Assembly: GCA_013177825.1 (NCBI GenBank)
Contig: JABLXX010000001.1
Span: 458,936-522,935, forward strand
Origin: Syntrophaceae bacterium
GTDB lineage: Bacteria > Desulfobacterota > Syntrophia > Syntrophales > PHBD01
Reading direction: 5' to 3'
Length of the DNA: 64,000 bases
The notes below the pieces were generated by a model, which made no database searches, was not told the origin of the DNA, and saw nothing but the letters and a program-made list of their open reading frames with translations. Both the position numbers and the translations under genes were made by a program. Within the stretch, counting starts at the first letter, position 1, and each line of letters begins with the position of its first letter. Below are positions 1 through 64,000 of the stretch, piece by piece.

Positions 1-592
1 CGGCGAATTCTTCCGCAATCTTCATCGCCCGCGGCGCCAGGTCTTCCTCCGCGACCGCCTCGTGGACGAGACCGAGCCGGAGAGCCTCCTCGGCGGAGTA
101 CAGGGCGCCTGTGTAGACCGCGGTCTCCGCGTTCCTCTGCCCCAGCCACATCTTCATGATCTCGACGCTCCCCGCAAAAAGCGACGAGCCGAAGTTGATC
201 TCGTTGAGGGAGATCCTCGCCTTTCCCGTGACCATGGTCCGGTAGTCGCAGGCGATGGCGATCATGCATCCTCCCGCCATCGTGTGCCCGTTGAGGGCCG
301 CCACGACGGGCTTGGGGTACAGGAACAGCGCTCCGTAGAAATTGGTGAATTTCGTCAGGTAGCGGAGGAAGTCTTCTTTCCCGTATTCCAGGAATTCGGG
401 AATGTCGAATCCGTAAGTGAAGAACTTCCCTCTTCCCGTGAGGATTACGGCCCGGACTGCAGGATCCACAGCCAGATCCCGGATGCAGGCGGTCATTTCG
501 TCGATGACGGCTTCGTTCAGCGCATTCACCTTCCCCCGGCTCAAGGTGACGGTCGCGATTCCCTGCTCCCTGCTGCATTCCAGAAACTGCAT
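1..592 (-). CDS. enoyl-CoA hydratase/isomerase family protein (3' end cut by window)
   Basis: Crotonase-fold enzyme, expected to hydrate, isomerise or otherwise transform an acyl-CoA in the cytoplasm. About 197 codons are visible; the C-terminus lies beyond base 1. The oxyanion-hole stretch NGHTMAGGCM lies near residue 100, and LNEINFGS keeps the first catalytic Glu position of hydratases. The second Glu (usually in a GTQR-like segment) is not evident, because the segment reads AGSVEIMKMW, so a true hydratase activity is uncertain. Two ATGs compete, at 598 and 592. AGGAGG at 601-606 sits almost on top of the first and about 8 bases before the second, so 592 was chosen. It lies downstream of the M24 peptidase gene on the same strand with a 56-base gap. 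The substrate cannot be told from sequence. Confidence 0.85.
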   Translation of the reverse strand, partial: MQFLECSREQGIATVTLSRGKVNALNEAVIDEMTACIRDLAVDPAVRAVILTGRGKFFTYGFDIPEFLEYGKEDFLRYLTKFTNFYGALFLYPKPVVAALNGHTMAGGCMIAIACDYRTMVTGKARISLNEINFGSSLFAGSVEIMKMWLGQRNAETAVYTGALYSAEEALRLGLVHEAVAEEDLAPRAMKIAEEFA

Positions 593-648
593 GGACATAC
601 CTCCTTTCCGTGGATGGATGAGACCATGGCGGTCCGCCATGCGGCGGT

Positions 649-1824
649 CTACACTTCGAAGAGCATCCGGGGCGTCGTGGTCAGGATTTCATTCCGTTTC
701 GCCCGGATGTGAATCATGTCCTCCAGTTTGACCACGCCCAGCGCCTCGTCGAGCATGTGCAGGTCCAGGGCAACGACCTGGCCCTCCTCGAGGGGCGAGG
801 CGTCGTAACCGGACAGGATGGGGGGCTCGTTCAGCTCGAGTCCGATACCGTGCCCGATCAGCCGGGAGATCTTTCCGCCCCCGAAGTGCTGGAACGTCTC
901 CCGGCGCCCCAACTCGCCGGCTTTTTCGACGGCGAGCCGGTAGACCTCGGTGCAGGCGATCCCCGGACGGATGGCGGCGATCAGGTGGTCGGCGATGGAG
1001 CGGAGGTCGTCGTACAGGGAGTGGATCTCTTTTCCGGCCTTCCCCAGGCAATAGGTGCGCGTCTGATCGGCGTGGTAGCCGTCGACCAGGGTGGGGATGT
1101 CCACGATCACGATGTCGCCCGCCTCGATTTTTCTCCTCGACGGCCCCGCCGGTACGGCGGGACTCAGGCCCACCCCCGTGATGGTGTAGACGACGCCGCT
1201 GATGCGGAAGAGATTGGGGCCGGAGCTGATGGGGCCCCGGCTCATGAAGAAGTCGGGCTGGCGGATGAAGAAGATTCCCTCGTGGCCCGCCAGGCGGTGG
1301 GCGTTTTCAACCGCGGCGGCCAGCTCCAGCTCCGTGATCCCTTCCCTCAGGGTGGACAGCACCGCCTCGTGGCCCGCATGGATGGCCCCGCAGGCCTTCC
1401 GGATCTTTTCGATCTCGGCCGGCTCCTTCTTCTTTCTCTGGTCCAGCGGCAGGGAGGAGACGTCGACCGCCTCGAAGCCGGGGAAGCATTTCCCGACCTG
1501 CCGGAACTGCTCCGCCGTCAGGATGTCCATCTCCACGCCGAGACGCCGGTCTTCCCCTTGCGCGGGTACGGACAGGGCCTCGCCGATCCGTTCAAGGCGC
1601 CGCTCCTCCCGGACCTTTTCCCGCGGGATGAAGACGTCGTTCAGGGCGAAGTCCAGTCCGCTCCGGACGTACAGCGTGTAGTCGCCGGGGAGGACGACCA
1701 GCCAGGAGGGCTGCGCCGTGCCCGTGTAGTAGAGGATGTTTCTGGAGTAGCCGATCAGGGCGGCCGTGATGCCCCGGGCGGCCATCCCGGCCTGCAGGCC
1801 CTTGATTCTATCTTTACGGTCCAT
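649..1824 (-). CDS. M24 family metallopeptidase (Xaa-Pro dipeptidase/creatinase-like)
   Basis: A 391-residue protein with the creatinase-like N-terminal domain (about residues 1-140) followed by the pita-bread M24 catalytic domain. Metal ligands are visible: Asp in IVIVDIPTLVDG, Asp in HADQTRTY, His in GHGIGLELNEPP and Glu in VKLEDMIHI. The fourth position, normally the Glu of a TIEPG-like motif, is Asp here (VVALDLHM), which keeps the charge but is atypical. Family members cleave Xaa-Pro dipeptides or act on small C-N substrates, so the exact substrate is open. The ATG at 1824 is preceded by GGGAGG at 7 bases. It may be co-transcribed with the crotonase-family gene downstream. Confidence 0.88.
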   Translation of the reverse strand: MDRKDRIKGLQAGMAARGITAALIGYSRNILYYTGTAQPSWLVVLPGDYTLYVRSGLDFALNDVFIPREKVREERRLERIGEALSVPAQGEDRRLGVEMDILTAEQFRQVGKCFPGFEAVDVSSLPLDQRKKKEPAEIEKIRKACGAIHAGHEAVLSTLREGITELELAAAVENAHRLAGHEGIFFIRQPDFFMSRGPISSGPNLFRISGVVYTITGVGLSPAVPAGPSRRKIEAGDIVIVDIPTLVDGYHADQTRTYCLGKAGKEIHSLYDDLRSIADHLIAAIRPGIACTEVYRLAVEKAGELGRRETFQHFGGGKISRLIGHGIGLELNEPPILSGYDASPLEEGQVVALDLHMLDEALGVVKLEDMIHIRAKRNEILTTTPRMLFEV

Positions 1825-2024
1825 GGAGATACCTCCCTGCGAATAAAGAAAAGAGATCTGGAAACCGATTATATCGGATTGCCGAACCGCCGCCCGCCGC
1901 GCTTAGATAATTAGCCGTGTTAATTCCCGGGAAAGGCAAAGCGATCCTGATGCCGGAACGATGTCCGCGGGCGCATTGCTCGGTGATGGGTGAAAACGGT
2001 TTCAGGGATGGGTGGGGTGATGTC

Positions 2025-3374
2025 TCAGGGGGACTCCATCTGTGCCGCCGTTCGCCTGAGGAGGGCGAGGATTTTTTCCGCCCGGAATTCCGGAACCCGG
2101 GAGAGGCCTCTCTCGTACCGCGACAGGGTCTGGCGGGTGATTCCCGCTCCCCCGGCCACGTCTTCCTGGCGAAGATGAAGCCGGGTGCGAAGCCTCTTCA
2201 GCCGTGCCGGCTCCGTCGTCAGGAGGGAGGTGTCCGCCGGGATCGAATCGTCCCCATGCGGTTTTTTTAACTTCCCGATTGTCACGATCGGTTTCCGTTT
2301 CCGTTTTGCAGCGACCCTCTTTGCCGTTCTCCAAAGTTTTTCCGAGAGCTTTACGGTGATGGGCGTCTCCAGCCACTCTGCCATGTAGCCCTTCGTCCGG
2401 CTGACGGGTTCCCGCAGGTCATCCGCCTCGACGATCCCGATCTGCATGAGTCTCTCGTGGGCCTTGAAAAAGGCATCCACCGTATGGCCCGGATTGCGCC
2501 AATTCACGCTTTCCCCGCAAAAATCAAGGATGCTCCGGGGGGTCGCCCTGGGCAGCCCGCCTTTCTTTCCGGCGACCGTTCCGATCAGCGTCCAGTATGT
2601 ACCCAGCTTCTTGGTGAATGCCTCCTGATACGGGTTCAGGTGGAGAAGGGCCTTGCCGTAGTAGCCGATCCAGAACAGCCCCTCCACGTTCAGGAAATGG
2701 GCCAGGGCCTGGCCGCAGCGGAACCGGAACGCCGTTCCTGCCCGGTCCTTCCGCCGATATTCCACGTCCAGGAGATCCAGGAGACGGTCCGGTCTCTCCC
2801 TGCCGAAGGTGACCGTTCCGCCGGTGCGGTAGTCCTTCCAGGTCATGGACACCCTCAGGTCCGCAAGGCGAAGGACTTCCGCTTTCAGGTCGTCGAGAAG
2901 ATTCCCCGCCCGGCCGCGGCGAAGGCGGATGTTTCTCATGGCCGCGATCTCCTCCGGCGTGATGCGCGCAATCCCCGTCCGGGGATCGTCCAGGCGGGCG
3001 ATGGCGGACATCAGGATCATCAGGACGTCCGCCGACTCCACGGACAGGCTGCGGACGGTGTTTCTCAGCCGGCCCGAGTAGATGAAGTCAAGGCGGGGCG
3101 TGTAGTACAGGGCGATGGTCGGATGGAAGCGGTGGGAATAATCGGGCGGCGGCTCATAAAAGAAGGTGATGTTTCCCGCCCTTGTTTCATACGGATAATA
3201 GGGGTGGCCGTGGGCGTCGGAGGACCACCTGGATTTCGGCCCGCCGGCATAGATCGCCCGCAGGGAGGAGTGGATGATGGGGCTGACGGGGAAAGGGATT
3301 TTTTCGAGGACCGGCGGAAGCCTTACGGCATCGCTACGGGCGGGCCTGTCTTGATAAAAAGCTTTCCGTTCCAT
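2025..3374 (-). CDS. uncharacterised protein with C-terminal XRE-type helix-turn-helix; replication-initiator-like body
   Basis: About 449 residues if started at the ATG at 3374; the frame stays open to a TTG at 3449. Neither start has a good ribosome site. I do not recognise the body by name. The final 60 residues form a clear XRE helix-turn-helix (LRQEDVAGGAGITRQTLSRY). The middle third has alternating helical and basic stretches (for example ITPEEIAAMRNIRLRRG and FWIGYYGKALLHLNPY) that remind me of paired winged helices in plasmid replication initiators; this resemblance is an impression, not a match. A basic linker (VAAKRKRKP) precedes the HTH. It is flanked by ordinary metabolic genes and stands alone. 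It could be a DNA-binding regulator or a remnant of a mobile replicon. Confidence 0.7.
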   Translation of the reverse strand: MERKAFYQDRPARSDAVRLPPVLEKIPFPVSPIIHSSLRAIYAGGPKSRWSSDAHGHPYYPYETRAGNITFFYEPPPDYSHRFHPTIALYYTPRLDFIYSGRLRNTVRSLSVESADVLMILMSAIARLDDPRTGIARITPEEIAAMRNIRLRRGRAGNLLDDLKAEVLRLADLRVSMTWKDYRTGGTVTFGRERPDRLLDLLDVEYRRKDRAGTAFRFRCGQALAHFLNVEGLFWIGYYGKALLHLNPYQEAFTKKLGTYWTLIGTVAGKKGGLPRATPRSILDFCGESVNWRNPGHTVDAFFKAHERLMQIGIVEADDLREPVSRTKGYMAEWLETPITVKLSEKLWRTAKRVAAKRKRKPIVTIGKLKKPHGDDSIPADTSLLTTEPARLKRLRTRLHLRQEDVAGGAGITRQTLSRYERGLSRVPEFRAEKILALLRRTAAQMESP

Positions 3375-3696
3375 CGGGCCTGGCCCCGGGTGAAGGGTTT
3401 GGGAAAAAACGCCGGATGCCGTCGGGAGGAGCACTTCTTTACGTTCCAATAGTCATAAGGTCGATTGTCACCGTTCGTCAAGGCGGAAGACAGAGCCGGC
3501 AGAAAAAGGGAGCTTTTGGATTCGGAATGTCGGGGATGAGATCCCGGCGAGGGCTTGTGCGCCGCTTCCTGTGGCAGAGGACGCATTCCCGGCTGAATCA
3601 TCGTGTCCGGGCCGGTTCGGGATCGGAAAAAAACGGGGAGACCCGGCGGGAAATATGGTACGAATGTCATCACGAGATCAGCGAGGAGGTCTTGAG

Positions 3697-4455
3697 ATGA
3701 CGACAACGGAAGCCGGGAAGGAAGAAAAGAATGTCTGGAAGGTTGTCCGGGTGGTTCCGGAAAATCATGACGTGAACTCGGTCTTCCTGGAGGGGGCGGA
3801 TGAAAAGTTCTCCGCCCGCCGGGCCGGTCAGTTCGCCTCCATCCGGATCCCGGGACCCGATGGCTGGAGCGAGCCCCATCCGTTCACCATCTCCGCCGCC
3901 CCCGAGGATTCGCTGCTGCGCCTGACCATCAAGAAGGAGGGAGCGTTCACCTCCGCCATTCCCGACCTGAAGCCGGGGACGTCCGTGAAAGTCATGGGGC
4001 CGCTCGGCGTTTTCTGCAAGGGCATCGACGAGAAGCCCGAGATCGTCATGATTGCCGGGGGGGTGGGCGTCACGCCGTTCCTGAGCGTCCTTCGCCATTT
4101 CCGGAACGGCAAGGCGAGGAACCGGGTCCTGCTTTTCTGGTCCAACAAAACGCTGTCCGACACCTTCTGCCGGGATGAAATCCGCGAGATGACCCGCGAT
4201 CTCGACCTCACGGTGATCCACTGCCTGAGCAGGGAAGATGACGTCGGAGGCTACTTCGACGGGCTGGCCCCGCGACTTCTCTACGAAAAGGGTCGGTTGA
4301 GCGCCGACATCCTGAAACGGCACGGGGTGATGCGGGATGCCGCCTTTTACCTCTGCGGTCCGCCTCCCATGATGGAGTCCGCCCTGAAGGAACTGGGAAT
4401 CCTGGGCGTGGATCCGGCGATGGTGGAGGAGGAACGGTTCATCTGGAAGAAATAG
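3697..4455 (+). CDS. FAD/NAD(P)H oxidoreductase, ferredoxin-reductase-like
   Basis: A 252-residue soluble flavoprotein of the ferredoxin-NADP reductase superfamily. The FAD-binding beta-barrel contains EPHPFTIS, the HPFTIS form seen in ferric reductase and NADPH-oxidase-like members. The nucleotide-binding domain contains IAGGVGVTPF and the C-terminal YLCGPPPMM. There is no Cys cluster for a 2Fe-2S centre and no membrane segment, so it is a stand-alone reductase domain that would pass electrons from NAD(P)H to an unknown partner. The start ATG at 3697 has GAGGAGGT 6 bases upstream; the open frame extends further but has no ribosome site there. The next gene, a lipoprotein, starts 7 bases after its stop. 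Confidence 0.88.
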   Translation: MTTTEAGKEEKNVWKVVRVVPENHDVNSVFLEGADEKFSARRAGQFASIRIPGPDGWSEPHPFTISAAPEDSLLRLTIKKEGAFTSAIPDLKPGTSVKVMGPLGVFCKGIDEKPEIVMIAGGVGVTPFLSVLRHFRNGKARNRVLLFWSNKTLSDTFCRDEIREMTRDLDLTVIHCLSREDDVGGYFDGLAPRLLYEKGRLSADILKRHGVMRDAAFYLCGPPPMMESALKELGILGVDPAMVEEERFIWKK

Positions 4456-4462
4456 CCCGCCC

Positions 4463-5158
4463 ATGGCCGGATCACGAACTTTCATGCGTCTCATCGCGTC
4501 CAGCGTCCGATCTGCGTGCCGGGCATCCGGAGGGACGATCCTTCTGGCGGTGCTGCTTGTCGCCGGCTGCGGCGAGAAACCCGTGTCCGTCGCGACTGTC
4601 CAGCCGCCCATCGACGTCAAGGCCGAACCCGTCCAGGATTCCCTTTCTTCGAACGAGAAAATCCGCATCAAGCTGAAGGCCGGATTCGTGGACCTGGTTC
4701 CCGTAGCCCGATACCGGATCGCCGCCGTCGTATCCTCGAAGAGAAAGTACTCGTCCGGATGGGGTGCCGAGGTGATGCCTTTCGACCTGGCCCTCGTCTG
4801 GGGCCGCCTCACGGACCCGGACATCGCAAAACGCCTGCAGATCAAGCACGACAACACCCGCCTCGCCTGGTTCCGGATCAAGGGGGACGACTCGCCTGTG
4901 AGCTTCGAGTATGTTATGTCCCACGGGTCCAACAACCATCTCATCCCGGCGACGGGGAACCTCTTCCGGGCTATCGACCGCGATGTGAGCGTCAAGGATC
5001 GCATTGTTCTCGAGGGGTACCTGGTGAACGGCGAGGGACTCATCGAGGGACAGACCATCCGGCTCAAGACGAGCCTTACCCGTGAGGATACGGACCGGGG
5101 GGCCTGCGAGATCTTCTATGTCACGTCCCTGCGGATCGGGGACCGGGTGTATCGCTGA
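4463..5158 (+). CDS. putative lipoprotein of unknown function
   Basis: A 231-residue protein with a lipoprotein signal: a basic N-terminus, hydrophobic core and lipobox LVAGC with Cys at residue 36. A second ATG at 4484 would give a shorter signal sequence (Cys 29). Predicted to be exported and lipidated. The mature part is soluble, with no repeats or recognisable catalytic motif; it contains WGRLTDPDIAKRL, SHGSNNHLIPAT and a late Cys (GACEIFYV). I do not recognise the family. It follows the flavin reductase by 7 bases and is probably co-transcribed, but the link in function is unknown. Confidence 0.8.
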   Translation: MAGSRTFMRLIASSVRSACRASGGTILLAVLLVAGCGEKPVSVATVQPPIDVKAEPVQDSLSSNEKIRIKLKAGFVDLVPVARYRIAAVVSSKRKYSSGWGAEVMPFDLALVWGRLTDPDIAKRLQIKHDNTRLAWFRIKGDDSPVSFEYVMSHGSNNHLIPATGNLFRAIDRDVSVKDRIVLEGYLVNGEGLIEGQTIRLKTSLTREDTDRGACEIFYVTSLRIGDRVYR

Positions 5159-5203
5159 AAAACGGTGCGGGAAGATGCATTCGGACGGGGAAATGGTTCG
5201 ATT

Positions 5204-5226
5204 GCCGGGCCTCGCGGCAGCCCGGC
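5204..5226. terminator. GC-rich hairpin between convergent genes
   Basis: GCCGGGC at 5204-5210 pairs with GCCCGGC at 5220-5226. It lies between the convergent lipoprotein and pxpC stops. No T-tract follows on either strand, so a termination role is only suggested by position. Confidence 0.3.
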
Positions 5227-5238
5227 TCGATCTCCCGG

Positions 5239-6192
5239 TCAGCGGCCGCCGACAGTGAAAAAGGCATCGATCTCCCGCAGCCTTGCCGCTTCGGTCCTGT
5301 AGAGGGCATGGGCCTCCTCCAGGGTCACCTTCTTGAACCAGATCCGGTTGCCCGGCATGGCCTGGGCGACCTTCGGCAGATCCGTCGAGATCACCGTAGC
5401 GATTTTCGTGTAGCCCCCCGTCGTCTGCTCCACAAGGAGGATGATCGGCTGTCCGTCGGCGGGGAGCTGGACGTTGCCCGGGATGACCGGCTCCGAGATG
5501 ATGCTCTGGGGAAATCCCTCGTCATGGTGGATCGGCGTGCCATGGAGGCGATACCCCATGCGGTCCGCCTCGGATGCCACGGTATAGTCGGCGTCGAAAA
5601 AAATCTCCATCCCCGAGTGAAAGGCCTCTTCCTGGGGCCCCGGCAGGGCCTTCAGCACGATGTCGGTCCGGTACGTCGGGATCCAGCGATACGGAAGGCG
5701 CCTCGGTGCCGCCAGGAGGTCGCCGGCACCCCGCCGGAGGACGTCCTCCTTCCACAGAGCCCTTCCCTCGATGCCGCCGATCTTCGCCTTGAGGCAGGTG
5801 GCGCGGCTCCCCATGACGACGGGGACATCGATTCCCCCCGAGACGGCCAGGTAGGTCCGGCAGCCGGTCGTGGCGAAATGGAACCGGAGGATGTCCCCCG
5901 CCTTAACCCGGAAGGACTTCCAGGGTGGCATCGGCCCGTCGTTGAGCGTAGCGGCCATGTCGGCGCCTGCCAGGGCCATGTCGGCTTCGCAGAGAACCTC
6001 CAGGGCCGGACCCTGCAGTGTCATTTCCAGGACGGCTGCCTCGGGGGGATTCGCGACCAGCAGATTGGCGATGCGGTAGGCAAAGCCGTCCAGCGCACCG
6101 GATGGGGGGACGCCGCGGTCGATGTAACTGTAGCGTCCGGCGTCCTGGACCGTCGTCAGGGAACCTGGCGAAAGAACGCGGAAGGCCTCCAT
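5239..6192 (-). CDS. pxpC: 5-oxoprolinase subunit C (biotin-dependent carboxyltransferase-like family)
   Basis: A 317-residue member of the family formerly called KipA or allophanate hydrolase subunit 2. Together with PxpA and PxpB it forms the ATP-dependent prokaryotic 5-oxoprolinase, which opens pyroglutamate to glutamate. Typical features are the N-terminal LSPGSLTTVQDAGR, the RGVPPSGALD segment, LAVSGGIDVP and, later, QTTGGYTKIATV. The start ATG at 6192 shares one base with the pxpB stop (TGATG), indicating translational coupling. It is the last gene of the dctPQM-pxpABC run. Confidence 0.93.
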   Translation of the reverse strand: MEAFRVLSPGSLTTVQDAGRYSYIDRGVPPSGALDGFAYRIANLLVANPPEAAVLEMTLQGPALEVLCEADMALAGADMAATLNDGPMPPWKSFRVKAGDILRFHFATTGCRTYLAVSGGIDVPVVMGSRATCLKAKIGGIEGRALWKEDVLRRGAGDLLAAPRRLPYRWIPTYRTDIVLKALPGPQEEAFHSGMEIFFDADYTVASEADRMGYRLHGTPIHHDEGFPQSIISEPVIPGNVQLPADGQPIILLVEQTTGGYTKIATVISTDLPKVAQAMPGNRIWFKKVTLEEAHALYRTEAARLREIDAFFTVGGR

Positions 6193-6899
6193 CAGGGTTT
6201 CTCCTCCTGGCGGATCCGGTCGAATTCCGACTCGGGAATCGGGACGAAGCGAATCCGGTCGCCCGCCTCATAGAGAAAGGGTGACTCCCGCTCCGGGGCG
6301 AAAAGCCGGAGGGGCGTCCGGCCGATGATCTGCCAACCACCGGGGCTGTCCACCGGGTAGACGCCCGTCTGGGCCTCGGCGATGCCGACGGAGCCGCCGG
6401 GGATGACCGTCCGGGGCGTTTCCCGGCGCGGCGTTACGATCTGTTTGTTGAGCCCGCCCAGGTAGCAGAAGCCGGGGGTGAAGCCGATCATGTAAATCGG
6501 GTAGTCCGTTCCGGAGTGGACGGCGATGACTTCTTCCGGGGTCAGCCCGTTGCGCTCCGCAACGACTCCGATATCGGGTCCGTGCTCTCCTCCGTAGCAG
6601 ACCGGAATTTCGACAATGTGGGGCGCCGGGATGTCCACCTCCCGGAGATGTCCCTCCAGTTCGTTCAGGACCTCCGACAGCCGTTCCGGAGTCGTTTGCA
6701 GGGGATCGTAAAGAAGGGAGAGGGAGCGGTAAGCGGGAACGACGGCCTGGACGCCCTCGGGGAGATTCCGCTTGAGGAGAGCCGTGACGGCCCGGACTTT
6801 CTCGTTGATCGCGGGGTCGATGGCATCGCCGTATTCCACCAGGATGGCCCGGTCGCCGCTGTGCCGCAGGCGGGGTCTCTCGAACGGAAGGAAAGTCAT
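6192..6899 (-). CDS. pxpB: 5-oxoprolinase subunit B (KipI-like)
   Basis: A 235-residue protein of the KipI/allophanate hydrolase subunit 1 family, partner of PxpC. Diagnostic stretches are HSGDRAILVEYG near the start, IPVCYGGEHGPD, the central IGFTPGFCYLGGL and the C-terminal SPGGWQIIGRTPLRL. ATGs at 6911 and 6899 compete: AGGAGG abuts the first and is about 12 bases from the second, so 6899 is preferred with modest certainty. It lies 17 bases after pxpA and overlaps pxpC by one base. Cytoplasmic. Confidence 0.93.
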   Translation of the reverse strand: MTFLPFERPRLRHSGDRAILVEYGDAIDPAINEKVRAVTALLKRNLPEGVQAVVPAYRSLSLLYDPLQTTPERLSEVLNELEGHLREVDIPAPHIVEIPVCYGGEHGPDIGVVAERNGLTPEEVIAVHSGTDYPIYMIGFTPGFCYLGGLNKQIVTPRRETPRTVIPGGSVGIAEAQTGVYPVDSPGGWQIIGRTPLRLFAPERESPFLYEAGDRIRFVPIPESEFDRIRQEEKP

Positions 6900-6916
6900 G
6901 GGCGAAACCATCCTCC

Positions 6917-7699
6917 TTATGGACCGATGAAGGTTCCCAGGGGGGCGACCCCGATCCCGTCCCGCTCGAGGACGGAACGGATCCGCTTCACCAGGGCCAC
7001 CGCCGCGGGGTTGTCGCCGTGAACGCAGAGCGTGTGGATCTCCATATCGAGGACCGTCCCGTCGGTGGCGATCACTTTTCCCTCTTGGGCCATCAGGAGC
7101 GCCCGGGCGGAGGCCTCTTCCGGGTCCTCGATCACGGCCCCGGGCATGCTCCTGGGCGCGAGCTTCCCGTCGGGCGTGTAGGCCCGGTCGGGGAAGGCCT
7201 CGAAGGCGACCCGGATCCCCGCCTCTGCGGCGATTCGCTTCACCAGCGGCGCCTGGGCTCCGCCAAGGGCCAGGTAGATGAGGCCGCGGTCGATCCGGGC
7301 GACGGCCCCGATGAGGCTGCGCAGGAGGGCCTCGTTCCCGACGCTCTCGTTGTACAGGCTTCCATGCGGCTTTACGTGCTGGAGCGCCACGTCGTGGGCA
7401 TCGCAGAAGGCCCGGAGAGCCCCCACCTGATACATCACGTAGTCGCGGATTTCCTCGGGCGTGCAATCCATCCTCCGCCGGCCGAAACCGGCGAGATCCG
7501 GGTAGCCCGGGTGGGCGCCCACAGCCACGCCGTTTCCCTTTGCCAGGCGGACCGTTTCGTACATGACCCGGGCGTCGCCGGCGTGAAATCCGCAGGCAAT
7601 GTTCGCCGAGGTGATGTGCCGGATCGCCTCGGCGTCCATGCCGAGGGTATAGGCGCCGAAACTCTCTCCCATGTCGCAGTTCAGGTCGATGTTCTTCAT
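6917..7699 (-). CDS. pxpA: 5-oxoprolinase subunit A (LamB/YcsF family)
   Basis: A 260-residue LamB/YcsF protein. The family signature DLNCDMGESFGAY is at residues 5-17, followed by SANIACGFHAGD and VGAHPGYPD, then the conserved HVKPHGSLYN. PxpA is the third essential component of the PxpABC 5-oxoprolinase established for bacteria. Full length for the family. GGAG lies a suitable distance before the ATG. It begins 15 bases after dctM on the same strand, directly joining the TRAP transporter to the enzyme genes. Confidence 0.94.
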   Translation of the reverse strand: MKNIDLNCDMGESFGAYTLGMDAEAIRHITSANIACGFHAGDARVMYETVRLAKGNGVAVGAHPGYPDLAGFGRRRMDCTPEEIRDYVMYQVGALRAFCDAHDVALQHVKPHGSLYNESVGNEALLRSLIGAVARIDRGLIYLALGGAQAPLVKRIAAEAGIRVAFEAFPDRAYTPDGKLAPRSMPGAVIEDPEEASARALLMAQEGKVIATDGTVLDMEIHTLCVHGDNPAAVALVKRIRSVLERDGIGVAPLGTFIGP

Positions 7700-7714
7700 C
7701 GGGCGTCTCCTGGC

Positions 7715-9019
7715 TTATTTCATCCGGTTGGGCAGGTAGAGGGCGATGTCCGGGAAGACCGTCAGCAGGATCGTCGCCAGGAGCATGAGCAGGAAAAAGG
7801 GCATCGCCGCCCTGGCAATGCGGAACAGGCTGTCGTTGTTGAGCCCGCTGATGACGAAGAGGTTGAAGCCCACGGGCGGCGTCACCTGGGCCAGCTCGAT
7901 CATGACGACGAGATAGATGCCGAACCACACGAGATCGAACCCCGCCGCCTCCACCAGGGGCAGGACCAGCGGCGCCGTCATGACGATCATGGAGAACCCG
8001 TCGATGAGGCAGCCCAGGAAGAGGTAGAGGATGGTCAGGATGACAATGAGCATGTACGGGGAAAGCTGCATCGAGACGACGTACTCCGTCAGGGCCCGCG
8101 TGATTCCCAGGAAGCCGAAGACGTTCGAGAGATAGGAAGCGCCCATGACGATGAGCATGATCATGCAGCTCGTCTTTATCGAGTTGATCATGCTTGTCTT
8201 GAAGACCTGCCAGGAGAGGCTCCTGGTGAGGGCGGCGAAAAACAGCGCGCCCACGACCCCAACGCCTCCGGCCTCGGTCGGGGTGGCCCACCCCAGGTAA
8301 ATGCTTCCCAGCACAAGGAACACGAGAAGCACGACGGGGGCGATGGCCGGGATGGCCTGGAGACGGTCTTTCCAAGTGTAGCGGTCTTCCGCCCGCGGTG
8401 CCAGCGCGGGATTGATCAGGCAGCGGAGAAAGATGTATCCGCAGAACAGCAGAACGATCATGAAGCCGGGAAGGAATCCGGCGATGAAGAGCTTGCCGAT
8501 GCTGACGTCGCCGATGATGCCGTAGACGAGCATGACCATGCTGGGAGGGATCAGGAATCCCAGCGTCCCAGCCCCGGCCAGCGACCCGATGGAGAGGTCG
8601 TGGTCGTAGTTGCGCTTTTCCAGCTCCGGGACGGTGATCTTCCCCACGGTGGCCGTCGTCGCCGCCGAGGAGCCGCTGACGGCGGCAAAGAACGTGCAGG
8701 CGAGGACGTTCACGTGGATGAGTCGTCCCGGGATGGCGTCCATCCAGGGAGCCAGGCCCCGGAAAAGGTCCGACGAGATCCGGCTCCGGAACAGGATTTC
8801 GCCCATCCAGATGAAGAAGGGCAGGGCCATCATGGCCGATCCGCTGGTGTTGTTCCAGGCGACGTTGGCGATGATGGATCCGAAGGACACGTCGCTGAAA
8901 AAGAAGAAGCCGCCGATTCCGACGATGAACAGGGAGATGCCGATCCAGACGGAGCCTCCCAGGAACAGGATAAGGAGCCCGATGATCGTCGCCGAAACGG
9001 GTCCGAGGTCAGGTTGCAT
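7715..9019 (-). CDS. dctM: TRAP transporter large permease, DctM type
   Basis: A 434-residue polytopic inner-membrane protein with roughly twelve hydrophobic segments, the size and layout of DctM. The motif GFLIPPSMVMLVYG near residue 150 and the repeated VTPPVGFNLFVISG near residue 385 are the characteristic scoop-like re-entrant regions. DctM carries out sodium-coupled transport of a substrate delivered by DctP. A weak GGAG precedes the ATG. It is separated from dctQ by 96 bases without visible signals and from pxpA by 15 bases. Confidence 0.94.
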   Translation of the reverse strand: MQPDLGPVSATIIGLLILFLGGSVWIGISLFIVGIGGFFFFSDVSFGSIIANVAWNNTSGSAMMALPFFIWMGEILFRSRISSDLFRGLAPWMDAIPGRLIHVNVLACTFFAAVSGSSAATTATVGKITVPELEKRNYDHDLSIGSLAGAGTLGFLIPPSMVMLVYGIIGDVSIGKLFIAGFLPGFMIVLLFCGYIFLRCLINPALAPRAEDRYTWKDRLQAIPAIAPVVLLVFLVLGSIYLGWATPTEAGGVGVVGALFFAALTRSLSWQVFKTSMINSIKTSCMIMLIVMGASYLSNVFGFLGITRALTEYVVSMQLSPYMLIVILTILYLFLGCLIDGFSMIVMTAPLVLPLVEAAGFDLVWFGIYLVVMIELAQVTPPVGFNLFVISGLNNDSLFRIARAAMPFFLLMLLATILLTVFPDIALYLPNRMK

Positions 9020-9115
9020 TTGTTTCTACTCCGTGGCGGAGAGCCGCCCTTCCAAATGGAAAGACCCGTTGCCGTTCTCCATGGGGTGAAGGGAAACGGG
9101 GAAATGGGATTTGAA

Positions 9116-9652
9116 CTACCGGCCGAGATCGTCGGCCTCTTCCAGGATACGGATTCCCTCCGTGTCCTGCCTCAGTGCCAGCAGGCCCTTCAGGAACTCC
9201 GCCAGAAACTGCAGCGTCAAGAGCGCCGATCCGAGGGGCAGGAAAGCCTCCGGAATCGCCAGGTACGTCTCGGAGATCTGCATCGACCGGGACTCGCTGA
9301 CGACGGAGTCCCAGAAGAACTCCCACGTGTACATCGTCAGGGCCGCGCAGAACAGGAAACCCACGATGAAGCAGACCATATTGAAGATGATATGGGCCCG
9401 GCCCTTGATGACATGGGGAAGAAACATCATCCGGATGTGCCCCCGTTCGCGGAGCGTGTAGGCAAGCCCGGTGAAGGTCAGCATGGCCATCAGGTAGCCC
9501 GAGTACTCGTCGGTAACGTAGAGGGTTCCGGAGAAGAAACTCCTGGTGATGATTTCGCCTATGACCAGGAGCAGGGCGATCGCCATGAAGATGCCCGCCA
9601 GCCAGCCGCCGGCGCCGGAGAGGCCGTCCAAAACCTTGATCAGCTTTTTCAA
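9116..9652 (-). CDS. dctQ: TRAP transporter small permease, DctQ type
   Basis: A 178-residue membrane protein with four hydrophobic segments, matching the DctQ small subunit that pairs with DctM. SGYLMAMLTFTGLAYTLRERGHIRM is the typical second-helix region with the conserved RERGHIR. Translation appears to start at TTG (9652), with GGAG eight bases upstream; no ATG is better placed. It follows a strong hairpin and T-tract that separate it from dctP, so its expression may be lower than that of dctP. Confidence 0.92.
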   Translation of the reverse strand: MKKLIKVLDGLSGAGGWLAGIFMAIALLLVIGEIITRSFFSGTLYVTDEYSGYLMAMLTFTGLAYTLRERGHIRMMFLPHVIKGRAHIIFNMVCFIVGFLFCAALTMYTWEFFWDSVVSESRSMQISETYLAIPEAFLPLGSALLTLQFLAEFLKGLLALRQDTEGIRILEEADDLGR

Positions 9653-9701
9653 GTGTGTTTCTCCAGGGGGAAAAATTGGGAAACCCCGGCAGGAGTGCCT
9701 G

Positions 9702-9748
9702 AAAAAAGGCCGGGGGACCGGGGGATCAGGCCCCCGGGTTCCCCCGGC
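9702..9748 (-). terminator. strong hairpin plus T-tract between dctP and dctQ
   Basis: On the minus strand a GC-rich stem (GCCGGGGG and a second block of GGGGG pairing with the mirrored C blocks, 9709-9748, one or two bulges) is followed by CTTTTTT. It lies 24 bases after the dctP stop and before dctQ. It should act as a partial intrinsic terminator, giving more binding protein than permease; read-through is required for the rest of the operon unless another promoter exists. Confidence 0.75.
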
Positions 9749-9772
9749 TTCAACCCTGCCGAAGCGTTTTTC

Positions 9773-10765
9773 TTACCGCTTCACTTTCTTCATGAAATCG
9801 GCGTAGATCTTCTTGGCGTCCGGCGGCGCGGTTTTCAGCCAGTCGGCCCGGATCCCCTCGGTGATCTTCTCGAGCTCGGCGATCTGCTTCTTCGTGGGCT
9901 TCACCGTCTGGATGCCGTTCTTGTTGCTGATGGCTTCCATGTCCCTGTCCCACTTCCTGACCTTGGCCCACATGATCGTCTCCATTTCCCTGCCGGCCTT
10001 CACGAGGGCGTCCTGTTGGGCCTTCGGGAGTTTCTGGAAGGCCTTGAGGTTCACGGTGACCATGTTGGTGGCGATGGTGATGTTGAGGGGCTCGAAGTAC
10101 TTCAGCACTTCCCAGAACTTTCCGTCCACGGCCGTGGGGGTCGATGTCATGACCGAGTCGATCACGCCGGTCTGCAGCGACGTGTAGACCTCGCTGAAGG
10201 GAAGGGCCAGGGGTGTGGCGCCGACGGCCTCCATCACCAGGGCGCCGTTCTTGTCGTAGGTTCTCACCTTCAGGCCCTTCATGTCGGCGAGGCTCGCCAC
10301 CTTCTTCTTGGTCCAGAGTCCGGCGCCGGGCCAGGGTGCGATGTAGAGGATCTTCTGGTTCCACTTCTGGGCGGCCTTGTCGAAGTGGGGCCGGGAGATG
10401 TCGAGGAGGAGCTTCAGTTCGTCGAAGTTGCGGACGAGGAAGGGGAGGGTCACGATCTGGAAGACCTTTTCGTCGCCGGCCACGCCGCTGATGAGCATAT
10501 CGGAGACGGGAACCAGCCCGTCGCGGACGACCTTCAGGAGTTCCGGGCCCTTGTATCCCAGGGCGCCACCGCTCTGAACCATCAGTTCCAGCTCTCCGTT
10601 CGTGGCGGTCTTTACCTTGGCGGCAAACTCGGTCAGGCCGACGCTGTGCTCGTTCTTCGGGGGCCATACGGAGTTGGCGTTCCACTGCGTTTTCGCCAGG
10701 CAGGGCGAGGCCAGAAAGGCTGCCGAGACAAGCATGATCAATAACAGGGTCCAGGTCTTCTTCAT
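9773..10765 (-). CDS. dctP: TRAP transporter substrate-binding protein, DctP family
   Basis: A 330-residue periplasmic binding protein. A clear Sec signal peptide ends at about residue 24 (ASPCLA). The family's carboxylate-binding Arg is present as R168 in GLKVRTYD, and the EVYTSLQTGVIDSV segment of DctP proteins follows. The gene neighbourhood (PxpABC) suggests that the bound acid is 5-oxoproline; some Bordetella DctP proteins are known to bind pyroglutamate. The ATG at 10765 has AAAGGAGA at 8 bases. First gene of the operon. Confidence 0.94.
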   Translation of the reverse strand: MKKTWTLLLIMLVSAAFLASPCLAKTQWNANSVWPPKNEHSVGLTEFAAKVKTATNGELELMVQSGGALGYKGPELLKVVRDGLVPVSDMLISGVAGDEKVFQIVTLPFLVRNFDELKLLLDISRPHFDKAAQKWNQKILYIAPWPGAGLWTKKKVASLADMKGLKVRTYDKNGALVMEAVGATPLALPFSEVYTSLQTGVIDSVMTSTPTAVDGKFWEVLKYFEPLNITIATNMVTVNLKAFQKLPKAQQDALVKAGREMETIMWAKVRKWDRDMEAISNKNGIQTVKPTKKQIAELEKITEGIRADWLKTAPPDAKKIYADFMKKVKR

Positions 10766-10843
10766 GTATCGTTTCTCCTTTCCATGGTTTTGAGGTGGGT
10801 GGGTATTCGTCCGGGGCGCTTGGCTCCAGCCGCAAGCGGGGCC

Positions 10844-10906
10844 GATTATAAAACCTCGTTCCGCTCAAAAGCAAGCCGAATTATAAATATTTTGTTTTAT
10901 AAAATC
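10844..10906. promoter_or_regulatory. AT-rich promoter/operator region upstream of dctP
   Basis: An AT-rich island in GC-rich DNA. It contains GATTATAAAACC (10844-10855), TTATAAATA (10881-10889) and the palindrome TTTTATAAAA (10895-10904). On the minus strand TATAAT at 10885-10880 is a candidate -10 for dctP; the -35 is unclear. The near-inverted pair GATTATAAAAC and GTTTTATAAAATC could be regulator half-sites. No regulator gene is adjacent. Confidence 0.4.
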
Positions 10907-11028
10907 AGGGTGATAAACACGATTCTCCGGGGCTTGGCAAACGGTGCGGCCCGATGCCGGAGAAACGGGGGCCGTGTGCGGCGATCGAACCGGTCCGCTG
11001 AAACGGTTCCCTGCCGGCCGGGCCGTCT

Positions 11029-11667
11029 TCAGGGCGTTTCTTCCCGCCTCCGGACACGCTCCGCAGGTCTCCCCGTCGGCCGGGGGAATTCCCCCAGGAG
11101 TTCGTCCAGCAGGAGCGGCGCATCCTGGATGGTCTCCCCGCAGGACCCGCCGCTTTCGACTTCTCCCCGCCAGAGGGGGGGCATTCCGGTTTCGGACCCG
11201 GACCGGAAGACGCGGATGACCACCTTCCGCGAAAACCGGGTCTCGGTGAAGGAGCCCTTGATGTAGAGCCGCTCGTCCTGCAATGCGCCGCCCGCCCCGG
11301 CGGCCGTCTCGATCCGGACGGGGAGGCATTCGTACGACACGTCCAGCGTGATCTCCGGCCGGGTCTCGTCGCGGACATATCCCCGATTCTCGAGGATGCG
11401 CACCGCGTTCCCGGCCAGGGACCGCTCCGCCGCCGCGTCGTCGCCGGCCGACGGCAGGATGAGGAAGCGTGTTGCACCTTCCGGGAATCCGTTCCCGGGA
11501 ACCTGAGCGTGAACGGTCATGGCTACGGTCCCGGGAGGCTCGGCGGCCGCCGCCGGGAAGGGAAGCAGGAACAGGAAGAAGGCGACGGCCGGCAGCAGGC
11601 TCCTGCCGCTTGCGGGAGATTCATTCCCTGAATGGGGGTGCTTCGGCCACGGAAAGACGGTCCTCAC
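11029..11667 (-). CDS. exported protein of unknown function
   Basis: A 212-residue protein with a long basic N-terminus and a hydrophobic core ending in PFPAAAAEPPG, consistent with a Sec signal peptide cleaved near residue 42. The mature part includes a segment (RILENRGYVRDETRPEITLDVSY) resembling small outer-envelope proteins in which conserved R/Y and beta strands alternate, but I do not recognise the family. The start is GTG at 11667, overlapping the MFS stop by four bases (GTGA), so it is translationally coupled to that transporter. The C-terminus is rich in Pro, Arg and Glu. Confidence 0.75.
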   Translation of the reverse strand: MRTVFPWPKHPHSGNESPASGRSLLPAVAFFLFLLPFPAAAAEPPGTVAMTVHAQVPGNGFPEGATRFLILPSAGDDAAAERSLAGNAVRILENRGYVRDETRPEITLDVSYECLPVRIETAAGAGGALQDERLYIKGSFTETRFSRKVVIRVFRSGSETGMPPLWRGEVESGGSCGETIQDAPLLLDELLGEFPRPTGRPAERVRRREETP

Positions 11668-12992
11668 AGGGTTGCCCCCTCCTTTCTTCCCTTTTCCTCG
11701 TCCACGAACAGAAGCAGCGTCCCGCCGGCCAGAAAGAGGAGGGCCACCGACAGGATGCCGATCCGGGAGGCCGCGGGGCCCTCGAACCCCGCCGACCGCG
11801 CTGCGAGGCCCGCCATTCCGACGAGGGCGGGGCCGAAGATGACGGAGAATTTCCCCACCATGTTGAAAAAGCCGAAAAACTCGGCGGGCCGGTCCGGCGG
11901 AATGATCCGGGCGTAGAAAGACCGGCTCAGGGCCTGGACCCCTCCCTGGACGAGGCCGATGGCCGCCGCCATGACAAAGAAGTCCTCCCGGGTCCGCATC
12001 AGGCTGCCCCCGATGGTAACGAGGAGGTAGACGCCGACGGCCAGCAGGATGGCCCGCTTCGTGCCGATCCGTTCTCCCAGGCGTCCGAAGGCCAGGGCCG
12101 CCGGGAAGCCGATAAACTGGACCATCAGGAGGGCCAGGATCAGGTCTTTTGATGCAAATCCAAGGGAGAGCCCGTAGTCCACGGCCATCCGGATGACGGT
12201 GTCCACGCCGTCGATGTAGAACCAGTAGGCCAGGAGGAAGAGGAGGATCGTCGGGTAGCGGCGGATGCCCCGGATCGTCCCGGCGAGATTATGCCAGCCT
12301 TCCCGGAACATGACGCCGACGGAGATCCGCTTTTTCTCAGCGGGCTCCCGGACCCAGAGAAACAGCGGGATCGAGAACACAAGCCACCAGATCCCCACGG
12401 TGACGAAGGAGGCCCGGACCGCCTGGAGAGGATCCGCCAGTCCGAACCGGGCGGGGGAAACGGTCATCCAGATATTGACAGCCAGGAGGATCCCGCCGCC
12501 CAGGTAACCCAGGGCGTACCCGAGGGCGGACACGCGGTCCATGTCCCGGCGGCCGGCGACCAGGGGGAGCAGGGCGTCGTAAAAGACGTTCCCGCCGGCG
12601 AAGCCGATGAGGGACAGTCCGTAGAGAATCGCCGCGGCCGGCCACTGGCCCGCCTGGACAAGGGACAGGCAGGCCGTGGTGAGAGCCCCCAGGCCCAGGA
12701 AGAACAGGAGAAAGCGCCGTCGGGAGCGTCCCCGGTCGGCAGCGGCCCCCAGGAGGGGAAACAGAAACGCCGCGAGGAGGCCGGCGGCGGCATTGGTGAA
12801 TCCCAGGCGGGCCGTGCTGACGACCGGGTCCGCCCCGGCGCAGCAGAATTCCTTGAAGAAGACGGGGAAGAACCCGGCCATGACGGTGGTGGCGTAGGCC
12901 GAGTTCGCCCAGTCATAGAGGGCCCAGCCCCGGACGGACCGCCGTGCCTGCGGCGATGGTTGCGGATTTTCTACGTTTTCGGATTCATTCAT
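11664..12992 (-). CDS. MFS transporter, UMF1/Atg22-like family
   Basis: A 442-residue inner-membrane protein with about twelve hydrophobic segments. Near the N-terminus it has the UMF1/Atg22 hallmark LYDWANSAYATTV, followed by the loop AADRGRSRRRFLLFF (MFS motif A-like). Fungal relatives export amino acids from the vacuole; bacterial substrates are largely unknown. No strong ribosome site precedes the ATG at 12992. It ends within the start of the exported-protein gene (GTGA), so the two form a pair. It is divergent from the gene at 13082. Confidence 0.88.
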   Translation of the reverse strand: MNESENVENPQPSPQARRSVRGWALYDWANSAYATTVMAGFFPVFFKEFCCAGADPVVSTARLGFTNAAAGLLAAFLFPLLGAAADRGRSRRRFLLFFLGLGALTTACLSLVQAGQWPAAAILYGLSLIGFAGGNVFYDALLPLVAGRRDMDRVSALGYALGYLGGGILLAVNIWMTVSPARFGLADPLQAVRASFVTVGIWWLVFSIPLFLWVREPAEKKRISVGVMFREGWHNLAGTIRGIRRYPTILLFLLAYWFYIDGVDTVIRMAVDYGLSLGFASKDLILALLMVQFIGFPAALAFGRLGERIGTKRAILLAVGVYLLVTIGGSLMRTREDFFVMAAAIGLVQGGVQALSRSFYARIIPPDRPAEFFGFFNMVGKFSVIFGPALVGMAGLAARSAGFEGPAASRIGILSVALLFLAGGTLLLFVDEEKGRKEGATL

Positions 12993-13081
12993 GATGAAAG
13001 GGGTTTACGGGGCCGAAGAGCGGGTGTATGATCCCGACGTTTTGTGATCCATAGCCTTTTTCCCGGGGATTGCCAAGCATT

Positions 13082-13867
13082 ATGCCGCCTCTGCTGATGG
13101 ATTCCGTCAACGCCCTGTTGGAACGCCTCCGTGTCCAGTCCCGGGGGGACGTCCGCTTCGAGGAGCGGGAGAATCATCCCGTCCAGGCCACGGTGTCCAT
13201 GGCCGGCCGGGACGAGACGGCCCACCGCATCGTTTACCGGAAATCTCACGACGACGGCATCAATCACGCCGTCGCCGGCGGCTGCGCCCACCTCCTACGT
13301 CTCTTCGGTGCCCCCGAGGAGGAACGTTTCGTCCCCGTCTCCAGCCGGCGAACCCTGATGACCTTCCTGATGGAGGAGGAAGAGGACCTGCGGCGCCTTT
13401 CCTCCGTCTTCGGCCGGGAAAAGATCCGGGACATGGCTGTGATGTGGTATGAAGGGGCGGTTTTCCAGCTCACGAGAATGCCCCCCGACATCATGGTGGA
13501 GAAAGGACTCTACGACGCCCTGCCGGAACTGCGGCCGGCCCAGGCCCGGATGCTTCGCCTGCAGTGGCGATCCGCGATCAATGTTCTCACTCCGGATGCC
13601 CGGAAATACATGCCGAAGCGGATCCACTTCGCCGCCAACGTGATGAACTTCGCCTTTTTCAAGATTCTCGAGGACCACCTGCGCCTCGACTGGACGGCCC
13701 CCTACATGAAGACGATCTTCCTCTTCGACGGCGGCGAGCTGGCGGAGATCACCCGGCGGGAATACGGGGAGGGGCATGCCGGCGACCGGGCCATGATCGA
13801 CCGGTGGGCCGCAAAGGTGGGCCTGGAGGGCTGGTACGAGTGGATCCCCTGGCGGGCGAGGCCGTAA
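13082..13867 (+). CDS. conserved-looking protein of unknown function
   Basis: About 261 residues, soluble, no signal peptide. Coding is supported by its length and by frame-consistent third-position GC. It is rich in Arg, Met and aromatic residues, with a stretch KYMPKRIHFAANVMNFAFFKILEDHLRLDW cut by no obvious motif and a C-terminal WYEWIPWRARP. I do not recognise it. ATGs at 13082 and 13097 and a TTG at 13070 are possible starts; none has a strong ribosome site. It is transcribed divergently from the MFS gene and ends before a good terminator. Confidence 0.7.
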   Translation: MPPLLMDSVNALLERLRVQSRGDVRFEERENHPVQATVSMAGRDETAHRIVYRKSHDDGINHAVAGGCAHLLRLFGAPEEERFVPVSSRRTLMTFLMEEEEDLRRLSSVFGREKIRDMAVMWYEGAVFQLTRMPPDIMVEKGLYDALPELRPAQARMLRLQWRSAINVLTPDARKYMPKRIHFAANVMNFAFFKILEDHLRLDWTAPYMKTIFLFDGGELAEITRREYGEGHAGDRAMIDRWAAKVGLEGWYEWIPWRARP

Positions 13868-14028
13868 ACAGGCTCCTCCCGTCTCAACCCAGCGGGCCGA
13901 TCAGGATCGCTCCCGCCGGCATGACCGCCGCCGCGAGGCGTTTCCAGGCGGCTGAGAACACGGTGCCGGCGGTTCCCCCGCGGGAGAAGATCGCCAGGAA
14001 TTCCGCCGCCGCGGGGGGGGGAGGAGAT

Positions 14029-14064
14029 GCCACCTGTCCGATCTCAATTCCGGGTGGCTTTTTT
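14029..14064 (+). terminator. intrinsic terminator
   Basis: GCCACC at 14029-14034 pairs with GGTGGC at 14053-14058, extended by a wobble and a G-C pair, then TTTTTT at 14059-14064. It lies 160 bases after the orphan gene and 60 bases before the moxR-like gene, so it separates the two units. Confidence 0.7.
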
Positions 14065-14123
14065 CATCGAATTCAAATACAGGGAAAGCCGGTTAAGCGT
14101 TTTCAGCAGGGAAGGAGCCGTTT

Positions 14124-14966
14124 ATGAACGAGAATAATTTTGTTTTCCGCGGGGCGTCCCGGTACGTCCTCGACGACGAGCTGGCCAAGATCGTCAACGT
14201 TTCCATGGCCCTGGAGATGCCCCTCCTCCTCAAGGGGGAGCCCGGTACGGGCAAGACCATGCTGGCTCACGCCATCTCCGAGGCCCTGAACATGCCGCTG
14301 ATCATCCTCAACGTCAAGTCCAGCATGAAGCTCGTGGACGCCCTCTACCAGTACGACACGCTGACCCGCCTCAACGACAGCCGGTTCGGCGACTCGAAAC
14401 GGGACGTCAGCAACATCGAGGATTACATCCGGATGGGCAAGATCGGCCAGGCCTTCACGGCGGACGTCCGGACGGTGCTGCTCATCGACGAGATCGACAA
14501 GGCCGACACGGATTTCCAGGACGACATGCTGGACGTCCTCGACCAGATGCAGTTCGACATCATCGAGGTCGACAAGACCGTCTCGGCCCGGAACCGCCCG
14601 GTCATCATCATCACATCCAACGCCAAGAAAGACCTCTCGGACCCCTTCCTGGGCCGGTGCAACTTCCACCACATCGCCTTCCCGGACCCGGACATGATGC
14701 GCCTCATCCTGGACGTCCACTTCCCGAACCTGAACCGGGAACTGGCGGACGTGTGCATTTCGACCTTCTACCGCCTCCGGGAATTCACCGGGATCGAGAA
14801 GCGCCCCGCCACACGGGAGCTGATCAACTGGATCCGCGCCGTCAAGGCCGACCCCGACTTCAAGGTTTCGTCCCTCAAGCAGGGCGGCGTGCCCTACCTG
14901 GGGGTCCTCTTCAAGAAGAGCCTGGACCTGGAGAACGCCGGCCGGCAGCTCAGGATGCGCACATAG
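14124..14966 (+). CDS. MoxR-family AAA+ ATPase
   Basis: A 280-residue AAA+ ATPase. Walker A GEPGTGKT is at residues 38-45, Walker B LLIDEID near 120-126, and sensor 1 is in IIITSNAKKDLSDPFLGRC. MoxR ATPases act with von Willebrand factor A (VWA) proteins as chaperone-like factors that assemble or activate metalloenzymes; the CoxE-type gene begins 10 bases downstream, giving the classical pair. A ribosome site (GGAAGGAG) precedes the ATG. The enzyme served is not encoded nearby. Confidence 0.92.
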   Translation: MNENNFVFRGASRYVLDDELAKIVNVSMALEMPLLLKGEPGTGKTMLAHAISEALNMPLIILNVKSSMKLVDALYQYDTLTRLNDSRFGDSKRDVSNIEDYIRMGKIGQAFTADVRTVLLIDEIDKADTDFQDDMLDVLDQMQFDIIEVDKTVSARNRPVIIITSNAKKDLSDPFLGRCNFHHIAFPDPDMMRLILDVHFPNLNRELADVCISTFYRLREFTGIEKRPATRELINWIRAVKADPDFKVSSLKQGGVPYLGVLFKKSLDLENAGRQLRMRT

Positions 14967-14976
14967 GGAGCAGGAC

Positions 14977-16170
14977 GTGTTCGTCGATTTCTTCTATACC
15001 CTCCGGGACCGGGGAGTTCCCGTCAAGCCCACGTCCTTTCTGAAGCTTCAGAAGGCGCTGGGGATGGGGCTCATCTGTTCCGTGGAGGACTTCTACACCG
15101 CCGCCCGGTCGATCCTGGTGAAGAGCGAGCGGTACTTCGACACCTACGACCAGGTGTTCGCCCACCATTTCCGGGGGGTGGTCCTTCAGGAGCCGGAGGA
15201 CGCGGAGCTGTCCGAGATGGCCCGGGCCCTCCTGGAGGAGTGGCTGAAAAGCCCCGAGGACGTCGCGGCGGCCCTGGGCATCGAACAGGAGAAGCTGGCG
15301 CAGATGACGCCGGAGGAGTTGCTCCGGTACTTCTTCGACCGCCTCAAGGAGCAGACAAAGGCCCACCACGGGGGCAACCGGTGGATCGGCACGAAGGGGA
15401 CGTCGCCGGTGGGTCACTCCGGGGACCACCCGGGAGGGATGCGGGTCGGCGGACGCTCACGGAACAAGTCGGCCATCAAGGTGGCCATGGAGCGGCGCTA
15501 CCGGGACTACTCCCAGGAAGGCCCCCTGACGGAGAGCCAGATCGGCGAGGCCCTGAAGAAGCTGCGCCGGATGACCCCGGCGGGCCCCCGGGATGTGGTG
15601 AACGTCGACAAGACCATCTACGAGACGATGCGCAACGGCGGCGAGATCGACATCGTCTTCGACCGCCGCCTCAAGGACCGCCTCAAGATCATCCTCATGA
15701 TCGACAACGGCGGCTGGTCCATGGATCCCTACGTGGCCATCGTCCAGACGCTCTTCAACTACGCCCGGAGCCAGTTCAAGGACCTGACCATCTACTTCTT
15801 CCACAACACCCTCTACAGCCGGGTCTGGCTGGATCCCCAGCGCCACCGGAAGCCGGAGCGTCTCGAGGAGTTCATCCGGAAGGACCCGGAGACTCGCCTG
15901 ATCTTCGTGGGCGATGCCAGCATGGCCCCCTACGAGCTGATGCACACCAACGGCTCCATCTACATCGACCAGAAGGAGCACCAGGCCAGCATCGACCGGC
16001 TCAAGTTTCTCGCCCGGAATTTCCGGCACTCCGTATGGCTGAACCCCCAGACGGAAGACGAGTGGGGCTACACCTGGACCGTCGGGGTCATCCGGCAGGT
16101 ATTTCCGATGTTCGAGCTGTCGCTGGACGGACTCGACAAGGCTGTGCAGTACCTCATGTCCCGCCATTGA
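14977..16170 (+). CDS. CoxE-like von Willebrand factor A domain protein
   Basis: A 397-residue cytoplasmic protein of the CoxE type. The N-terminal half (VDFFYTLRDRGVPVKPTSF) is helical and typical of the family; the VWA domain starts near residue 215. The usual metal-binding DxSxS is replaced by MIDNGGWSMDPY: the Asp and a Ser are there, but the spacing differs. A central GGNRWIGTKGTSPVGHSG segment is glycine-rich. The start is GTG at 14977, ten bases after moxR. In carboxydotrophs CoxE helps mature CO dehydrogenase; no cox structural gene is in this window, so the client is unknown. Confidence 0.88.
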   Translation: MFVDFFYTLRDRGVPVKPTSFLKLQKALGMGLICSVEDFYTAARSILVKSERYFDTYDQVFAHHFRGVVLQEPEDAELSEMARALLEEWLKSPEDVAAALGIEQEKLAQMTPEELLRYFFDRLKEQTKAHHGGNRWIGTKGTSPVGHSGDHPGGMRVGGRSRNKSAIKVAMERRYRDYSQEGPLTESQIGEALKKLRRMTPAGPRDVVNVDKTIYETMRNGGEIDIVFDRRLKDRLKIILMIDNGGWSMDPYVAIVQTLFNYARSQFKDLTIYFFHNTLYSRVWLDPQRHRKPERLEEFIRKDPETRLIFVGDASMAPYELMHTNGSIYIDQKEHQASIDRLKFLARNFRHSVWLNPQTEDEWGYTWTVGVIRQVFPMFELSLDGLDKAVQYLMSRH

Positions 16171-16176
16171 TTGTGG

Positions 16177-16302
16177 GACGACCTCGCCAAAAGCCCGGAT
16201 GCTGCGTTGCGCGGCATCCTTCGTCATTGCGACGTACGGACAGAGTACGCCTCATTCCTCAGGATTTGCGCGCCTTGCCTGCGGGCTTATCTCGAGGTCG
16301 TC
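16177..16302. repeat. imperfect palindromic intergenic element, copy A
   Basis: A 126-bp palindrome. Outer arms GACGACCTCG (16177) and CGAGGTCGTC (ending 16302) are exact inverses; pairing continues with interruptions to the centre, where GACGTAC (16231-16237) and GTACG (16245-16249) flank a 7-base loop. The same core occurs in copies B and C near 57 kb. It lies 6 bases after the coxE-like stop. Function unknown; this class of core is non-coding. Confidence 0.8.
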
Positions 16303-16317
16303 TGAACGCCTGCCAGT

Positions 16318-16406
16318 AAATAGAAGGGACACTTCCCCAATTTCTTGTCACGAACAGGCCAAGCGTCTCGTTCCGAATTAGAAATAAGGGAGATGTCCCT
16401 TTATTT
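16318..16406. repeat. 89-bp element with imperfect inverted ends
   Basis: AAATAGAAGGGACACTTCC (from 16318) and the reverse complement of 16382-16406 (AAATAAAGGGACATCTCCC) match over most of 25 bases. The inside is 38 bases, too short for a gene. This looks like a small non-autonomous element or a relic; REP-associated (IS200-like) transposase elements can have similar ends, but no transposase is present. Confidence 0.5.
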
Positions 16407-16432
16407 AATCCCGCGAACAGAAGGTTGAGAGG

Positions 16433-16467
16433 GGGGCTTCCCGGAGCGCGAAGGAAGCCCCTCTTTT
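16433..16467 (+). terminator. intrinsic terminator between convergent genes
   Basis: GGGGCTTCC (16433-16441) pairs with GGAAGCCCC (16453-16461), followed by TCTTTTCTTCT on the plus strand. It would end transcripts from the moxR-coxE side; on the minus strand it lies just after the isochorismatase-family stop but without a T-tract. Confidence 0.6.
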
Positions 16468-16470
16468 CTT

Positions 16471-17004
16471 CTATTTGATCAGCTTGAAGAGTTCCTTCGC
16501 TTTCGGATGGGCCGCCGTCCCCAGCAGTTCGAAGAGCATCATCTCGGTGCTTGCCAGGATGGCCCCCTCGGCGGTCATCCGGCCGATGCCGATCTCCCGG
16601 TTGGCCGTGGTCCGGGACGACACGGCGTCGGACGCCAGGTAAACCTCGAACCCCGCCTCCAGCAGATCCATGCATGTCTGGTAGACGCACACGTGGGCCT
16701 CGATCCCCAGGAGAATCACCTGTTTACGGCCGGTGGCCATCAGTGCGGCGGCGAAAGGTTCATGGTGCCAGCAGCTGAAGGTCTCCTTCACGATGGGATC
16801 GAGGTCCGGCAGGAGTTCCCGGATCTCGGGCACCGTTTCGCCGATCTTCACCTGCTCGGTAAGAATCACGGGGATTCCCAGCGCCCGGGCGCCCAGGAGG
16901 AGTTTCCGGCAGTTCTGCAGGAGAAACTCCCGATCGTCCATGGCGCGATAGAGGTTTCCCTGGATGTCGATGGCGACCAGGACCGCCCTGTCGATTTTCA
17001 GCAT
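16471..17004 (-). CDS. isochorismatase-family cysteine hydrolase
   Basis: A 177-residue cytoplasmic hydrolase of the isochorismatase/nicotinamidase fold. The catalytic triad is visible as D13 (AIDIQG), K73 (IVKETFS) and C106 (EAHVCVYQT), with the cis-peptide region GIEAHVC in place. Members hydrolyse isochorismate, nicotinamide, carbamoyl compounds and others; nothing here fixes the substrate, and no enterobactin-like genes are nearby. It stands alone, converging on moxR-coxE. The ATG at 17004 has GGGAGGC a little upstream. Confidence 0.92.
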   Translation of the reverse strand: MLKIDRAVLVAIDIQGNLYRAMDDREFLLQNCRKLLLGARALGIPVILTEQVKIGETVPEIRELLPDLDPIVKETFSCWHHEPFAAALMATGRKQVILLGIEAHVCVYQTCMDLLEAGFEVYLASDAVSSRTTANREIGIGRMTAEGAILASTEMMLFELLGTAAHPKAKELFKLIK

Positions 17005-17101
17005 GTCTTGTTGCCTCCCCGGATGATAGGTTTCAGGCGAACCGGCACTCTGTCTGACGCCAATGTTCCAGCAGTGAAGGCCTGCCGTGTGCGGGAACAG
17101 G

Positions 17102-18058
17102 TCAGGAGTTGCAGCCCGATTTCCCGCTTCCCGCCGTTTCGAAAGGCGTCTTCCTGGGCGGGCCGGCCCGGAAGAGGGAGCTGGTCAGCGGCGTGTCCGG
17201 GAGGATCCCCTGCAGGAAGGAGGCCGTATCGAGGATCCTGTCCAGGTCGATGCCCGTTTCGACTCCCATGGACTGGAACAGGAACAACAGATCTTCTGTC
17301 GCCACGTTTCCCGACGCCCCGGGGGCGAAGGGGCAGCCGCCCAGGCCGCCGATGGCGGAGTCGAAGACCCGGATCCCCGTTTCCCAGGCCTTCAGGGCGT
17401 TGGCCAGGCCCAGGCCCCGGGTGTTGTGCAGATGCACTCCGAAGATGACTTCCGGGAACGCAGCGAGGCAGGATCTCAGGATCACTTCCACCTGGGCGGG
17501 ATATCCCCAGCCGACGGTGTCGCAGAGGGTGATCTCCCGGATGCCGATCCGGGCTGTTTTCTCCACATACTTCAGGATCGCCGCCGTCTCCAGATAACCT
17601 TCGAAGGGGCAGCCGAACACGGTCGCCAGGTTGACCCGGAAGGCGAGGCCGGGAGTCCGATCGAATTCGCCAAGGACCCGACGGAGCGCCTCGAGGGATT
17701 CTTCCGGTGTCTGGCGGACGTTGTTCAGGTTATGGGAGCGGCTGACGGAGAAAAAGAAGTCGAGCTTGTTCACGCCGGCGGCTGCCGCGTCCCGGGCGCC
17801 CTGGAGATTCGGGACCAGCGTGGTCAGAACGATTCCTTCGCCCTGCAGGCTGCGGACTTCCGCCAGGACGTCCTTCATGTCCCGGAACTGGGGTATGGCC
17901 CGGGGATTGACGAAGGCCCCCGCCTGGATCTCCCGGAGGCCACAGGCCGCCAGCCGCCTGATGAGGTCGATCTTGCGGTTCGTTGCCACGAAGACGGACA
18001 GGTTCTGGAGCCCATCGCGGGGCCCGACTTCCACGATGCGAAGTCCCGTTGGATTCAT
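17102..18058 (-). CDS. hydroxymethylglutaryl-CoA lyase-like enzyme
   Basis: A 318-residue TIM-barrel enzyme of the HMGL-like family. The active-site segments EVGPRDGLQN (residues 10-19), the metal-binding HLHNTRG and the HMG-CoA lyase signature with Cys (GGLGGCPFAPGASGN) are all intact. HMG-CoA lyase splits HMG-CoA into acetyl-CoA and acetoacetate in leucine or ketone-body metabolism. The catalytic Cys and the signature favour this over isopropylmalate synthase. It is a single gene, with an ATG at 18058 and no obvious strong ribosome site, divergent from the L,D-transpeptidase. Confidence 0.9.
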   Translation of the reverse strand: MNPTGLRIVEVGPRDGLQNLSVFVATNRKIDLIRRLAACGLREIQAGAFVNPRAIPQFRDMKDVLAEVRSLQGEGIVLTTLVPNLQGARDAAAAGVNKLDFFFSVSRSHNLNNVRQTPEESLEALRRVLGEFDRTPGLAFRVNLATVFGCPFEGYLETAAILKYVEKTARIGIREITLCDTVGWGYPAQVEVILRSCLAAFPEVIFGVHLHNTRGLGLANALKAWETGIRVFDSAIGGLGGCPFAPGASGNVATEDLLFLFQSMGVETGIDLDRILDTASFLQGILPDTPLTSSLFRAGPPRKTPFETAGSGKSGCNS

Positions 18059-18282
18059 GAGCGGCTGCCTGGGGGTAGGAATTCCGGAGCATTCATCAGG
18101 GTATGCATTTTAAGGGCAGGGGACGGGAAAGTCAATGACATTCGATGGGTTGGGCATCTTGGGACAGGAGGCCCCAAGGTTTCCCTGTCGCCTGCAGAGC
18201 CGGGAAGGACAAGCCTGCTTTGCCGCGGGAAGCCTCCGATCTGTAAACGAAAAACGAACCTTCATATCTCTTGCGGAAGCCC

Positions 18283-18311
18283 TTGACAAAACGCGAATTT
18301 TCGCATAGGCC
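18283..18311 (+). promoter_or_regulatory. candidate promoter for the L,D-transpeptidase-pdxST run
   Basis: TTGACA at 18283-18288 is a perfect -35; 17 bases later TAGGCC is a poor -10. A small inverted repeat (GCGAA-TT-TTCGC) lies between. The ATG follows only 7 bases after the -10, so the transcript leader would be very short; a weak call. Confidence 0.35.
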
Positions 18312-18317
18312 ACGGCC

Positions 18318-20126
18318 ATGAAAATCATTCGTTTTTCCGTTGCCTTTATCGTCGCCTTGGGTCTGGCGATTTTTCTTTTTGGCGGCTCTGCAAACGCCCA
18401 GTCCCTGCCGGACCTTGTGCGCCCGGCCCTGAAGGCTCGCTTCGAGGGACTGGCGAATGCCGCGCCGCCCCTCTGCCGTGCCGAGACTCCCTGCCGGTCC
18501 TCCCGACTGGCCGATTTTTATCGCCAGCGGGCCTTCGGACCGGCCTGGGTCCTGAGGAACGGTCCTTCCCCCCAGGCGGATCGCCTTCTGTCGGTGTTGT
18601 GGACGGCCGGCCAGTACGGGCTCAGCCCCACGGATTACCATTACGAGGCCATTCGGAGCCTTCTGGCGGCATGGCGCATTTCCGGGAAATGGACCCCCGG
18701 CGAGGGGGCCGATTTCGATCTCCTGTGCACGGACGCCTTCATGCTCTTCGGGTCCCATCTTCTCTCCGGAGTGGCGGATCCCAACGGGCTGTTCAAGATG
18801 TGGGAGGCCCGTCCGCGTTTCGTTGACTGGTCCGCCTATCTTCAGGACGCCCTGGCGGCGCAGACCGTGGACGTCCATCTGCAGGTTCTCAAACCGGATT
18901 ACCCGGGATACGACCGCCTGGTCGCTGTGGCCGCCGAGTACGCAAAAATTGCCGTAGCGGGTGGATGGCCCGTGCTGCCGCCGGGCAAATCCCTTAAGAA
19001 GGGTGTGAGCGATCCCAGGGTGCCGATCCTGAGGAAACGCCTCATCGCCGGCGGCGACCTGGCGCCGGCCATGGCCTCCGAGGACCCCCGTTTTGATGAC
19101 GTTCTCGATCAGGCCGTCCGAAAATTCCAGCGCCGCCACGGCCTGACGGAAGACGGAGCCGTTCAGAAGGAGACCCTGAAGGCCCTCAACGTGCCCGTGG
19201 AGCGCCGGGTGGTCCAGATGCTCCTCAATCTCGAACGCTGGCGATGGCTTCCCCAGGAGGTGGGGAACCGCTTCCTGTTCATCAACATCCCCGATTTCAG
19301 CCTGACGGCGATCGAAAATGGGCGCGCGCCGCTGAGCATGCGGGTTGTCGTAGGGATGCGGCACAGCCGGGATCCGAAGATCGAATACCGGACGCCGGCC
19401 TTTACGGGGCGGATGACCTACCTGGAGATCAACCCTTACTGGAACGTGCCTTTCAACATCGCCATCAAGGAATACCTGCCGAAGCTGCAGAAGGACCCGG
19501 TGTCCCTGCAGAAGCAGGGAATGAAGATCATCCTTGGCCGGGACACCGTCGTGGACCCCAAGACGGTGGACTGGGCGAAGATGAACGAGAAGACCTTCAA
19601 GTACCGCATCCGCCAGGATCCGGGGGCCTTCAACGCCCTGTCCCATATCAAGTTCATGTTCCCGAACCGGTTCGACGTGTATCTCCACGACACGCCCCAG
19701 CGGAGCCTGTTCAAGAGGACGACCCGCGACTTCAGCCACGGCTGCATGCGGGTGGAAAAACCGATTGACTTGGCGGTCTATCTTTTGCAGGATGATGTGA
19801 ACTGGTCCCGGGAAAAAATCCTGGCTGCCATCCGCAAAGGCAAGAACCAGGCTGTGGATCTCCCGGCGCCGATCACCGTGCATATCGCGTACTGGACCGC
19901 CTGGGTGGATCCCGACGGCACGGTCCAATTCCGGGACGACATCTACCGATACGATTCCGTGCTCGAGGCGGTTATGGGCACGAAAACGTCCATCCTTGCG
20001 GCGTGGAACGGCGGCAGGCAGACCTCCGCCGCGAGCCTGAAGGGGGGACGGAGGGAAAAGAAACAGAATCAACTGGGAACCCGCAGGGAGGTGAATCCGA
20101 CGTGGATGAGAAGCGTTACGAACTGA
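18318..20126 (+). CDS. L,D-transpeptidase, YcbB/LdtD-like
   Basis: A 602-residue envelope protein. A signal peptide ends near residue 29 (SANAQ). A helical N-terminal domain is followed by a peptidoglycan-binding domain around residues 235-310 ([22 protein letters not shown]) and a YkuD catalytic domain. The nucleophile is C476 in [11 protein letters not shown], with its His two residues earlier. Such enzymes make 3-3 cross-links in the wall. A TKSYWNVP-like [13 protein letters not shown] capping-loop segment of the YcbB type is present. The C-terminus overlaps pdxS by 25 bases; the final 30 residues are basic and may be a tail. No Shine-Dalgarno is visible at the ATG. Confidence 0.92.
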
Positions 20127-20983
20127 ATGTACAGCTTGCCCAGATGCTCAAGGGCGGTGTCATCATGGATGTTACGACGGTTGAGCAGGCCCGGATCGCT
20201 GAGGAGGCCGGGGCCGTGGCGGTCATGGCCCTCGAGCGCGTTCCCGCGGACATCCGCGCACAGGGGGGTGTGGCCCGCATGTCGGAGCCGGGGCTGATCC
20301 GGGAAATCAAGCAGTCCGTGTCCATTCCCGTCATGGCCAAGGCTCGGATCGGCCACTTTGTGGAGGCCCAGCTCCTGGAGGCGCTGAAGATCGATTACAT
20401 CGACGAGAGCGAGGTCCTGACCCCCGCCGACGAAGAGTGCCACATCGACAAGACGCAATTTTCCATCCCCTTCGTCTGCGGAGCTCGCAACCTGGCGGAG
20501 GCCCTGCGCCGCATCGCCGAAGGGGCGGCCATGATCCGCACGAAGGGCGAAGCGGGAACGGGAAACGTGGTGGAGGCGGTCCGTCATATGCGGACCATGA
20601 ACCGGGAGATCCGACAGCTCGCCAACATGCCCCTCGAGGAAGTGACGGGTTTCTGCAAGGTCAACGGCATGCCCTACGAACAGGCCCTGAAGGTCCGGGA
20701 ACTGGGCCGCCTGCCGGTCGTGAACTTCGCCGCCGGAGGCATCGCCACGCCGGCTGATGCGGCGCTGATGATGCAGCTCGGCTGCGACGGCGTCTTTGTC
20801 GGTTCAGGGATCTTCAAATCCTCCAATCCAGCCGTCCGGGCCCGCGGAATCGTCAAGGCCACGGCATTTTTCAACGATCCGGAAAAAATCCTCGAGGCGT
20901 CCCTGGGGCTGGGGGAGGCCATGCCGGGCCTTGAGATCGCCCAGATTCCCGAGGACAAGCTGCTGGCGGGGCGGGGCTGGTGA
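20102..20983 (+). CDS. pdxS: pyridoxal 5'-phosphate synthase subunit PdxS
   Basis: A 293-residue TIM-barrel synthase, the normal family length. It makes PLP from ribose 5-phosphate, glyceraldehyde 3-phosphate and ammonia supplied by PdxT. Catalytic lysines are in [10 protein letters not shown] and in [12 protein letters not shown], and the C-terminal [16 protein letters not shown] is typical. The start is GTG at 20102 with GGGAGGTG 8 bases upstream; the longer open frame upstream lies inside the transpeptidase gene and is not used. It overlaps that gene by 25 bases, so it may depend on its translation. Confidence 0.96.
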
Positions 20984-21016
20984 CCTGCCGGCGGTGAGGG
21001 CCCCTTGCTCCCGACC

Positions 21017-21691
21017 ATGAATTCTCCCGAATCATCGAACCGGCCGGAGCCTGTGCTGGGCGTCCTGGATCTGCAGGGCGGCGTTCTCGAGCACCTGGAT
21101 CATCTGGAGCGTCTCGGCATCCGGGGGCTTCCCGTCAAAAGGCCCGAGGACCTTTCTGGTCTCAGCGGCCTGATTCTCCCCGGCGGCGAGAGCACCTGCC
21201 TGTCCCGGCTGCTCCTGATCTTCGGGGTCGACGAGGCAATCCGCCGCGAATACCGAAGGGGCATGAAAATCTGGGGGACCTGCGCCGGCACGATCCTCCT
21301 GGCCGCCCGGGTCCGCGGGGAAAAGTCCCATCTGGGGCTCATCGACATGGAGGTGGAACGGAACAGCTTCGGCAGCCAGCTCGACAGCTTCACCGCCACG
21401 GCCGTCGTTCCCTCCGTATCCCCCGATCCCCTCCCGCTTACGTTCATCCGCTCCCCCAAGATCCTGCAGGTCGGAGAGGGCGTCAACGTCCTGCTCAGGA
21501 TGAATGACTTCATTGCCGCTGCGGAGACGCCGAACGCCCTGGCGACGGTCTTCCATCCCGAACTGACGGGGAGCACCGCCTTCCATCGCTATTTTGCCGT
21601 CAAGTGCGGCCTTTCCCTTGCACCCGACATTCCAGCCCTGGATCCCGGCTGGAGCCGGACGAGCTGGACCCGGCACGCCCGTGTCCGGTGA
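21017..21691 (+). CDS. pdxT: pyridoxal 5'-phosphate synthase glutaminase subunit PdxT
   Basis: A class I-type glutaminase of about 224 residues that releases ammonia for PdxS. GVLDLQGGVLEH is the N-terminal family segment; PGGESTCLSRLL, the nucleophile region IWGTCAGTILLA and the FHPELTG His/Glu pair complete the catalytic set. Glutamine is expected as substrate and PdxS as partner. ATG at 21017 is chosen; a TTG at 21005 has the better-spaced GGTGAGG and could be the true start. It begins 33 bases after pdxS. The C-terminal 25 residues extend past the usual end. Confidence 0.94.
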   Translation: MNSPESSNRPEPVLGVLDLQGGVLEHLDHLERLGIRGLPVKRPEDLSGLSGLILPGGESTCLSRLLLIFGVDEAIRREYRRGMKIWGTCAGTILLAARVRGEKSHLGLIDMEVERNSFGSQLDSFTATAVVPSVSPDPLPLTFIRSPKILQVGEGVNVLLRMNDFIAAAETPNALATVFHPELTGSTAFHRYFAVKCGLSLAPDIPALDPGWSRTSWTRHARVR

Positions 21692-21695
21692 TGCC

Positions 21696-22397
21696 ATGAA
21701 CGTCGAGCAGTTCCGCTACAGCGCCGACAACCTGGCTTATCTCGTGTGGAACGAAACGGGGGCGGTCGCCGTCGACGGCGGCGCCGCGGAGGACATTCGC
21801 GGGTTCCTTGCGGAACGGAATCTGCCGCTCCTGTACGTCACGAACACCCACCGCCATTACGACCACACCCTCGGGAACGAAGCGCTTCTGGCCTTGCCCG
21901 GCGCCCGTTTCATGGATCCCGGGAGCCTTCCCGACGGGGGCGATATCGAGCTGGGAAGCGAGGCCGTCAGGGTCCACAGGACGCCGGGTCACACGGAAGA
22001 CTCGGTATGCTTTCAGGCCGGATCGGCGCTCCTGACGGGGGACACCCTCTTCAACGGAACGGTGGGAAACTGTTTCTCCGGGGATCTTCTCGGCTTCCTC
22101 GGATCCGTCCGGCGGCTGATGGCCTTCCCCGTGGAGACCATGATCCTCGCCGGACACGACTACGTCCGGGACGCTCTGCTCTTTGCCCGGAAGCTGGATC
22201 CGTCGAGCCTGCCGGCCCTGGAGGCGTACTGGCGGACCTACGATCCGGCGTTCGTCTGCTCGTCCCTGCGGGAGGAGCGAAGCATGAATCCCTATCTGCG
22301 GTTCAACGACCCGGGAATCGTCGCGGTTCTCCGGGAGCGGGGATTGCCCCGGGCCACCGAGGAGGAGCGCTGGCTGTCCCTCATGTCCATCGAATAA
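21696..22397 (+). CDS. metallo-beta-lactamase-fold hydrolase, glyoxalase II-like
   Basis: A 233-residue MBL-fold enzyme. The metal motif THRHYDHT, the His of RTPGHTEDS and the Asp of LLTGDTLFNG are in place, as is the late His in LAGHDYVRDAL. The size and layout resemble hydroxyacylglutathione hydrolases, but the substrate is not determinable. ATG at 21696 starts 4 bases after the pdxT stop. Neighbourhood suggests co-transcription with pdxST, without a clear functional link. Confidence 0.88.
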   Translation: MNVEQFRYSADNLAYLVWNETGAVAVDGGAAEDIRGFLAERNLPLLYVTNTHRHYDHTLGNEALLALPGARFMDPGSLPDGGDIELGSEAVRVHRTPGHTEDSVCFQAGSALLTGDTLFNGTVGNCFSGDLLGFLGSVRRLMAFPVETMILAGHDYVRDALLFARKLDPSSLPALEAYWRTYDPAFVCSSLREERSMNPYLRFNDPGIVAVLRERGLPRATEEERWLSLMSIE

Positions 22398-22462
22398 GCG
22401 CCCCGTCCGGCAGCCGAATCGTGACGCGGCACAACCTTTTTAAAAAAGACAGGAGGTTGCGG

Positions 22463-22699
22463 ATGCCCCGGAAAGACGGGAAGATGGTTTGTCTGAATCA
22501 CCCCGAGTTGGAAATGATCCCTCAGAATGAGGGAAACGAAGGGACGTTCCATGTGATCCGCCTGGCGACTCTTTCCCGGCACGGGCGAATCGAAATGACA
22601 AACAAATCCACCGGATTCGACGTCTATTCCTGCCGGGAATGCGGTTATTGCGAGACCTACCTGACGGCGGAGGAACTGGATCTCCTGAGGAAGAAATAG
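22463..22699 (+). CDS. small zinc-ribbon-like protein
   Basis: A 78-residue protein, hidden in a longer shadow frame. AGGAGG at 22451-22456 is well spaced from the ATG at 22463. It has a first Cys/His pair (VCLNHPELE) and a second knuckle (SCRECGYCE), so a metal-binding ribbon is likely. It has no signal or membrane segment. I do not recognise the family. It ends in a hairpin (22700-22716) between convergent genes. Confidence 0.75.
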   Translation: MPRKDGKMVCLNHPELEMIPQNEGNEGTFHVIRLATLSRHGRIEMTNKSTGFDVYSCRECGYCETYLTAEELDLLRKK

Positions 22700-22716
22700 G
22701 GAGGCGGGCTGCCTCC
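22700..22716. terminator. short hairpin between convergent genes
   Basis: GGAGGC and GCCTCC separated by 5 bases, immediately after the zinc-ribbon gene stop and just beyond the end of the DUF2156 gene. There is no T-tract, so termination is a guess from location. Confidence 0.3.
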
Positions 22717-22723
22717 GGCGATG

Positions 22724-23638
22724 TTACCGGAGATCCAGGCGCCAGGACCGGAGCTGCCGCACGGGATAGTAGGACTCCTTGGACTTGGCCAGGTCCATGA
22801 GGCCCATGTCGCTTTCCTTGTTGATGAATTCGAAACCGGCGAAGAGGAAGCGGGCGCACTCCCGATCCAGGTACTGATAGAGTCCCCGGACGGAAGGATA
22901 GGCCTTCTCGAAGTTGAGCGTCGCCATGGTTCCGTTCAGCCGGGAGGCGATCCCGAAGGCGTTGACGGTCCCGTCGATGCGGACCAGGATTCCGATTCCC
23001 TCCAGGATCTCCAGGTTTTCCAGGGCAGCGATCACGGCACGCCGCTCGCAGGAGAGCGTGTCTTCCCCCAGAGGATCGCAGTCTCCCCGGAGACGGCACC
23101 ATTCGTCCAGGAATGCCAGGCACTCCGGGGCGTTCTCCCGCCGGATCGGCTCTACCGCCACCCGCCCCCGACTCACATAGGCTTTTTCAAACTGGTGGAT
23201 GAGGTTTCGCTTGCGGGTGTACCGATTCCCCCGCAGTTCGGCCAGGTCCGCTGTCCGGTAGATATAGTCTCCGTACTCGGCCTGATCGGTGAGGCGAAAC
23301 CGGGCCTCCAGGGCGGAACGCCCGATCCGCTCGACCCAGTCGTCCGGGACGAACCAGAACGAGGGGATGTCCGAACCTTCGGCCAGCCGGACGAGATCGT
23401 CCGCTCCCAATCCAGCCGGGGGCGGGACCGGCAGAACGAGGTAGCGGTCCGCCGGATCGAGGTCGGACCGGAAGGACAGGATCGCCGAGACCCCCTCGAT
23501 CCGCCAGAACGTCCGGTACAGGTGCCCGTTCCACGCCATAATGGATAGGAGCGAATAGGGGGAGAGGTCGTAGGCCTGCTTCTCGAAGCATGGCTTCAGG
23601 GTGGCGTAATCTTCGATTTCAAGCGGTTTGAAGGTCAT
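22724..23638 (-). CDS. DUF2156 domain protein (phosphatidylglycerol lysyltransferase-like acyltransferase fold)
   Basis: A 304-residue soluble protein with the DUF2156 GNAT-type fold. The recognisable middle segment is YIYRTADLAELRGNRYTRKRN, followed by the C-terminal FINKESDMGLMDLAKSKESYYP. The family includes the catalytic domain of MprF-like aminoacyl-phospholipid synthases, but this protein lacks the membrane part; the acceptor is unknown. It is the last gene of the selB-fdhD operon, 6 bases after the GNAT gene. Confidence 0.88.
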   Translation of the reverse strand: MTFKPLEIEDYATLKPCFEKQAYDLSPYSLLSIMAWNGHLYRTFWRIEGVSAILSFRSDLDPADRYLVLPVPPPAGLGADDLVRLAEGSDIPSFWFVPDDWVERIGRSALEARFRLTDQAEYGDYIYRTADLAELRGNRYTRKRNLIHQFEKAYVSRGRVAVEPIRRENAPECLAFLDEWCRLRGDCDPLGEDTLSCERRAVIAALENLEILEGIGILVRIDGTVNAFGIASRLNGTMATLNFEKAYPSVRGLYQYLDRECARFLFAGFEFINKESDMGLMDLAKSKESYYPVRQLRSWRLDLR

Positions 23639-23644
23639 ACCGTG

Positions 23645-24070
23645 TTATCGCTGCAGCATGGCCAAGGCCCCGGGTACGGGCCGGAATCCAAGAGGCCGGT
23701 AGAAATCCTCGGTGTTTCCGGTTGCGATGAGGCCGATCCAGCGGATGCCTTCCGTGTTGAGTCTTTCGACGATCGTTTGAATCAGCCTGCTTCCGATCCC
23801 CCGGTGACGCATGGTTTTCTCCACCGTCACGTCCTGGATGTAGGCGTCGCTGACGCCGTCGCTGAGGACCCGGGCCATGGCGACCAGGCGCCCTTCGGAA
23901 AACGCCGCCAGGAAACAGTGGCTGCCGGCCACGAGACGGGTGACGTCGCGCGGATCCGGATCCGCCGTTTCTTCCCACCAGCCCGCCTCGCGGTACAAAC
24001 CGAGGATGCGCTGAATCTCCTCTTCCGAGGGATCGGTAAGATAACGGAACTCGATCCCGGCGCCCGCCAT
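23645..24070 (-). CDS. GNAT-family N-acetyltransferase
   Basis: A 141-residue acetyltransferase. The acetyl-CoA-binding motif appears as MRHRGIGSRLI, preceded by the beta strand DAYIQDVTVE and followed by FYRPLGFRP, the canonical GNAT order. ATG at 24070 has AAGGG six bases upstream; an in-frame ATG at 24076 overlaps the previous stop (ATGA). The substrate is unknown. It is fourth in the selB operon. Confidence 0.9.
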   Translation of the reverse strand: MAGAGIEFRYLTDPSEEEIQRILGLYREAGWWEETADPDPRDVTRLVAGSHCFLAAFSEGRLVAMARVLSDGVSDAYIQDVTVEKTMRHRGIGSRLIQTIVERLNTEGIRWIGLIATGNTEDFYRPLGFRPVPGALAMLQR

Positions 24071-24072
24071 GT

Positions 24073-25017
24073 TCATCCCTTGTAGATGTAGCGTTCCAGG
24101 AGACGGTGATAGGGCGTCCAGTCAGAATCCTCATCCGGCGAGGCCTCGATGAAGGTCTGAAGGGCGTTGACCTTGGCGTCCAGGTCGTCCATGTGGTGGA
24201 CGATCAGGGCCTCCAGGGTCTTGGGGCGCTTGGGGGAGCCGAACTCCAGGACGCCGTGATGGCTCAGGATCAGATGCCGGAGGGCCATGGCGGTCTGCTC
24301 CGGAAAGTCCGGCAGTCCGGCGATCCGGGCATCCAGCATTTCGACTCCCATGACGATGTGCCCCACCAGCCTTCCCGCGTTTGTATACTCCACCATCCGG
24401 TCGTAGGAGAACTCGTGAATCTTTCCGATGTCGTGGAGGATGCCGCCGGTGATCAGGAGGTCCCGGTCGGCGCCGGGGTAGTGATCCGCCGCCCGCTCCA
24501 GGAGCCTTGTCACCGACAGGGTGTGCTCCAGGAGCCCCCCGATGGTGTTGTGGTGGAAACTCTTGGCGGCGGGGGCCCGCTTGAAGCGGCGGACGAGGGC
24601 CTCGTCCCGGAAGAAGGCCATGAGGAGGGCCTTCAGGTGGGGCGTGGCGATCCGGTCCACGAACCCCATCAGTTCGTTGAACATTTCTTCCGGATCCCCT
24701 TCCGAGGCGGGCAGGAAATCCATCGGATCGACCTCCTGCTCGTCCAGCTTTTTGAGCCCCAGGATGTTGAGCTGGACGGCATCCCGATAGCTGACGGCCC
24801 GGGCGTTGATCTGGACGAAGTCCCCTTTTTTGAAGGCCTGGTCCCATTCGGGGGCGTGGTCCCAGATTTTTCCATCCACCTCCCCCGTGCGGTCCTTCAG
24901 TTTGAGGCTGAGGTAGGGGGCCCCTTTCATGGAGAAGGCCATGTTCTTTTCCGCCACCAGGAAGACCTCGCTGACCTTGTCTCCCTGCCGGATATCCCGG
25001 ACAAACAAATTCTTCAT
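24073..25017 (-). CDS. OB-fold/HD-domain 3'-5' exoribonuclease, YhaM-like
   Basis: A 314-residue protein with an N-terminal OB-fold nucleic-acid-binding domain (VSEVFLVAEKN to about residue 100) and a C-terminal HD hydrolase domain. The metal ligands are visible in GLLEHTLSV, GGILHDIGKI, LILSHHG and VHHMDDLDAKV. YhaM of Bacillus degrades RNA and single-stranded DNA 3'-5' with manganese. The ATG at 25017 overlaps the fdhD stop (ATGA), so it is coupled. RNA decay together with selenocysteine-decoding factors is a curious pairing rather than evidence for a joint role. Confidence 0.9.
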   Translation of the reverse strand: MKNLFVRDIRQGDKVSEVFLVAEKNMAFSMKGAPYLSLKLKDRTGEVDGKIWDHAPEWDQAFKKGDFVQINARAVSYRDAVQLNILGLKKLDEQEVDPMDFLPASEGDPEEMFNELMGFVDRIATPHLKALLMAFFRDEALVRRFKRAPAAKSFHHNTIGGLLEHTLSVTRLLERAADHYPGADRDLLITGGILHDIGKIHEFSYDRMVEYTNAGRLVGHIVMGVEMLDARIAGLPDFPEQTAMALRHLILSHHGVLEFGSPKRPKTLEALIVHHMDDLDAKVNALQTFIEASPDEDSDWTPYHRLLERYIYKG

Positions 25018-25835
25018 GCTGTTTTTCCTATTCGCGTTTCATGAGTATAGACGATCATGGATTGGCCGCGGACGCTCCCCGCCAGGGTGATTCCCGTTCG
25101 GGCGGCTAGCCGGACGGCCTCCGCGGTGGGCGCACCCAGGGAAAGCAGGACGGGTATGCCCATGCAGGCTGCCTTGGATACGATTTCCAGCGATGCCCGC
25201 CCCGTTCTTACCAGAATTTTGTCGGTGCAGTCGATTCCGTTCAGGAGGGCGTGGCCGGAGAGCATGTCCAGGGCATTGTGGCGGCCGATGTCCTCCCGGA
25301 CGGCAAGAATCCGGTCCGGTGCCGCCAGGGCGGCGCCGTGGGTGCCCCGGGTCCGTTCGTGGAGGACACAGGCTTCCACAAGTCCGTCGACCAGGTGAAA
25401 GGCCTGCCCCGGAGTGAGCGTCGGCAAGCCCGGCGCCAGGCTGGTGCCGGCGGGCCATCGGCAGGAGCTTCGTGCGCCGCTGGAGGCGATGGTGCCCCCC
25501 CCTGCTGTGGGTTCCGGTCGTGAAGCCCCTCCGGCCGTCCGGACGTCAACCGACCGGATCTCTCCCGGCCATGCCAGGTCCGTTGCAATGTCCTGCGCCT
25601 GTTCGATGCGGCCGATGTCCTCCCGTTGCCCGATCCGGCCCTCGGAGCGGAGAAAACCGATCGCCAGTTCCTCCGCATGCTCTCCCGTGCAGGCAATGGC
25701 GGCCACGCGGCGGCCGTCCAGGCGCACCTCCAGGAGAACCTCCCGGATGATCGGAGCGGTGTCCGGCCGGAAGGTGTCCTCGCGGTAAGCGAGGACGTCC
25801 ATGATTTCAACGGGTTCCGTTTTGCGGTCGGTCAT
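25014..25835 (-). CDS. fdhD: formate dehydrogenase accessory protein FdhD
   Basis: A 273-residue sulfurtransferase-type protein that in E. coli passes sulfur from IscS to the molybdenum cofactor of formate dehydrogenase. GEHAEELAIGFLRSEG (residues 51-66), LTPGQAFHLVDGL, TRGTHGAALA and REDIGRHNALDML are typical. The loop that in E. coli carries CGVCG reads SGARSSCRW (one Cys, C125), so the second Cys and the flanking Gly pattern are absent. It starts at ATG 25835 inside the selB gene (29-base overlap) and overlaps the YhaM-like gene by four bases. No formate dehydrogenase structural gene is in the window. Confidence 0.9.
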   Translation of the reverse strand: MTDRKTEPVEIMDVLAYREDTFRPDTAPIIREVLLEVRLDGRRVAAIACTGEHAEELAIGFLRSEGRIGQREDIGRIEQAQDIATDLAWPGEIRSVDVRTAGGASRPEPTAGGGTIASSGARSSCRWPAGTSLAPGLPTLTPGQAFHLVDGLVEACVLHERTRGTHGAALAAPDRILAVREDIGRHNALDMLSGHALLNGIDCTDKILVRTGRASLEIVSKAACMGIPVLLSLGAPTAEAVRLAARTGITLAGSVRGQSMIVYTHETRIGKTA

Positions 25836-27750
25836 CCTTTTCCTTTTCCCGGAGGACCCGGTGGTCTCCCACCCGGATGGTCAGCTTCGCCTGATCGAAG
25901 TATTCCATCAGGGGGATGATGAATTTTCGGGACAGGCCCGTCAGGTCCTTGAAGTCCGTCGGATTCGCCTTTCCGGCTTTCAGGAGGAAGGCCCGGTAGT
26001 CTTCCCGGAGCCGTGCCAGGGCATCCCGGTGAAAGTGCAGGTCCTCGTTTATGCGGACCAGAATGCCTTCCTGGATCAGGACGCCCAGGATCTTGTCGGC
26101 CTCCCGCTTCCGGTCCCGGAACCGCTCCGCGAACTCCCGGACCGTCGGCGGGGCGTAACCCGCCTCCTGGTAGATCTGCAGGATCTCTCCCCGCAGGTCT
26201 TCCTGGCTTCCCTGCCAGTCCACCCGGTGCTCCGCCAGGCGGACCGTGTCCCGCTCCAGGAGCAGCCGGCCGGTTTTTTCCAGGTCCCGGAGCGCCGAGG
26301 CGAACAGTTTCGGCGGGATATACGAGCCCGCGGTGCTTCGCAGCTCCTCCCGTGGGATCCCCTCCTTCAGGGGGTTCTTTTCGTGGTAGACGCGAACGGT
26401 CCGGAGGATCCGCTCCTGGACGTCTTCATGAACGGTCCGGGACACGGCCCGCCACTCTTCGCGGTCCATGAGAATCGCCCGGCGGTCCGTGAACAGCTTC
26501 TCCAGGGTCTTGCGCAGGAGCGTTTCCGGAAGACCCGTGCGGACCACCAGCTCGTTCAGGGCCGTGCCGGCGAATCCCGACCGGTCGAGGATGACCGATA
26601 CACGCTCCGCTTCGTCTCCCGCTGAGAGAATGTCGAAATCACCGAGGGACTTATCACCGTGGGCCTTGTGCTTCCGGGCCAGGGGATCGAGGATCGTTCC
26701 CCCGCCGAGGGTTGTGACGGGGGAGTAGCTGCGGACGACGTAACGGTCCCCCGCCAGGGCCACCACGGGGTTCTCCAGATAGAACTGGACGGGGGCCTGC
26801 CGGCCCGGCGACAGCTCGCTGCCCTCCGGGAGGAGGAGGCGGGCCATTGTCTCGCTGGTTCCCGTGTGAAAGCGGACCAGCGTGCGGTTCTTGAGCTTCT
26901 TTTCCGGGCCGGCCAGGTACTGGAATACCGCGTCGACGCGGCGCGTCGGTTCGATGGTTCCGGGCCGCGCCAGCACTTCGCCCCGCTCGACGGCGTCCCG
27001 GTCGAGTCCCTGCAGGTTGATCGCCGCCCGCTGTCCCGCTTCGGCCGTCGGCATGCTTTCATTGTGAATCTGGATGCCCCGGACCCTGGCCTTCTGCCCG
27101 GGCGGCAGGAGGACCACCTCCTCGCCGACGGCGATCCGGCCTGTGGCGACGGTGCCGGTGACCACCGTCCCGAATCCACGCATCGTGAAAACACGGTCCA
27201 CGGGAAGGCGGAACAGCCCGGCGTCGGTTTCCTCCTCCACCAGCGCGGCGGTATCCTCGATGGCCGCCAGGACGTCCGGGAGCCCTTCCCCCGTCAGCGC
27301 CGAAACGGGAACCACGGGGGAGCCCTCCAGGAAGGTTCCCAGGAGGAACTGGCGGACGTCTTCCGTGACGAGGTCGAGCCAGTCCCGGTCCACCATGTCG
27401 ATTTTTGTGAGGGCCACGAGTCCCCGGCGGATTCCCAGGAAGGTGCAGATGGCCAGGTGCTCCCGCGTCTGGGGCATGACGCCCTCGTCGGCGGCGATGA
27501 CGAGAACGACCAGGTCGATCCCGGCCGCGCCGGCCACCATGTTCCGGATGAAGCGTTCGTGTCCCGGCACGTCCACCACCCCCAGGGTCTGCCCGCTTGC
27601 GGTCTTCAGAAAGGCAAACCCCAGTTCGATGGTGATTCCCCGCAGTTTCTCCTCCTTGAGGCGGTCCGTGTCGATCCCGGTCAGGGCCTTCACCAGGGCC
27701 GTCTTTCCGTGATCCACGTGTCCCGCTGTGCCGACGACGATATGCCTCAT
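25807..27750 (-). CDS. selB: selenocysteine-specific elongation factor SelB
   Basis: A 647-residue translation GTPase. G1 GHVDHGKTALVK, G3 DVPGHE and G4 TKID are intact, followed by translation domains 2 and 3 and a C-terminal series of winged helices (from about residue 380) that bind the SECIS hairpin. It delivers selenocysteinyl-tRNA to UGA codons, so the genome should encode selenoproteins; none is in this window, nor are selA, selD or tRNA-Sec. It leads the operon with fdhD, consistent with selenocysteine-containing formate dehydrogenase. The ATG at 27750 has GGGGAAA upstream. Confidence 0.96.
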   Translation of the reverse strand: MRHIVVGTAGHVDHGKTALVKALTGIDTDRLKEEKLRGITIELGFAFLKTASGQTLGVVDVPGHERFIRNMVAGAAGIDLVVLVIAADEGVMPQTREHLAICTFLGIRRGLVALTKIDMVDRDWLDLVTEDVRQFLLGTFLEGSPVVPVSALTGEGLPDVLAAIEDTAALVEEETDAGLFRLPVDRVFTMRGFGTVVTGTVATGRIAVGEEVVLLPPGQKARVRGIQIHNESMPTAEAGQRAAINLQGLDRDAVERGEVLARPGTIEPTRRVDAVFQYLAGPEKKLKNRTLVRFHTGTSETMARLLLPEGSELSPGRQAPVQFYLENPVVALAGDRYVVRSYSPVTTLGGGTILDPLARKHKAHGDKSLGDFDILSAGDEAERVSVILDRSGFAGTALNELVVRTGLPETLLRKTLEKLFTDRRAILMDREEWRAVSRTVHEDVQERILRTVRVYHEKNPLKEGIPREELRSTAGSYIPPKLFASALRDLEKTGRLLLERDTVRLAEHRVDWQGSQEDLRGEILQIYQEAGYAPPTVREFAERFRDRKREADKILGVLIQEGILVRINEDLHFHRDALARLREDYRAFLLKAGKANPTDFKDLTGLSRKFIIPLMEYFDQAKLTIRVGDHRVLREKEKDDRPQNGTR

Positions 27751-28157
27751 GATTTCCCCATTTGGCGGGCAATCTAACAGAATCGGGGGGGATTCACAAG
27801 GAGCGAAGGAGGCGCCCGAGAACTCCCTGTTTAAGCGGAAACATCCGTTACGATTGGGGAAAATGGTTGCGGGAATCGGTCCGTTCGGGATCTTTCCCTT
27901 TTCTTTCGTTTCTTCAGGTTTGCAATCCCTTCACAGTCGGGACCGGGAACATTGCAAGCTCAAGAACAGGGGTGGGTACAAGACCTTTTGACGCCTGCTG
28001 CCGGGGAACTTGGGATTTTGCGAGAGTGGTCCGCTGCTTTCGATTCGCTGCAGGATTCGGACCCCGTACACTGCGAAGCACCGCCGGCATTGCCGTCGGA
28101 AGCGGCAGCCGCTTCCGATGCAGCCATGTTCCCGGCAACACCCTGTTCGATCCCTGT
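27751..28157. other. 407-base gap, upstream of selB, no gene seen
   Basis: No supported ORF and less GC-rich than its surroundings. It should hold the selB operon promoter near 27760-27850, but I see no convincing -10/-35. The only clear structure is a perfect hairpin, CGGAAGCGG-CAG-CCGCTTCCG at 28097-28117, with no T-tract. I looked for a tRNA-Sec cloverleaf and found none. Confidence 0.5.
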
Positions 28158-28517
28158 TTATTTTGCTTCCTGGGGTGCCGTTGTGTCGGTCTTCTCCTTC
28201 TTTGCTTTTCTCTTTGCCTCTTCGGCTCTCTTCATCCGTTCCTTTTCCTCGGTCAACGCCTTGATGTTCTGGATCTCCCGCTCCTTTTCCTCCCAGTACG
28301 GCCTCTGGCTCTTCCTGAGAGCCTCCTTCTCCGCCGGAGATATTGCCGGCTGCCGGAGTTGGGCCATCGTTCTTTCATACCGGCATGGATTTTCCTGATC
28401 CGTGATGCTCAAAGCCCCCTTTTCGCCGCCGTAGATGGAGATATCGCCGGCATGGACCGGTGTGCCGGCAAGGAGGCACGGGACCGCCATGAAAAGCACA
28501 AACCGAATGATGTTCAT
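28158..28517 (-). CDS. small exported protein of unknown function
   Basis: A 119-residue protein with a signal peptide ending near residue 23 (TPVHAGD). The mature part begins with a short strand segment (ISIYGGEKGALSITDQEN) loosely like DUF4124 domains and then becomes a long charged helix (EKEREIQNIKALTEEKERMKRAEE) likely to be a coiled coil. The ATG at 28517 has AGAGGA upstream; the frame is open further upstream but lacks a start context. It is divergent from ruvX across a 400-base gap. Confidence 0.7.
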   Translation of the reverse strand: MNIIRFVLFMAVPCLLAGTPVHAGDISIYGGEKGALSITDQENPCRYERTMAQLRQPAISPAEKEALRKSQRPYWEEKEREIQNIKALTEEKERMKRAEEAKRKAKKEKTDTTAPQEAK

Positions 28518-28917
28518 ATCGTCCTCTCTGCAACCCAATAAAATGCGGCCTCTTTTGGTTGCGCTCCGAACCCGCCTGGAACCGGAGCGACACCGGATAA
28601 CATGGCAGACGGTCGTCTCGACCGCGCCGGAAGACATTGTGATTCCTCAACTTTTACGGAATTTGGGGCGCCCGATTCCGGATCTTTGTTTACGAACTCG
28701 CATTTGCGGCCATCATGAACCAGTGTGGTGACAACACGCTCTCGTCGGACGGGAAATTTCCAAGTGATATTCGGGAGTGGGTGCAACTCCGACAGCATCA
28801 TGCCTTCCGCTTTTCACTTCGTCAAGAGAAACGGAGTATCGGAGTCGGGGCACTTTTTGATTGAAATCGGGGAAGGGGATTGATAAACATGCCTCCCTTG
28901 AGGCGGTGAGGACCAAT
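28518..28917. other. 400-base divergent intergenic region
   Basis: Lies between the start of the exported-protein gene and ruvX, so it should carry both promoters. It is AT-richer than its neighbours. A 49-codon plus-strand open frame (ATG at 28715) has no ribosome site and was not called. No strong -10/-35 pair, operator palindrome or RNA structure stands out. Confidence 0.4.
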
Positions 28918-29349
28918 ATGCGGATTCTCGGGTTGGATTACGGGGAAAAGCGAATCGGGGTGGCGGTATCCGACGAACTGGGGATCACCGCCCAGGGGCT
29001 GACGGTCCTCGAACGGAAGAACCGCCGGGCCGACATGGAGGCCCTGCGCCGCCTCATCGAGGAGTATGAAGTGGAGAAAATCGTTGTGGGATACCCGGTG
29101 CGGATGGACGGCACGAAGGGGATCCAGTGTGAAAAGGTTGACCGGTTCGCCCGGCGCCTGGAGGAGACCTTCGGACTGCCCGTGCTTCTCCAGGAAGAAC
29201 TCCTGACGACAAAGGAAGCCGAGGAGATCCTCAGAGCCGCGGGAACCGGACGCAAAAAGCGGAAGGCCGTGGTTGACAAGCTCGCCGCCGTTCTCATTCT
29301 CAGATCGTATCTGGACCGCCCGGCCATCTCCTCCGCAGAAGAATCCTGA
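28918..29349 (+). CDS. ruvX: Holliday junction resolvase-like RuvX (YqgF)
   Basis: A 143-residue RNase H-fold nuclease. The conserved N-terminal LGLDYGEKRIGVAVSD carries the catalytic Asp; VEKIVVGYPVRMDGTKG and the C-terminal VDKLAAVLILRSYLD complete the family pattern. RuvX is an essential protein for 16S rRNA processing and has been proposed as a junction resolvase. The ATG at 28918 has GGTGAGGA upstream; the open frame extends 57 bases further without a site. mltG follows 2 bases after the stop, a common pairing. Confidence 0.95.
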   Translation: MRILGLDYGEKRIGVAVSDELGITAQGLTVLERKNRRADMEALRRLIEEYEVEKIVVGYPVRMDGTKGIQCEKVDRFARRLEETFGLPVLLQEELLTTKEAEEILRAAGTGRKKRKAVVDKLAAVLILRSYLDRPAISSAEES

Positions 29350-29351
29350 AG

Positions 29352-30422
29352 ATGACGGCAAAAAAAACCAAGTGGAGGGCTTTCCTGCTCTTCCTGGCGG
29401 GCATCGCATTCCTCCTCCTGACATCCTTCCTCTATTTCAGCTTCAGTCCCGTTGACGACCTGCACGTCACCTCCACGGTGGAGATCCCCAGGGGGACGGG
29501 CTTCGTGGAAATCGTCGATATCCTGGAGAAGACGGGTCTGGTGCAGAACAAGCCCTTCTTTTATGTGCTGGCGGTCCTTAAGCGGTCCAACCGGCAGATC
29601 CGGGCGGGAGAATACGAGCTGGCCAGTTCCATGTCGCCCAACGAGATCATCGGGCGGCTGGTCAGGGGGATGATCAAGGGCTACAAGGTGACGATTCCGG
29701 AAGACTGGTCGCTCCAGGAAATCGCCGACCTGCTGGCGTCTCCCGAATTCCGGCTGGTGGACCGGAAGACCTTCCTCGCAACGGCCCGGGACCGGGAATT
29801 CCTCGATGCCCTGAACATCCGGGGGGCCAGCGCCGAAGGATACCTCTTTCCCAATACGTATATCTTTGACCGCACCATGGGTGCCCGGGAGATCATCAAG
29901 GCGATGGTTCACCAGTTCTGGAAAGCCTTCACGCCGGAGATGAGAAATCGGGCAGAGCAGATGGGGCTGAACGTCCACGAGGCCGTCACCCTGGCCTCCC
30001 TGATCGGAAAAGAGACCGGCCTGAAGAGCGAAAAAAACCTTATTTCGGCGGTATTCCACAACCGGCTCCGCAGGGAGATGAAACTCCAGTGCGACCCCAC
30101 GGCGGTCTATGACCTGGAGCGCTTCAGCGGCGCCGTCAAACGGAGGCATCTCCAGAGGAAATCGCCGTACAACACCTATGTCATTGATGGACTGCCGCCG
30201 GGGCCCATTGCCAATCCCGGGGCCGACTCCCTGCAGGCGGCCCTCCATCCCGCATCATCCGATGTTCTTTACTTCGTGTCGAGGCTGGACGGAAGCCATG
30301 AGTTCTCCAGAAATTACCTGGCGCACAACGAGGCGATCATCAAGTACCGCCGGATCGGAGAAGCAATGAAGGATGCGGAAAAGGCGGCGGCCCAGATGAA
30401 TCAGCCCCGGCCGTACCACTGA
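29352..30422 (+). CDS. mltG: endolytic murein transglycosylase MltG
   Basis: A 356-residue inner-membrane protein with one N-terminal transmembrane helix (residues about 8-30), a LysM-like subdomain and the YceG catalytic domain. The general acid is E221 in ASLIGKETGL, matching E218 of E. coli MltG, with a KSPYNTYVIDGLPPGPIANPG segment downstream. It cleaves nascent glycan strands to set chain length, so it fits next to the division and wall cluster. Start two bases after ruvX. Confidence 0.95.
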   Translation: MTAKKTKWRAFLLFLAGIAFLLLTSFLYFSFSPVDDLHVTSTVEIPRGTGFVEIVDILEKTGLVQNKPFFYVLAVLKRSNRQIRAGEYELASSMSPNEIIGRLVRGMIKGYKVTIPEDWSLQEIADLLASPEFRLVDRKTFLATARDREFLDALNIRGASAEGYLFPNTYIFDRTMGAREIIKAMVHQFWKAFTPEMRNRAEQMGLNVHEAVTLASLIGKETGLKSEKNLISAVFHNRLRREMKLQCDPTAVYDLERFSGAVKRRHLQRKSPYNTYVIDGLPPGPIANPGADSLQAALHPASSDVLYFVSRLDGSHEFSRNYLAHNEAIIKYRRIGEAMKDAEKAAAQMNQPRPYH

Positions 30423-30654
30423 ACCGTCCCTCTTGCTTTTGCCGTCCCAATTCCGCCTGAAATCCCTCCACTTTTCAGCAATCACTTTTTAATTCAACGG
30501 ATTGGGAAGATTGGACCGTTTCGTGAGGAGGTGGAGGATTGCCTTCGGACCAGATGGAAACCGGGGCACCGGACAGCGGTTCCGGTTCCCCGTTCGAGCC
30601 CTGGTCCGGGCGGCGGGAAATGGCCAATTCTTAAAGAGAAAACCGCATTTTTTC

Positions 30655-30684
30655 TTGACAAAGGGAAACCCCCCCCTTTATAGT
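30655..30684 (+). promoter_or_regulatory. sigma70-type promoter of the mraZ (dcw) operon
   Basis: TTGACA at 30655-30660, 18-base spacer containing an 8-C run, then TATAGT at 30679-30684. It is 41 bases before the mraZ start and upstream of the GTGG boxes. A near-consensus promoter for the whole cluster. Confidence 0.75.
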
Positions 30685-30690
30685 CGCCTC

Positions 30691-30714
30691 GTGGAGCGAA
30701 GTGGCTTGTAGTGG
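30691..30714 (+). promoter_or_regulatory. three GTGG direct repeats, candidate MraZ operator
   Basis: GTGG occurs at 30691, 30701 and 30711, exactly 10 bases apart, between the -10 and the mraZ start. The last overlaps the ribosome site. MraZ of E. coli binds TGGGN repeats at the same spacing upstream of its own gene and represses the operon, so autoregulation is a straightforward prediction here. Confidence 0.7.
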
Positions 30715-30724
30715 AGGAGATCCT

Positions 30725-31171
30725 TTGTCTGGATTCCGGGGACAATATTACCACACCATCGACGAGAAGGGGAGAATCATCTTTCCTTCGCGATTCCGGG
30801 ATGTTTTTGCCGAATTTTATGACAACCGCCTCGTGGTCACCAAGTGGGACGGCTACCTGATGGCCTTTCCTTACCAGGAATGGCTGGTCATCGAAGAGAA
30901 GGTCTCCTTTCAGTCCATCCTGCGAAAAGAAGTCCGGGCATTTCAACGGTTTTTCATGTCCGGAGCCATTGACTGCACCCTGGACGGGCAGGGACGGATC
31001 CTGCTTCCCCCCCATATGCGCGAATATGCGGGGCTGGAGAAGGACATCGTCCTGGCGGGCATGCTCAAGAGCATCGAGATCTGGAGCCGGGACCGCTTCG
31101 ATGCGGAGATGAAGCGGGCGGAAGGAAGTCTGGAGGATTGCGGCCGGCACATCGCCGATCTGGGGATTTGA
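30725..31171 (+). CDS. mraZ: transcriptional regulator MraZ
   Basis: A 148-residue protein with two AbrB-like SpoVT-MraZ domains: the first begins [21 protein letters not shown] and the second [20 protein letters not shown], the two repeats of the family. MraZ is the DNA-binding regulator at the head of most dcw clusters. Start is TTG at 30725 with GGAGGAG 5-6 bases upstream; the longer frame runs through the promoter boxes and is not used. rsmH follows 13 bases on. Confidence 0.95.
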
Positions 31172-31184
31172 GCCGGGGGACCCC

Positions 31185-32123
31185 ATGGCAGCCTTTCATC
31201 AACCGGTCCTCCTGGAGGAGGTCCTTGCCCTTCTGAACTGCCGTCCCGGCGGAATATACGTGGACGGAACCGTCGGGGGAGGAGGCCATGCCCGGGCCAT
31301 CCTTGAAAGATCCTCCCCCGACGGCCTGATTGTTGGAATCGACCGGGACGACGAGGCCCTTCGGGAGGCGTCGCGCACCCTGTCCCCTTTCGGCAACCGG
31401 GTCGTCCTGGTGAAGGGAAGCTTTGCCGATCTTCGGGATGTCCTCGCAGCCCGGGGGATCGGCCCGGTTCAGGGGATCCTTTTCGATCTGGGGGTATCGA
31501 GCCACCAACTCGACACCCCGGAGCGGGGATTCAGCTTCTCCCTGGAGGGGCCGCTGGACATGCGGATGAACCCCTCGGCCGGCCCCGCGGCCCGGGACCT
31601 GATCCGGAGTGCCGGGGTCGACGAACTGGCCGGCATTTTCAGGGACTTCGGCGAAGAGCGGTTCGCCCGCCGGATCGCCCGCGCCATCGTCGAGCGAAGG
31701 AAGCAGGAACCCATCGAGACCACAGTCGAACTCGCCGCCCTGATCGCTCGGGTCGTTCCGGGAGGCGGCCGGGAAGGGCGGAGGATTCACCCGGCCACGA
31801 GGGTCTTCCAGGCCCTCCGGATTGCCGTGAACCGGGAGCTGGATCAATTGGAACGGGGGCTCCTGGAAGGGATCGAGGCGCTCGCGCCGGGAGGGCGGAT
31901 GGCGGTGATCGCGTTTCACTCCCTGGAGGACCGAATGGTCAAGGAGACCTTCCGTTCCTGGGAGAAGACCTGCACCTGCCCGCCCGGCTTTCCGGTCTGC
32001 ACGTGCCGGGCGGAAGCAAAGGCGAGAGTTCTGACGAGAAAGCCTCTTCGTCCCCGGCCGGAGGAGGCGGATGCCAATCCCAGGGCGAGAAGCGCCAGGC
32101 TCAGGGCGGCGGAAAGGATATGA
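31185..32123 (+). CDS. rsmH: 16S rRNA (cytosine1402-N4)-methyltransferase RsmH
   Basis: A 312-residue SAM-dependent methyltransferase (also MraW). The N-terminal HQPVLLEEVL, the SAM motif DGTVGGGGHA and FDLGVSSHQLD are exact family features; the C-terminal half with AFHSLEDRMVK and the CTCPPGFPVCTC motif is complete. It methylates C1402 in the ribosomal P-site. ATG at 31185; its stop overlaps ftsL (ATGA). Confidence 0.97.
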   Translation: MAAFHQPVLLEEVLALLNCRPGGIYVDGTVGGGGHARAILERSSPDGLIVGIDRDDEALREASRTLSPFGNRVVLVKGSFADLRDVLAARGIGPVQGILFDLGVSSHQLDTPERGFSFSLEGPLDMRMNPSAGPAARDLIRSAGVDELAGIFRDFGEERFARRIARAIVERRKQEPIETTVELAALIARVVPGGGREGRRIHPATRVFQALRIAVNRELDQLERGLLEGIEALAPGGRMAVIAFHSLEDRMVKETFRSWEKTCTCPPGFPVCTCRAEAKARVLTRKPLRPRPEEADANPRARSARLRAAERI

Positions 32124-32446
32124 CGGTGCAGAAGGCGGGCGATTGGGGGACGGCGATTCCGCGGGGAGAAGGAACCTTCTCCTGGTGGCGCTATTCCGCC
32201 TTCATCGTCGTGGCCTTCGTGCTGATGGGCATGCTGACCCTCTATGTCTGGTCCCATGTCCGCATGACCCAGCTGGAATACAGGACGGCCGCGGAGCTGA
32301 ACCGCAAGGAGCAGCTGCTGGACGAGCAACGGAAGCTGAAGATGGAAGTCGCCACGCTCAAATCCCGGAAGCGCATCGAGGCGATCGCCCGGGACACCTT
32401 GAATATGACCTTTCCCGAACAGGATCAGGTCATCATCGTGAAGTGA
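32120..32446 (+). CDS. ftsL: cell division protein FtsL
   Basis: A 108-residue bitopic protein: short cytoplasmic N-terminus, one transmembrane helix (about residues 24-44) and a periplasmic coiled coil (RKEQLLDEQRKLKMEVATL) ending in IEAIARDTLNMTFPEQDQ. FtsL forms the trimer with FtsB and FtsQ that activates FtsWI. ATG at 32120 overlaps the rsmH TGA. Sequence is poorly conserved, so the identification rests on topology and position between rsmH and ftsI. Confidence 0.9.
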   Translation: MTVQKAGDWGTAIPRGEGTFSWWRYSAFIVVAFVLMGMLTLYVWSHVRMTQLEYRTAAELNRKEQLLDEQRKLKMEVATLKSRKRIEAIARDTLNMTFPEQDQVIIVK

Positions 32447-32462
32447 CGGGAGAGAGACGCCC

Positions 32463-34466
32463 ATGAACAGGGAATCCTCCAAATGGCTGCGTTTCCGGCT
32501 GGCAACGCTCCTGTGCTTCTTCCTGATCCTGTTCGTCGCCCTGATCTCCCGGGCGATCCAGCTGCAGATCCTCTCCGGCAAGACGCTCAAGAAAATGGCC
32601 GACCGGCAGCACATCCAGCCGGTTCTCCTTCAGCCCGAGCGAGGGATTATCTTCGATCGCAACGGAGAAAAACTGGCCGCCAGCATCCAGGTCGATTCCG
32701 TATGTGCCGATCCTGCCCGGATTGCCGATCCGGAGGATGCCGCCCGGAAGCTTGCGCCGATTCTCCGGACGGACCCGGAGGTCATCCGGAGGAAACTCGC
32801 CGTCCGCAAACGGTTTATCTGGATCGCCCGGCGGATTCCCGAGGAGCGGGCGGAAGCCCTGGATAAGCTGAAAATCGAGGGCATCTTTCTGGTGAAGGAG
32901 GCCAAGCGGATCTACCCCAACGGAGAGCTCGCGGCGGCCGTGATCGGGTTCGTGGGTCTCGACGCCGACGGGCTCGAAGGCCTTGAGATGCGGTACAACG
33001 ACGATCTCAAGGGAACTCCCGAGAAACTCGCCTGGTTCCGCGACGCAAAAGGAAAGAAAATTTACGCCCGCGTGGAGGATGCGGAGGCGAAAAAGCCGGA
33101 GGACAATTACAACCTGGTCCTGACCATCGATTCGCGGATCCAGTACCTGGTGGAATCGAAGCTCAAGGAGGCGGTGCAGGCCAAGGGCGCCCGGGGTGGC
33201 TTCGCGATGGTGATGGATCCGAAGACGGGTGAGATCCTGGCCATGGCCAACGAGCCCGGCTTCGACCCGAACACCCCGAAGGACACGGCGGACAAGGGGC
33301 GGAACCGGGCCATCACGGACGTCTTCGACCCGGGATCCACCTTCAAGCCGTTTCTCGCCGCAGCGGCCCTGGAGGAGAAGGCGGTCAGCGAATCGACACG
33401 CCTGAATTGCGAAAACGGCGCCTACAAGGTCAACGACAGGGTCTTTCACGAAGCAAACCGGAAGAAGTACGGGGCGCTCACGTTCGGGGAGGTCATCAAG
33501 TACTCCAGCAACATCGGTTGTGTAAAAACGGCGGAACGGCTCGGCAAGGACAAATTCTACGAATACATCACCAAGTTCGGTTTCGGCGCCCGGACGGGAG
33601 TCGACCTGCCCGGCGAATCCCGGGGCCTGCTCCGCCCCGTCCGGAACTGGACGCGGGTCGACATGTCCACCGTCGCCTTCGGCCAGGGAATTTCCGTGAC
33701 AGCCCTCCAGCTTATTACGGCGCTCTCGGCGATCGCCAACGACGGCGTCCTGATGAAGCCCCTCATTGTCCGGGCCGTTGTGGACAAGCAGGGAAAGATC
33801 GTCCGGGGCAACACCCCGACGACGGTCCGGCGGGTTGTCTCCCCGCAGACGGCGAAGCGCCTGGCCCGGATCATGACATCCGTCGTGCAGGACGACGACG
33901 GAACCGGCAAGAAGGCCCGGATCGCCAACATCAACGTCGCCGGCAAGACAGGGACATCCCAGAAATTCGACGCAGGCCGCCGGGCATACTCATCGGAACG
34001 GGTCCGGACGTCCTTCATGGGTTTCTTCCCGGCGGAGAATCCGCAGATCACCATGATGATCGTCCTGGACGAGCCGAAGATCGACAAGTGGGGCGGCGTA
34101 GCCTCGGCGCCGGTATTCAGCGGTATCGGCGAACAGATCCTGAACTGCATCAAGACGGACCTCCGCGAGCGCACGCCTGCTCCTCCGCCGCGGGAGATCG
34201 AACCGCTCCTGCCGGAGAAGGGGGTGAAGCTGGTCTCCGCCCCGACACTCCTCCTGAACGGTGCACGACCGGAGAGTGAAGAGAATGAGGCGTTGATGCC
34301 CGATTTCCGGGGCATGACGATGCGGGAGGCGCTCAAGCGGGCCAGGGAAAAGGGGATCGAGCTGAACATGTCCGGCAACGGGTGGGCGGTCAGTCAGGCT
34401 CCCCAGCCGGGGACCGCTTTGAAGGAGCGCCGCCTCTGCAGCGTATCCTTCAGTACAGGCCAGTGA
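32463..34466 (+). CDS. ftsI: peptidoglycan D,D-transpeptidase FtsI (PBP3) with one PASTA domain
   Basis: A 667-residue class B penicillin-binding protein: N-terminal anchor (about residues 12-35), dimerisation domain, transpeptidase domain. The active-site nucleophile is S292 in DPGSTFKPF (SxxK), with SSN in KYSSNIGC and KTG in AGKTGTS. A C-terminal PASTA-type domain (VMPDF-like ALMPDFRGMTMREALKRA) ends the protein, as in many Gram-positive and deltaproteobacterial homologues, and may bind muropeptide or lipid II. It works with FtsW at the septum. Start ATG 16 bases after ftsL. Confidence 0.96.
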   Translation: MNRESSKWLRFRLATLLCFFLILFVALISRAIQLQILSGKTLKKMADRQHIQPVLLQPERGIIFDRNGEKLAASIQVDSVCADPARIADPEDAARKLAPILRTDPEVIRRKLAVRKRFIWIARRIPEERAEALDKLKIEGIFLVKEAKRIYPNGELAAAVIGFVGLDADGLEGLEMRYNDDLKGTPEKLAWFRDAKGKKIYARVEDAEAKKPEDNYNLVLTIDSRIQYLVESKLKEAVQAKGARGGFAMVMDPKTGEILAMANEPGFDPNTPKDTADKGRNRAITDVFDPGSTFKPFLAAAALEEKAVSESTRLNCENGAYKVNDRVFHEANRKKYGALTFGEVIKYSSNIGCVKTAERLGKDKFYEYITKFGFGARTGVDLPGESRGLLRPVRNWTRVDMSTVAFGQGISVTALQLITALSAIANDGVLMKPLIVRAVVDKQGKIVRGNTPTTVRRVVSPQTAKRLARIMTSVVQDDDGTGKKARIANINVAGKTGTSQKFDAGRRAYSSERVRTSFMGFFPAENPQITMMIVLDEPKIDKWGGVASAPVFSGIGEQILNCIKTDLRERTPAPPPREIEPLLPEKGVKLVSAPTLLLNGARPESEENEALMPDFRGMTMREALKRAREKGIELNMSGNGWAVSQAPQPGTALKERRLCSVSFSTGQ

Positions 34467-34476
34467 AGGTGGGCGG

Positions 34477-36027
34477 GTGCTCCTTTCCGATGTGCTTCAG
34501 GGGATTGACGTCCGGGAGGTCTCGGGAGACCTTTCCGGGGATGTGCGCGATGTCTGCTACGACTCCCGGCGGTGCGCCTCCGGGAGTCTGTTTGTAGCCG
34601 TTCCCGGCCTGAAGTTCGACGGCCACCGTTTCATCGGCGAGGCCGTCCGCCGGGGTGCCGGATTCATCGTCCACGAGCGGGAGTTCACGCCCCCGCCGGA
34701 CGTCACGGCCGTAAGGGTGGACGACAGCCGGCGGGTCCTGGGCATGCTGGGACGCAACTTCTTCGGGAATCCGTCCGGTTCGCTCTGCCTGATCGGCATC
34801 GTCGGCACGAACGGCAAGACGACCGTCACCTATCTCCTGGAATCGATCCTGGAGGCCGCCGGCCATCGGCCCGGCATCCTCGGGACGGTGAATTATCGGT
34901 TCGGCTCCCGGCTGTGGCCCGCACCCAACACGACGCCCGAATCCCTGGAGATGCAGCGCATCCTCCGGGTGATGCACGACGCCGGCGCCACCCACGTGGT
35001 CGGAGAGATCTCGTCCCACGCCCTCGACCTGAAACGGGTCGACGACTGTGATTTCGACCTCGGGATCTTTACGAACCTGTCTCAGGACCACCTGGACTAT
35101 CACGGCACGATGGAGGCCTATTTCGCCGCGAAGAGCAGGATGTTCCTTGAAATTCTGCCGGGGAGCCGGAAGGGGCGGGCCATCCGCGCCGCGATCAACG
35201 CCGACGACCCGTGGGGGAGAAAACTGCTGGCGACGGCGGCGGAGAAGACGCTGTCCTACGGCCTGGAGACACCGGCGGACGTGTCGGCCCGGAACGTGGT
35301 CCTGACACTCGACGGCATCGAGGCGGAGGTCCGGGGACCGGGGATTTCGACCACGCTGTGCTCCCCTCTCATCGGGCGGTTCAATCTTTACAACATCCTG
35401 GCGGCGGCGGCCGCCTCGGCGGCCTTGGGCATCCCGGAGAGCGCCGTCCGGGACGGAGTGGAGCGGCTCGTGAACGTGCCGGGACGCCTGGAGACGGTCG
35501 CCGGAGGAACGGACGATCCCCGGGTTTTTGTCGATTACGCGCACACGGAAGACGCGCTCCGGCGCGTCCTGGAAAACCTGGGCATGTTCCGCCGGGGTCG
35601 GATCATCACCGTTTTCGGCTGCGGCGGCGACCGGGACCGGGGAAAACGGCCCCTCATGGGCCGGGCGGCCGTGGAAGGGAGCAGCGTGACGGTCATCACG
35701 TCCGACAACCCGAGGACAGAGGATCCCCTGGAGATCATCCGGGAGATCGAGGCGGGCGTGGTCGGACTTCCGGTGCGCCGGATCAGGAGCGGAGAGCTCG
35801 ACGAGGCATCCGGGAGGACCGGACGGCCCTTCTACCTTGTTCAGCCGGACCGGAAGACGGCCATCGAAGAGGCCATCCGGTCGGCCGGTCCCGACGACAT
35901 CGTCCTCATTGCCGGCAAGGGCCACGAGGATTACCAGATCATCGGGGAAAACAAGACGCCCTTCGACGACCGTCTCACGGCCCGGGACGCCCTGTCGGGC
36001 AGGCGGAACGGGAAGGCGGCCCGCTGA
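34477..36027 (+). CDS. murE: UDP-N-acetylmuramoyl-tripeptide synthetase MurE (meso-diaminopimelate type)
   Basis: A 516-residue Mur ligase. The ATP loop GTNGKTTVTYLLES and the DNPRTEDP motif, which in characterised MurE proteins selects meso-diaminopimelate, are visible, so the wall should be of the DAP type. N-terminal DSRRCASGSLFVAVPG and central HDAGATHVVGEISSHAL are typical. Start GTG at 34477; AAGGTGGG precedes. Its stop overlaps murF by one base (TGATG). Confidence 0.96.
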   Translation: MLLSDVLQGIDVREVSGDLSGDVRDVCYDSRRCASGSLFVAVPGLKFDGHRFIGEAVRRGAGFIVHEREFTPPPDVTAVRVDDSRRVLGMLGRNFFGNPSGSLCLIGIVGTNGKTTVTYLLESILEAAGHRPGILGTVNYRFGSRLWPAPNTTPESLEMQRILRVMHDAGATHVVGEISSHALDLKRVDDCDFDLGIFTNLSQDHLDYHGTMEAYFAAKSRMFLEILPGSRKGRAIRAAINADDPWGRKLLATAAEKTLSYGLETPADVSARNVVLTLDGIEAEVRGPGISTTLCSPLIGRFNLYNILAAAAASAALGIPESAVRDGVERLVNVPGRLETVAGGTDDPRVFVDYAHTEDALRRVLENLGMFRRGRIITVFGCGGDRDRGKRPLMGRAAVEGSSVTVITSDNPRTEDPLEIIREIEAGVVGLPVRRIRSGELDEASGRTGRPFYLVQPDRKTAIEEAIRSAGPDDIVLIAGKGHEDYQIIGENKTPFDDRLTARDALSGRRNGKAAR

Positions 36028-37442
36028 TGGGGCCCCTCCTGACGATCCGGGAGATCCTGGATGCCACGCGGGGAGTCCTCCTCCGCGGCGGTGGTCCGGG
36101 GACGGTGAAGGGCGTCTCGACGGATACAAGGACCCTGAGACCGGGAAGCCTGTTCGTGGCCCTCCGGGGGGACCGGTTCGACGGCCACCGTTTCCTGGCG
36201 GCGGCCGCAGAAGCGGGGGCGGCGGCGATGGTGGTCCGGGAGGCCCCGCCGGAGGATCGGCTGTCGGGCCTGACCGGCGTGGACGTGATCCGGGTGGAGG
36301 ACACCCTGACGGCCTTGGGCGACCTGGCCGGCCATGTCCGCCGGAGATTCCGGGTGCCCGTCATCGCCATCACGGGCAGTTCGGGGAAGACGACGACCAA
36401 GGAGATGGCCGCGGCCGTCATCGGGCGGAAAATGGAGACCCTGAAGACGGAGGGCAACCTGAACAACCTGATCGGCGTTCCCCTGATGCTCTTCCGGCTC
36501 GAGGCCGGGCATCAGGCCGCCATCCTGGAACTGGGAACGAACCGGCCGGGTGAGATCGCGCGGCTGACCCGGATTGCCCGGCCGGACGTCGGCCTCGTCA
36601 CAAACATCGGCCCCGCGCACCTGGAGGGGCTGGGCAGCCTGGACGGCGTCTGCCGGGAAAAGGGGGACCTCTTCCGGAACATGAGCGAGACGGCCACGGC
36701 CCTGATCAACCGGGACGATCCGTACGTCCGGGCCCTGGAGGTTCGGTGGCCGGGGAAGAAAGTCACCTACGGCGTGGAACGGGAGGCGGACATTACGGGG
36801 ACGGACATCCGGGTCGATAGGGAGGGGACTTCGTTCCGCCTCGGCATGGGGGGCGGCCTTCAGGACGTGCGCATTGCCCTCTGCGGAAGGCACGCCGTCT
36901 CCAATGCGCTGGCGGCTGCGGCCTGCGCCCGGGCACTCGGTCTCGACGATACCGCCGTCCGGGAGGGTCTGGAGTCGTTCCGCCCGGTCTCGGGCCGGAT
37001 GACCGTGCTTCCCCTGGCCAACGGGGCCTTTCTGATCGACGACGCGTACAATGCCAATCCCGCCTCCGTCCGGGAGGCTCTCCGGACCCTCCGGGACCTG
37101 AGGGGGGCCGGCGCGGGGGTGGCGATTCTGGGAGACATGCTGGAACTGGGCGGATCCTCGGCGGAACTGCACCGGGAAACGGGCCGGCTGCTGGCGGAGA
37201 CGGGGATCCGGCGGGCGTACCTGAAGGGCGCCTTCTCGGGGGACACCGCCCGCGGCGCCGTGGAAGGCGGGCTCGCCCCGGGGGACGTGTCCTTTTTCGA
37301 GGATCCCGCGGAGATCCTGCCGTCTCTGCAGGAGATCCTCCGCAGCGGGGACTGGGTCCTGGTGAAGGGGTCCCGGCGGATGCGCCTGGAGGAAGCCGTC
37401 CGGGCCATCGGCGGGCTGTTCGGAACGAAGGAGATCGCATGA
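36027..37442 (+). CDS. murF: UDP-N-acetylmuramoyl-tripeptide:D-alanyl-D-alanine ligase MurF
   Basis: A 471-residue Mur ligase. [13 protein letters not shown] carries the P-loop; [25 protein letters not shown] and [15 protein letters not shown] are MurF motifs. It adds D-Ala-D-Ala to complete the pentapeptide. The true start is the ATG at 36027, within the murE stop (TGATG), not the much longer shadow frame upstream. Codon use resembles its neighbours. Confidence 0.96.
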
Positions 37443-37443
37443 C

Positions 37444-38523
37444 ATGATTTACCATCTGCTGTATCCGCTCCATACGGTGATCTCCTCGTTCAACGTGTTC
37501 CGGTACATCACGTTCCGGACGATCTACGCCTCCATCACGGCCCTGGTCATCTGTTTTGTCGTCGGCCCCTGGCTGATCCGCAAGCTGCGCAGCCTCGACG
37601 TGGGCCAGCAAGTGCGGGACGATGGTCCGAGCACCCATCAGGTGAAGCAGGGAACCCCCACCATGGGAGGGGTCCTCGTCATCTTTTCTGTCGTCGTTTC
37701 GACCCTCCTGTGGGCCAACCTGCGGGTGGACTACATCTGGCTGGTGATCCTCGTGACGATCGGCTACGGGCTCATCGGATTCATGGATGACTACCGGAAG
37801 CTGACCCGGCGGAACAGCAAGGGCGTTCCCGCGAAGACCCGCCTCGCCGGGGAGATCGCCATCGCGCTCTTCGTCAGCGTGATCCTGTTCTTCAAGCCCG
37901 GATTCACCTCGAACCTCACGGTTCCGTTCTTCAAGACGGTGCTTCCCGACCTGGGCTGGGCGTACGTCATCCTGTCGACGTTCATCATCGTGGGCTGCGC
38001 CAACGCCGTGAACCTGACGGACGGCCTCGACGGCCTGGCCATCGGGCCGGCCATCACCTGCTTCCTGACGTACCTCCTGTTCGCCTATTTCGCCGGCAAC
38101 GTCCGCATCTCCGGGTACCTGCAGGTTCCCTACGTGGCGGGAGCGGGTGAGCTGTCGATCTTCTGTGGCGCCATGGTCGGCGCCGGGATCGGGTTTCTCT
38201 GGTACAACACCTATCCGGCCCAGGTCTTCATGGGCGACGTGGGATCCCTCTCCCTCGGGGGAGCTCTGGGGACCCTGGCGGTCATGACGAAGCAGGAAAT
38301 CCTGCTGGTGATCGTCGGGGGCATCTTCGTCCTCGAGACGTTCTCCGTCATCGCCCAGGTGGGCTGGTTCAAGCTTTCCGGGGGCAAGCGGATCTTCCGG
38401 ATGGCCCCCATCCACCACCATTTCGAACTGAAGGGATGGCCGGAACCGAAGGTCATCGTCCGTTTCTGGATCATCTCGATCCTGCTGGCCATGGTGGCCA
38501 TCAGCACGCTGAAACTGCGGTAG
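37444..38523 (+). CDS. mraY: phospho-N-acetylmuramoyl-pentapeptide transferase MraY
   Basis: A 359-residue integral membrane enzyme with about ten helices that makes lipid I. Active-site loops: [48 protein letters not shown] and [15 protein letters not shown], all intact. ATG at 37444 with AAGGAG upstream, one base after the murF stop. Expected inner-membrane location in the dcw operon. Confidence 0.97.
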
Positions 38524-38530
38524 CGGGAAG

Positions 38531-39871
38531 ATGGAACTGGCGAACCAAAAAATCCTGGTGATCGGCCTCGGCAAGACAGGAAAGTCGGCGGCGCAGTTTC
38601 TCGTCCGCCGGGGAGCGAGGGTGGCCGTGACGGACAGCCGGCCCGCCGCCGATTTCCGGGAGTGGATGGCGGACGAAGCGGGGAGCGGCGACATCTTATG
38701 GGTTCCCAACGAGCCGTCGTCGCTTGGGGGGGTCGACATGGTTGTTCCCTCCCCGGGAATTCCGCCCGCTGACGTGGTTCTCTCGACGGCCCGTCGGCAG
38801 GGAGTGCCCGTTCTCAGCGAGATCGAGCTGGCAGCCCGGTTTCTCCGGATCCCGATGATCGCCGTTACGGGCACCAACGGGAAGACCACCGTGACGACCC
38901 TGCTGGGCGAGATCTTCCGGGACAGCGGCACGGAGGCCTTCGTCGGCGGAAACATCGGGACGCCGCTCATCGAATGCGCCGGCGCCGAGGGAAACGCCCG
39001 TTACGCCGTGGTCGAGGTGAGTAGCTTCCAGCTCCAGTACATCGAGACGTTCCGCCCCTTCGTCTCCCTGATCCTGAACGTCACCGCCGACCACGTGGAC
39101 TACCACGGGACGTTCGAGGCCTACCGCCGGGCGAAGGAGCGGATCTTCGAGAACCAGAAGGAGGGGGACCGGGTCGTTCTGAACGCCGACGATCCGTACC
39201 TGTCGCCCCCCCTCACGACGCCGGCGGCGCCGGTCCTGGCGTTCAGCACCCTCCGCGAGCCGGAGGAGGGGATCTTTCTCCGGGGGGACCGGATGCTTTA
39301 CCGAACCGGCGGTGTGGAAGAGGAGTATCCCCTGGACATGATCCGGATCCCCGGGCGGCACAACGTGGAGAACGTCATGGCCGCCATCCTGGCGGCCCGG
39401 GCGTGCGGGTGTTCCCGGGAGAAAATCGTCGAAACGGTCGGATCGTTCCGGGGCGTCTCCCACCGGATTGAATTTGCCGGCGAGAAGAACGGGGTTTCCT
39501 TCTACGACGATTCGAAAGGGACCAACACGGGGGCCGTGCAGCGGGCCCTGGAGACGTTTTCCCGGCCGGTGATCCTGCTCATGGGGGGGCGCGACAAGGA
39601 CGGGGACTTCGCCAGCCTGGAAGAAGCGGTGCGGCAGCGGGTGAAGCGCCTCATTCTCTTTGGCGAGGCGGCCGAGCGGATCGGCGGCTTTCTCGGCGGG
39701 GTCGTTCCCACGGAGGAGGCGGGTCTCCTGGAGAATGCCGTCCGGCGGGCCTATGCGGAGGCGACGCCGGGGGACGTGGTCCTCCTGTCGCCGGGATGCG
39801 CAAGTTTCGACGCCTACGCGGACTACCGGCACCGGGGCCGGCATTTCCAGCAGATCGTCGGGGAGCTTTGA
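38531..39871 (+). CDS. murD: UDP-N-acetylmuramoylalanine:D-glutamate ligase MurD
   Basis: A 446-residue Mur ligase. N-terminal UDP-binding IGLGKTGKSAAQFL, P-loop TGTNGKTTVTTL, VEVSSFQLQYI, and DDSKGTNTGAVQRAL are the MurD markers; GGRDKDGDF and LLSPGCASFD complete the pattern. It adds D-glutamate. It starts 7 bases after mraY with GGGAAG before the ATG. Confidence 0.97.
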   Translation: MELANQKILVIGLGKTGKSAAQFLVRRGARVAVTDSRPAADFREWMADEAGSGDILWVPNEPSSLGGVDMVVPSPGIPPADVVLSTARRQGVPVLSEIELAARFLRIPMIAVTGTNGKTTVTTLLGEIFRDSGTEAFVGGNIGTPLIECAGAEGNARYAVVEVSSFQLQYIETFRPFVSLILNVTADHVDYHGTFEAYRRAKERIFENQKEGDRVVLNADDPYLSPPLTTPAAPVLAFSTLREPEEGIFLRGDRMLYRTGGVEEEYPLDMIRIPGRHNVENVMAAILAARACGCSREKIVETVGSFRGVSHRIEFAGEKNGVSFYDDSKGTNTGAVQRALETFSRPVILLMGGRDKDGDFASLEEAVRQRVKRLILFGEAAERIGGFLGGVVPTEEAGLLENAVRRAYAEATPGDVVLLSPGCASFDAYADYRHRGRHFQQIVGEL

Positions 39872-39874
39872 ACC

Positions 39875-40972
39875 ATGGTGCCCAGGGAAGGAAGGCCGGA
39901 CATCGTGCTTCTGATCGTGACCCTCATCCTGGTGACGGTGGGGACGGTCATGGTCTACAGCTCCAGCTCGATCATGGCGGCGGAGAAATACAAGGACGGC
40001 CTGTATTTCCTCAAGAAACAGATCTTTTTCGTGATCCTCGGGCTCGGGCTGATGGTGTTCCTGACGAAGGTTCCCTACCAGAAACTGAAGAAGCTCGCCT
40101 ATCCGGTCCTGATCGTTTCGGCGATCATGCTGGCGGTGCTTCTGATCCCCCACGCCGGCGTCAGGGCGGGCGGGGCGACGCGGTGGCTCCGTCTGGGACT
40201 CTTCAACTTCCAGGTGACCGAGCTGGCCAAGGTGGCGGTGGTTCTCTTCCTGGCCCACTACCTCACCCGGAAGGCGGCCCAGCTGAAGGACTTCAAGCAG
40301 GGCCTCCTGATCCCCATGCTGACGGTCTGCTTCCTCATCGGCCTGATCGTCCTGGAGCCCGATTTCGGAACCTCGGCGATCATTTTTCTCATCATGATGC
40401 TCATGTTCTACCTCTCGGGGACCCGGGTCACGCACTTGGCAGGCCTGGCAGCGGCCATGGCCCCGGTGGCCCTGTGGATCCTGATGCGCAAAAGCTACCG
40501 GATGGAGCGGCTGCTGACGTTCCTGGACCCCTGGCGGGATCCGGGAAAGTCGGGTTTCCAGATCATCCAGTCGCTCCTGTCCTTCGGGTCCGGCGGTCCC
40601 TTCGGCGTCGGCATCGGCGACGGCATGCAGAAGCTGTTCTACCTGCCGGAGCCGCACACGGACTTCATCCTGGCGATCATCGCCGAAGAGAGCGGATTCC
40701 TGGGGGTGGCCCTCGTGATCGGGCTGTTCACCGTTTTTGTGTTTCGGGGCTTCGTCATCGCCTTCCGGGCGGCCGATCCGTTCGGCACGCTCCTGGCGGC
40801 GGGGCTCACCATGATCATCGCCCTCGAGGCGTTCATCAACATTGCAGGGGTCATGGGCCTGATTCCCCTCAAGGGGCTGGCCCTTCCGTTTTTGAGTTAC
40901 GGAGGATCATCGCTCATCATGAGCATGGTGGCGGTGGGCATCCTCCTGAACATTTCTTCGTACGAGTCGTGA
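39875..40972 (+). CDS. ftsW: peptidoglycan glycosyltransferase FtsW
   Basis: A 365-residue SEDS membrane protein with about ten helices. Typical regions: GGATRWLRLGLFNFQ, TELAKVAVVLFLAHYL, PDFGTSAIIF (with the catalytic Asp region), and the C-terminal PFLSYGGSSLIMSM. FtsW polymerises glycan at the septum together with FtsI. The start ATG is 3 bases after murD, with GGGGAG upstream; the next gene, murG, starts 1 base after its stop. Confidence 0.96.
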   Translation: MVPREGRPDIVLLIVTLILVTVGTVMVYSSSSIMAAEKYKDGLYFLKKQIFFVILGLGLMVFLTKVPYQKLKKLAYPVLIVSAIMLAVLLIPHAGVRAGGATRWLRLGLFNFQVTELAKVAVVLFLAHYLTRKAAQLKDFKQGLLIPMLTVCFLIGLIVLEPDFGTSAIIFLIMMLMFYLSGTRVTHLAGLAAAMAPVALWILMRKSYRMERLLTFLDPWRDPGKSGFQIIQSLLSFGSGGPFGVGIGDGMQKLFYLPEPHTDFILAIIAEESGFLGVALVIGLFTVFVFRGFVIAFRAADPFGTLLAAGLTMIIALEAFINIAGVMGLIPLKGLALPFLSYGGSSLIMSMVAVGILLNISSYES

Positions 40973-40973
40973 C

Positions 40974-42068
40974 GTGAAGATGCTGATTGCCGGCGGCGGC
41001 ACCGGGGGGCACCTCTTCCCGGGCATTGCCGTGGCGGAAGAATTCCTCCGGCGGGACCGGGATCACCGGGTCCTGTTCGTGGGTACGGAGCGGGGATTGG
41101 AGAAGCGGGTGCTGCCGACACTGGGTTATGAATTGGCGACACTGGACGTGGAAGGCGTCAAGGGAAGGGGAGTAGCCCGTTCCCTGGGGGCTCTCCTGAA
41201 GATCCCCCGTAGCCTGCTGCAGGCGGCAGCGATCCTCCGGAACTTCCGTCCCGACGTGGTCCTCGGCGTCGGGGGTTACGCCTCGGGTCCGGCGGTCCTG
41301 GCGGCGGCCCTGAAAAGAATCCCCACGGCGGTGGCGGAGCAGAACGCCCTGCCGGGAACGACCAACAAGATCCTGGGGCGGTTCGTCGACCGGGTGTTCG
41401 TCACCTTCCGCGAGTCCGCGGGGGAGTTTCCCGCCCGGAAGGTCACCGTGTGCGGAAACCCCGTCCGTTCGGCCTTCCTGAAGGAGAGGCCGGCAGGGGA
41501 AAAGAGGGATGAGCGGTTCGGGCTTCTCGTCTTCGGCGGCAGCCAGGGAGCCCGGGCGATCAACCGGGCCGTGGAAGAGGCCCTGCCCCTGCTCGGGGAC
41601 CTGAAGGACCGGTTACGGATCGTTCATCAGACCGGCGGGGCCGACGCGGAGCGCATGGCGGCGGCCTACCGGGAGCAGGGGTTCGATGCCGAGGTCACCC
41701 CGTTCATCATGGACATGTCCGGGGCCTATGACGAGGCGGACCTCCTGGTGTGCCGGGCCGGCGCCACGTCCCTCGCGGAGATTACGGTGAGCGGGAAGGC
41801 GTCTCTCCTGATTCCCTTCCCCTTCGCCGTGGCGGACCATCAGACCTGGAACGCCCGGGTCCTGGCCGGGGCGGGGGCGGCGGACATGGTGGCCGAGAAG
41901 GAGCTGACGGGATCTCTCCTGGCGGAGAAGATCCGGCGGTTCGTCGAGGAGCCGGAGCGGCTCCGGATCATGGAGGAGCGGTCCCGCTCCCTGGGAAATC
42001 CCCGGGCGGCGGCGGATATCGTGGATGCCCTGCTTTCCCTGGCGAAACCGGGAACGGCGGCGGCGTAG
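40974..42068 (+). CDS. murG: UDP-GlcNAc:undecaprenyl-diphospho-MurNAc-pentapeptide GlcNAc transferase MurG
   Basis: A 364-residue GT-B glycosyltransferase that makes lipid II. GGGTGGHLFPGIAVAEEF at the N-terminus, GVGGYASGPAVLAA, EQNALPGTTNKIL, VFGGSQGARAINRA and RAGATSLAEITVSGK are the family's G-loops and sugar-nucleotide motifs. Start is GTG at 40974, one base after the ftsW stop. Membrane-associated. Confidence 0.97.
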   Translation: MKMLIAGGGTGGHLFPGIAVAEEFLRRDRDHRVLFVGTERGLEKRVLPTLGYELATLDVEGVKGRGVARSLGALLKIPRSLLQAAAILRNFRPDVVLGVGGYASGPAVLAAALKRIPTAVAEQNALPGTTNKILGRFVDRVFVTFRESAGEFPARKVTVCGNPVRSAFLKERPAGEKRDERFGLLVFGGSQGARAINRAVEEALPLLGDLKDRLRIVHQTGGADAERMAAAYREQGFDAEVTPFIMDMSGAYDEADLLVCRAGATSLAEITVSGKASLLIPFPFAVADHQTWNARVLAGAGAADMVAEKELTGSLLAEKIRRFVEEPERLRIMEERSRSLGNPRAAADIVDALLSLAKPGTAAA

Positions 42069-42107
42069 AGGGCGGCCGTCCGCGGGGCGGCCTGAAGGAA
42101 CGACGGA

Positions 42108-43505
42108 ATGGATACAACCAAGCGCGTCGACGGCATGCGCCGGAAGATCCGGACGATCCACTTCGTGGGGATCGGCGGCATCGGGATGAGCGGCATCGCC
42201 GAGGTGCTCCTGAATCTCGGATATGCCGTGCGGGGCTCCGATGTGGCGGCCTCGGACATCACGGCCAGGCTGGCCTCCCTGGGGGCGGATATCTTTCTCG
42301 GCCACAACGCGGCCAACATGGGGAATGCCGATGTGGTCGTCACCTCCACGGCCGTGGCGCCGGACAATCCGGAGGTCGTCGAGGCGCACCGGCTTGGTGT
42401 GCCCGTGATCCCTCGGGCGGAGATGCTGGCGGAGCTCCTGAAGATGAAGTTTTCCATTGCCGTCTCGGGAACCCACGGGAAAACCACGACCACGTCCATG
42501 ATATCCATTGTCCTGGCCCATGCCGGACTGGATCCGACCATGGTGATCGGCGGGAAGCTGGCCAGCATCGGCAGCAACGCGAAGATGGGAGACGGGGAGA
42601 TCCTCGTCGCCGAGGCGGACGAGAGCGACAAGTCCTTCCTGAAGCTGTCGCCCTGTATCGCCGTCATCACGAACATCGAGCTGGAGCACGTGGACCACTA
42701 CCGGGACCTGGAGGAGATCAAGGAAGCCTTCCTCCAGTTCGCCAACATCGTTCCCTTCTACGGGGCGACGGTGCTCTGTTCCGACGACGGGAACGTCCGG
42801 GCGATCCTGCCGGGAATCCACCGGCGCGTGATCACTTACGGACTCGGGGAGGAAGCCGATTACCGGGCCTCGGAGCTGTCCTTCAACGGCTCCGTCTCGA
42901 CCTACCGGCTCCACGTCCGGGGGGAGGACAAGGGCATCGTGACCCTGAACGTTCCGGGCCGCTTCAATATCCTGAACTCCCTGGCGACCGTTGCGGTGGC
43001 GCGGGAGCTCGACGTCGACTGGGATCTCCTCAAGGCGGGAATGGCCCTGTACACGGGCGTTGGACGCCGGCTGGAGGTGAAGGGCACAGCGGGCGGCGTC
43101 ACCGTGGTGGACGACTACGGGCATCACCCGACGGAGATCCGGGAGACCCTGGCGGCGGCCCGGCACGTCTGGAAAGGGAGGTTCCTCGTCGTCTTCCAGC
43201 CCCACCGGTACAGCCGGACCCAGGGCCTGTTCAGCGAGTTCACGACGGCCTTTCCCGATGCCGACGTCCTGATCGTCACGGACATTTACGCGGCCAGCGA
43301 GAAGCCCATCCCGGGCGTTCATGCGGCGGCCCTGTGCGAGGCTGTCCGGGAGCAGGGGCACCCGGATGTCACATACATGAAGGATTTCGGTGAGATCGTC
43401 GAGCACCTGGCGCGGATCGTCCGGCCGGGCGACACCGTATTCACCCAGGGAGCGGGGACGGTCTGGAGAATCGGCGAGGCGCTCCTGAAGCGGCTCAAGC
43501 CCTGA
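42108..43505 (+). CDS. murC: UDP-N-acetylmuramate:L-alanine ligase MurC
   Basis: A 465-residue Mur ligase. HFVGIGGIGMSGIAEVL is the N-terminal nucleotide-binding loop; SGTHGKTTTTSM is the P-loop; EADESDKSFLKL, DDYGHHPTEIRETL and FQPHRYSRTQGL are MurC-specific. It adds the first L-Ala. It follows murG by 39 bases; AAGGAACG precedes the ATG. Confidence 0.97.
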   Translation: MDTTKRVDGMRRKIRTIHFVGIGGIGMSGIAEVLLNLGYAVRGSDVAASDITARLASLGADIFLGHNAANMGNADVVVTSTAVAPDNPEVVEAHRLGVPVIPRAEMLAELLKMKFSIAVSGTHGKTTTTSMISIVLAHAGLDPTMVIGGKLASIGSNAKMGDGEILVAEADESDKSFLKLSPCIAVITNIELEHVDHYRDLEEIKEAFLQFANIVPFYGATVLCSDDGNVRAILPGIHRRVITYGLGEEADYRASELSFNGSVSTYRLHVRGEDKGIVTLNVPGRFNILNSLATVAVARELDVDWDLLKAGMALYTGVGRRLEVKGTAGGVTVVDDYGHHPTEIRETLAAARHVWKGRFLVVFQPHRYSRTQGLFSEFTTAFPDADVLIVTDIYAASEKPIPGVHAAALCEAVREQGHPDVTYMKDFGEIVEHLARIVRPGDTVFTQGAGTVWRIGEALLKRLKP

Positions 43506-43525
43506 CGGGAAAAGGAACGGAGGCG

Positions 43526-44443
43526 ATGGACGCCCGATTCCGGGACGAACTGGCGGCGGCCGCCGGAGAGGTTCTCTTCGACGAGCCCCTTGCCCCCTAC
43601 ACCTCCATGGGGGTAGGTGGGAAGGCCGAAGCCCTGGCCTTTCCCTCCGGCGAGGACGCCCTGGGGCGGACCGTTTCCCTGTGCCGGGAGCGGGGGGTTG
43701 CCTGGTTCCCGGCGGGGAACTGGACGAACCTGATCGTCGCCGACGAGGGCTGGCGGGGGGTCGTGGTGGCTCTCAAGAACCTTCGTCAGGTCAATCTGGT
43801 CCGGAATGCCGGAGGCGGGGCGCGGATCGAGGCGGGGGCGGGGGCACCCCTGGCGGAGACGGTGGCCTTGGCCGCCCGGGAGGCATTGACGGGGCTGGAG
43901 TTCGGCGCCGGAATCCCAGGAAGCGTGGGCGGTGCCGTGCGGATGAATGCGGGGGCCTTCGGGCGGGAGATGAAGGACGTGGTGGAGAGCGTTCGACTGC
44001 TGGATGAAAGCGGGCGTTTCCGGGAAGCGGCAGGGGCGGACCTGCCCTTCGCTTACCGGAACCTTGACCTGCCTCCGGGGTCGGTCATCACGGGCGCCCG
44101 GTTCCGCCTGGAAGAAGGAAACGGGGCGGCGGTGCGCCGCAAAATCGCCGAGATCATGGCCCTCCGGCGGCAGAAGCATCCACTGGAGCACCGGAGCGCC
44201 GGGTCGGTCTTCAAGAATCCCCGGGGTATCCCGGCGGGGCGGCTGATCGAGGAGGCGGGCCTCAAGGGGACCCGCATCGGCGACGCCCAGGTCTCGGAGA
44301 AGCACGGGAATTTCATCGTCAACCTGGGGAAGGCGCGGGCCGGGGATGTCCTGGCCCTGATCGATCTGGTCCGGGAGCGCGTCCGGGAAAAGACCGGTGT
44401 GATCCTGGAAACGGAAGTTCGCATTGTGGGGAGTCCGTCGTGA
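43526..44443 (+). CDS. murB: UDP-N-acetylenolpyruvoylglucosamine reductase MurB
   Basis: A 305-residue FAD enzyme that makes UDP-MurNAc. MGVGGKAEALAFP, GAGAPLAETVALA, GIPGSVGGAVRMNAGAFG and the catalytic HRSAGSVFKNPRG (Ser general acid) are present; the layout without the extra C-terminal fold matches type II MurB. It lies 20 bases after murC and overlaps ftsQ by four bases (GTGA). No ddl gene sits between it and ftsQ. Confidence 0.96.
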   Translation: MDARFRDELAAAAGEVLFDEPLAPYTSMGVGGKAEALAFPSGEDALGRTVSLCRERGVAWFPAGNWTNLIVADEGWRGVVVALKNLRQVNLVRNAGGGARIEAGAGAPLAETVALAAREALTGLEFGAGIPGSVGGAVRMNAGAFGREMKDVVESVRLLDESGRFREAAGADLPFAYRNLDLPPGSVITGARFRLEEGNGAAVRRKIAEIMALRRQKHPLEHRSAGSVFKNPRGIPAGRLIEEAGLKGTRIGDAQVSEKHGNFIVNLGKARAGDVLALIDLVRERVREKTGVILETEVRIVGSPS

Positions 44444-45282
44444 GAACCTCGCTTCGAAATAAGCTCCTGACCCGGAGAAACCGGATGCAGCGGACCCGGG
44501 GGCCATTCCTCAGGGAAGCGCTGTCGGTCCTGCTGCTCCTGTCGGTCGTGGCGGTGATGTCGGCAACTGCGATCGGCATCTTTTACGGGATCGTACAGGC
44601 GCCCTATTTCGGGCTCCGGGAAACGGTCATCCGGGGCTGCAAAGAGATCACCGAGCAGGAGGTGCTGGCGCTGGCGGCCCTCCGGCCCTCCGTGAGCATC
44701 CTGGCTGTGAACCGCGAGAAGCTCGCCCGGCGGGTGAAGCAGAATCCCTGGGTCCGGGAGGTCTCGGTAGGCCTGGAGCTTCCCGACCGCATGGTCATCC
44801 AGGTGCACGAACGGCTCGTCCGGGCGATCGTGAAAGGGAAGGACGGGCTGTACCTCATGGATACGGCGGGGAACCTCTTCAAACGGGTGGAGAGACAAGA
44901 CGACGTCGATTTCCCGGTGGTGACCGGATATGAGAACCAGGCTGCCGTGGAAGCCGGGTTCAGGAAGGCGGTGGCCTTCCTGAACAAGCTGGCGGAAGCC
45001 AAGACCCATCCCAATGTCCATGACATTGCCGGCGTTCACCTGGATCCGGTCTCCGGCCTTTCCGTCGTGACCACGTCGGGGCTGTGCCTGAAGCTGGGAT
45101 TCGACCAGTACGACGAAAAGCTGGCCCGCCTCGCCACGGTCATGGCGGACCTGGAGCGGCGGACGGGACGGCCCCGGTATGCGGGGGTGGATCTGGACGA
45201 CCCGTCGAAGGTGACGGTGCAGAAGAAGGAAATCCTCGGCCCGGCCGGAAACGCCGATTCGAGGAAGGAATACCGGATGTAA
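44440..45282 (+). CDS. ftsQ: cell division protein FtsQ
   Basis: A 280-residue bitopic protein: a basic cytoplasmic N-terminus, a transmembrane helix at about residues 27-50, a POTRA domain (FGLRETVIRGCKEITEQEVLAL) and the FtsQ-type beta domain (PWVREVSVGLELPDRMVIQVHER). It bridges FtsBL to the divisome. GTG at 44440 overlaps the murB stop. The order murB-ftsQ-ftsA-ftsZ is canonical. Confidence 0.93.
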   Translation: MRTSLRNKLLTRRNRMQRTRGPFLREALSVLLLLSVVAVMSATAIGIFYGIVQAPYFGLRETVIRGCKEITEQEVLALAALRPSVSILAVNREKLARRVKQNPWVREVSVGLELPDRMVIQVHERLVRAIVKGKDGLYLMDTAGNLFKRVERQDDVDFPVVTGYENQAAVEAGFRKAVAFLNKLAEAKTHPNVHDIAGVHLDPVSGLSVVTTSGLCLKLGFDQYDEKLARLATVMADLERRTGRPRYAGVDLDDPSKVTVQKKEILGPAGNADSRKEYRM

Positions 45283-45304
45283 CGAAGGAACGGGGTAAAA
45301 ACGT

Positions 45305-46537
45305 ATGGCAGGGAAAGCGAAATCGTTCGTCGTCGGGCTGGACATCGGGACAACGAAGACCTGCGCCGTCGTCGGAGAATTGACGGAGCAGGGCGTGAGC
45401 ATCATCGGGATCGGGTCCCATCCGTCGGAAGGCCTCCGCAGGGGCGTGGTGGTGAACATCGAGAGCACCGTCGAGGGGATCCGCCGGGCCGTGGAGGAGG
45501 CGGAGCGCATCTCCGGCTGCCAGATCCGGTCCGTTTTCGCCGGAGTCGCCGGGGCCCACATCCAGGGGCAGAACAGCCTGGGCATCGTGGCGGTGAAAGG
45601 CCGAGAGGTGGACCAGGACGACGTGAAGCGGGCCATCGAAGCGGCCAAGGCGGTGGCGATCCCCCTGGACCGGGAGATCATCCACACTCTTCCGCAGAGC
45701 TATACCGTGGATACCCAGGAGGGGGTCCGGATGCCCGTGGGGATGTCCGGCGTCCGGCTGGAGGCGAAGGTGCACCTGGTCACGGGCTCCGTCGCGTCCA
45801 TCCAGAACGTCGTGAAATCGGTGAACCGGGTCGGTCTCGACATCCAGGGGATCGTCCTGGAGCAGCTCGCATCCTGTCTGGCCGCCCTCGGGGAGGACGA
45901 AAAGGACCTTGGAGTGGCCCTTCTGGACATCGGCGGCGGCACCACCGATATCGCCGTGTTCACCGAGGGAAGCATCCGCCACACCGCCGTCCTGCCCGTC
46001 GGGGGGAGCTACATCACCAGCGACATTGCCACGGGGCTCCGGACGCCGGCGGCGGAAGCGGAAAAGATCAAGCTCAGGTACGGCTGCGCCTATCCGCCGC
46101 TGATCTCCAAGGACGAGACCATCGAGGTGCCCAGCGTCGGAGGCCGGGAGCCCCGGGAGGTTTCCCGGCAGATCCTGGGGCGGATCATCGAAGCCCGGGT
46201 GGAGGAGATTCTCCTCATGGCCCAGAAGGAGATCGTTCGTTCCGGTTACGACGACCATCTGGCAGCGGGGGTGGTCCTCACGGGGGGCACGGCCCTCCTG
46301 GAAGGGATCACGGAACTGGCGGAGCGCGTGTTCAACGTCCCGGTGCGCCGGGGCTGTCCCCAGGGTGTGGTGGGCCTGGCGGACATCGTCAACAGCCCCC
46401 TGTACGCCACGGGGGTGGGACTGGTGGTATTCGGCGGCATGGAGGCAATCAAGCAACAACGGTCTTTCAGGGGCAAAGGACAGGTGATCGACCGAGCGGT
46501 GGACCGGATGAAGAGATGGATTCTTGATAACTTTTAG
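45305..46537 (+). CDS. ftsA: cell division protein FtsA
   Basis: A 410-residue actin-like ATPase that tethers FtsZ to the membrane. VGLDIGTTKTCAVVGE is phosphate loop 1; LDIGGGTTDIAVF is phosphate loop 2; VVLTGGTALLEG is the adenosine motif. The SHS2-like 1C domain (about residues 85-165) is present. The C-terminal RMKRWILDNF is the amphipathic membrane-targeting helix. It starts 22 bases after ftsQ. Confidence 0.97.
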   Translation: MAGKAKSFVVGLDIGTTKTCAVVGELTEQGVSIIGIGSHPSEGLRRGVVVNIESTVEGIRRAVEEAERISGCQIRSVFAGVAGAHIQGQNSLGIVAVKGREVDQDDVKRAIEAAKAVAIPLDREIIHTLPQSYTVDTQEGVRMPVGMSGVRLEAKVHLVTGSVASIQNVVKSVNRVGLDIQGIVLEQLASCLAALGEDEKDLGVALLDIGGGTTDIAVFTEGSIRHTAVLPVGGSYITSDIATGLRTPAAEAEKIKLRYGCAYPPLISKDETIEVPSVGGREPREVSRQILGRIIEARVEEILLMAQKEIVRSGYDDHLAAGVVLTGGTALLEGITELAERVFNVPVRRGCPQGVVGLADIVNSPLYATGVGLVVFGGMEAIKQQRSFRGKGQVIDRAVDRMKRWILDNF

Positions 46538-46546
46538 GGGGAGGAA

Positions 46547-47695
46547 ATGTTCGAAATGACAGATCCATTGAGCATGGCCGCGGCAAAAATCAAGGTGGTC
46601 GGCGTTGGCGGCGGCGGGGGGAACGCCATCAACACGATGATCTCCTACAACCTGCAGGGGGTGGACTTTCTCGCCGCCAACACGGACGCCCAGGCCCTGC
46701 GGGCAAACGCGTCGCCCGTGAAAATCCAGCTCGGGTCGGAGGCCACCCGGGGGCTGGGTGCGGGGGCGGATCCCGAGGTGGGACGGCTGGCGACCATGGA
46801 GGCCCGGGACGAGATGTACCGACACCTGGAGGGGGCAGACATGGTCTTCATCACCGCCGGCCTCGGAGGCGGGACGGGGACGGGCGGAGCACCCATCGTG
46901 GCGGACATTGCCCGGGAGATGGGAGCCCTGACCGTCGCCGTCGTGACCAAGCCCTTCCAGTTCGAAGGGAAGAAGCGGAGCATCCAGGCGGACGACGGGA
47001 TCTCGGAGCTCCGGAAGATCGTGGACACCCTCATCGTTGTCCCGAACCAGCGGCTGCTCAGCCTCGGCGGGCGGGGGCTCTGCATCCCCGATGCCTTCAA
47101 GAAGGCCGACGAAATCCTTTACAACGCCGTCAAGGGGATCTCCGATCTCATCACCGTTCCGGGCCTCATTAACCTGGATTTCGCCGACGTGAAGAACATC
47201 ATGTCCGGGATGGGGATGGCCCTCATGGGGACGGGAACGGCCAGCGGCGAGAGCCGGGCGGTGGAGGCGGCCCAGAAGGCCATCTCGTCGCCGCTCCTCG
47301 AGGACAACACGATCCAGGGTGCCCAGGGAGTGCTCCTCAACATCACGGGCAGTCCGGACATCACCCTCTTCGAGGTGAACGAGGCGTCCACCCTCATCCA
47401 GTCGGAGGCCCACGAGGATGCCAACATCATCTTCGGGATCGTCATCGACGAGAACCTGAGGGACGAGATCCGGATCACCCTCATCGCCACCGGATTCGAC
47501 GGATCCCTCGGGAAAAAGCGGCTGCCCCTGTCGGGGATCAATCTCGGCTCTTCGGCCGCAGAGGATCCCCTCAAGGAGCCGGCGTGGAAGCGGAAGCAGG
47601 TTCCCCTGGAGAGCATGAAGGTGGTGAAGCTCGGCCTCATCGACGACAACGACGACCTGGAGAGGCCGGCATTCCTGAGACGCCAGGCCGACTGA
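46547..47695 (+). CDS. ftsZ: cell division protein FtsZ
   Basis: A 382-residue tubulin homologue. The nucleotide motif GGGTGTGGAP (residues about 106-115), the N-terminal GVGGGGGNAIN, the T7-loop region LINLDFADVKNIM (synergy loop Asp), and the C-terminal peptide RPAFLRRQAD for FtsA binding are all in place. Start ATG at 46547 with GGGGGAGG upstream, 9 bases after ftsA. It polymerises into the division ring and closes the cluster; a small hairpin follows. Confidence 0.98.
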   Translation: MFEMTDPLSMAAAKIKVVGVGGGGGNAINTMISYNLQGVDFLAANTDAQALRANASPVKIQLGSEATRGLGAGADPEVGRLATMEARDEMYRHLEGADMVFITAGLGGGTGTGGAPIVADIAREMGALTVAVVTKPFQFEGKKRSIQADDGISELRKIVDTLIVVPNQRLLSLGGRGLCIPDAFKKADEILYNAVKGISDLITVPGLINLDFADVKNIMSGMGMALMGTGTASGESRAVEAAQKAISSPLLEDNTIQGAQGVLLNITGSPDITLFEVNEASTLIQSEAHEDANIIFGIVIDENLRDEIRITLIATGFDGSLGKKRLPLSGINLGSSAAEDPLKEPAWKRKQVPLESMKVVKLGLIDDNDDLERPAFLRRQAD

Positions 47696-47701
47696 AAAAC
47701 A

Positions 47702-47726
47702 GGAGGGCATTCCCCCTCCGGGTTTT
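47702..47726 (+). terminator. weak intrinsic terminator after ftsZ
   Basis: GGAGGG (47702-47707) pairs with CCCTCC (47714-47719), then GGGTTTT. The stem is only six pairs and the T-tract four, so it may be leaky toward the radical SAM gene. Confidence 0.4.
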
Positions 47727-47768
47727 GAGTTCCCCGGGACAATCTGATACAAGGGAACCGGACCCGGC

Positions 47769-49496
47769 ATGAACTCCTGGACACTGAAGCAAAAATACGC
47801 CCGTCTGATGGACGGCGAAGAAGGGGCGATCCGAAAGGCCTGGACGGAGGCGGCCACCGTCTGTCTGGCCTACCCCAACGCCTACCGGACGGGCATGTCG
47901 AACCTGGGATACCAGGTTGTCTATGCGCTTCTGAACGAGCGTCCGGACTGGATCTGCGAACGGACATTTCTTCCCGACCCCGGGGACGAGGGCTTCTTCT
48001 CCCCGGGGTCGATCCCCCTTTTCAGCCTGGAGTCGCAGCGCCCCCTGACGGATTTCGACCTCCTGGCCTTTTCCGTCTCCTTCGAGAACGACTACCCCAA
48101 CATCCTCTCGATCCTCGAAATGGCGCGGATCCCCCTTTCCTCTTCCCAGCGGGGAGACCGGGATCCCCTCGTCATCGGGGGAGGGGTCGCCCTCACCCTC
48201 AACCCGGAGCCGCTGGCGCCCTTTTTCGACCTGTTCCTCCTCGGGGAGGGAGAGGAGATGCTGCAGGAGTTCATGGACGTCTTCGGGGCGGCCCGGCGCG
48301 AGCGCCTGTCCCGGGAGGAGACCCTCCGGAAGATCCAGGAGGAGATCCCCGGGGCCTATGTGCCATCCCTCTGGCAGGTCCGCTACGGTCCGGATTCCCG
48401 GGTCGCCGGCATGGAGCCCGTGCTTCCCGGCCTCCCCGGGCGCGTGGCCGTGCGGCGGGTCCGGGAGATCGGCCGGTTTGCCACGGAGCAGGTCGTCTCC
48501 ACCGCCGGGACGGAGTTCGGGGAGATGTTCCTCACCGAGGTGAGCCGGGGCTGCGGCCGGGGCTGTCGCTTCTGCGCCGCCGGTTACCTGTATCGCCCCC
48601 CTCGGTTCCGACCGGTCGGGGTCCTGCTGCCCTCCATCGAGCGGGGCATCGCACAGGGCCGGAAGATCGGCCTTCTGGGGACCGCCGTCTCGGACCACCC
48701 GGACCTGCGGTTCCTCTGCCGGGCGATCCTGGAGCGGGGCGGCCGGGCGGCGATCGGCTCCCTCCGCCTGGACCGCCTGGACGGGGAGATGGCGGATCTC
48801 CTGGCGAAGTCCGGGGTGGAGACGGTTTCCCTGGCGCCGGAGGCGGGGACACAGCGCCTGCGGAACGTGATCCGGAAAGGAATCGACGAAGACCAGATTC
48901 TGGAGGCCGTGGAGGCGCTCATCGGCCGGGGCATTTCCAACCTCCGGCTCTACTTCATGACGGGCCTTCCCACCGAGACGGACGACGACGTCGAGGCAAT
49001 CATCGAGCTGACACGGTCGGTGCAGCATCGCGCCCTGGCCTCTTCGCAGGGAAAGCGGCGGTTTCGCCGCCTCACCCTGAGCCTCAACCAGTTCATCCCC
49101 AAGCCGGCGACGCCCTTCCAGTGGCACCCCCTGGAGGACGTCCGGACCGTCCAGGGGCGGATCCGGCGCATCGTCCAGGCCTTCCGGAAGGAGCGGGCCT
49201 TGACGGTCCTCTCGGACCTGCCGAAATGGAACTACGTCCAGGCCCTCCTGTCGCTGGGAGACCGCCGAGTGGCGGACATCCTCCTCATGGTCCACCGCTC
49301 CGGCGGCAACTGGACGGAGTCGCTGAAGGCGGTCAACGTCAACCCGGATTTCTATGTCTACCGCCGGAAGGAGCCCGATGAGATCCTGCCCTGGGGCTTC
49401 ATCGACCACGGCGTTTCCGGGGACCTGCTCCGGAGGGAGTACCGGGACGCCCTGGCAGGATGGACGCCCCCGGAGGGGTGGGGGGCGGCGGAATGA
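47769..49496 (+). CDS. radical SAM protein with B12-binding-like N-terminal domain (TIGR03960-like)
   Basis: A 575-residue protein. The N-terminal 200 residues resemble cobalamin-binding-type Rossmann domains without the usual B12 His motif; the radical SAM core carries CGRGCRFCAAG, giving CX3CX2C. The subsequent SLRLDRLDGEMADLL and VSLAPEAGTQRLR are typical. In many relatives, a TIGR03936 domain is fused to or encoded directly after this protein; here the next gene is a transporter. The overall substrate is unknown. ATG at 47769 is 73 bases after ftsZ; the stop overlaps the EamA gene (ATGA). Confidence 0.9.
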   Translation: MNSWTLKQKYARLMDGEEGAIRKAWTEAATVCLAYPNAYRTGMSNLGYQVVYALLNERPDWICERTFLPDPGDEGFFSPGSIPLFSLESQRPLTDFDLLAFSVSFENDYPNILSILEMARIPLSSSQRGDRDPLVIGGGVALTLNPEPLAPFFDLFLLGEGEEMLQEFMDVFGAARRERLSREETLRKIQEEIPGAYVPSLWQVRYGPDSRVAGMEPVLPGLPGRVAVRRVREIGRFATEQVVSTAGTEFGEMFLTEVSRGCGRGCRFCAAGYLYRPPRFRPVGVLLPSIERGIAQGRKIGLLGTAVSDHPDLRFLCRAILERGGRAAIGSLRLDRLDGEMADLLAKSGVETVSLAPEAGTQRLRNVIRKGIDEDQILEAVEALIGRGISNLRLYFMTGLPTETDDDVEAIIELTRSVQHRALASSQGKRRFRRLTLSLNQFIPKPATPFQWHPLEDVRTVQGRIRRIVQAFRKERALTVLSDLPKWNYVQALLSLGDRRVADILLMVHRSGGNWTESLKAVNVNPDFYVYRRKEPDEILPWGFIDHGVSGDLLRREYRDALAGWTPPEGWGAAE

Positions 49497-50446
49497 CGAA
49501 TCCAGGGCAGGCGCACGCCGCGACCCGGGGGGTTTACCTGCGGCTCTTCCTGACGGCCGTCCTGTGGGGCGGGACTTTCGTCGCCGCCCGCGTCGCCGCC
49601 CGGGAGGCGGGTCCCTTTGCCGGGTCGTTCCTGCGCTTCTTTGCCGCCTGTCTTCTCCTGGTGCCCCTGGTCTTTCATCGGGAAGGCCCGGGACTCCGGC
49701 TCCGGGGCCGCCAGATTTTCTGGGTCGCCCTCCTGGGCCTGACGGGGGTCTTCGGCTACAACTTCTTTTTCTTCCAGGGACTGAAGACCGTGACCGCCAG
49801 CCGGGCATCCCTCATCGTGGCGAACAACCCCGTCTTCATCGCCCTCTTCGCGGCGCTGATCTTCCGCGAGCGGATGACCGGCACCCGGCTGGCGGGGATC
49901 TTCCTGTCCCTGGCCGGGGCCGTCACGGTCATCACCCGGGGGAACCCGGCGGAGATCCTCCACGGGGGGATCGGAATCGGTGAGCTTTCCATCCTGGGGT
50001 GCGTGGCGAGCTGGGTGGCCTATTCGCTCATCGGGAAGGCCGCCATGGACGGGATGAGCCCTCTCCTGGCGGTGACGGCCTCCTGTGTCACGGGGATGCT
50101 CTTCCTCCTCCCGCCGGCGGTTGCGGAGGGTATGATCGGGCAGGCCCCGGGCTACGGCTGGGCGACCTGGGCGGGGATCGCCTACCTCGGCGTGTTCGGG
50201 ACGGTTCTCGGCTTTCTCTGGTACTACGAGGGAATCCGGGTGATCGGCCCGTCCCGGGCGGGGATCTTCATCAACTTCGTCCCCGTCAGCGGCGTCATCC
50301 TGGGCTGGCTGATCCTGGGCGAGACGATCGACCTGTCGCTCCTGGCCGGGGCGGTTATGGTGGTCGGGGGCGTGGCCCTCGTCAACCGCACCCCGCCGGC
50401 TACCAGGGCAGGTCGCCCAGACCCTCGAGGAACGCCAGGCAGTTGA
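49493..50446 (+). CDS. EamA/DMT-family transporter
   Basis: A 317-residue inner-membrane protein with ten hydrophobic segments in two EamA repeats: the first starts AVLWGGTFVAARVAAREAG and the second GCVASWVAYSLIGKAA. Such proteins export amino acids or metabolites; the cargo is unknown. ATG at 49493 overlaps the radical SAM stop. Its 3' end runs 47 bases into the convergent HDAC-fold gene; the 25-residue C-terminal tail is polar and Pro-rich. Confidence 0.9.
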   Translation: MTNPGQAHAATRGVYLRLFLTAVLWGGTFVAARVAAREAGPFAGSFLRFFAACLLLVPLVFHREGPGLRLRGRQIFWVALLGLTGVFGYNFFFFQGLKTVTASRASLIVANNPVFIALFAALIFRERMTGTRLAGIFLSLAGAVTVITRGNPAEILHGGIGIGELSILGCVASWVAYSLIGKAAMDGMSPLLAVTASCVTGMLFLLPPAVAEGMIGQAPGYGWATWAGIAYLGVFGTVLGFLWYYEGIRVIGPSRAGIFINFVPVSGVILGWLILGETIDLSLLAGAVMVVGGVALVNRTPPATRAGRPDPRGTPGS

Positions 50447-51152
50447 TGCCCAGGACGCGATGATTGTATCCGCCCTCCAGGACGGCGAAGCAGCCGGCGC
50501 CGCAGTCGATGGCCGCCTCCTGGACCATCCTTCCGATCTCACGGTAGTCCTCCGGGGCCAGGACGCCGCCCCAGTCTCCCTTCCCGTAGTCGAACCCGGC
50601 GGACACGGCGATCAGGTCCACCCCCTCCGAGGGGAGGGCCTCCTCCACCTGCCGGAGATAGTCCGAGGCCCGGGAGGCAGTGGGGTTGACGATGGTCGTG
50701 AAGCCCGACGAGCCGAGGATGTTGACCGTCCCGTCCCCGAAGTGGAGGTCGATGTCCAGGATGAAGGCCCGCTCGATCCGCTCCTCCCGCCTGAGCTTCG
50801 TCACCGCCACGGCCATGTTGTTGAAGTAGCAGAAGCCCCAGGAGCGGCCGGCCGAGGCGTGGTGTCCCGGCGGGCGGACCAGCGCGAAGGCCGGCTCCTC
50901 CAGCCCGATCATGGCCGCCTGGATGGTCGCGCCGGCGGCGAGGGCCGCCAGGTCGTAGAGGCCGTAAGCGCTAACGTGGTGGATGTGGGTGTCCGTGTGG
51001 ACGGCGGCGATGTCCGCCCCGGCGGCGGGCTCGGCCCGGAGGAAGTCCACCCGGCCGTCGAGGACGCTGACGATCGACTCCATCCGGCCCGGCTCCGCCG
51101 CCGGGTCCGAGGTGTAGGTCTGGTAGAAGTCTTCGTGAAAGATCACGTTCAT
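50400..51152 (-). CDS. histone deacetylase-fold (arginase/deacetylase) amidohydrolase
   Basis: A 250-residue zinc amidohydrolase of the histone deacetylase/acetylpolyamine amidohydrolase/AcuC group. Active-site features: RPPGHHASAGRSWGFCYFNN, DIDLHFGDGT (metal Asp and His), GFDYGKGD (metal Asp), and LEGGYN at the C-terminus. The substrate, perhaps an acetylated polyamine or protein, cannot be told. ATG at 51152 has GGAAAGGAGA upstream and shares four bases with the TfoX-N gene stop. Confidence 0.92.
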   Translation of the reverse strand: MNVIFHEDFYQTYTSDPAAEPGRMESIVSVLDGRVDFLRAEPAAGADIAAVHTDTHIHHVSAYGLYDLAALAAGATIQAAMIGLEEPAFALVRPPGHHASAGRSWGFCYFNNMAVAVTKLRREERIERAFILDIDLHFGDGTVNILGSSGFTTIVNPTASRASDYLRQVEEALPSEGVDLIAVSAGFDYGKGDWGGVLAPEDYREIGRMVQEAAIDCGAGCFAVLEGGYNHRVLGINCLAFLEGLGDLPW

Positions 51153-51496
51153 GGGGTCTCCTTTCCCGCCTTGGCCGGAAGCGTCCGGACGAAGGCCCGC
51201 GCTTTCCCGAGCCAGGCCTTGAGGTCGGCGTCTTTCTCGACCCCCCGGGGGCCCACCATGACCCAACCCGCCATGGGCCGGCCGGTCACGTCGAAGGGCT
51301 GTGCGTGGGGTGCGTCCAGGGCCTTCTGAAACCCTTCCAGTCCCACCCGGACGATGAGGGAGTCCTTCCAGATGCCGCACATCATGTTGCCTTTCAGGAG
51401 GAAACAGACCCCGCCGAACATCCTCTTCGCCGACAGGTCCTTCCATCGGTCGACAACGACCCGGATACGCTCCTCCAGCACCTGGTCATACGCCAT
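51149..51496 (-). CDS. TfoX N-terminal domain family protein
   Basis: A 115-residue protein of the TfoX-N family: the segment KRMFGGVCFLLKGNMMCGIW is distinctive, with the Gly-rich strand and loop seen in these proteins. It lacks the C-terminal TfoX domain, so the competence role of full-length TfoX should not be assumed. ATG at 51496 with AGGAGG nine bases upstream; another ATG at 51505 sits on the ribosome site. It precedes the HDAC-fold gene with an ATGA overlap, implying coupling. Confidence 0.87.
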   Translation of the reverse strand: MAYDQVLEERIRVVVDRWKDLSAKRMFGGVCFLLKGNMMCGIWKDSLIVRVGLEGFQKALDAPHAQPFDVTGRPMAGWVMVGPRGVEKDADLKAWLGKARAFVRTLPAKAGKETP

Positions 51497-51587
51497 GTTC
51501 CGCATCCTCCTTTCTGTTTGTTCTTGACGCCAACCCGGCTCTGCCGGAAAATCCGCTGCGGAAAATACCCGAAAAGGTTTATTCATC

Positions 51588-51800
51588 ATGAAAAAGCACG
51601 AAATCACGTCAACGGACCGCTTCCTGGCGGGGATCTGCGCCTCCTGCCCGGTTTGCCGCCGCGCCCGGAAGACACAGGCAGGATCTGCATATTCCTTTGT
51701 CCGGACCATCGAGGCCGGTGTTTGCCCCTTCTGCCTGGCCTATGAGCGGGTCCACGGTCGCAAGGCCCATGAGCCGGTTCCCGGGCGATCCGGGAGGTGA
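51588..51800 (+). CDS. small CxxC protein, putative zinc ribbon
   Basis: A 70-residue frame with two CxxC-type pairs: ICASCPVCRRARK and GVCPFCLAYER. The spacing (about 21 residues) suits a single zinc ribbon. A modest AAAGG lies ten bases before the ATG. It is on the plus strand between minus-strand genes. No family recognised; the cysteine pattern rather than length is the argument for it being real. Confidence 0.5.
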   Translation: MKKHEITSTDRFLAGICASCPVCRRARKTQAGSAYSFVRTIEAGVCPFCLAYERVHGRKAHEPVPGRSGR

Positions 51801-51838
51801 CGGCTCCATGAACGGTCGTAGAGCCGAGGGACTCCGGT

Positions 51839-52225
51839 TTATCCCGGCAGCGGGAGCATCATGCGGATCGTCAGGGCCCCCTGGGCCAGGCCGCCGATCA
51901 GGAGCAGCCAGAGGATGAGCCTGGAGGTGGCGGTGTCAAACTCCGGCCTGCCCTTCGCCAGGAAATAGTTATGGATGGCGAAGGCGAAGATCCCGCCGGC
52001 ACTGACGACCAGGGAGAGAACGAGCCCCGCGGCGGCCCCCCGGTCCACGAGCACGAGGCCATAGAGGCCCGCCAGCCAGAGGGGGAGGTGAATCCAGAGA
52101 AACCCCGCGAGTCCCCCGGGGAGGCGGAACAGCTCCCACTCCTTCCAGTAGGCCGAGTCCATCTCGTGCAGGATCAGAAGCGTCAGGTTCACCAGGTAGA
52201 GCCAGAAGAGAATCTGCTGTTCCAT
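51839..52225 (-). CDS. four-helix membrane protein, DUF6713-like
   Basis: A 128-residue integral membrane protein with four hydrophobic segments. The N-terminal helix is followed by LHEMDSAYWKEWELF, a distinctive acidic-aromatic segment I associate with the DUF6713 family (from memory). Function unknown. The ATG at 52225 is preceded by AAAGGAGCC. It is 29 bases downstream of the AtuC-like gene on the same strand. Confidence 0.8.
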   Translation of the reverse strand: MEQQILFWLYLVNLTLLILHEMDSAYWKEWELFRLPGGLAGFLWIHLPLWLAGLYGLVLVDRGAAAGLVLSLVVSAGGIFAFAIHNYFLAKGRPEFDTATSRLILWLLLIGGLAQGALTIRMMLPLPG

Positions 52226-52254
52226 GCGGGCTCCTTTTGGATTTCTTGTGCCGG

Positions 52255-52566
52255 TCAGCCCCGGTCCGGAATCTCCAATTCCAGGATGGCCGAACTGAGG
52301 GACTTTCCGTGGAGGTCGAGGGCCAGCGTCCGCGTCACCCCGCCGGACAGGGCGTTGTGCATGACGAAGTTGAGGGCGCCGATGTTGGGGAGGGCATAAC
52401 GGACCACCTCCCCCTCGGCGATTCCGGCGAAGAAGGCCTTGACGCGCTCGGCCGTGACGTGCCGTTCGAGCCGCGGATAGTCGGCCGGGTCGTACGCGAT
52501 GACCGAGACGTTCGCCGTATTGCCCTTGTCTCCCGTGCGGGAGTGGGCGATCTCCTTCAGTTTCAT
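52255..52566 (-). CDS. AtuC-like small protein (AtuA-related C-terminal family)
   Basis: A 103-residue protein. RTGDKGNTANVSVIAYDP and the ALNFVMHNALSGGVTRTL segment are typical of the small protein encoded or fused next to AtuA in acyclic-terpene and related acyl-CoA pathways. Cytoplasmic. It begins one base before the AtuA-like stop and is translated from the same strand. The biochemical role is not established. Confidence 0.88.
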   Translation of the reverse strand: MKLKEIAHSRTGDKGNTANVSVIAYDPADYPRLERHVTAERVKAFFAGIAEGEVVRYALPNIGALNFVMHNALSGGVTRTLALDLHGKSLSSAILELEIPDRG

Positions 52567-53904
52567 TCAGACCACCTCGTAACGGATGGAAGGATTCACC
52601 AGCGACCGCGGGATCAGGGTGGACACCATCGCCACGACCTCCCGGGTCGCCTTCCAGGCACCGGCCCCTCCCGCCGGGCCGTTCGTGTACAGGGTCTCCA
52701 CTTCGTTGCCGATGCGGATGGCCTCGGCCATGCTCTTCGTGCGCCCGGCGACCCGCGCCCGGACCTCGTACGGATCGTGACCGGCGGACAGCCTGTCCCG
52801 GTGGAGCGAATTGACGCCGATGAGGTCATAGCGGATCTCTTCGAATTCCACGCCGGTGATCTTCAGCCGCTCCGCCACGATCTCCAGGGCCAGCCTCCCG
52901 CGGGCGACCGCGCCGGGGCCGCCGTAGCTGATCTGGCCCTCGCCGATCCAGCCGTCGAGGCAGCCGATGGAGACCTTCAGTGAATCGGTTCTCGGCTTCC
53001 CCTTTCCGCCGGAGACCTCCACCCGGTCCGGTCCGGCCGGTGCAATCCGGACCCCCGTGAAGTCGGCCACCACGTCCGGGGTGATGTAGGACGAGGGATC
53101 GTGGATCTCGTAGAGGAGCTGCTCCTTGCACGTGGCCAGGGTGACCATTCCTCCGGAGCCGGGTACCTTGGTGACGACGAAGACGCCGTCCTCCCGGACC
53201 TCGGCGATGGGAAATCCCAGCCGGGCCAGCCCCGGGACGTCCTTGCGGCCCGGGTCGGCGAAATACCCGCCGGTGACCTGCCCCGCGCATTCGAGCAGGT
53301 GGCCCATGACTGTGGCCTGTCCCATGCGGTTCCAGTCGCCCATGTCCCAGCCGAACTCGAAGATCGCCGGGGCGGTGAAGAGCGCAGGGTCCGCCACGCG
53401 GCCGGTGATGACGACGTCGGCCCCGTTCCGGAGGGCCTCGACCAGGCACTCCGCCCCCAGGTAGGTGTTGGCGGAGACCATCCGGTCTCTCAGGGCCGCC
53501 GACGATTCGCCCGTCTCCTCGATGCGGTAGTCGCCTGCCCGGATCGCCTCAAGCACATCGTCGCCCGTTACGGCGGCGATCTTCAGGCCCCCGATGCCCA
53601 GCCTGCGGGCGACCTCCCCGATTTTCTCCGCCCCGGCGGCGGGGTTGGCCGCGCCCATGTTGGTGACGATCCGGACTCCGTTTTTCCGGCACACGGGCAG
53701 GCAGGCCTCCATCCGCGCCGCCAGGAGCGGGTCGAAGCCCGCCTTTGGATCCTTCCTCCTTGCCTGCTGGGCGATGGCGATGGTCCTCTCGGCCAGGCAC
53801 TCGAAGACGAGGTACCCGATGCCGCCCTGTTCCGCCAGCTCGACGGCGGGTTCGATCCGGTCTCCCGAATAGCCGGCCCCCGAGCCGATCCGGATGGTCT
53901 TCAT
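52567..53904 (-). CDS. AtuA-like protein (DUF1446, acyclic terpene utilisation family)
   Basis: A 445-residue cytoplasmic protein. The N-terminal IRIGSGAGYSGDRIEPAVELAE and LVFECLAERTIAIAQ are typical of DUF1446; GADVVITGRVADPALFTAP and GCLDGWIGEGQISYGGPGA occur later. AtuA is required for citronellol catabolism in Pseudomonas, where it usually accompanies biotin-dependent carboxylase genes. No carboxylase is present here. The ATG at 53904 has AAAGGACGG upstream. Followed by the AtuC-like gene. Confidence 0.9.
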   Translation of the reverse strand: MKTIRIGSGAGYSGDRIEPAVELAEQGGIGYLVFECLAERTIAIAQQARRKDPKAGFDPLLAARMEACLPVCRKNGVRIVTNMGAANPAAGAEKIGEVARRLGIGGLKIAAVTGDDVLEAIRAGDYRIEETGESSAALRDRMVSANTYLGAECLVEALRNGADVVITGRVADPALFTAPAIFEFGWDMGDWNRMGQATVMGHLLECAGQVTGGYFADPGRKDVPGLARLGFPIAEVREDGVFVVTKVPGSGGMVTLATCKEQLLYEIHDPSSYITPDVVADFTGVRIAPAGPDRVEVSGGKGKPRTDSLKVSIGCLDGWIGEGQISYGGPGAVARGRLALEIVAERLKITGVEFEEIRYDLIGVNSLHRDRLSAGHDPYEVRARVAGRTKSMAEAIRIGNEVETLYTNGPAGGAGAWKATREVVAMVSTLIPRSLVNPSIRYEVV

Positions 53905-54008
53905 GGAGTCCGTCCTTTTGCCTTCCGCTTTGATGATACAGCGAAAGGTACAGGATTCCGGAGGCAAGTCAAGGCCTCTTGCGGTGATGCCCGAGGGAGG
54001 AGGCCGCG

Positions 54009-55352
54009 CTACAGGGGCTTGTTGCCCCCGTCACCGTGGAAGATCGGCAGGGGCAGGTGCCTCCGGCGGGTCTCGCCGTAGAGGACCGTCCGCTCGCGGA
54101 CGGTGGGGGCGCCCCGCTTTCCCTTGCCCTGCTCCTCGATGAGGTGGGAGCCTCCCAGGTGGAGGGCGTGCTTGCCGTATTTCGCTCCCATTGCGTCGGC
54201 CGCCTCGTAGAGCCGCTCGACCCGCTCCGCCCGGAGGGCGTCCTCGAAAAGGGAGTACTGGACCTGCGCGTCCGGCACGAGGTCCAGGAGGACGATGCCC
54301 GTGGCCCGGTAGAGAACGTGACGCTCCCACAGGCCGCCGAAGGCGTCCCGGAGGACTCCCGAGATCTCCAGCGGATAGACCGACGGGCGGGTGAGGCGCA
54401 CCTCCGCGGCGGCGAGGGAGAAGTTCTGCCGCTTGAGGAAGAGGACGAGGCTCCGGGGCGCCAGGTCGTAGCGCCGGGCCTTGATGCAGGCCGACTCGAG
54501 ATTCCGGAGGAGTTGAGCGAAGAGGTAGTCCGGGTCCGCCGAGGGCGGGGCGAAGGTCTTCGTCTTGCTGATGGAGAAGTAGGTGCTCTTCTCTTCCGCC
54601 GTGACGGGATAGACCGATTCCCCCCGGATCTCCCGCCAGATCTCGACGCCCGGCTTGGTGAGGCGCCGCTTCACCGTCTCCTCGGGGAGGCGGGCGAACT
54701 CCAGGGCCGTCCGGACCCCCATCTTGTTCAGGTAGTTCGTGGTGGCGGGGCCGATGCCCCAGAGCTTCCCCACCGGCAGGTCCCGGAGGTAGGAGGCGAT
54801 GGCTCGGCCGGGGATGACGGTGAACCCGTCGGGCTTCCGGTGCTTCGAGGCCGCCTTGGCGAGGACCTTCGTGAGGCTGAGCCCCGCGGAGACGGTGATT
54901 CCCAGCTCCTTGATGATCTCCCTCCGGATCCGGTCCGCGATGGCCTCGTAGGAGGCCCGGAGGGCCCGGCGCATGCCCGTGAGGTCGGCGAAGGCCTCGT
55001 CGATGGAGTACTCTTCCACGTCGGGGGTGTAGCGCCGGATGATGTTGAACATCCGGCGGGAGAAGAGGCTGTAGGTCTCGTAGTCCGAGGGGAGGACGAT
55101 CAGCCCCGGGCAGATCCGCTTCGCCTCCGGCAGGGAGACGCCCCGCTTGATCCCGATCCGCTTGGCGGCGTAGCTGGCGCAGGCCACGATGCCCCGCTCG
55201 CCCCCGGTGATGAGGGGCTTCCCGCGCAGCTCCGGGTGGATGGCTTCCTCGCAGGAGGTGAAGAAGGCGTCCCCGTCGACGTGGAGGATCGCCCGGGGCC
55301 ACGAGGAGAGGCTGAAAAGGATGTCGTCGGTTCTGCCGCCGGAGGGCGCCAC
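54009..55352 (-). CDS. dinB: Y-family DNA polymerase (DinB/Pol IV-like)
   Basis: A 447-residue translesion polymerase. Motifs: ILHVDGDAFFTSCEEA (first catalytic Asp), YAAKRIGIKRGVSL, EEYSIDEAFADLTG (catalytic Asp-Glu pair), the HhH segment LWGIGPATTNYLNKMG and the little-finger domain. Typical length for a UmuC/DinB with a C-terminal tail (GKRGAPTVRER). It starts at GTG 55352; 159 bases lie upstream before umuD, including a strong terminator. The pairing with umuD suggests a pol V-like role in SOS mutagenesis. Confidence 0.92.
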   Translation of the reverse strand: MAPSGGRTDDILFSLSSWPRAILHVDGDAFFTSCEEAIHPELRGKPLITGGERGIVACASYAAKRIGIKRGVSLPEAKRICPGLIVLPSDYETYSLFSRRMFNIIRRYTPDVEEYSIDEAFADLTGMRRALRASYEAIADRIRREIIKELGITVSAGLSLTKVLAKAASKHRKPDGFTVIPGRAIASYLRDLPVGKLWGIGPATTNYLNKMGVRTALEFARLPEETVKRRLTKPGVEIWREIRGESVYPVTAEEKSTYFSISKTKTFAPPSADPDYLFAQLLRNLESACIKARRYDLAPRSLVLFLKRQNFSLAAAEVRLTRPSVYPLEISGVLRDAFGGLWERHVLYRATGIVLLDLVPDAQVQYSLFEDALRAERVERLYEAADAMGAKYGKHALHLGGSHLIEEQGKGKRGAPTVRERTVLYGETRRRHLPLPIFHGDGGNKPL

Positions 55353-55439
55353 GGGTCGTACCTCGAAATCGGGAGCGTCGCCGGTTCTCCGGACGGGGCG
55401 GAGAAAAATGGATGCGGCGCTTCTCTCCTCTGCTTCCGG

Positions 55440-55492
55440 AAAAGCCCTTCCCGCCGCGGAGTGGCGGGGGTGGAGCGCCCGGCGGGAAGGGC
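55440..55492 (-). terminator. strong hairpin with T-tract between umuD and the Y-family polymerase
   Basis: On the minus strand GCCCTTCCCGCC (55492-55481) pairs perfectly with GGCGGGAAGGGC (55455-55444) and is followed by TTTT. It lies 20 bases after the umuD stop. If efficient, the polymerase would need partial read-through or its own promoter. Confidence 0.65.
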
Positions 55493-55511
55493 GGGGGAGT
55501 CTTCTTGCGTC

Positions 55512-55949
55512 TTACTTGTGATACTTGCGGACCACCGCGGTCACCACGCCGCCGAGGCGCAGCTCCGACCGGGGGACGACGGGTGCATCCTTCGGGTCGG
55601 CCGTCCGGAGAACGACGCGCCCCTTCTCCCGGCAGAAGTACCGGAGGAGCCACGCCCCGTCCGCCTCCACCAGGACGACGTCGCCGTGTCTCGGAACCCG
55701 CCCCCGCTCGATGATGACGAGATCCCCCTTCCGGATCCCCTCGCCGATCATGGAGTCGTCTTTTGCCTGCACGAGGAAGGACGCGTCGGGGAAGGGCACG
55801 AGATACTCGTCGAAGGAGAGGATGTCCCGGAGTTCCTCCTCCGCCGGGGAGGGAAAACCGGCCCGGACCTCTCCTGCCAGGGGAAGCATCCGGCCGGGGC
55901 CGGCGGGGGAGATCGGGACTGCGGTTTCGGCGATTCGTTTCTCGTCCAT
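55512..55949 (-). CDS. umuD: UmuD-like S24 family protein (catalytic Lys replaced by Arg)
   Basis: A 145-residue LexA/UmuD-fold protein. RAGFPSPAEEEL carries the cleavage site A30-G31, equivalent to C24-G25 of E. coli UmuD; the nucleophile is S66 in DDSMIGEG (S60 there). With the same constant offset of six, the catalytic Lys 97 corresponds to residue 103, which is Arg (AWLLRYF). Self-cleavage may be slow or absent. There is no DNA-binding domain. ATG at 55949 with GGAAGG upstream; an earlier TTG would place the operator inside the gene. It precedes a Y-family polymerase, as umuDC. Confidence 0.88.
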   Translation of the reverse strand: MDEKRIAETAVPISPAGPGRMLPLAGEVRAGFPSPAEEELRDILSFDEYLVPFPDASFLVQAKDDSMIGEGIRKGDLVIIERGRVPRHGDVVLVEADGAWLLRYFCREKGRVVLRTADPKDAPVVPRSELRLGGVVTAVVRKYHK

Positions 55950-55961
55950 GGCCTTCCATTT

Positions 55962-55985
55962 ATAGAACGATCGTTCTATTGTCAA
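55962..55985 (-). promoter_or_regulatory. umuD promoter with LexA-box-like operator
   Basis: ATAGAACGATCGTTCTAT (55962-55979) is a perfect 18-bp palindrome with the GAAC-N4-GTTC core of Gram-positive-type SOS boxes. On the minus strand TTGACA (55985-55980) is immediately before it, and TATAAA follows at a 15-base spacing. The operator therefore occupies the spacer of the promoter, typical for repression by LexA. It also lies 75 bases upstream of xth on the other strand. Confidence 0.75.
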
Positions 55986-56052
55986 CGGGAAAAATTCTGT
56001 GCTATAGAAAACCCGCTTTTCCTATCCCGGATCTTCTTGAAACAAGAGGAAA

Positions 56053-56838
56053 ATGGCCCTGTTCCGGATCGCCACCTACAACGTCAACTCCATCCGCTCC
56101 CGCCTCCACATCCTGCTGCCCTGGATCGAGGCGAACCGCCCCGACGTCCTGTGCCTTCAGGAGACCAAGGTGGACGACGCCCGGTTTCCCGCCGGCGACT
56201 TTACGGCCCTGGGCTACCGGGCCGCCTTCCGGGGCGAGAAGCAGTACAACGGCGTGGCGGTGCTGTCCCTCGAAGAGCCGCGGAGCGTGTCCTTCGGCAT
56301 CGACGACGGGGGGCCCCGGGACGAGGACCGCCTGATCCGGGCCGACTTCGGGAAGCTCACGGTGATCAACGCCTATGTCCCCCAGGGGCGGGATCGGGAA
56401 ACGCCGCATTTTGCCTATAAGCTTGAATGGTTCCGGCGCTTTCGGGACGGCCTGGAGCGGAGCCTGTCGCCGGAGACGCCCCTTGCATGGGTCGGCGACC
56501 TGAATGTCGCGCCGGAGTCCATCGATGTCCACGACCCGAAGCGCCTCCTGGGGCACGTCTGCTTCTGCCCGGAGGTGTGGGAGGCCTTCCGGGGCGTCAC
56601 CTCCTGGGGGCTCCTCGATGTTTTCCGGAAGCATCACCCCGGCGAACCGAAGCAGTTCAGCTTCTTCGATTACCGCATGCCCAAGGCGGCGGAGCGGGGG
56701 CTGGGCTGGCGGATCGACCACATCCTGGCCACGGCGCCCCTGGCGGCGAAGTCCGTCCGCTGCGACATCGACCTGGGGCCGCGGATGGCCGAGAAGCCGT
56801 CGGATCACACGGTGGTTCTGGCGGAATTTGAAATCTGA
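56053..56838 (+). CDS. xth: exodeoxyribonuclease III
   Basis: A 261-residue Mg-dependent nuclease of the EEP family for base-excision repair: AP endonuclease and 3' phosphodiesterase activity. ATYNVNSIRSRL, LQETKVDD (metal Glu), NAYVPQG, GDLNVAPE, the RIDHILAT catalytic Asp and SDHTVVLAEF are in order. ATG at 56053; AAGAGGAAA upstream. Divergent from umuD across the LexA-like box, so it may share SOS control. Confidence 0.95.
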   Translation: MALFRIATYNVNSIRSRLHILLPWIEANRPDVLCLQETKVDDARFPAGDFTALGYRAAFRGEKQYNGVAVLSLEEPRSVSFGIDDGGPRDEDRLIRADFGKLTVINAYVPQGRDRETPHFAYKLEWFRRFRDGLERSLSPETPLAWVGDLNVAPESIDVHDPKRLLGHVCFCPEVWEAFRGVTSWGLLDVFRKHHPGEPKQFSFFDYRMPKAAERGLGWRIDHILATAPLAAKSVRCDIDLGPRMAEKPSDHTVVLAEFEI

Positions 56839-56841
56839 CGC

Positions 56842-56963
56842 GGGCTGTTGAAAAAGGGCCGTCTGCTGCGTTCCCCTTGCCCTTCGCCATTCGACGTACC
56901 AGAAAGTACGACTCATGGCTCAGGACTGTGGGTGCCTTGCATCCAACCCTTTTTGAACAGCCC
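56842..56963. repeat. imperfect palindromic intergenic element, copy B
   Basis: A 122-bp palindrome just after xth. Arms GGGCTGTTGAAAAAGGG (56842) and CCCTTTTTGAACAGCCC (ending 56963) are near-perfect inverses. The core has GACGTAC (56893-56899), six bases, GTACG (56906-56910). It is followed after 19 bases by copy C. Confidence 0.85.
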
Positions 56964-56982
56964 TAAGAGGTATTTTTTTCAG

Positions 56983-57108
56983 GCGGGCTGTTGAAAAAGC
57001 GCCGCCTGCGGCGTTTCCCTCATCCCTTGCCACTCGACGTACCAAACCGTACGCCTCGCGGCTCGGGATTTCGGGCGCCTCGCAGCCGGCCGGTTTTGAA
57101 CGGCCTGC
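56983..57108. repeat. imperfect palindromic intergenic element, copy C
   Basis: A 126-bp palindrome in tandem with copy B. Arms GCGGGCTGTT and AACGGCCTGC pair with two wobbles; the core GACGTAC (57036-57042) and GTACG (57049-57053) is separated by 6 bases. Its sequence differs from copy B outside the core and inner arms, so it is not a simple recent duplication. Confidence 0.85.
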
Positions 57109-57124
57109 AGGGGGAGAGGAAGCG

Positions 57125-57262
57125 GTGAGCCGGATCGTCCGTATCCTGATCGGCGTTGTCCTGGCGCTTTCTTTTGCGCTGGTGCTCTGGTTCGCCACCA
57201 GGCCGTCGGAGGTCCAGAAGGACCCGGCCATGCAGGAAATCATCCGTCCCTTGGGGAGATAA
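57125..57262 (+). CDS. 45-residue single-pass membrane protein
   Basis: A short gene starting at GTG 57125 with GGGGAGAGGAAGC upstream and ending TAA at 57262. The first 25 residues form a hydrophobic helix (ILIGVVLALSFALVLWF) with basic N-terminal residues; a short tail with QKDPAMQEIIRPLGR faces the periplasm or cytoplasm. AAGGAGG directly after its stop belongs to the next gene. It sits between palindrome C and the DUF484 gene. Function unknown; too short for routine gene calling. Confidence 0.6.
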   Translation: MSRIVRILIGVVLALSFALVLWFATRPSEVQKDPAMQEIIRPLGR

Positions 57263-57274
57263 TAAGGAGGGATC

Positions 57275-57835
57275 TTGAAAGACCAGACCGACCGGCGGGA
57301 ACAGATGGAAACGCTCCGGAAAAACAAGGAACTCGCCAGGAAGTACGCCCTTATTGGGGAGGCCCTGCCGGCCTTCGGGGACGAGGGAAAACTCTTCGAG
57401 GCCCTCGTGACGGGGGTCCGGGAGGCCTTTGAAATCCCCTACGTGTGGATCTCCCTGACGGACGCCCCGGAGGCGCTGGATCTTCTCGTGAAGCTGCGCC
57501 AGGCCCCGGCGCTCAAGGACGTGCTGAACGTCGTTCGCCTGGAGACACTCCAGGAGCTGCTGGGCGGCGGGAAGGCGCCCGTCCTGGCCAACGAGGGGCT
57601 CAAGCCCTTTTACCGGCTTCTCCCCCGGCGGCGGAAGTTCTTCTTCAAGTCCATCGTGATGGCCCCGCTGATCCTGAAGGGCCGGGCCGTCGGCAGCCTC
57701 AACTCCGCCGATCCTTCTCCCGCCAGATATCAGCCCGGAATGGACACGGGACTCCTGGAGCAGCTGATGGCCGTCGTGTCCCACTGCCTGGAAGAAAAGC
57801 AGCCTTCCGGAACGGAAACCGCCCCGGAACCCTGA
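57275..57835 (+). CDS. DUF484/GAF-like protein
   Basis: A 186-residue cytoplasmic protein. A helical N-terminus (LRKNKELARKYALIGEALP) leads into a GAF-like fold with IPYVWISLTDAPE and IVMAPLILKGRAVGSLN, which is how I place it with the DUF484 group. No enzyme motif. Start TTG at 57275, with AAGGAGG only 4 bases upstream, in a leader that begins right after the 45-residue gene. Convergent with ptsP, which also has a GAF domain. Confidence 0.82.
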   Translation: MKDQTDRREQMETLRKNKELARKYALIGEALPAFGDEGKLFEALVTGVREAFEIPYVWISLTDAPEALDLLVKLRQAPALKDVLNVVRLETLQELLGGGKAPVLANEGLKPFYRLLPRRRKFFFKSIVMAPLILKGRAVGSLNSADPSPARYQPGMDTGLLEQLMAVVSHCLEEKQPSGTETAPEP

Positions 57836-57845
57836 CGGTTCCTCG

Positions 57846-60176
57846 CTACGCCTCCACCGCCAGCAGGCCGATCCGCTCGTCCAGAAGGCGGGAGATGTCC
57901 GACGCTTCCTCCTGCCGGAGCGCTTCCCGGAGTACCTCCTCCGCGTCGGACCGGGTCACTTTCCGCAGCAGATCCTTGACGATCGGAACCGCGGCGGCGT
58001 TCATGCTCAGCCGGTCGATCCCCATGCCCATGTAAAGATAGGCCAGCCTCGGATCCGCGGCGGACTCGCCGCAGATCCCCACGGGGACGTTGCGTTCGTG
58101 GCAGACCGACGCCACCCGGGCGATCGTGGCGATCACCGCCGGATGGAGTGGATTGTACAGAGGAGCCACCTTCTGGTTGTTCCGGTCCACCGCCAGCACA
58201 TACTGGATCAGGTCGTTCGTGCCGATACTGACGAAGGAGGTGTATTTCAGGAGGCTTTCAAGGATGGTCACCGCCGCGGGGACCTCGATCAGGATCCCCG
58301 CCGGGATATCCGGGTCGAAGGGGATGCCCTGCCGGGACAGGATGTCCTTCTCCTGTTCCAGGATGGCAAGAATCTCCTTGATCTCCGTAACGGAGGTGAT
58401 CATGGGGAACAGGATCTGGAGCGGTCCCGATGCGGAGGCCCGGAGGATCGCCCGGATCTGCTCCCGGAAGATGTCCGTCAGCTCCAGGGATACCCGGATG
58501 GACCGCCAGCCCAGGTAGGGATTGTCCTCCCTGGGATAATCCATGTAGGCTAGGAACTTGTCGCCGCCGACGTCGAGGGTCCGGATGGTCACCTGTTTTC
58601 CCCCGGCGCCCTTGAGGATCCGCCGGTACAGATGAGCCTGCTCGTCCTCGGAAGGGAAGCGGGCCCGCGACAGGAAGGGGAATTCCGTCCGGTACAGGCC
58701 GATGTGGTCGGCGCCGTACTTCTCCACCAGGTCCAGGTCCGACAGGAGGCCGATGTTCGCCCCCATGCGGACGTGGAACCCGTCCGGGGTGATTGCCGGA
58801 AGGGTCCGGAGGCCGTCGAGCTGCTCGTTTCGCTTGATCTTTTCGTTTTCCAGCCGCTTATATTCCCGGATGACCAGCCGGGACGGATTCGGGAAAACAT
58901 ACCCGGAGGTCCCGTCGACGATGATGAAGTCGTCCTCCCGGACCTCGTTCTGAATGCCCGGAACGCCGATCAGCATGGGAATTTCGAAGGACCGGGCGAG
59001 GATCGTCACATGGGAGGTCTCGCCCCCTTTGGTCAGGATGATGCCCGTCAGATTCTCTTGGCGGAAGCGGATCAGCTCGGCCGGGGAGATGTTGGGGGCG
59101 ACGAGGATGGTTTTCTTTTTGAATGTATGGACCTCCTCGTTGAATCCCAGGAGGTTGTCGAGGATCCGCTTGCCCACGACCTCGATGTCGTGGCCCCGCT
59201 CCCGCAGATAGGGGTCCTCGATGCGGGAGAACACCTTCGTGTACTCCAGGACCGTCTCCTTGAGGGCGTACTCGGCGGCATACCCTTTCCGGATGGTGTC
59301 GATGACCCTCTTTTTGAGCCCTCCGTCCCGGAGATACATCAGGTAGGCCTGAAAGATGGCCGCGTCGCCCTGCGACAGCTCCTCCTGAAAGTCGTAAAAA
59401 ATGTGGAAGATCTGGTTCTCCGCTTCTTTGAGGGCCGCCTCGAACCGCGTGATCTCCAGCGGGATGTTGTCTACCTCCCGGAAATAGATGTCCGAGAAGC
59501 CGAGCGTCTCCCGGTAGAAATAGGCGTACCCCTCCGCAAATCCCGGAGAAACGGCGATGCCCCGGAGGGGGCCTTTCTTTTTTTCCTTCTTTTCCGCTCG
59601 GGCCTTCTCCGCCTGCTGGAGCCGCTCCTTGAGGCCCGCCGTCTCCTCCTCCGTCCGCTTGAGGTTCCTGAGCAGGACGGCGTAGGCCGCGGCCCCGGCG
59701 ATCTGGGAGGCGATGGTCGAGAAAACGGGGATGTCCGTCTCCTTGAGCGCATCCGCCTGTTCCGTCTGTACCACCAGGACTCCCAGCATCTCGCCGTGGT
59801 AGATCAGCGGCAGCCCCAGGAAGCTGCAGAAGCGCTCCTCCCCGCTGTCCTGGAAATACTTGTGCCGGGGATGGCAGGTGGGGTTCTGCACCAGAAGGGG
59901 GGCTGTCTCCTCGAGGACGAGGCCCGTCAGCCCCTCGTCGATGTTCATGCAGATCCGGCCGACCGAGTCGGGATTCAGGCCTACCGTGGCCACGAGGGTG
60001 AGGCAATGGCGGTCCCGCTCCAGGAGGTAGATGGAACAGACGTCCACCTCCATCTTCCGGGCCACCAGGCGTACCACTTCCTGGAGGGTCTGATCTGCGT
60101 TGACCGACGTGGAGATGATCCTCCCCACGTCCTCGATGATGGAAAAGCTGCTTCGTTCGCCCTCGGGACCGACCAT
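57846..60176 (-). CDS. ptsP: phosphoenolpyruvate-protein phosphotransferase PtsP (GAF-containing EI)
   Basis: A 776-residue cytoplasmic protein: an N-terminal GAF domain (residues about 10-170), a coiled linker, then EI. The phosphorylated His is in GGETSHVTILARS, and the PEP-binding GLYRTEFPFLSR and the C-terminal GICGESAADP follow. It transfers phosphate from PEP to an NPr-type HPr in the nitrogen phosphotransfer system. ATG at 60176 lies 4 bases after the acyl-CoA synthetase stop, which is an unusual operon partner. Confidence 0.95.
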   Translation of the reverse strand: MVGPEGERSSFSIIEDVGRIISTSVNADQTLQEVVRLVARKMEVDVCSIYLLERDRHCLTLVATVGLNPDSVGRICMNIDEGLTGLVLEETAPLLVQNPTCHPRHKYFQDSGEERFCSFLGLPLIYHGEMLGVLVVQTEQADALKETDIPVFSTIASQIAGAAAYAVLLRNLKRTEEETAGLKERLQQAEKARAEKKEKKKGPLRGIAVSPGFAEGYAYFYRETLGFSDIYFREVDNIPLEITRFEAALKEAENQIFHIFYDFQEELSQGDAAIFQAYLMYLRDGGLKKRVIDTIRKGYAAEYALKETVLEYTKVFSRIEDPYLRERGHDIEVVGKRILDNLLGFNEEVHTFKKKTILVAPNISPAELIRFRQENLTGIILTKGGETSHVTILARSFEIPMLIGVPGIQNEVREDDFIIVDGTSGYVFPNPSRLVIREYKRLENEKIKRNEQLDGLRTLPAITPDGFHVRMGANIGLLSDLDLVEKYGADHIGLYRTEFPFLSRARFPSEDEQAHLYRRILKGAGGKQVTIRTLDVGGDKFLAYMDYPREDNPYLGWRSIRVSLELTDIFREQIRAILRASASGPLQILFPMITSVTEIKEILAILEQEKDILSRQGIPFDPDIPAGILIEVPAAVTILESLLKYTSFVSIGTNDLIQYVLAVDRNNQKVAPLYNPLHPAVIATIARVASVCHERNVPVGICGESAADPRLAYLYMGMGIDRLSMNAAAVPIVKDLLRKVTRSDAEEVLREALRQEEASDISRLLDERIGLLAVEA

Positions 60177-60180
60177 AGGG

Positions 60181-61719
60181 TTACCGGATCTTTCCCTCCC
60201 GCTGGAGGACGCCGCGGAGCTCCTTTTTGAGGATCTTGCCGATGATGTTTTTGGGCAGGGAATCGCGGAAATCGATATACCGGGGCACCTTGTAGGAGGC
60301 CATGTTCCGGCGGCACCAGTCCCGGAGTTCCTCTTCCTCGAGGGTCTCGCCGGGTCGGAGGACGACGCAGGCCATCACCTCTTCCCCGTAGATCGGGTCG
60401 GGGACGCCGACGACGGCGGCTTCCAGGATCCTCGGGTGGGTGAAGAGGATGCCTTCCAGCTCCTTGGGATAGATGTTCTCGCCTCCCCGGATGATCAGCT
60501 CCTTCTTCCGGTCCACGATGAATAGATAACCGTCCTCGTCCCTGTAGGCCATGTCTCCCGTGTGGAGCCAGCCGCCGCGGAGGGTCTGGGCGGTCTCCTC
60601 GGGCTTGTTGAAATACCCTTTCATGACGTGGCCGCCGCGGATGGTGATCTCCCCGACTTCGCCCTGTGGGACCTCCCGGTCGTCGTCGTCGACGATCCGG
60701 ATCTCGCTTTCCGCGAAGGGGATTCCAATGGAGCCGATCTTGCGGACGCCGTTGATGGGGTTGGCCGTGGCGCCGGCGGTTCCCTCCGTGAGGCCGTAGC
60801 CCTCGACGATGATCATGTTGAACGTTTTCTCGAACCGGCGGATCGCCTCTACGGGCATCGGGGCGGCTCCGCAGACACCGTAGCGCAGCGAGCTGACGTC
60901 GACGTTCTCGCTCCCGGGAGTGTTCAGGAGGATCTGATAGACCGTGGGTACGCCGCTGAAGATGTTCACCCGGTATTGGGCGACAGTGTCCCAGAAGTCG
61001 GAGGCGGAGAAATTCTTTCGCAGGATGATCTGGGCGCCCACGGCCATGGGGGCCGTGCCGGTGATGACGAGACCGTTGACGTGGAACAGGGGCAGAAAGC
61101 ACATAACCACTTCCTGTTCGCTGATGTCGGCGAGCTTTGTGGCCTGCCAGGAATTGGTCAGGATGTTGCCGTGGGACAGGAGGACCCCCTTGGGATTGCC
61201 CGTGGTGCCGGAGGTGTAGACGATGGTGGAGATGTCGTCCATGCCGATCGGAACGTCTTCCAGGCGGCTGTCGCCCTGCAGAAAATCATCGAAGGACAGG
61301 TAGCCGTCCGCCTCGAACCCCCGGGCGATCATGTGCTTCAGGGCGGGGGTTTCTCCCTGCACCCGGTCCGAATGTACCCGGTAGGGGGCGTCGACGAAGA
61401 GGGCCGCCGCGCCGGAATCGTTGAGGAGGTACTGGATCTCGCCAGTTTGCCACCAGCAGTTGACAGGGCCGGCGACGGCGCCGAGCTTGATGATCCCGAA
61501 ATAGACGTAATAGAACTCCGGCCCGTTGTCCATCAGGAGGCACACCCGGTCCCCTTTTCGAATCCCAAGCCGTTTCAATGCGTTGGCGACGAGGCTGCTC
61601 CGCTCGTCCAGTTCGCGGTAGGTTACGTTTTCGTCGTAGAAGCGGATTACCGCCTTGTCGCCGAATCGCTCGGCCTGTGTCTGAATCATGTCACGCAGGT
61701 TCTTGAACGTGAAATCCAT
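60181..61719 (-). CDS. AMP-forming acyl-CoA synthetase (long-chain type)
   Basis: A 512-residue ANL-superfamily ligase. Motifs: A3 YTSGTTGNPKGVLLSH, EGYGLTEGTAG, the A7 TGDMAYRDEDGYLFIVDRKKE, GGENIYPKELE and the C-terminal catalytic Lys in NIIGKILKKEL. It activates a carboxylic acid to its CoA ester with ATP; the length of the acid is unknown. Start ATG at 61719. It is 4 bases upstream of ptsP on the same strand, so the two are probably co-transcribed. Confidence 0.93.
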   Translation of the reverse strand: MDFTFKNLRDMIQTQAERFGDKAVIRFYDENVTYRELDERSSLVANALKRLGIRKGDRVCLLMDNGPEFYYVYFGIIKLGAVAGPVNCWWQTGEIQYLLNDSGAAALFVDAPYRVHSDRVQGETPALKHMIARGFEADGYLSFDDFLQGDSRLEDVPIGMDDISTIVYTSGTTGNPKGVLLSHGNILTNSWQATKLADISEQEVVMCFLPLFHVNGLVITGTAPMAVGAQIILRKNFSASDFWDTVAQYRVNIFSGVPTVYQILLNTPGSENVDVSSLRYGVCGAAPMPVEAIRRFEKTFNMIIVEGYGLTEGTAGATANPINGVRKIGSIGIPFAESEIRIVDDDDREVPQGEVGEITIRGGHVMKGYFNKPEETAQTLRGGWLHTGDMAYRDEDGYLFIVDRKKELIIRGGENIYPKELEGILFTHPRILEAAVVGVPDPIYGEEVMACVVLRPGETLEEEELRDWCRRNMASYKVPRYIDFRDSLPKNIIGKILKKELRGVLQREGKIR

Positions 61720-61739
61720 CTCTTTGCCCTTTCAGCGGT

Positions 61740-62183
61740 TTATTTCCTCTCCACACGGAGAATGAATCCGCCACGATGGACGGCTTCTTCCCAGTAGTCG
61801 ATGATGAAGGCGGTCAGAAAGATGTCTTCGGGCCGGACCCCCGAAGCGAGGCTTGGAGTGGTGAAGGACAGGCTGTCCCCCGGCGCGAGAAGGCGGTAGA
61901 AAGTCGCAAACCCATCCTGTTCCCCGGTGCTGTAAAAAAGAATGACGCCCGGGATGGGATCGGTATCCCGGTCCGTGTCGGGCGAGAAGAAGGCGGCCCC
62001 GGACAGGGCCACGGTGTAGGGAACACCGGGCGTGAGCCCGACCTTGAAGGCCCTGCTTTCGATGGACTCTTTTTTCGTCATGTGGACGCAGTTCTTCTCG
62101 GCGTCGATGACGTAGTCCGTGGCCGGGGCGCTGGTGCAGAGCAGGAAGAAGATTGCAGCTGCCATCAGAAATCGCTTTGCCAA
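61740..62183 (-). CDS. exported protein of unknown function
   Basis: A 147-residue protein with a signal peptide ending near residue 22 (TSAPATD). The mature part is beta-rich in pattern, with ESRAFKVGLTPGVPYTVALSGAAFF and a C-terminal HRGGFILRVERK; no motif recognised. It has a single Cys in the mature part. The gene precedes the acyl-CoA synthetase by 20 bases on the same strand and may share its transcript. ATG with GGAGGGAC upstream. Confidence 0.75.
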   Translation of the reverse strand: MAKRFLMAAAIFFLLCTSAPATDYVIDAEKNCVHMTKKESIESRAFKVGLTPGVPYTVALSGAAFFSPDTDRDTDPIPGVILFYSTGEQDGFATFYRLLAPGDSLSFTTPSLASGVRPEDIFLTAFIIDYWEEAVHRGGFILRVERK

Positions 62184-62365
62184 GGGGTCCCTCCTTTAAA
62201 GGATATCCTTGAAAAGATAACAGGTTACGGAGTTTGTCGGAGCAAGAATGTAACAGATTGAAAGGGTCTGCACAAGATTGATTTTTGGATCAATAAATCG
62301 TGAAGGAAGGACGAATGGTTGGATCGAAGAAACCCCTTTTCCCGGGGCAGGGGCGGCATGGAGAA

Positions 62366-62393
62366 GGCTTCCCGCGGGATGCGGCGGGAAGCC
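62366..62393. terminator. hairpin downstream of the small membrane gene
   Basis: GGCTTCCCGC (62366-62375) pairs with GCGGGAAGCC (62384-62393), a 10-bp stem. A run of six T follows on the plus strand after a six-base gap. On the minus strand it sits just after the small membrane gene, without a T-tract. Confidence 0.45.
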
Positions 62394-62406
62394 CGGAGAT
62401 TTTTTA

Positions 62407-62682
62407 TTAACCGACCATGAGCCGGATGGCGTCCACGACGGGATTTGTAAAGAGGGCCACCAGCACGGTGTAAAGGGCGAAGGAACCGACCGCTTCCGTC
62501 ATGTAGATCCGGGGGAAGCGCTGCTTGAGGGAAACGATGAACATTCCGCCCAGCACCAGGCACCCGAACTGGAAATACGGAAAATTGTCCTTTCCGGCTG
62601 CGGCGTATTCGGCGAAGCCGAACGAGGCGGTCAGGCAGATCATGACTCCGACCAGGATGGCGATATGCAGGCTCTTTCTCAT
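62407..62682 (-). CDS. small membrane protein of unknown function
   Basis: A 91-residue protein. An N-terminal hydrophobic segment (about residues 6-24, ending FGFAEY) could be a signal peptide, followed by two further transmembrane helices (QFGCLVLGGMFIVSL and GSFALYTVLVALF). AAGGAGGT lies 5 bases before the ATG. No family recognised. Single gene with its own hairpin downstream. Confidence 0.7.
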   Translation of the reverse strand: MRKSLHIAILVGVMICLTASFGFAEYAAAGKDNFPYFQFGCLVLGGMFIVSLKQRFPRIYMTEAVGSFALYTVLVALFTNPVVDAIRLMVG

Positions 62683-62959
62683 TTTAAAACCTCCTTGGAT
62701 AGTCTCTCGTATCCTTTGTCTTCATGGCATGGAAGGTTCATGCCAGAAAGATAAAACGTTGCAGTCAGATGGTTATCATGATGTAAGTACTGACGATATT
62801 AAATGCCGGGTGTGCCTGGAGGGGTTCCCCGGATCGTGGACAGGGGATTCCCTGTTTAACGAAACGTTCAATGTGACGCTACCTGTTTACAAGACCCCCC
62901 GGTTGTGGTAATCAGCATTCGCCCCGCAGGCCATCCAGGCCGGGAAGGAGTTGTAAGCC

Positions 62960-63580
62960 ATGATTTTCATTCCAAAAGAGGAGAAATTTTTCGATCATTT
63001 CGAGGATCTTGCGGACAAGATCGAAGAAGGCGGCCGTCTCTTCATGGAGATCGTGGACAACTACGATCACTCCGAGGGCAAGGTCGCCCGAATGAAGGAG
63101 ATCGAACACGAGGCGGACAAGATTACCCACCTGATCTACGAGAAGATGCACAAGACCTTCCTGACCCCGCTGGACCGGGAAGACATCTACGCCCTGGCCA
63201 ACAAGATGGACAGCATTCTCGATCTGATCGAGGCCGCGGCGGCGAGGATGTACCTCTACAAGGTCAAAAGCGCCTCGCGGGAGATCCGGGAGCTGGGCAT
63301 CATCGTCAACAACTCCATCGCCCTGGTGAAAATGATTGTCCACGCCCTTCGGAACAAGAAGAACGCCGAGATGATCATGAAGGCCTGCGTGGAGATCAAC
63401 ACCCTGGAAAACGAGGGGGATTACATCCTCCGGCAGGCCATGGCCCGTCTTTTCGAGAGCGAGGAAGACGTATTCGAGCTGATCAAATGGAAGGAGATTC
63501 TCGAGCGTGTCGAGGAGTCCATCGATACCTGCGAGGACGTTTCCAACATTGTGGAAGGCATCGTCCTGAAACATGGTTAG
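62960..63580 (+). CDS. DUF47 family protein (PhoU-like, phosphate transport partner)
   Basis: A 206-residue all-helical cytoplasmic protein of DUF47/TIGR00153. Tandem PhoU-like helices with acidic metal-binding repeats: KEIEHEADKITHLIYEKM and the later EINTLENEGDYILRQAM, each with the E/D-x3-D pattern. DUF47 proteins are encoded next to Pit transporters and are thought to modulate phosphate uptake. ATG at 62960 with AAGGAG upstream; overlaps the pit gene by 8 bases. Confidence 0.93.
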   Translation: MIFIPKEEKFFDHFEDLADKIEEGGRLFMEIVDNYDHSEGKVARMKEIEHEADKITHLIYEKMHKTFLTPLDREDIYALANKMDSILDLIEAAAARMYLYKVKSASREIRELGIIVNNSIALVKMIVHALRNKKNAEMIMKACVEINTLENEGDYILRQAMARLFESEEDVFELIKWKEILERVEESIDTCEDVSNIVEGIVLKHG

Positions 63581-64000
63581 CGCTTCGCTGGCGATGGTGA
63601 TTTTCATCATCCTCATCGCCCTCGTCTTCGATTTTATCAACGGCTTTCACGACGCCGCGAATTCCATCTCTTGTGTCGTTTCCACAAGAGTCCTCTCCCC
63701 CCGTTACGCCGTGTACTGGGCCGCCACGTTCAATTTCCTGGCGGCCTTCATGATCGGGGCTCCCGTCGCGAAGACCATCGGTACGGGCATCGTCAACCCC
63801 ATCATCATCAACAACACCCTCATCCTCTCCGCCCTGGCGGGGGCGATCATCTGGAACCTGATCACCTGGTGGTTCGGTCTTCCCAGCAGTTCCTCCCATG
63901 CCCTGATCGGTGGGCTGATCGGCGCCGGTGTGGTGAAGGGAGGAACGGCGTTTCTCGTCTGGGAGGGGATCATCAAGACGGCCAGCTTCATCGTCCTGTC
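63573..64000 (+). CDS. inorganic phosphate transporter, Pit family (3' end cut by window)
   Basis: The first 142 residues of a PiT-type permease. The signature FDFINGFHDAANSI is at residues about 20-33, and the region GLPSSSSHALIGGLIGAG is the repeat-associated motif. Multiple hydrophobic segments. It imports phosphate with a proton or sodium ion. ATG at 63573 lies within the DUF47 gene stop region, so translation is likely coupled. The gene continues past base 64000. Confidence 0.94.
   Translation, partial: MVSASLAMVIFIILIALVFDFINGFHDAANSISCVVSTRVLSPRYAVYWAATFNFLAAFMIGAPVAKTIGTGIVNPIIINNTLILSALAGAIIWNLITWWFGLPSSSSHALIGGLIGAGVVKGGTAFLVWEGIIKTASFIVL

Follow-up and report, generated by a model that had tools for sequence, protein, structure and literature searches.

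The minus strand of the window, the whole 64,000-nucleotide stretch of DNA analysed here from a 4.24 Mb source genome (G000), carries at positions 55512-55949 (stop codon included) an uninterrupted reading frame for a stand-alone S24 (LexA/UmuD-type) domain protein of 145 aa. We took the ATG at 55949 as its start codon; an alternative TTG 12 codons upstream is possible. The protein belongs to the Pfam Peptidase_S24 family (PF00717), with a score of 68.4 bits at a cut-off of 23.3, and a phmmer search against the PDB returned E. coli UmuD at 5.8e-14 and LexA proteins from 4.4e-12. A gene for a Y-family DNA polymerase of 447 aa (54009-55352, minus strand; GTG start as listed, provisional) follows on that strand, 159 bp downstream as listed. 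The segment between the two genes contains a 13-bp perfect inverted repeat (55444-55492, with arms at 55444-55456 and 55480-55492), which is unchanged in the sister species G001. On the upstream side, an SOS-box-like palindrome, AGAACGATCGTTCT, occupies positions 55964-55977, at a distance of 14 bp from the S24 ATG. The same palindrome is also upstream of a divergent gene (56053-56838, plus strand), named from a reading of its sequence as putatively exonuclease III-like, which may be damage-induced too. Beyond this gene (about 56840-57110), inspection by eye showed two similar stretches that start with GGGCTGTTGAAAAAG.

The pattern AGAACNNNNGTTCT occurs at four places in the genome, namely upstream of the S24 gene, 13 bp before the ATG of the likely lexA, before a dinB-like gene whose product is 32% identical to the window's polymerase, and at one site with a different centre. 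Since the reversed control pattern is found at three places in the same genome, it is the position of the box and not its count that carries weight. The S24 gene and the lexA of its own genome thus have a predicted box in common, as is expected within an SOS regulon. The sister species keeps the palindrome with a changed centre. Among relatives, the 420 nt that precede the matched domain contain GAACNNNNGTTC (GAACN4GTTC) in 72/85 S24 genes, compared with 1/85 for the reversed pattern, and it is present upstream of 30 of the 35 polymerase-linked S24 genes.

When aligned with the E. coli proteins, the window protein has its residues 30, 31, 66 and 103 opposite residues 24, 25, 60 and 97 of UmuD, so the constant offset of +6 described in an earlier note on this DNA is right. 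The same note had assigned a cleavage site to Ala30-Gly31 and the nucleophile to Ser66, and both align with their E. coli counterparts: the Ala-Gly pair (codons 31-30, 55857-55862, minus strand) with Cys24-Gly25 and the Ser of codon 66 (55752-55754, minus strand) with Ser60. At the position of the catalytic Lys97, codon 103 (55641-55643, minus strand) reads CGG; translation and alignment confirmed that an Arg encoded in a clean frame stands at the general-base position. A change from Lys to CGG needs two base changes. With Ser66 present and Arg at residue 103, the protein lacks the residue pair that defines an active Ser-Lys peptidase.

The question of whether relatives have the same Arg, also raised in the earlier note, has a clear answer. 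The S24 protein of G001, which is of the same genus and is the only other species of the family in the genome set compared, is 94% identical and has the same Arg103 encoded by the same CGG codon; a plain sequencing error was rejected on the basis of this shared codon. We compared 87 distinct S24 sequences, of which 55 came from named genome contigs and 32 from a genome search (window and sister included; the relatives from the genome scan are the best 80 of 388). All 87 have the equivalent of Ser66 and the Ala-Gly site, 85 have Lys at the base position, and the two with Arg are the window protein and its sister. Lys is likewise present in 60/60 further loci of the order (46 new, the rest shared with the earlier set and so partly the same genes), picked mostly among the lower-scoring matches of an order-wide search that gave S24 matches in 127/155 genomes; in the phylum, 314/395 genomes had a match. 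A wider set of 65 viral loci and 90 from the phylum has Lys in 153/155, a survey that on the phylum side favours intact UmuD because it drew largely on top-scoring hits of the UmuD model. Arg103 occurs in only two species and derives from one common ancestor. Within the open-access papers searched, we found no printed case of a natural Arg at the base position of a UmuD-like protein.

Other departures from the catalytic pair were seen in UmuD-like proteins of this wider set. One, L281 (genome G408, same phylum; L285 449-973), is independent of the window protein and has its nucleophile Ser replaced by Ala and its base Lys by Arg. Its congener L286 3589-4047 keeps Ser and Lys, and no polymerase gene was recognised by eye in the surroundings of L281, where the contig starts close by. 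On viral contigs, L188 1480-1821, which ends at the locus end, shows Asp at the nucleophile position and Glu at that of the base, and L186, L187, L192 and L194 have Cys for the nucleophile Ser (GWCM) with Lys kept. A viral source of the window protein was rejected, as a viral scan with this protein returned no relative; nor was there a close relative among 38 phage records and the 5000 best plasmid records, where all identities were below 60%.

Comparison of the window with its sister revealed that the two parts of the protein evolve differently. Residues 22-145 differ by 4 non-synonymous and 11 synonymous changes, which gives a dN/dS of 0.12 (binomial p = 0.0002 against neutral change). The N-terminal arm, residues 1-21 (55887-55949, minus strand), which occupies the place of the helix-turn-helix (HTH) of most relatives, differs by 7 non-synonymous and 2 synonymous changes (dN/dS 1.35, from few changes), and the contrast between arm and domain has a Fisher p of 0.033 on these small numbers. 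The domain is thus maintained and the arm is drifting. As the same Arg is present in both species of the genus and the domain is under purifying selection, Arg103 is a real, inherited change and not a product of chance. A decaying gene without function would account for the drifting arm and for the long stem branch of the pair in the S24 tree (0.98 changes per site), but the frame is open in both species, the domain has been selected against amino acid change and the palindrome has been kept in the sister, so that we regard simple decay as quite improbable.

We then considered the surroundings of the catalytic residues. The catalytic core segments of the superfamily, as given in PMC12984324, correspond in UmuD to residues 55-60 (nucleophile), 95-98 (base strand) and 109-116 (Omega). 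Using these zones, and taking as conserved any position with at least 90% identity in the 85 relatives, we found that 7/10 conserved core positions are changed in the window protein compared with 6/50 elsewhere (Fisher p = 0.0004). Restricting the count to fully invariant positions gave 4/7 in the core and 2/24 outside it (p = 0.014). The seven core changes are V62A, G64D, T101L, K103R, A116T, N118D and Y121D; V62, G64 and T101 show no variation in the 85 relatives, and N118 and Y121 each vary in one. The picture of a single Lys-to-Arg swap drawn in the earlier note is not supported, because G64D, T101L, N118D and Y121D also hit the nucleophile, base and Omega zones, and Arg103 is one of several losses there. 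Of the other lysines of the window protein that might take over the base role, Lys63 has an equivalent in one of the 85 relatives, Lys109 in three and Lys120 in 59.

Core changes are otherwise rare, with none in 78 of the relatives, one in six and three in L084. The L084 protein, which is linked to a polymerase and has no HTH, has A116T and Y121D in common with the window protein, and L310 has the same kind of Omega-zone change (N118G, Y121D). Both are HTH-less LexA-type proteins that keep the Lys and have Gly and Asp for the conserved Omega Asn and Tyr. Together with the window pair they indicate core decay in two HTH-less lineages. The other HTH-less relatives that were read keep the Lys and the Omega residues.

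A plasmid with the E. coli mutant LexA K156R is described as uncleavable and SOS-deficient in PMC5760743, which cites Lin and Little (1988). Because Arg103 is accompanied by the loss of G64, T101, N118 and Y121, and given the LexA precedent, self-cleavage of the window protein is unlikely, and its self-protease is likely to be dead or nearly so, as judged from the sequence. The expectation of weak or absent self-cleavage from the Arg is therefore likely to hold. The earlier note had also raised a shifted pH dependence and a stronger need for RecA, which would point to an altered but working protease with Arg103 still able to act, if weakly, as the general base when the pH is high or on contact with RecA. 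This would agree with the retention of Ser66, the cleavage site and the fold, but it has to accommodate both the uncleavable LexA mutant and the changes at V62, G64, T101, N118 and Y121, which makes it distinctly unlikely.

The LexA/UmuD fold is kept, as judged from one AlphaFold model and one structure comparison. The model has a mean pLDDT of 70.4; ten-residue blocks within residues 61-140 average 85-92, and residues 1-42 are of low confidence (mostly below 50, in 1-25 and 27-42). Comparison of the model with solved structures gave E. coli UmuD' (1ay9) as the best match (Z 13.4, rmsd 2.6, 101 aligned residues), followed by LexA entries (Z 9.1-12.7), lambda CI and the phage 186 CI repressor (Z 8.7).

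The identity of the protein within this fold is less straightforward. With its short arm, its stand-alone S24 domain and a Y-family polymerase gene as same-strand neighbour, it has the form and setting of UmuD. However, the name UmuD used in the earlier note could not be upheld: the score against the NCBI UmuD model (NF007621) is 84.4 bits at a cut-off of 110, and among the best 80 of 388 relatives the closest proteins outside the genus are of LexA type, belong to Syntrophales and their kin (mostly Syntrophaceae, Smithella or Deltaproteobacteria) and are 54-65% identical. The protein is not a canonical LexA either, with 66.7 bits against TIGR00498 (cut-off 110.95) and without the N-terminal DNA-binding domain, and it reaches 40.2 bits against the NCBIfam HumD model (cut-off 120). 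Judged by a few short motifs and by eye, the HTH is present in 75/87 distinct sequences, absent in 11 (window and sister among them) and cut off in one. A polymerase match is found within 3.5 kb downstream in 37/87, two of these matches being only 36-39% identical to the window's polymerase. Within these 37, HTH and Lys occur together in 27, Lys without HTH in seven, one sequence is cut off, and the remaining two are the window protein and its sister. We rejected the possibility of a missed in-frame HTH: the 24 open codons before the ATG are too few, and the divergent gene starts about 100 bp further on. Elsewhere, L349 1950-2381 encodes an HTH-less S24 protein of 143 aa whose catalytic residues are intact. 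A gene close to it appears from its sequence to encode an SRAP/HMCES family protein, and that contig has no match to the window's polymerase.

In the S24 tree, which was built from few columns and has 26/89 inner branches starred, the window pair sits on its long stem among polymerase-linked, HTH-bearing proteins. Its nearest neighbour is L091 (84/87, not starred), and the smallest larger starred set has 13 rows (95/88). In the polymerase tree the nearest sequence is that of L102, also HTH-bearing (85/83, not starred). Neither fork is starred, and L091 and L102 are both candidates for the nearest HTH-bearing gene. The HTH-bearing L091 protein begins MKPVRTAETV, followed by the HTH and then by SLPLAGEV, and the G001 protein begins MDERRTAETA and passes almost directly into VLPLAGEV, with no HTH between. 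Because the sister's start resembles that of L091 and LPLAGEV then resumes, the DNA-binding domain was probably lost by internal deletion, the exact ends of which are inferred from the sequences. A single origin of all HTH-less relatives was rejected on the polymerase tree (51.67 lower, p-AU 0.0004). On the S24 tree, with its long branches, the one-clade constraint came out 11.96 log units better than a free quick search (p 0.78). HTH loss beside a polymerase may therefore have occurred more than once, which the polymerase tree supports and the S24 tree does not.

LexA dimerises through its C-terminal domain. A LexA-type domain that lacks an HTH and whose gene has a box like that of lexA could pair with LexA to form one-headed dimers, weakening repression and prolonging the response. 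We consider such modulation of the SOS circuit improbable because the neighbouring polymerase is a simpler partner.

Taking together the observed sequence, the absence of an HTH present in most kin, the core changes, the selection on the domain and the box, we propose that the S24 protein is an SOS-induced, LexA-derived, UmuD-like accessory subunit of the neighbouring polymerase that acts independently of cleavage, its self-protease being dead or nearly so. We give this explanation a probability of roughly one in two. The ancestor would have been a repressor of the LexA kind whose gene lay next to that of a Y-family polymerase. Its DNA-binding domain would have been lost in the genus, probably by internal deletion, and its self-protease core dismantled by the changes K103R, G64D, T101L, N118D and Y121D, in an order that we infer. 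What remains would be a UmuD'-type folded domain, probably a dimer, that is co-expressed with the polymerase when DNA damage frees the upstream box of LexA and that most likely serves the enzyme as a cleavage-independent UmuD' mimic. Of the options offered in the earlier note, function without processing fits best. Somewhat more tentatively, it may be that HTH loss from a lexA-polymerase operon turned a repressor into a polymerase subunit and so gave a UmuD'-like factor free of proteolysis, with the mutagenesis checkpoint gone and control exerted by transcription alone.

Other observations argue against the accessory-subunit explanation. Several HTH-less relatives keep the catalytic core, and Ser66 and Ala30-Gly31 are retained in the window protein, with a conserved stretch after the site, as if cleavage still mattered. 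The Arg is confined to two species with a common ancestor, the genome-wide count of the box (4) is barely above that of its reversed control (3), and the model has low confidence over residues 1-42. The retained Ala-Gly would be explained by cleavage in trans, which is the main rival on this point: if the protein formed mixed dimers with its genome's own LexA, which has the Lys, the active site of LexA would cut A30-G31 and processing would survive. This LexA (G000 C2) has both residues of the Ser-Lys pair and shares 58% identity across the domain, and when E. coli UmuD S60A is in a mixed dimer, the other subunit provides the active site that cuts the arm of the mutant (PMC5342242). The drift of the arm before the site (dN/dS 1.35, few changes) is nevertheless a poor fit with docking into an active site, and we regard cleavage in trans as unlikely.

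E. coli polymerase V is held back by slow UmuD self-cleavage. A form that is not cleaved need not be a UmuD' mimic, because the non-cleavable E. coli UmuD(K97A) retains UmuC at the membrane and is a strong inhibitor of mutagenesis by pol V (PMC4552617). An uncleaved E. coli UmuD variant with a short arm showed low but detectable mutagenesis, which was read as partial mimicry of UmuD' (PMC5342242). As its arm is unconstrained, the window protein would fit the picture of the short-arm variant better than that of K97A.

The fold and setting of the window protein are ordinary; what is unusual is that a missing HTH and a lost self-protease core occur together. If our explanation is true, the locus would be a natural polymerase operon with a cleavage-dead UmuD-like partner, whose kin keep both the cleavage machinery and the DNA-binding domain. 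The purpose of the UmuD proteolytic step could then be asked directly, and a route would be shown by which UmuD-like factors arise from LexA.

Among known systems, E. coli UmuD/UmuD' of pol V is similar in being a stand-alone S24 protein with a short arm encoded before a Y-family polymerase, in its fold (1ay9, Z 13.4) and in the aligned Ser and cleavage-site positions. The window protein differs in being closer to the LexA-type proteins of Syntrophales and kin, in having Arg for Lys97 and in its altered catalytic zones. HumD of phage P1 is known as a UmuD'-like factor that needs no cleavage and has no arm; the window protein has one and scores far below the HumD family cut-off. Phage 186 CI is a repressor with a DNA-binding domain. 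It resembles the window protein in its LexA-type fold (PDB 2fjr; model match Z 8.7) and in the Arg at the base position, which is Arg152 in PMC12984324, where the second half of its nucleophile segment is described as missing. In contrast, the window protein keeps the Ser and lacks the HTH. The delta-proteobacterial LexA-polY operons share with the window a LexA-type gene followed by a Y-family polymerase and a box upstream, although HTH and base Lys are both absent here and present in most polymerase-linked kin. In Geobacter sulfurreducens the arrangement is a lexA-imuB-C-polY operon with a polymerase of the GeoPolY-like group (PMC6511836), whereas the 159-bp gap in the window would leave too little room for an imuB-C gene. 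Finally, UmuDAb of Acinetobacter is a self-cleaving repressor with an N-terminal domain that binds DNA (PMC4807011). Like the window protein, it is of LexA/UmuD type, is linked with umuC and has shifted its role within the family, and the role change at the window locus would have run in the opposite direction.
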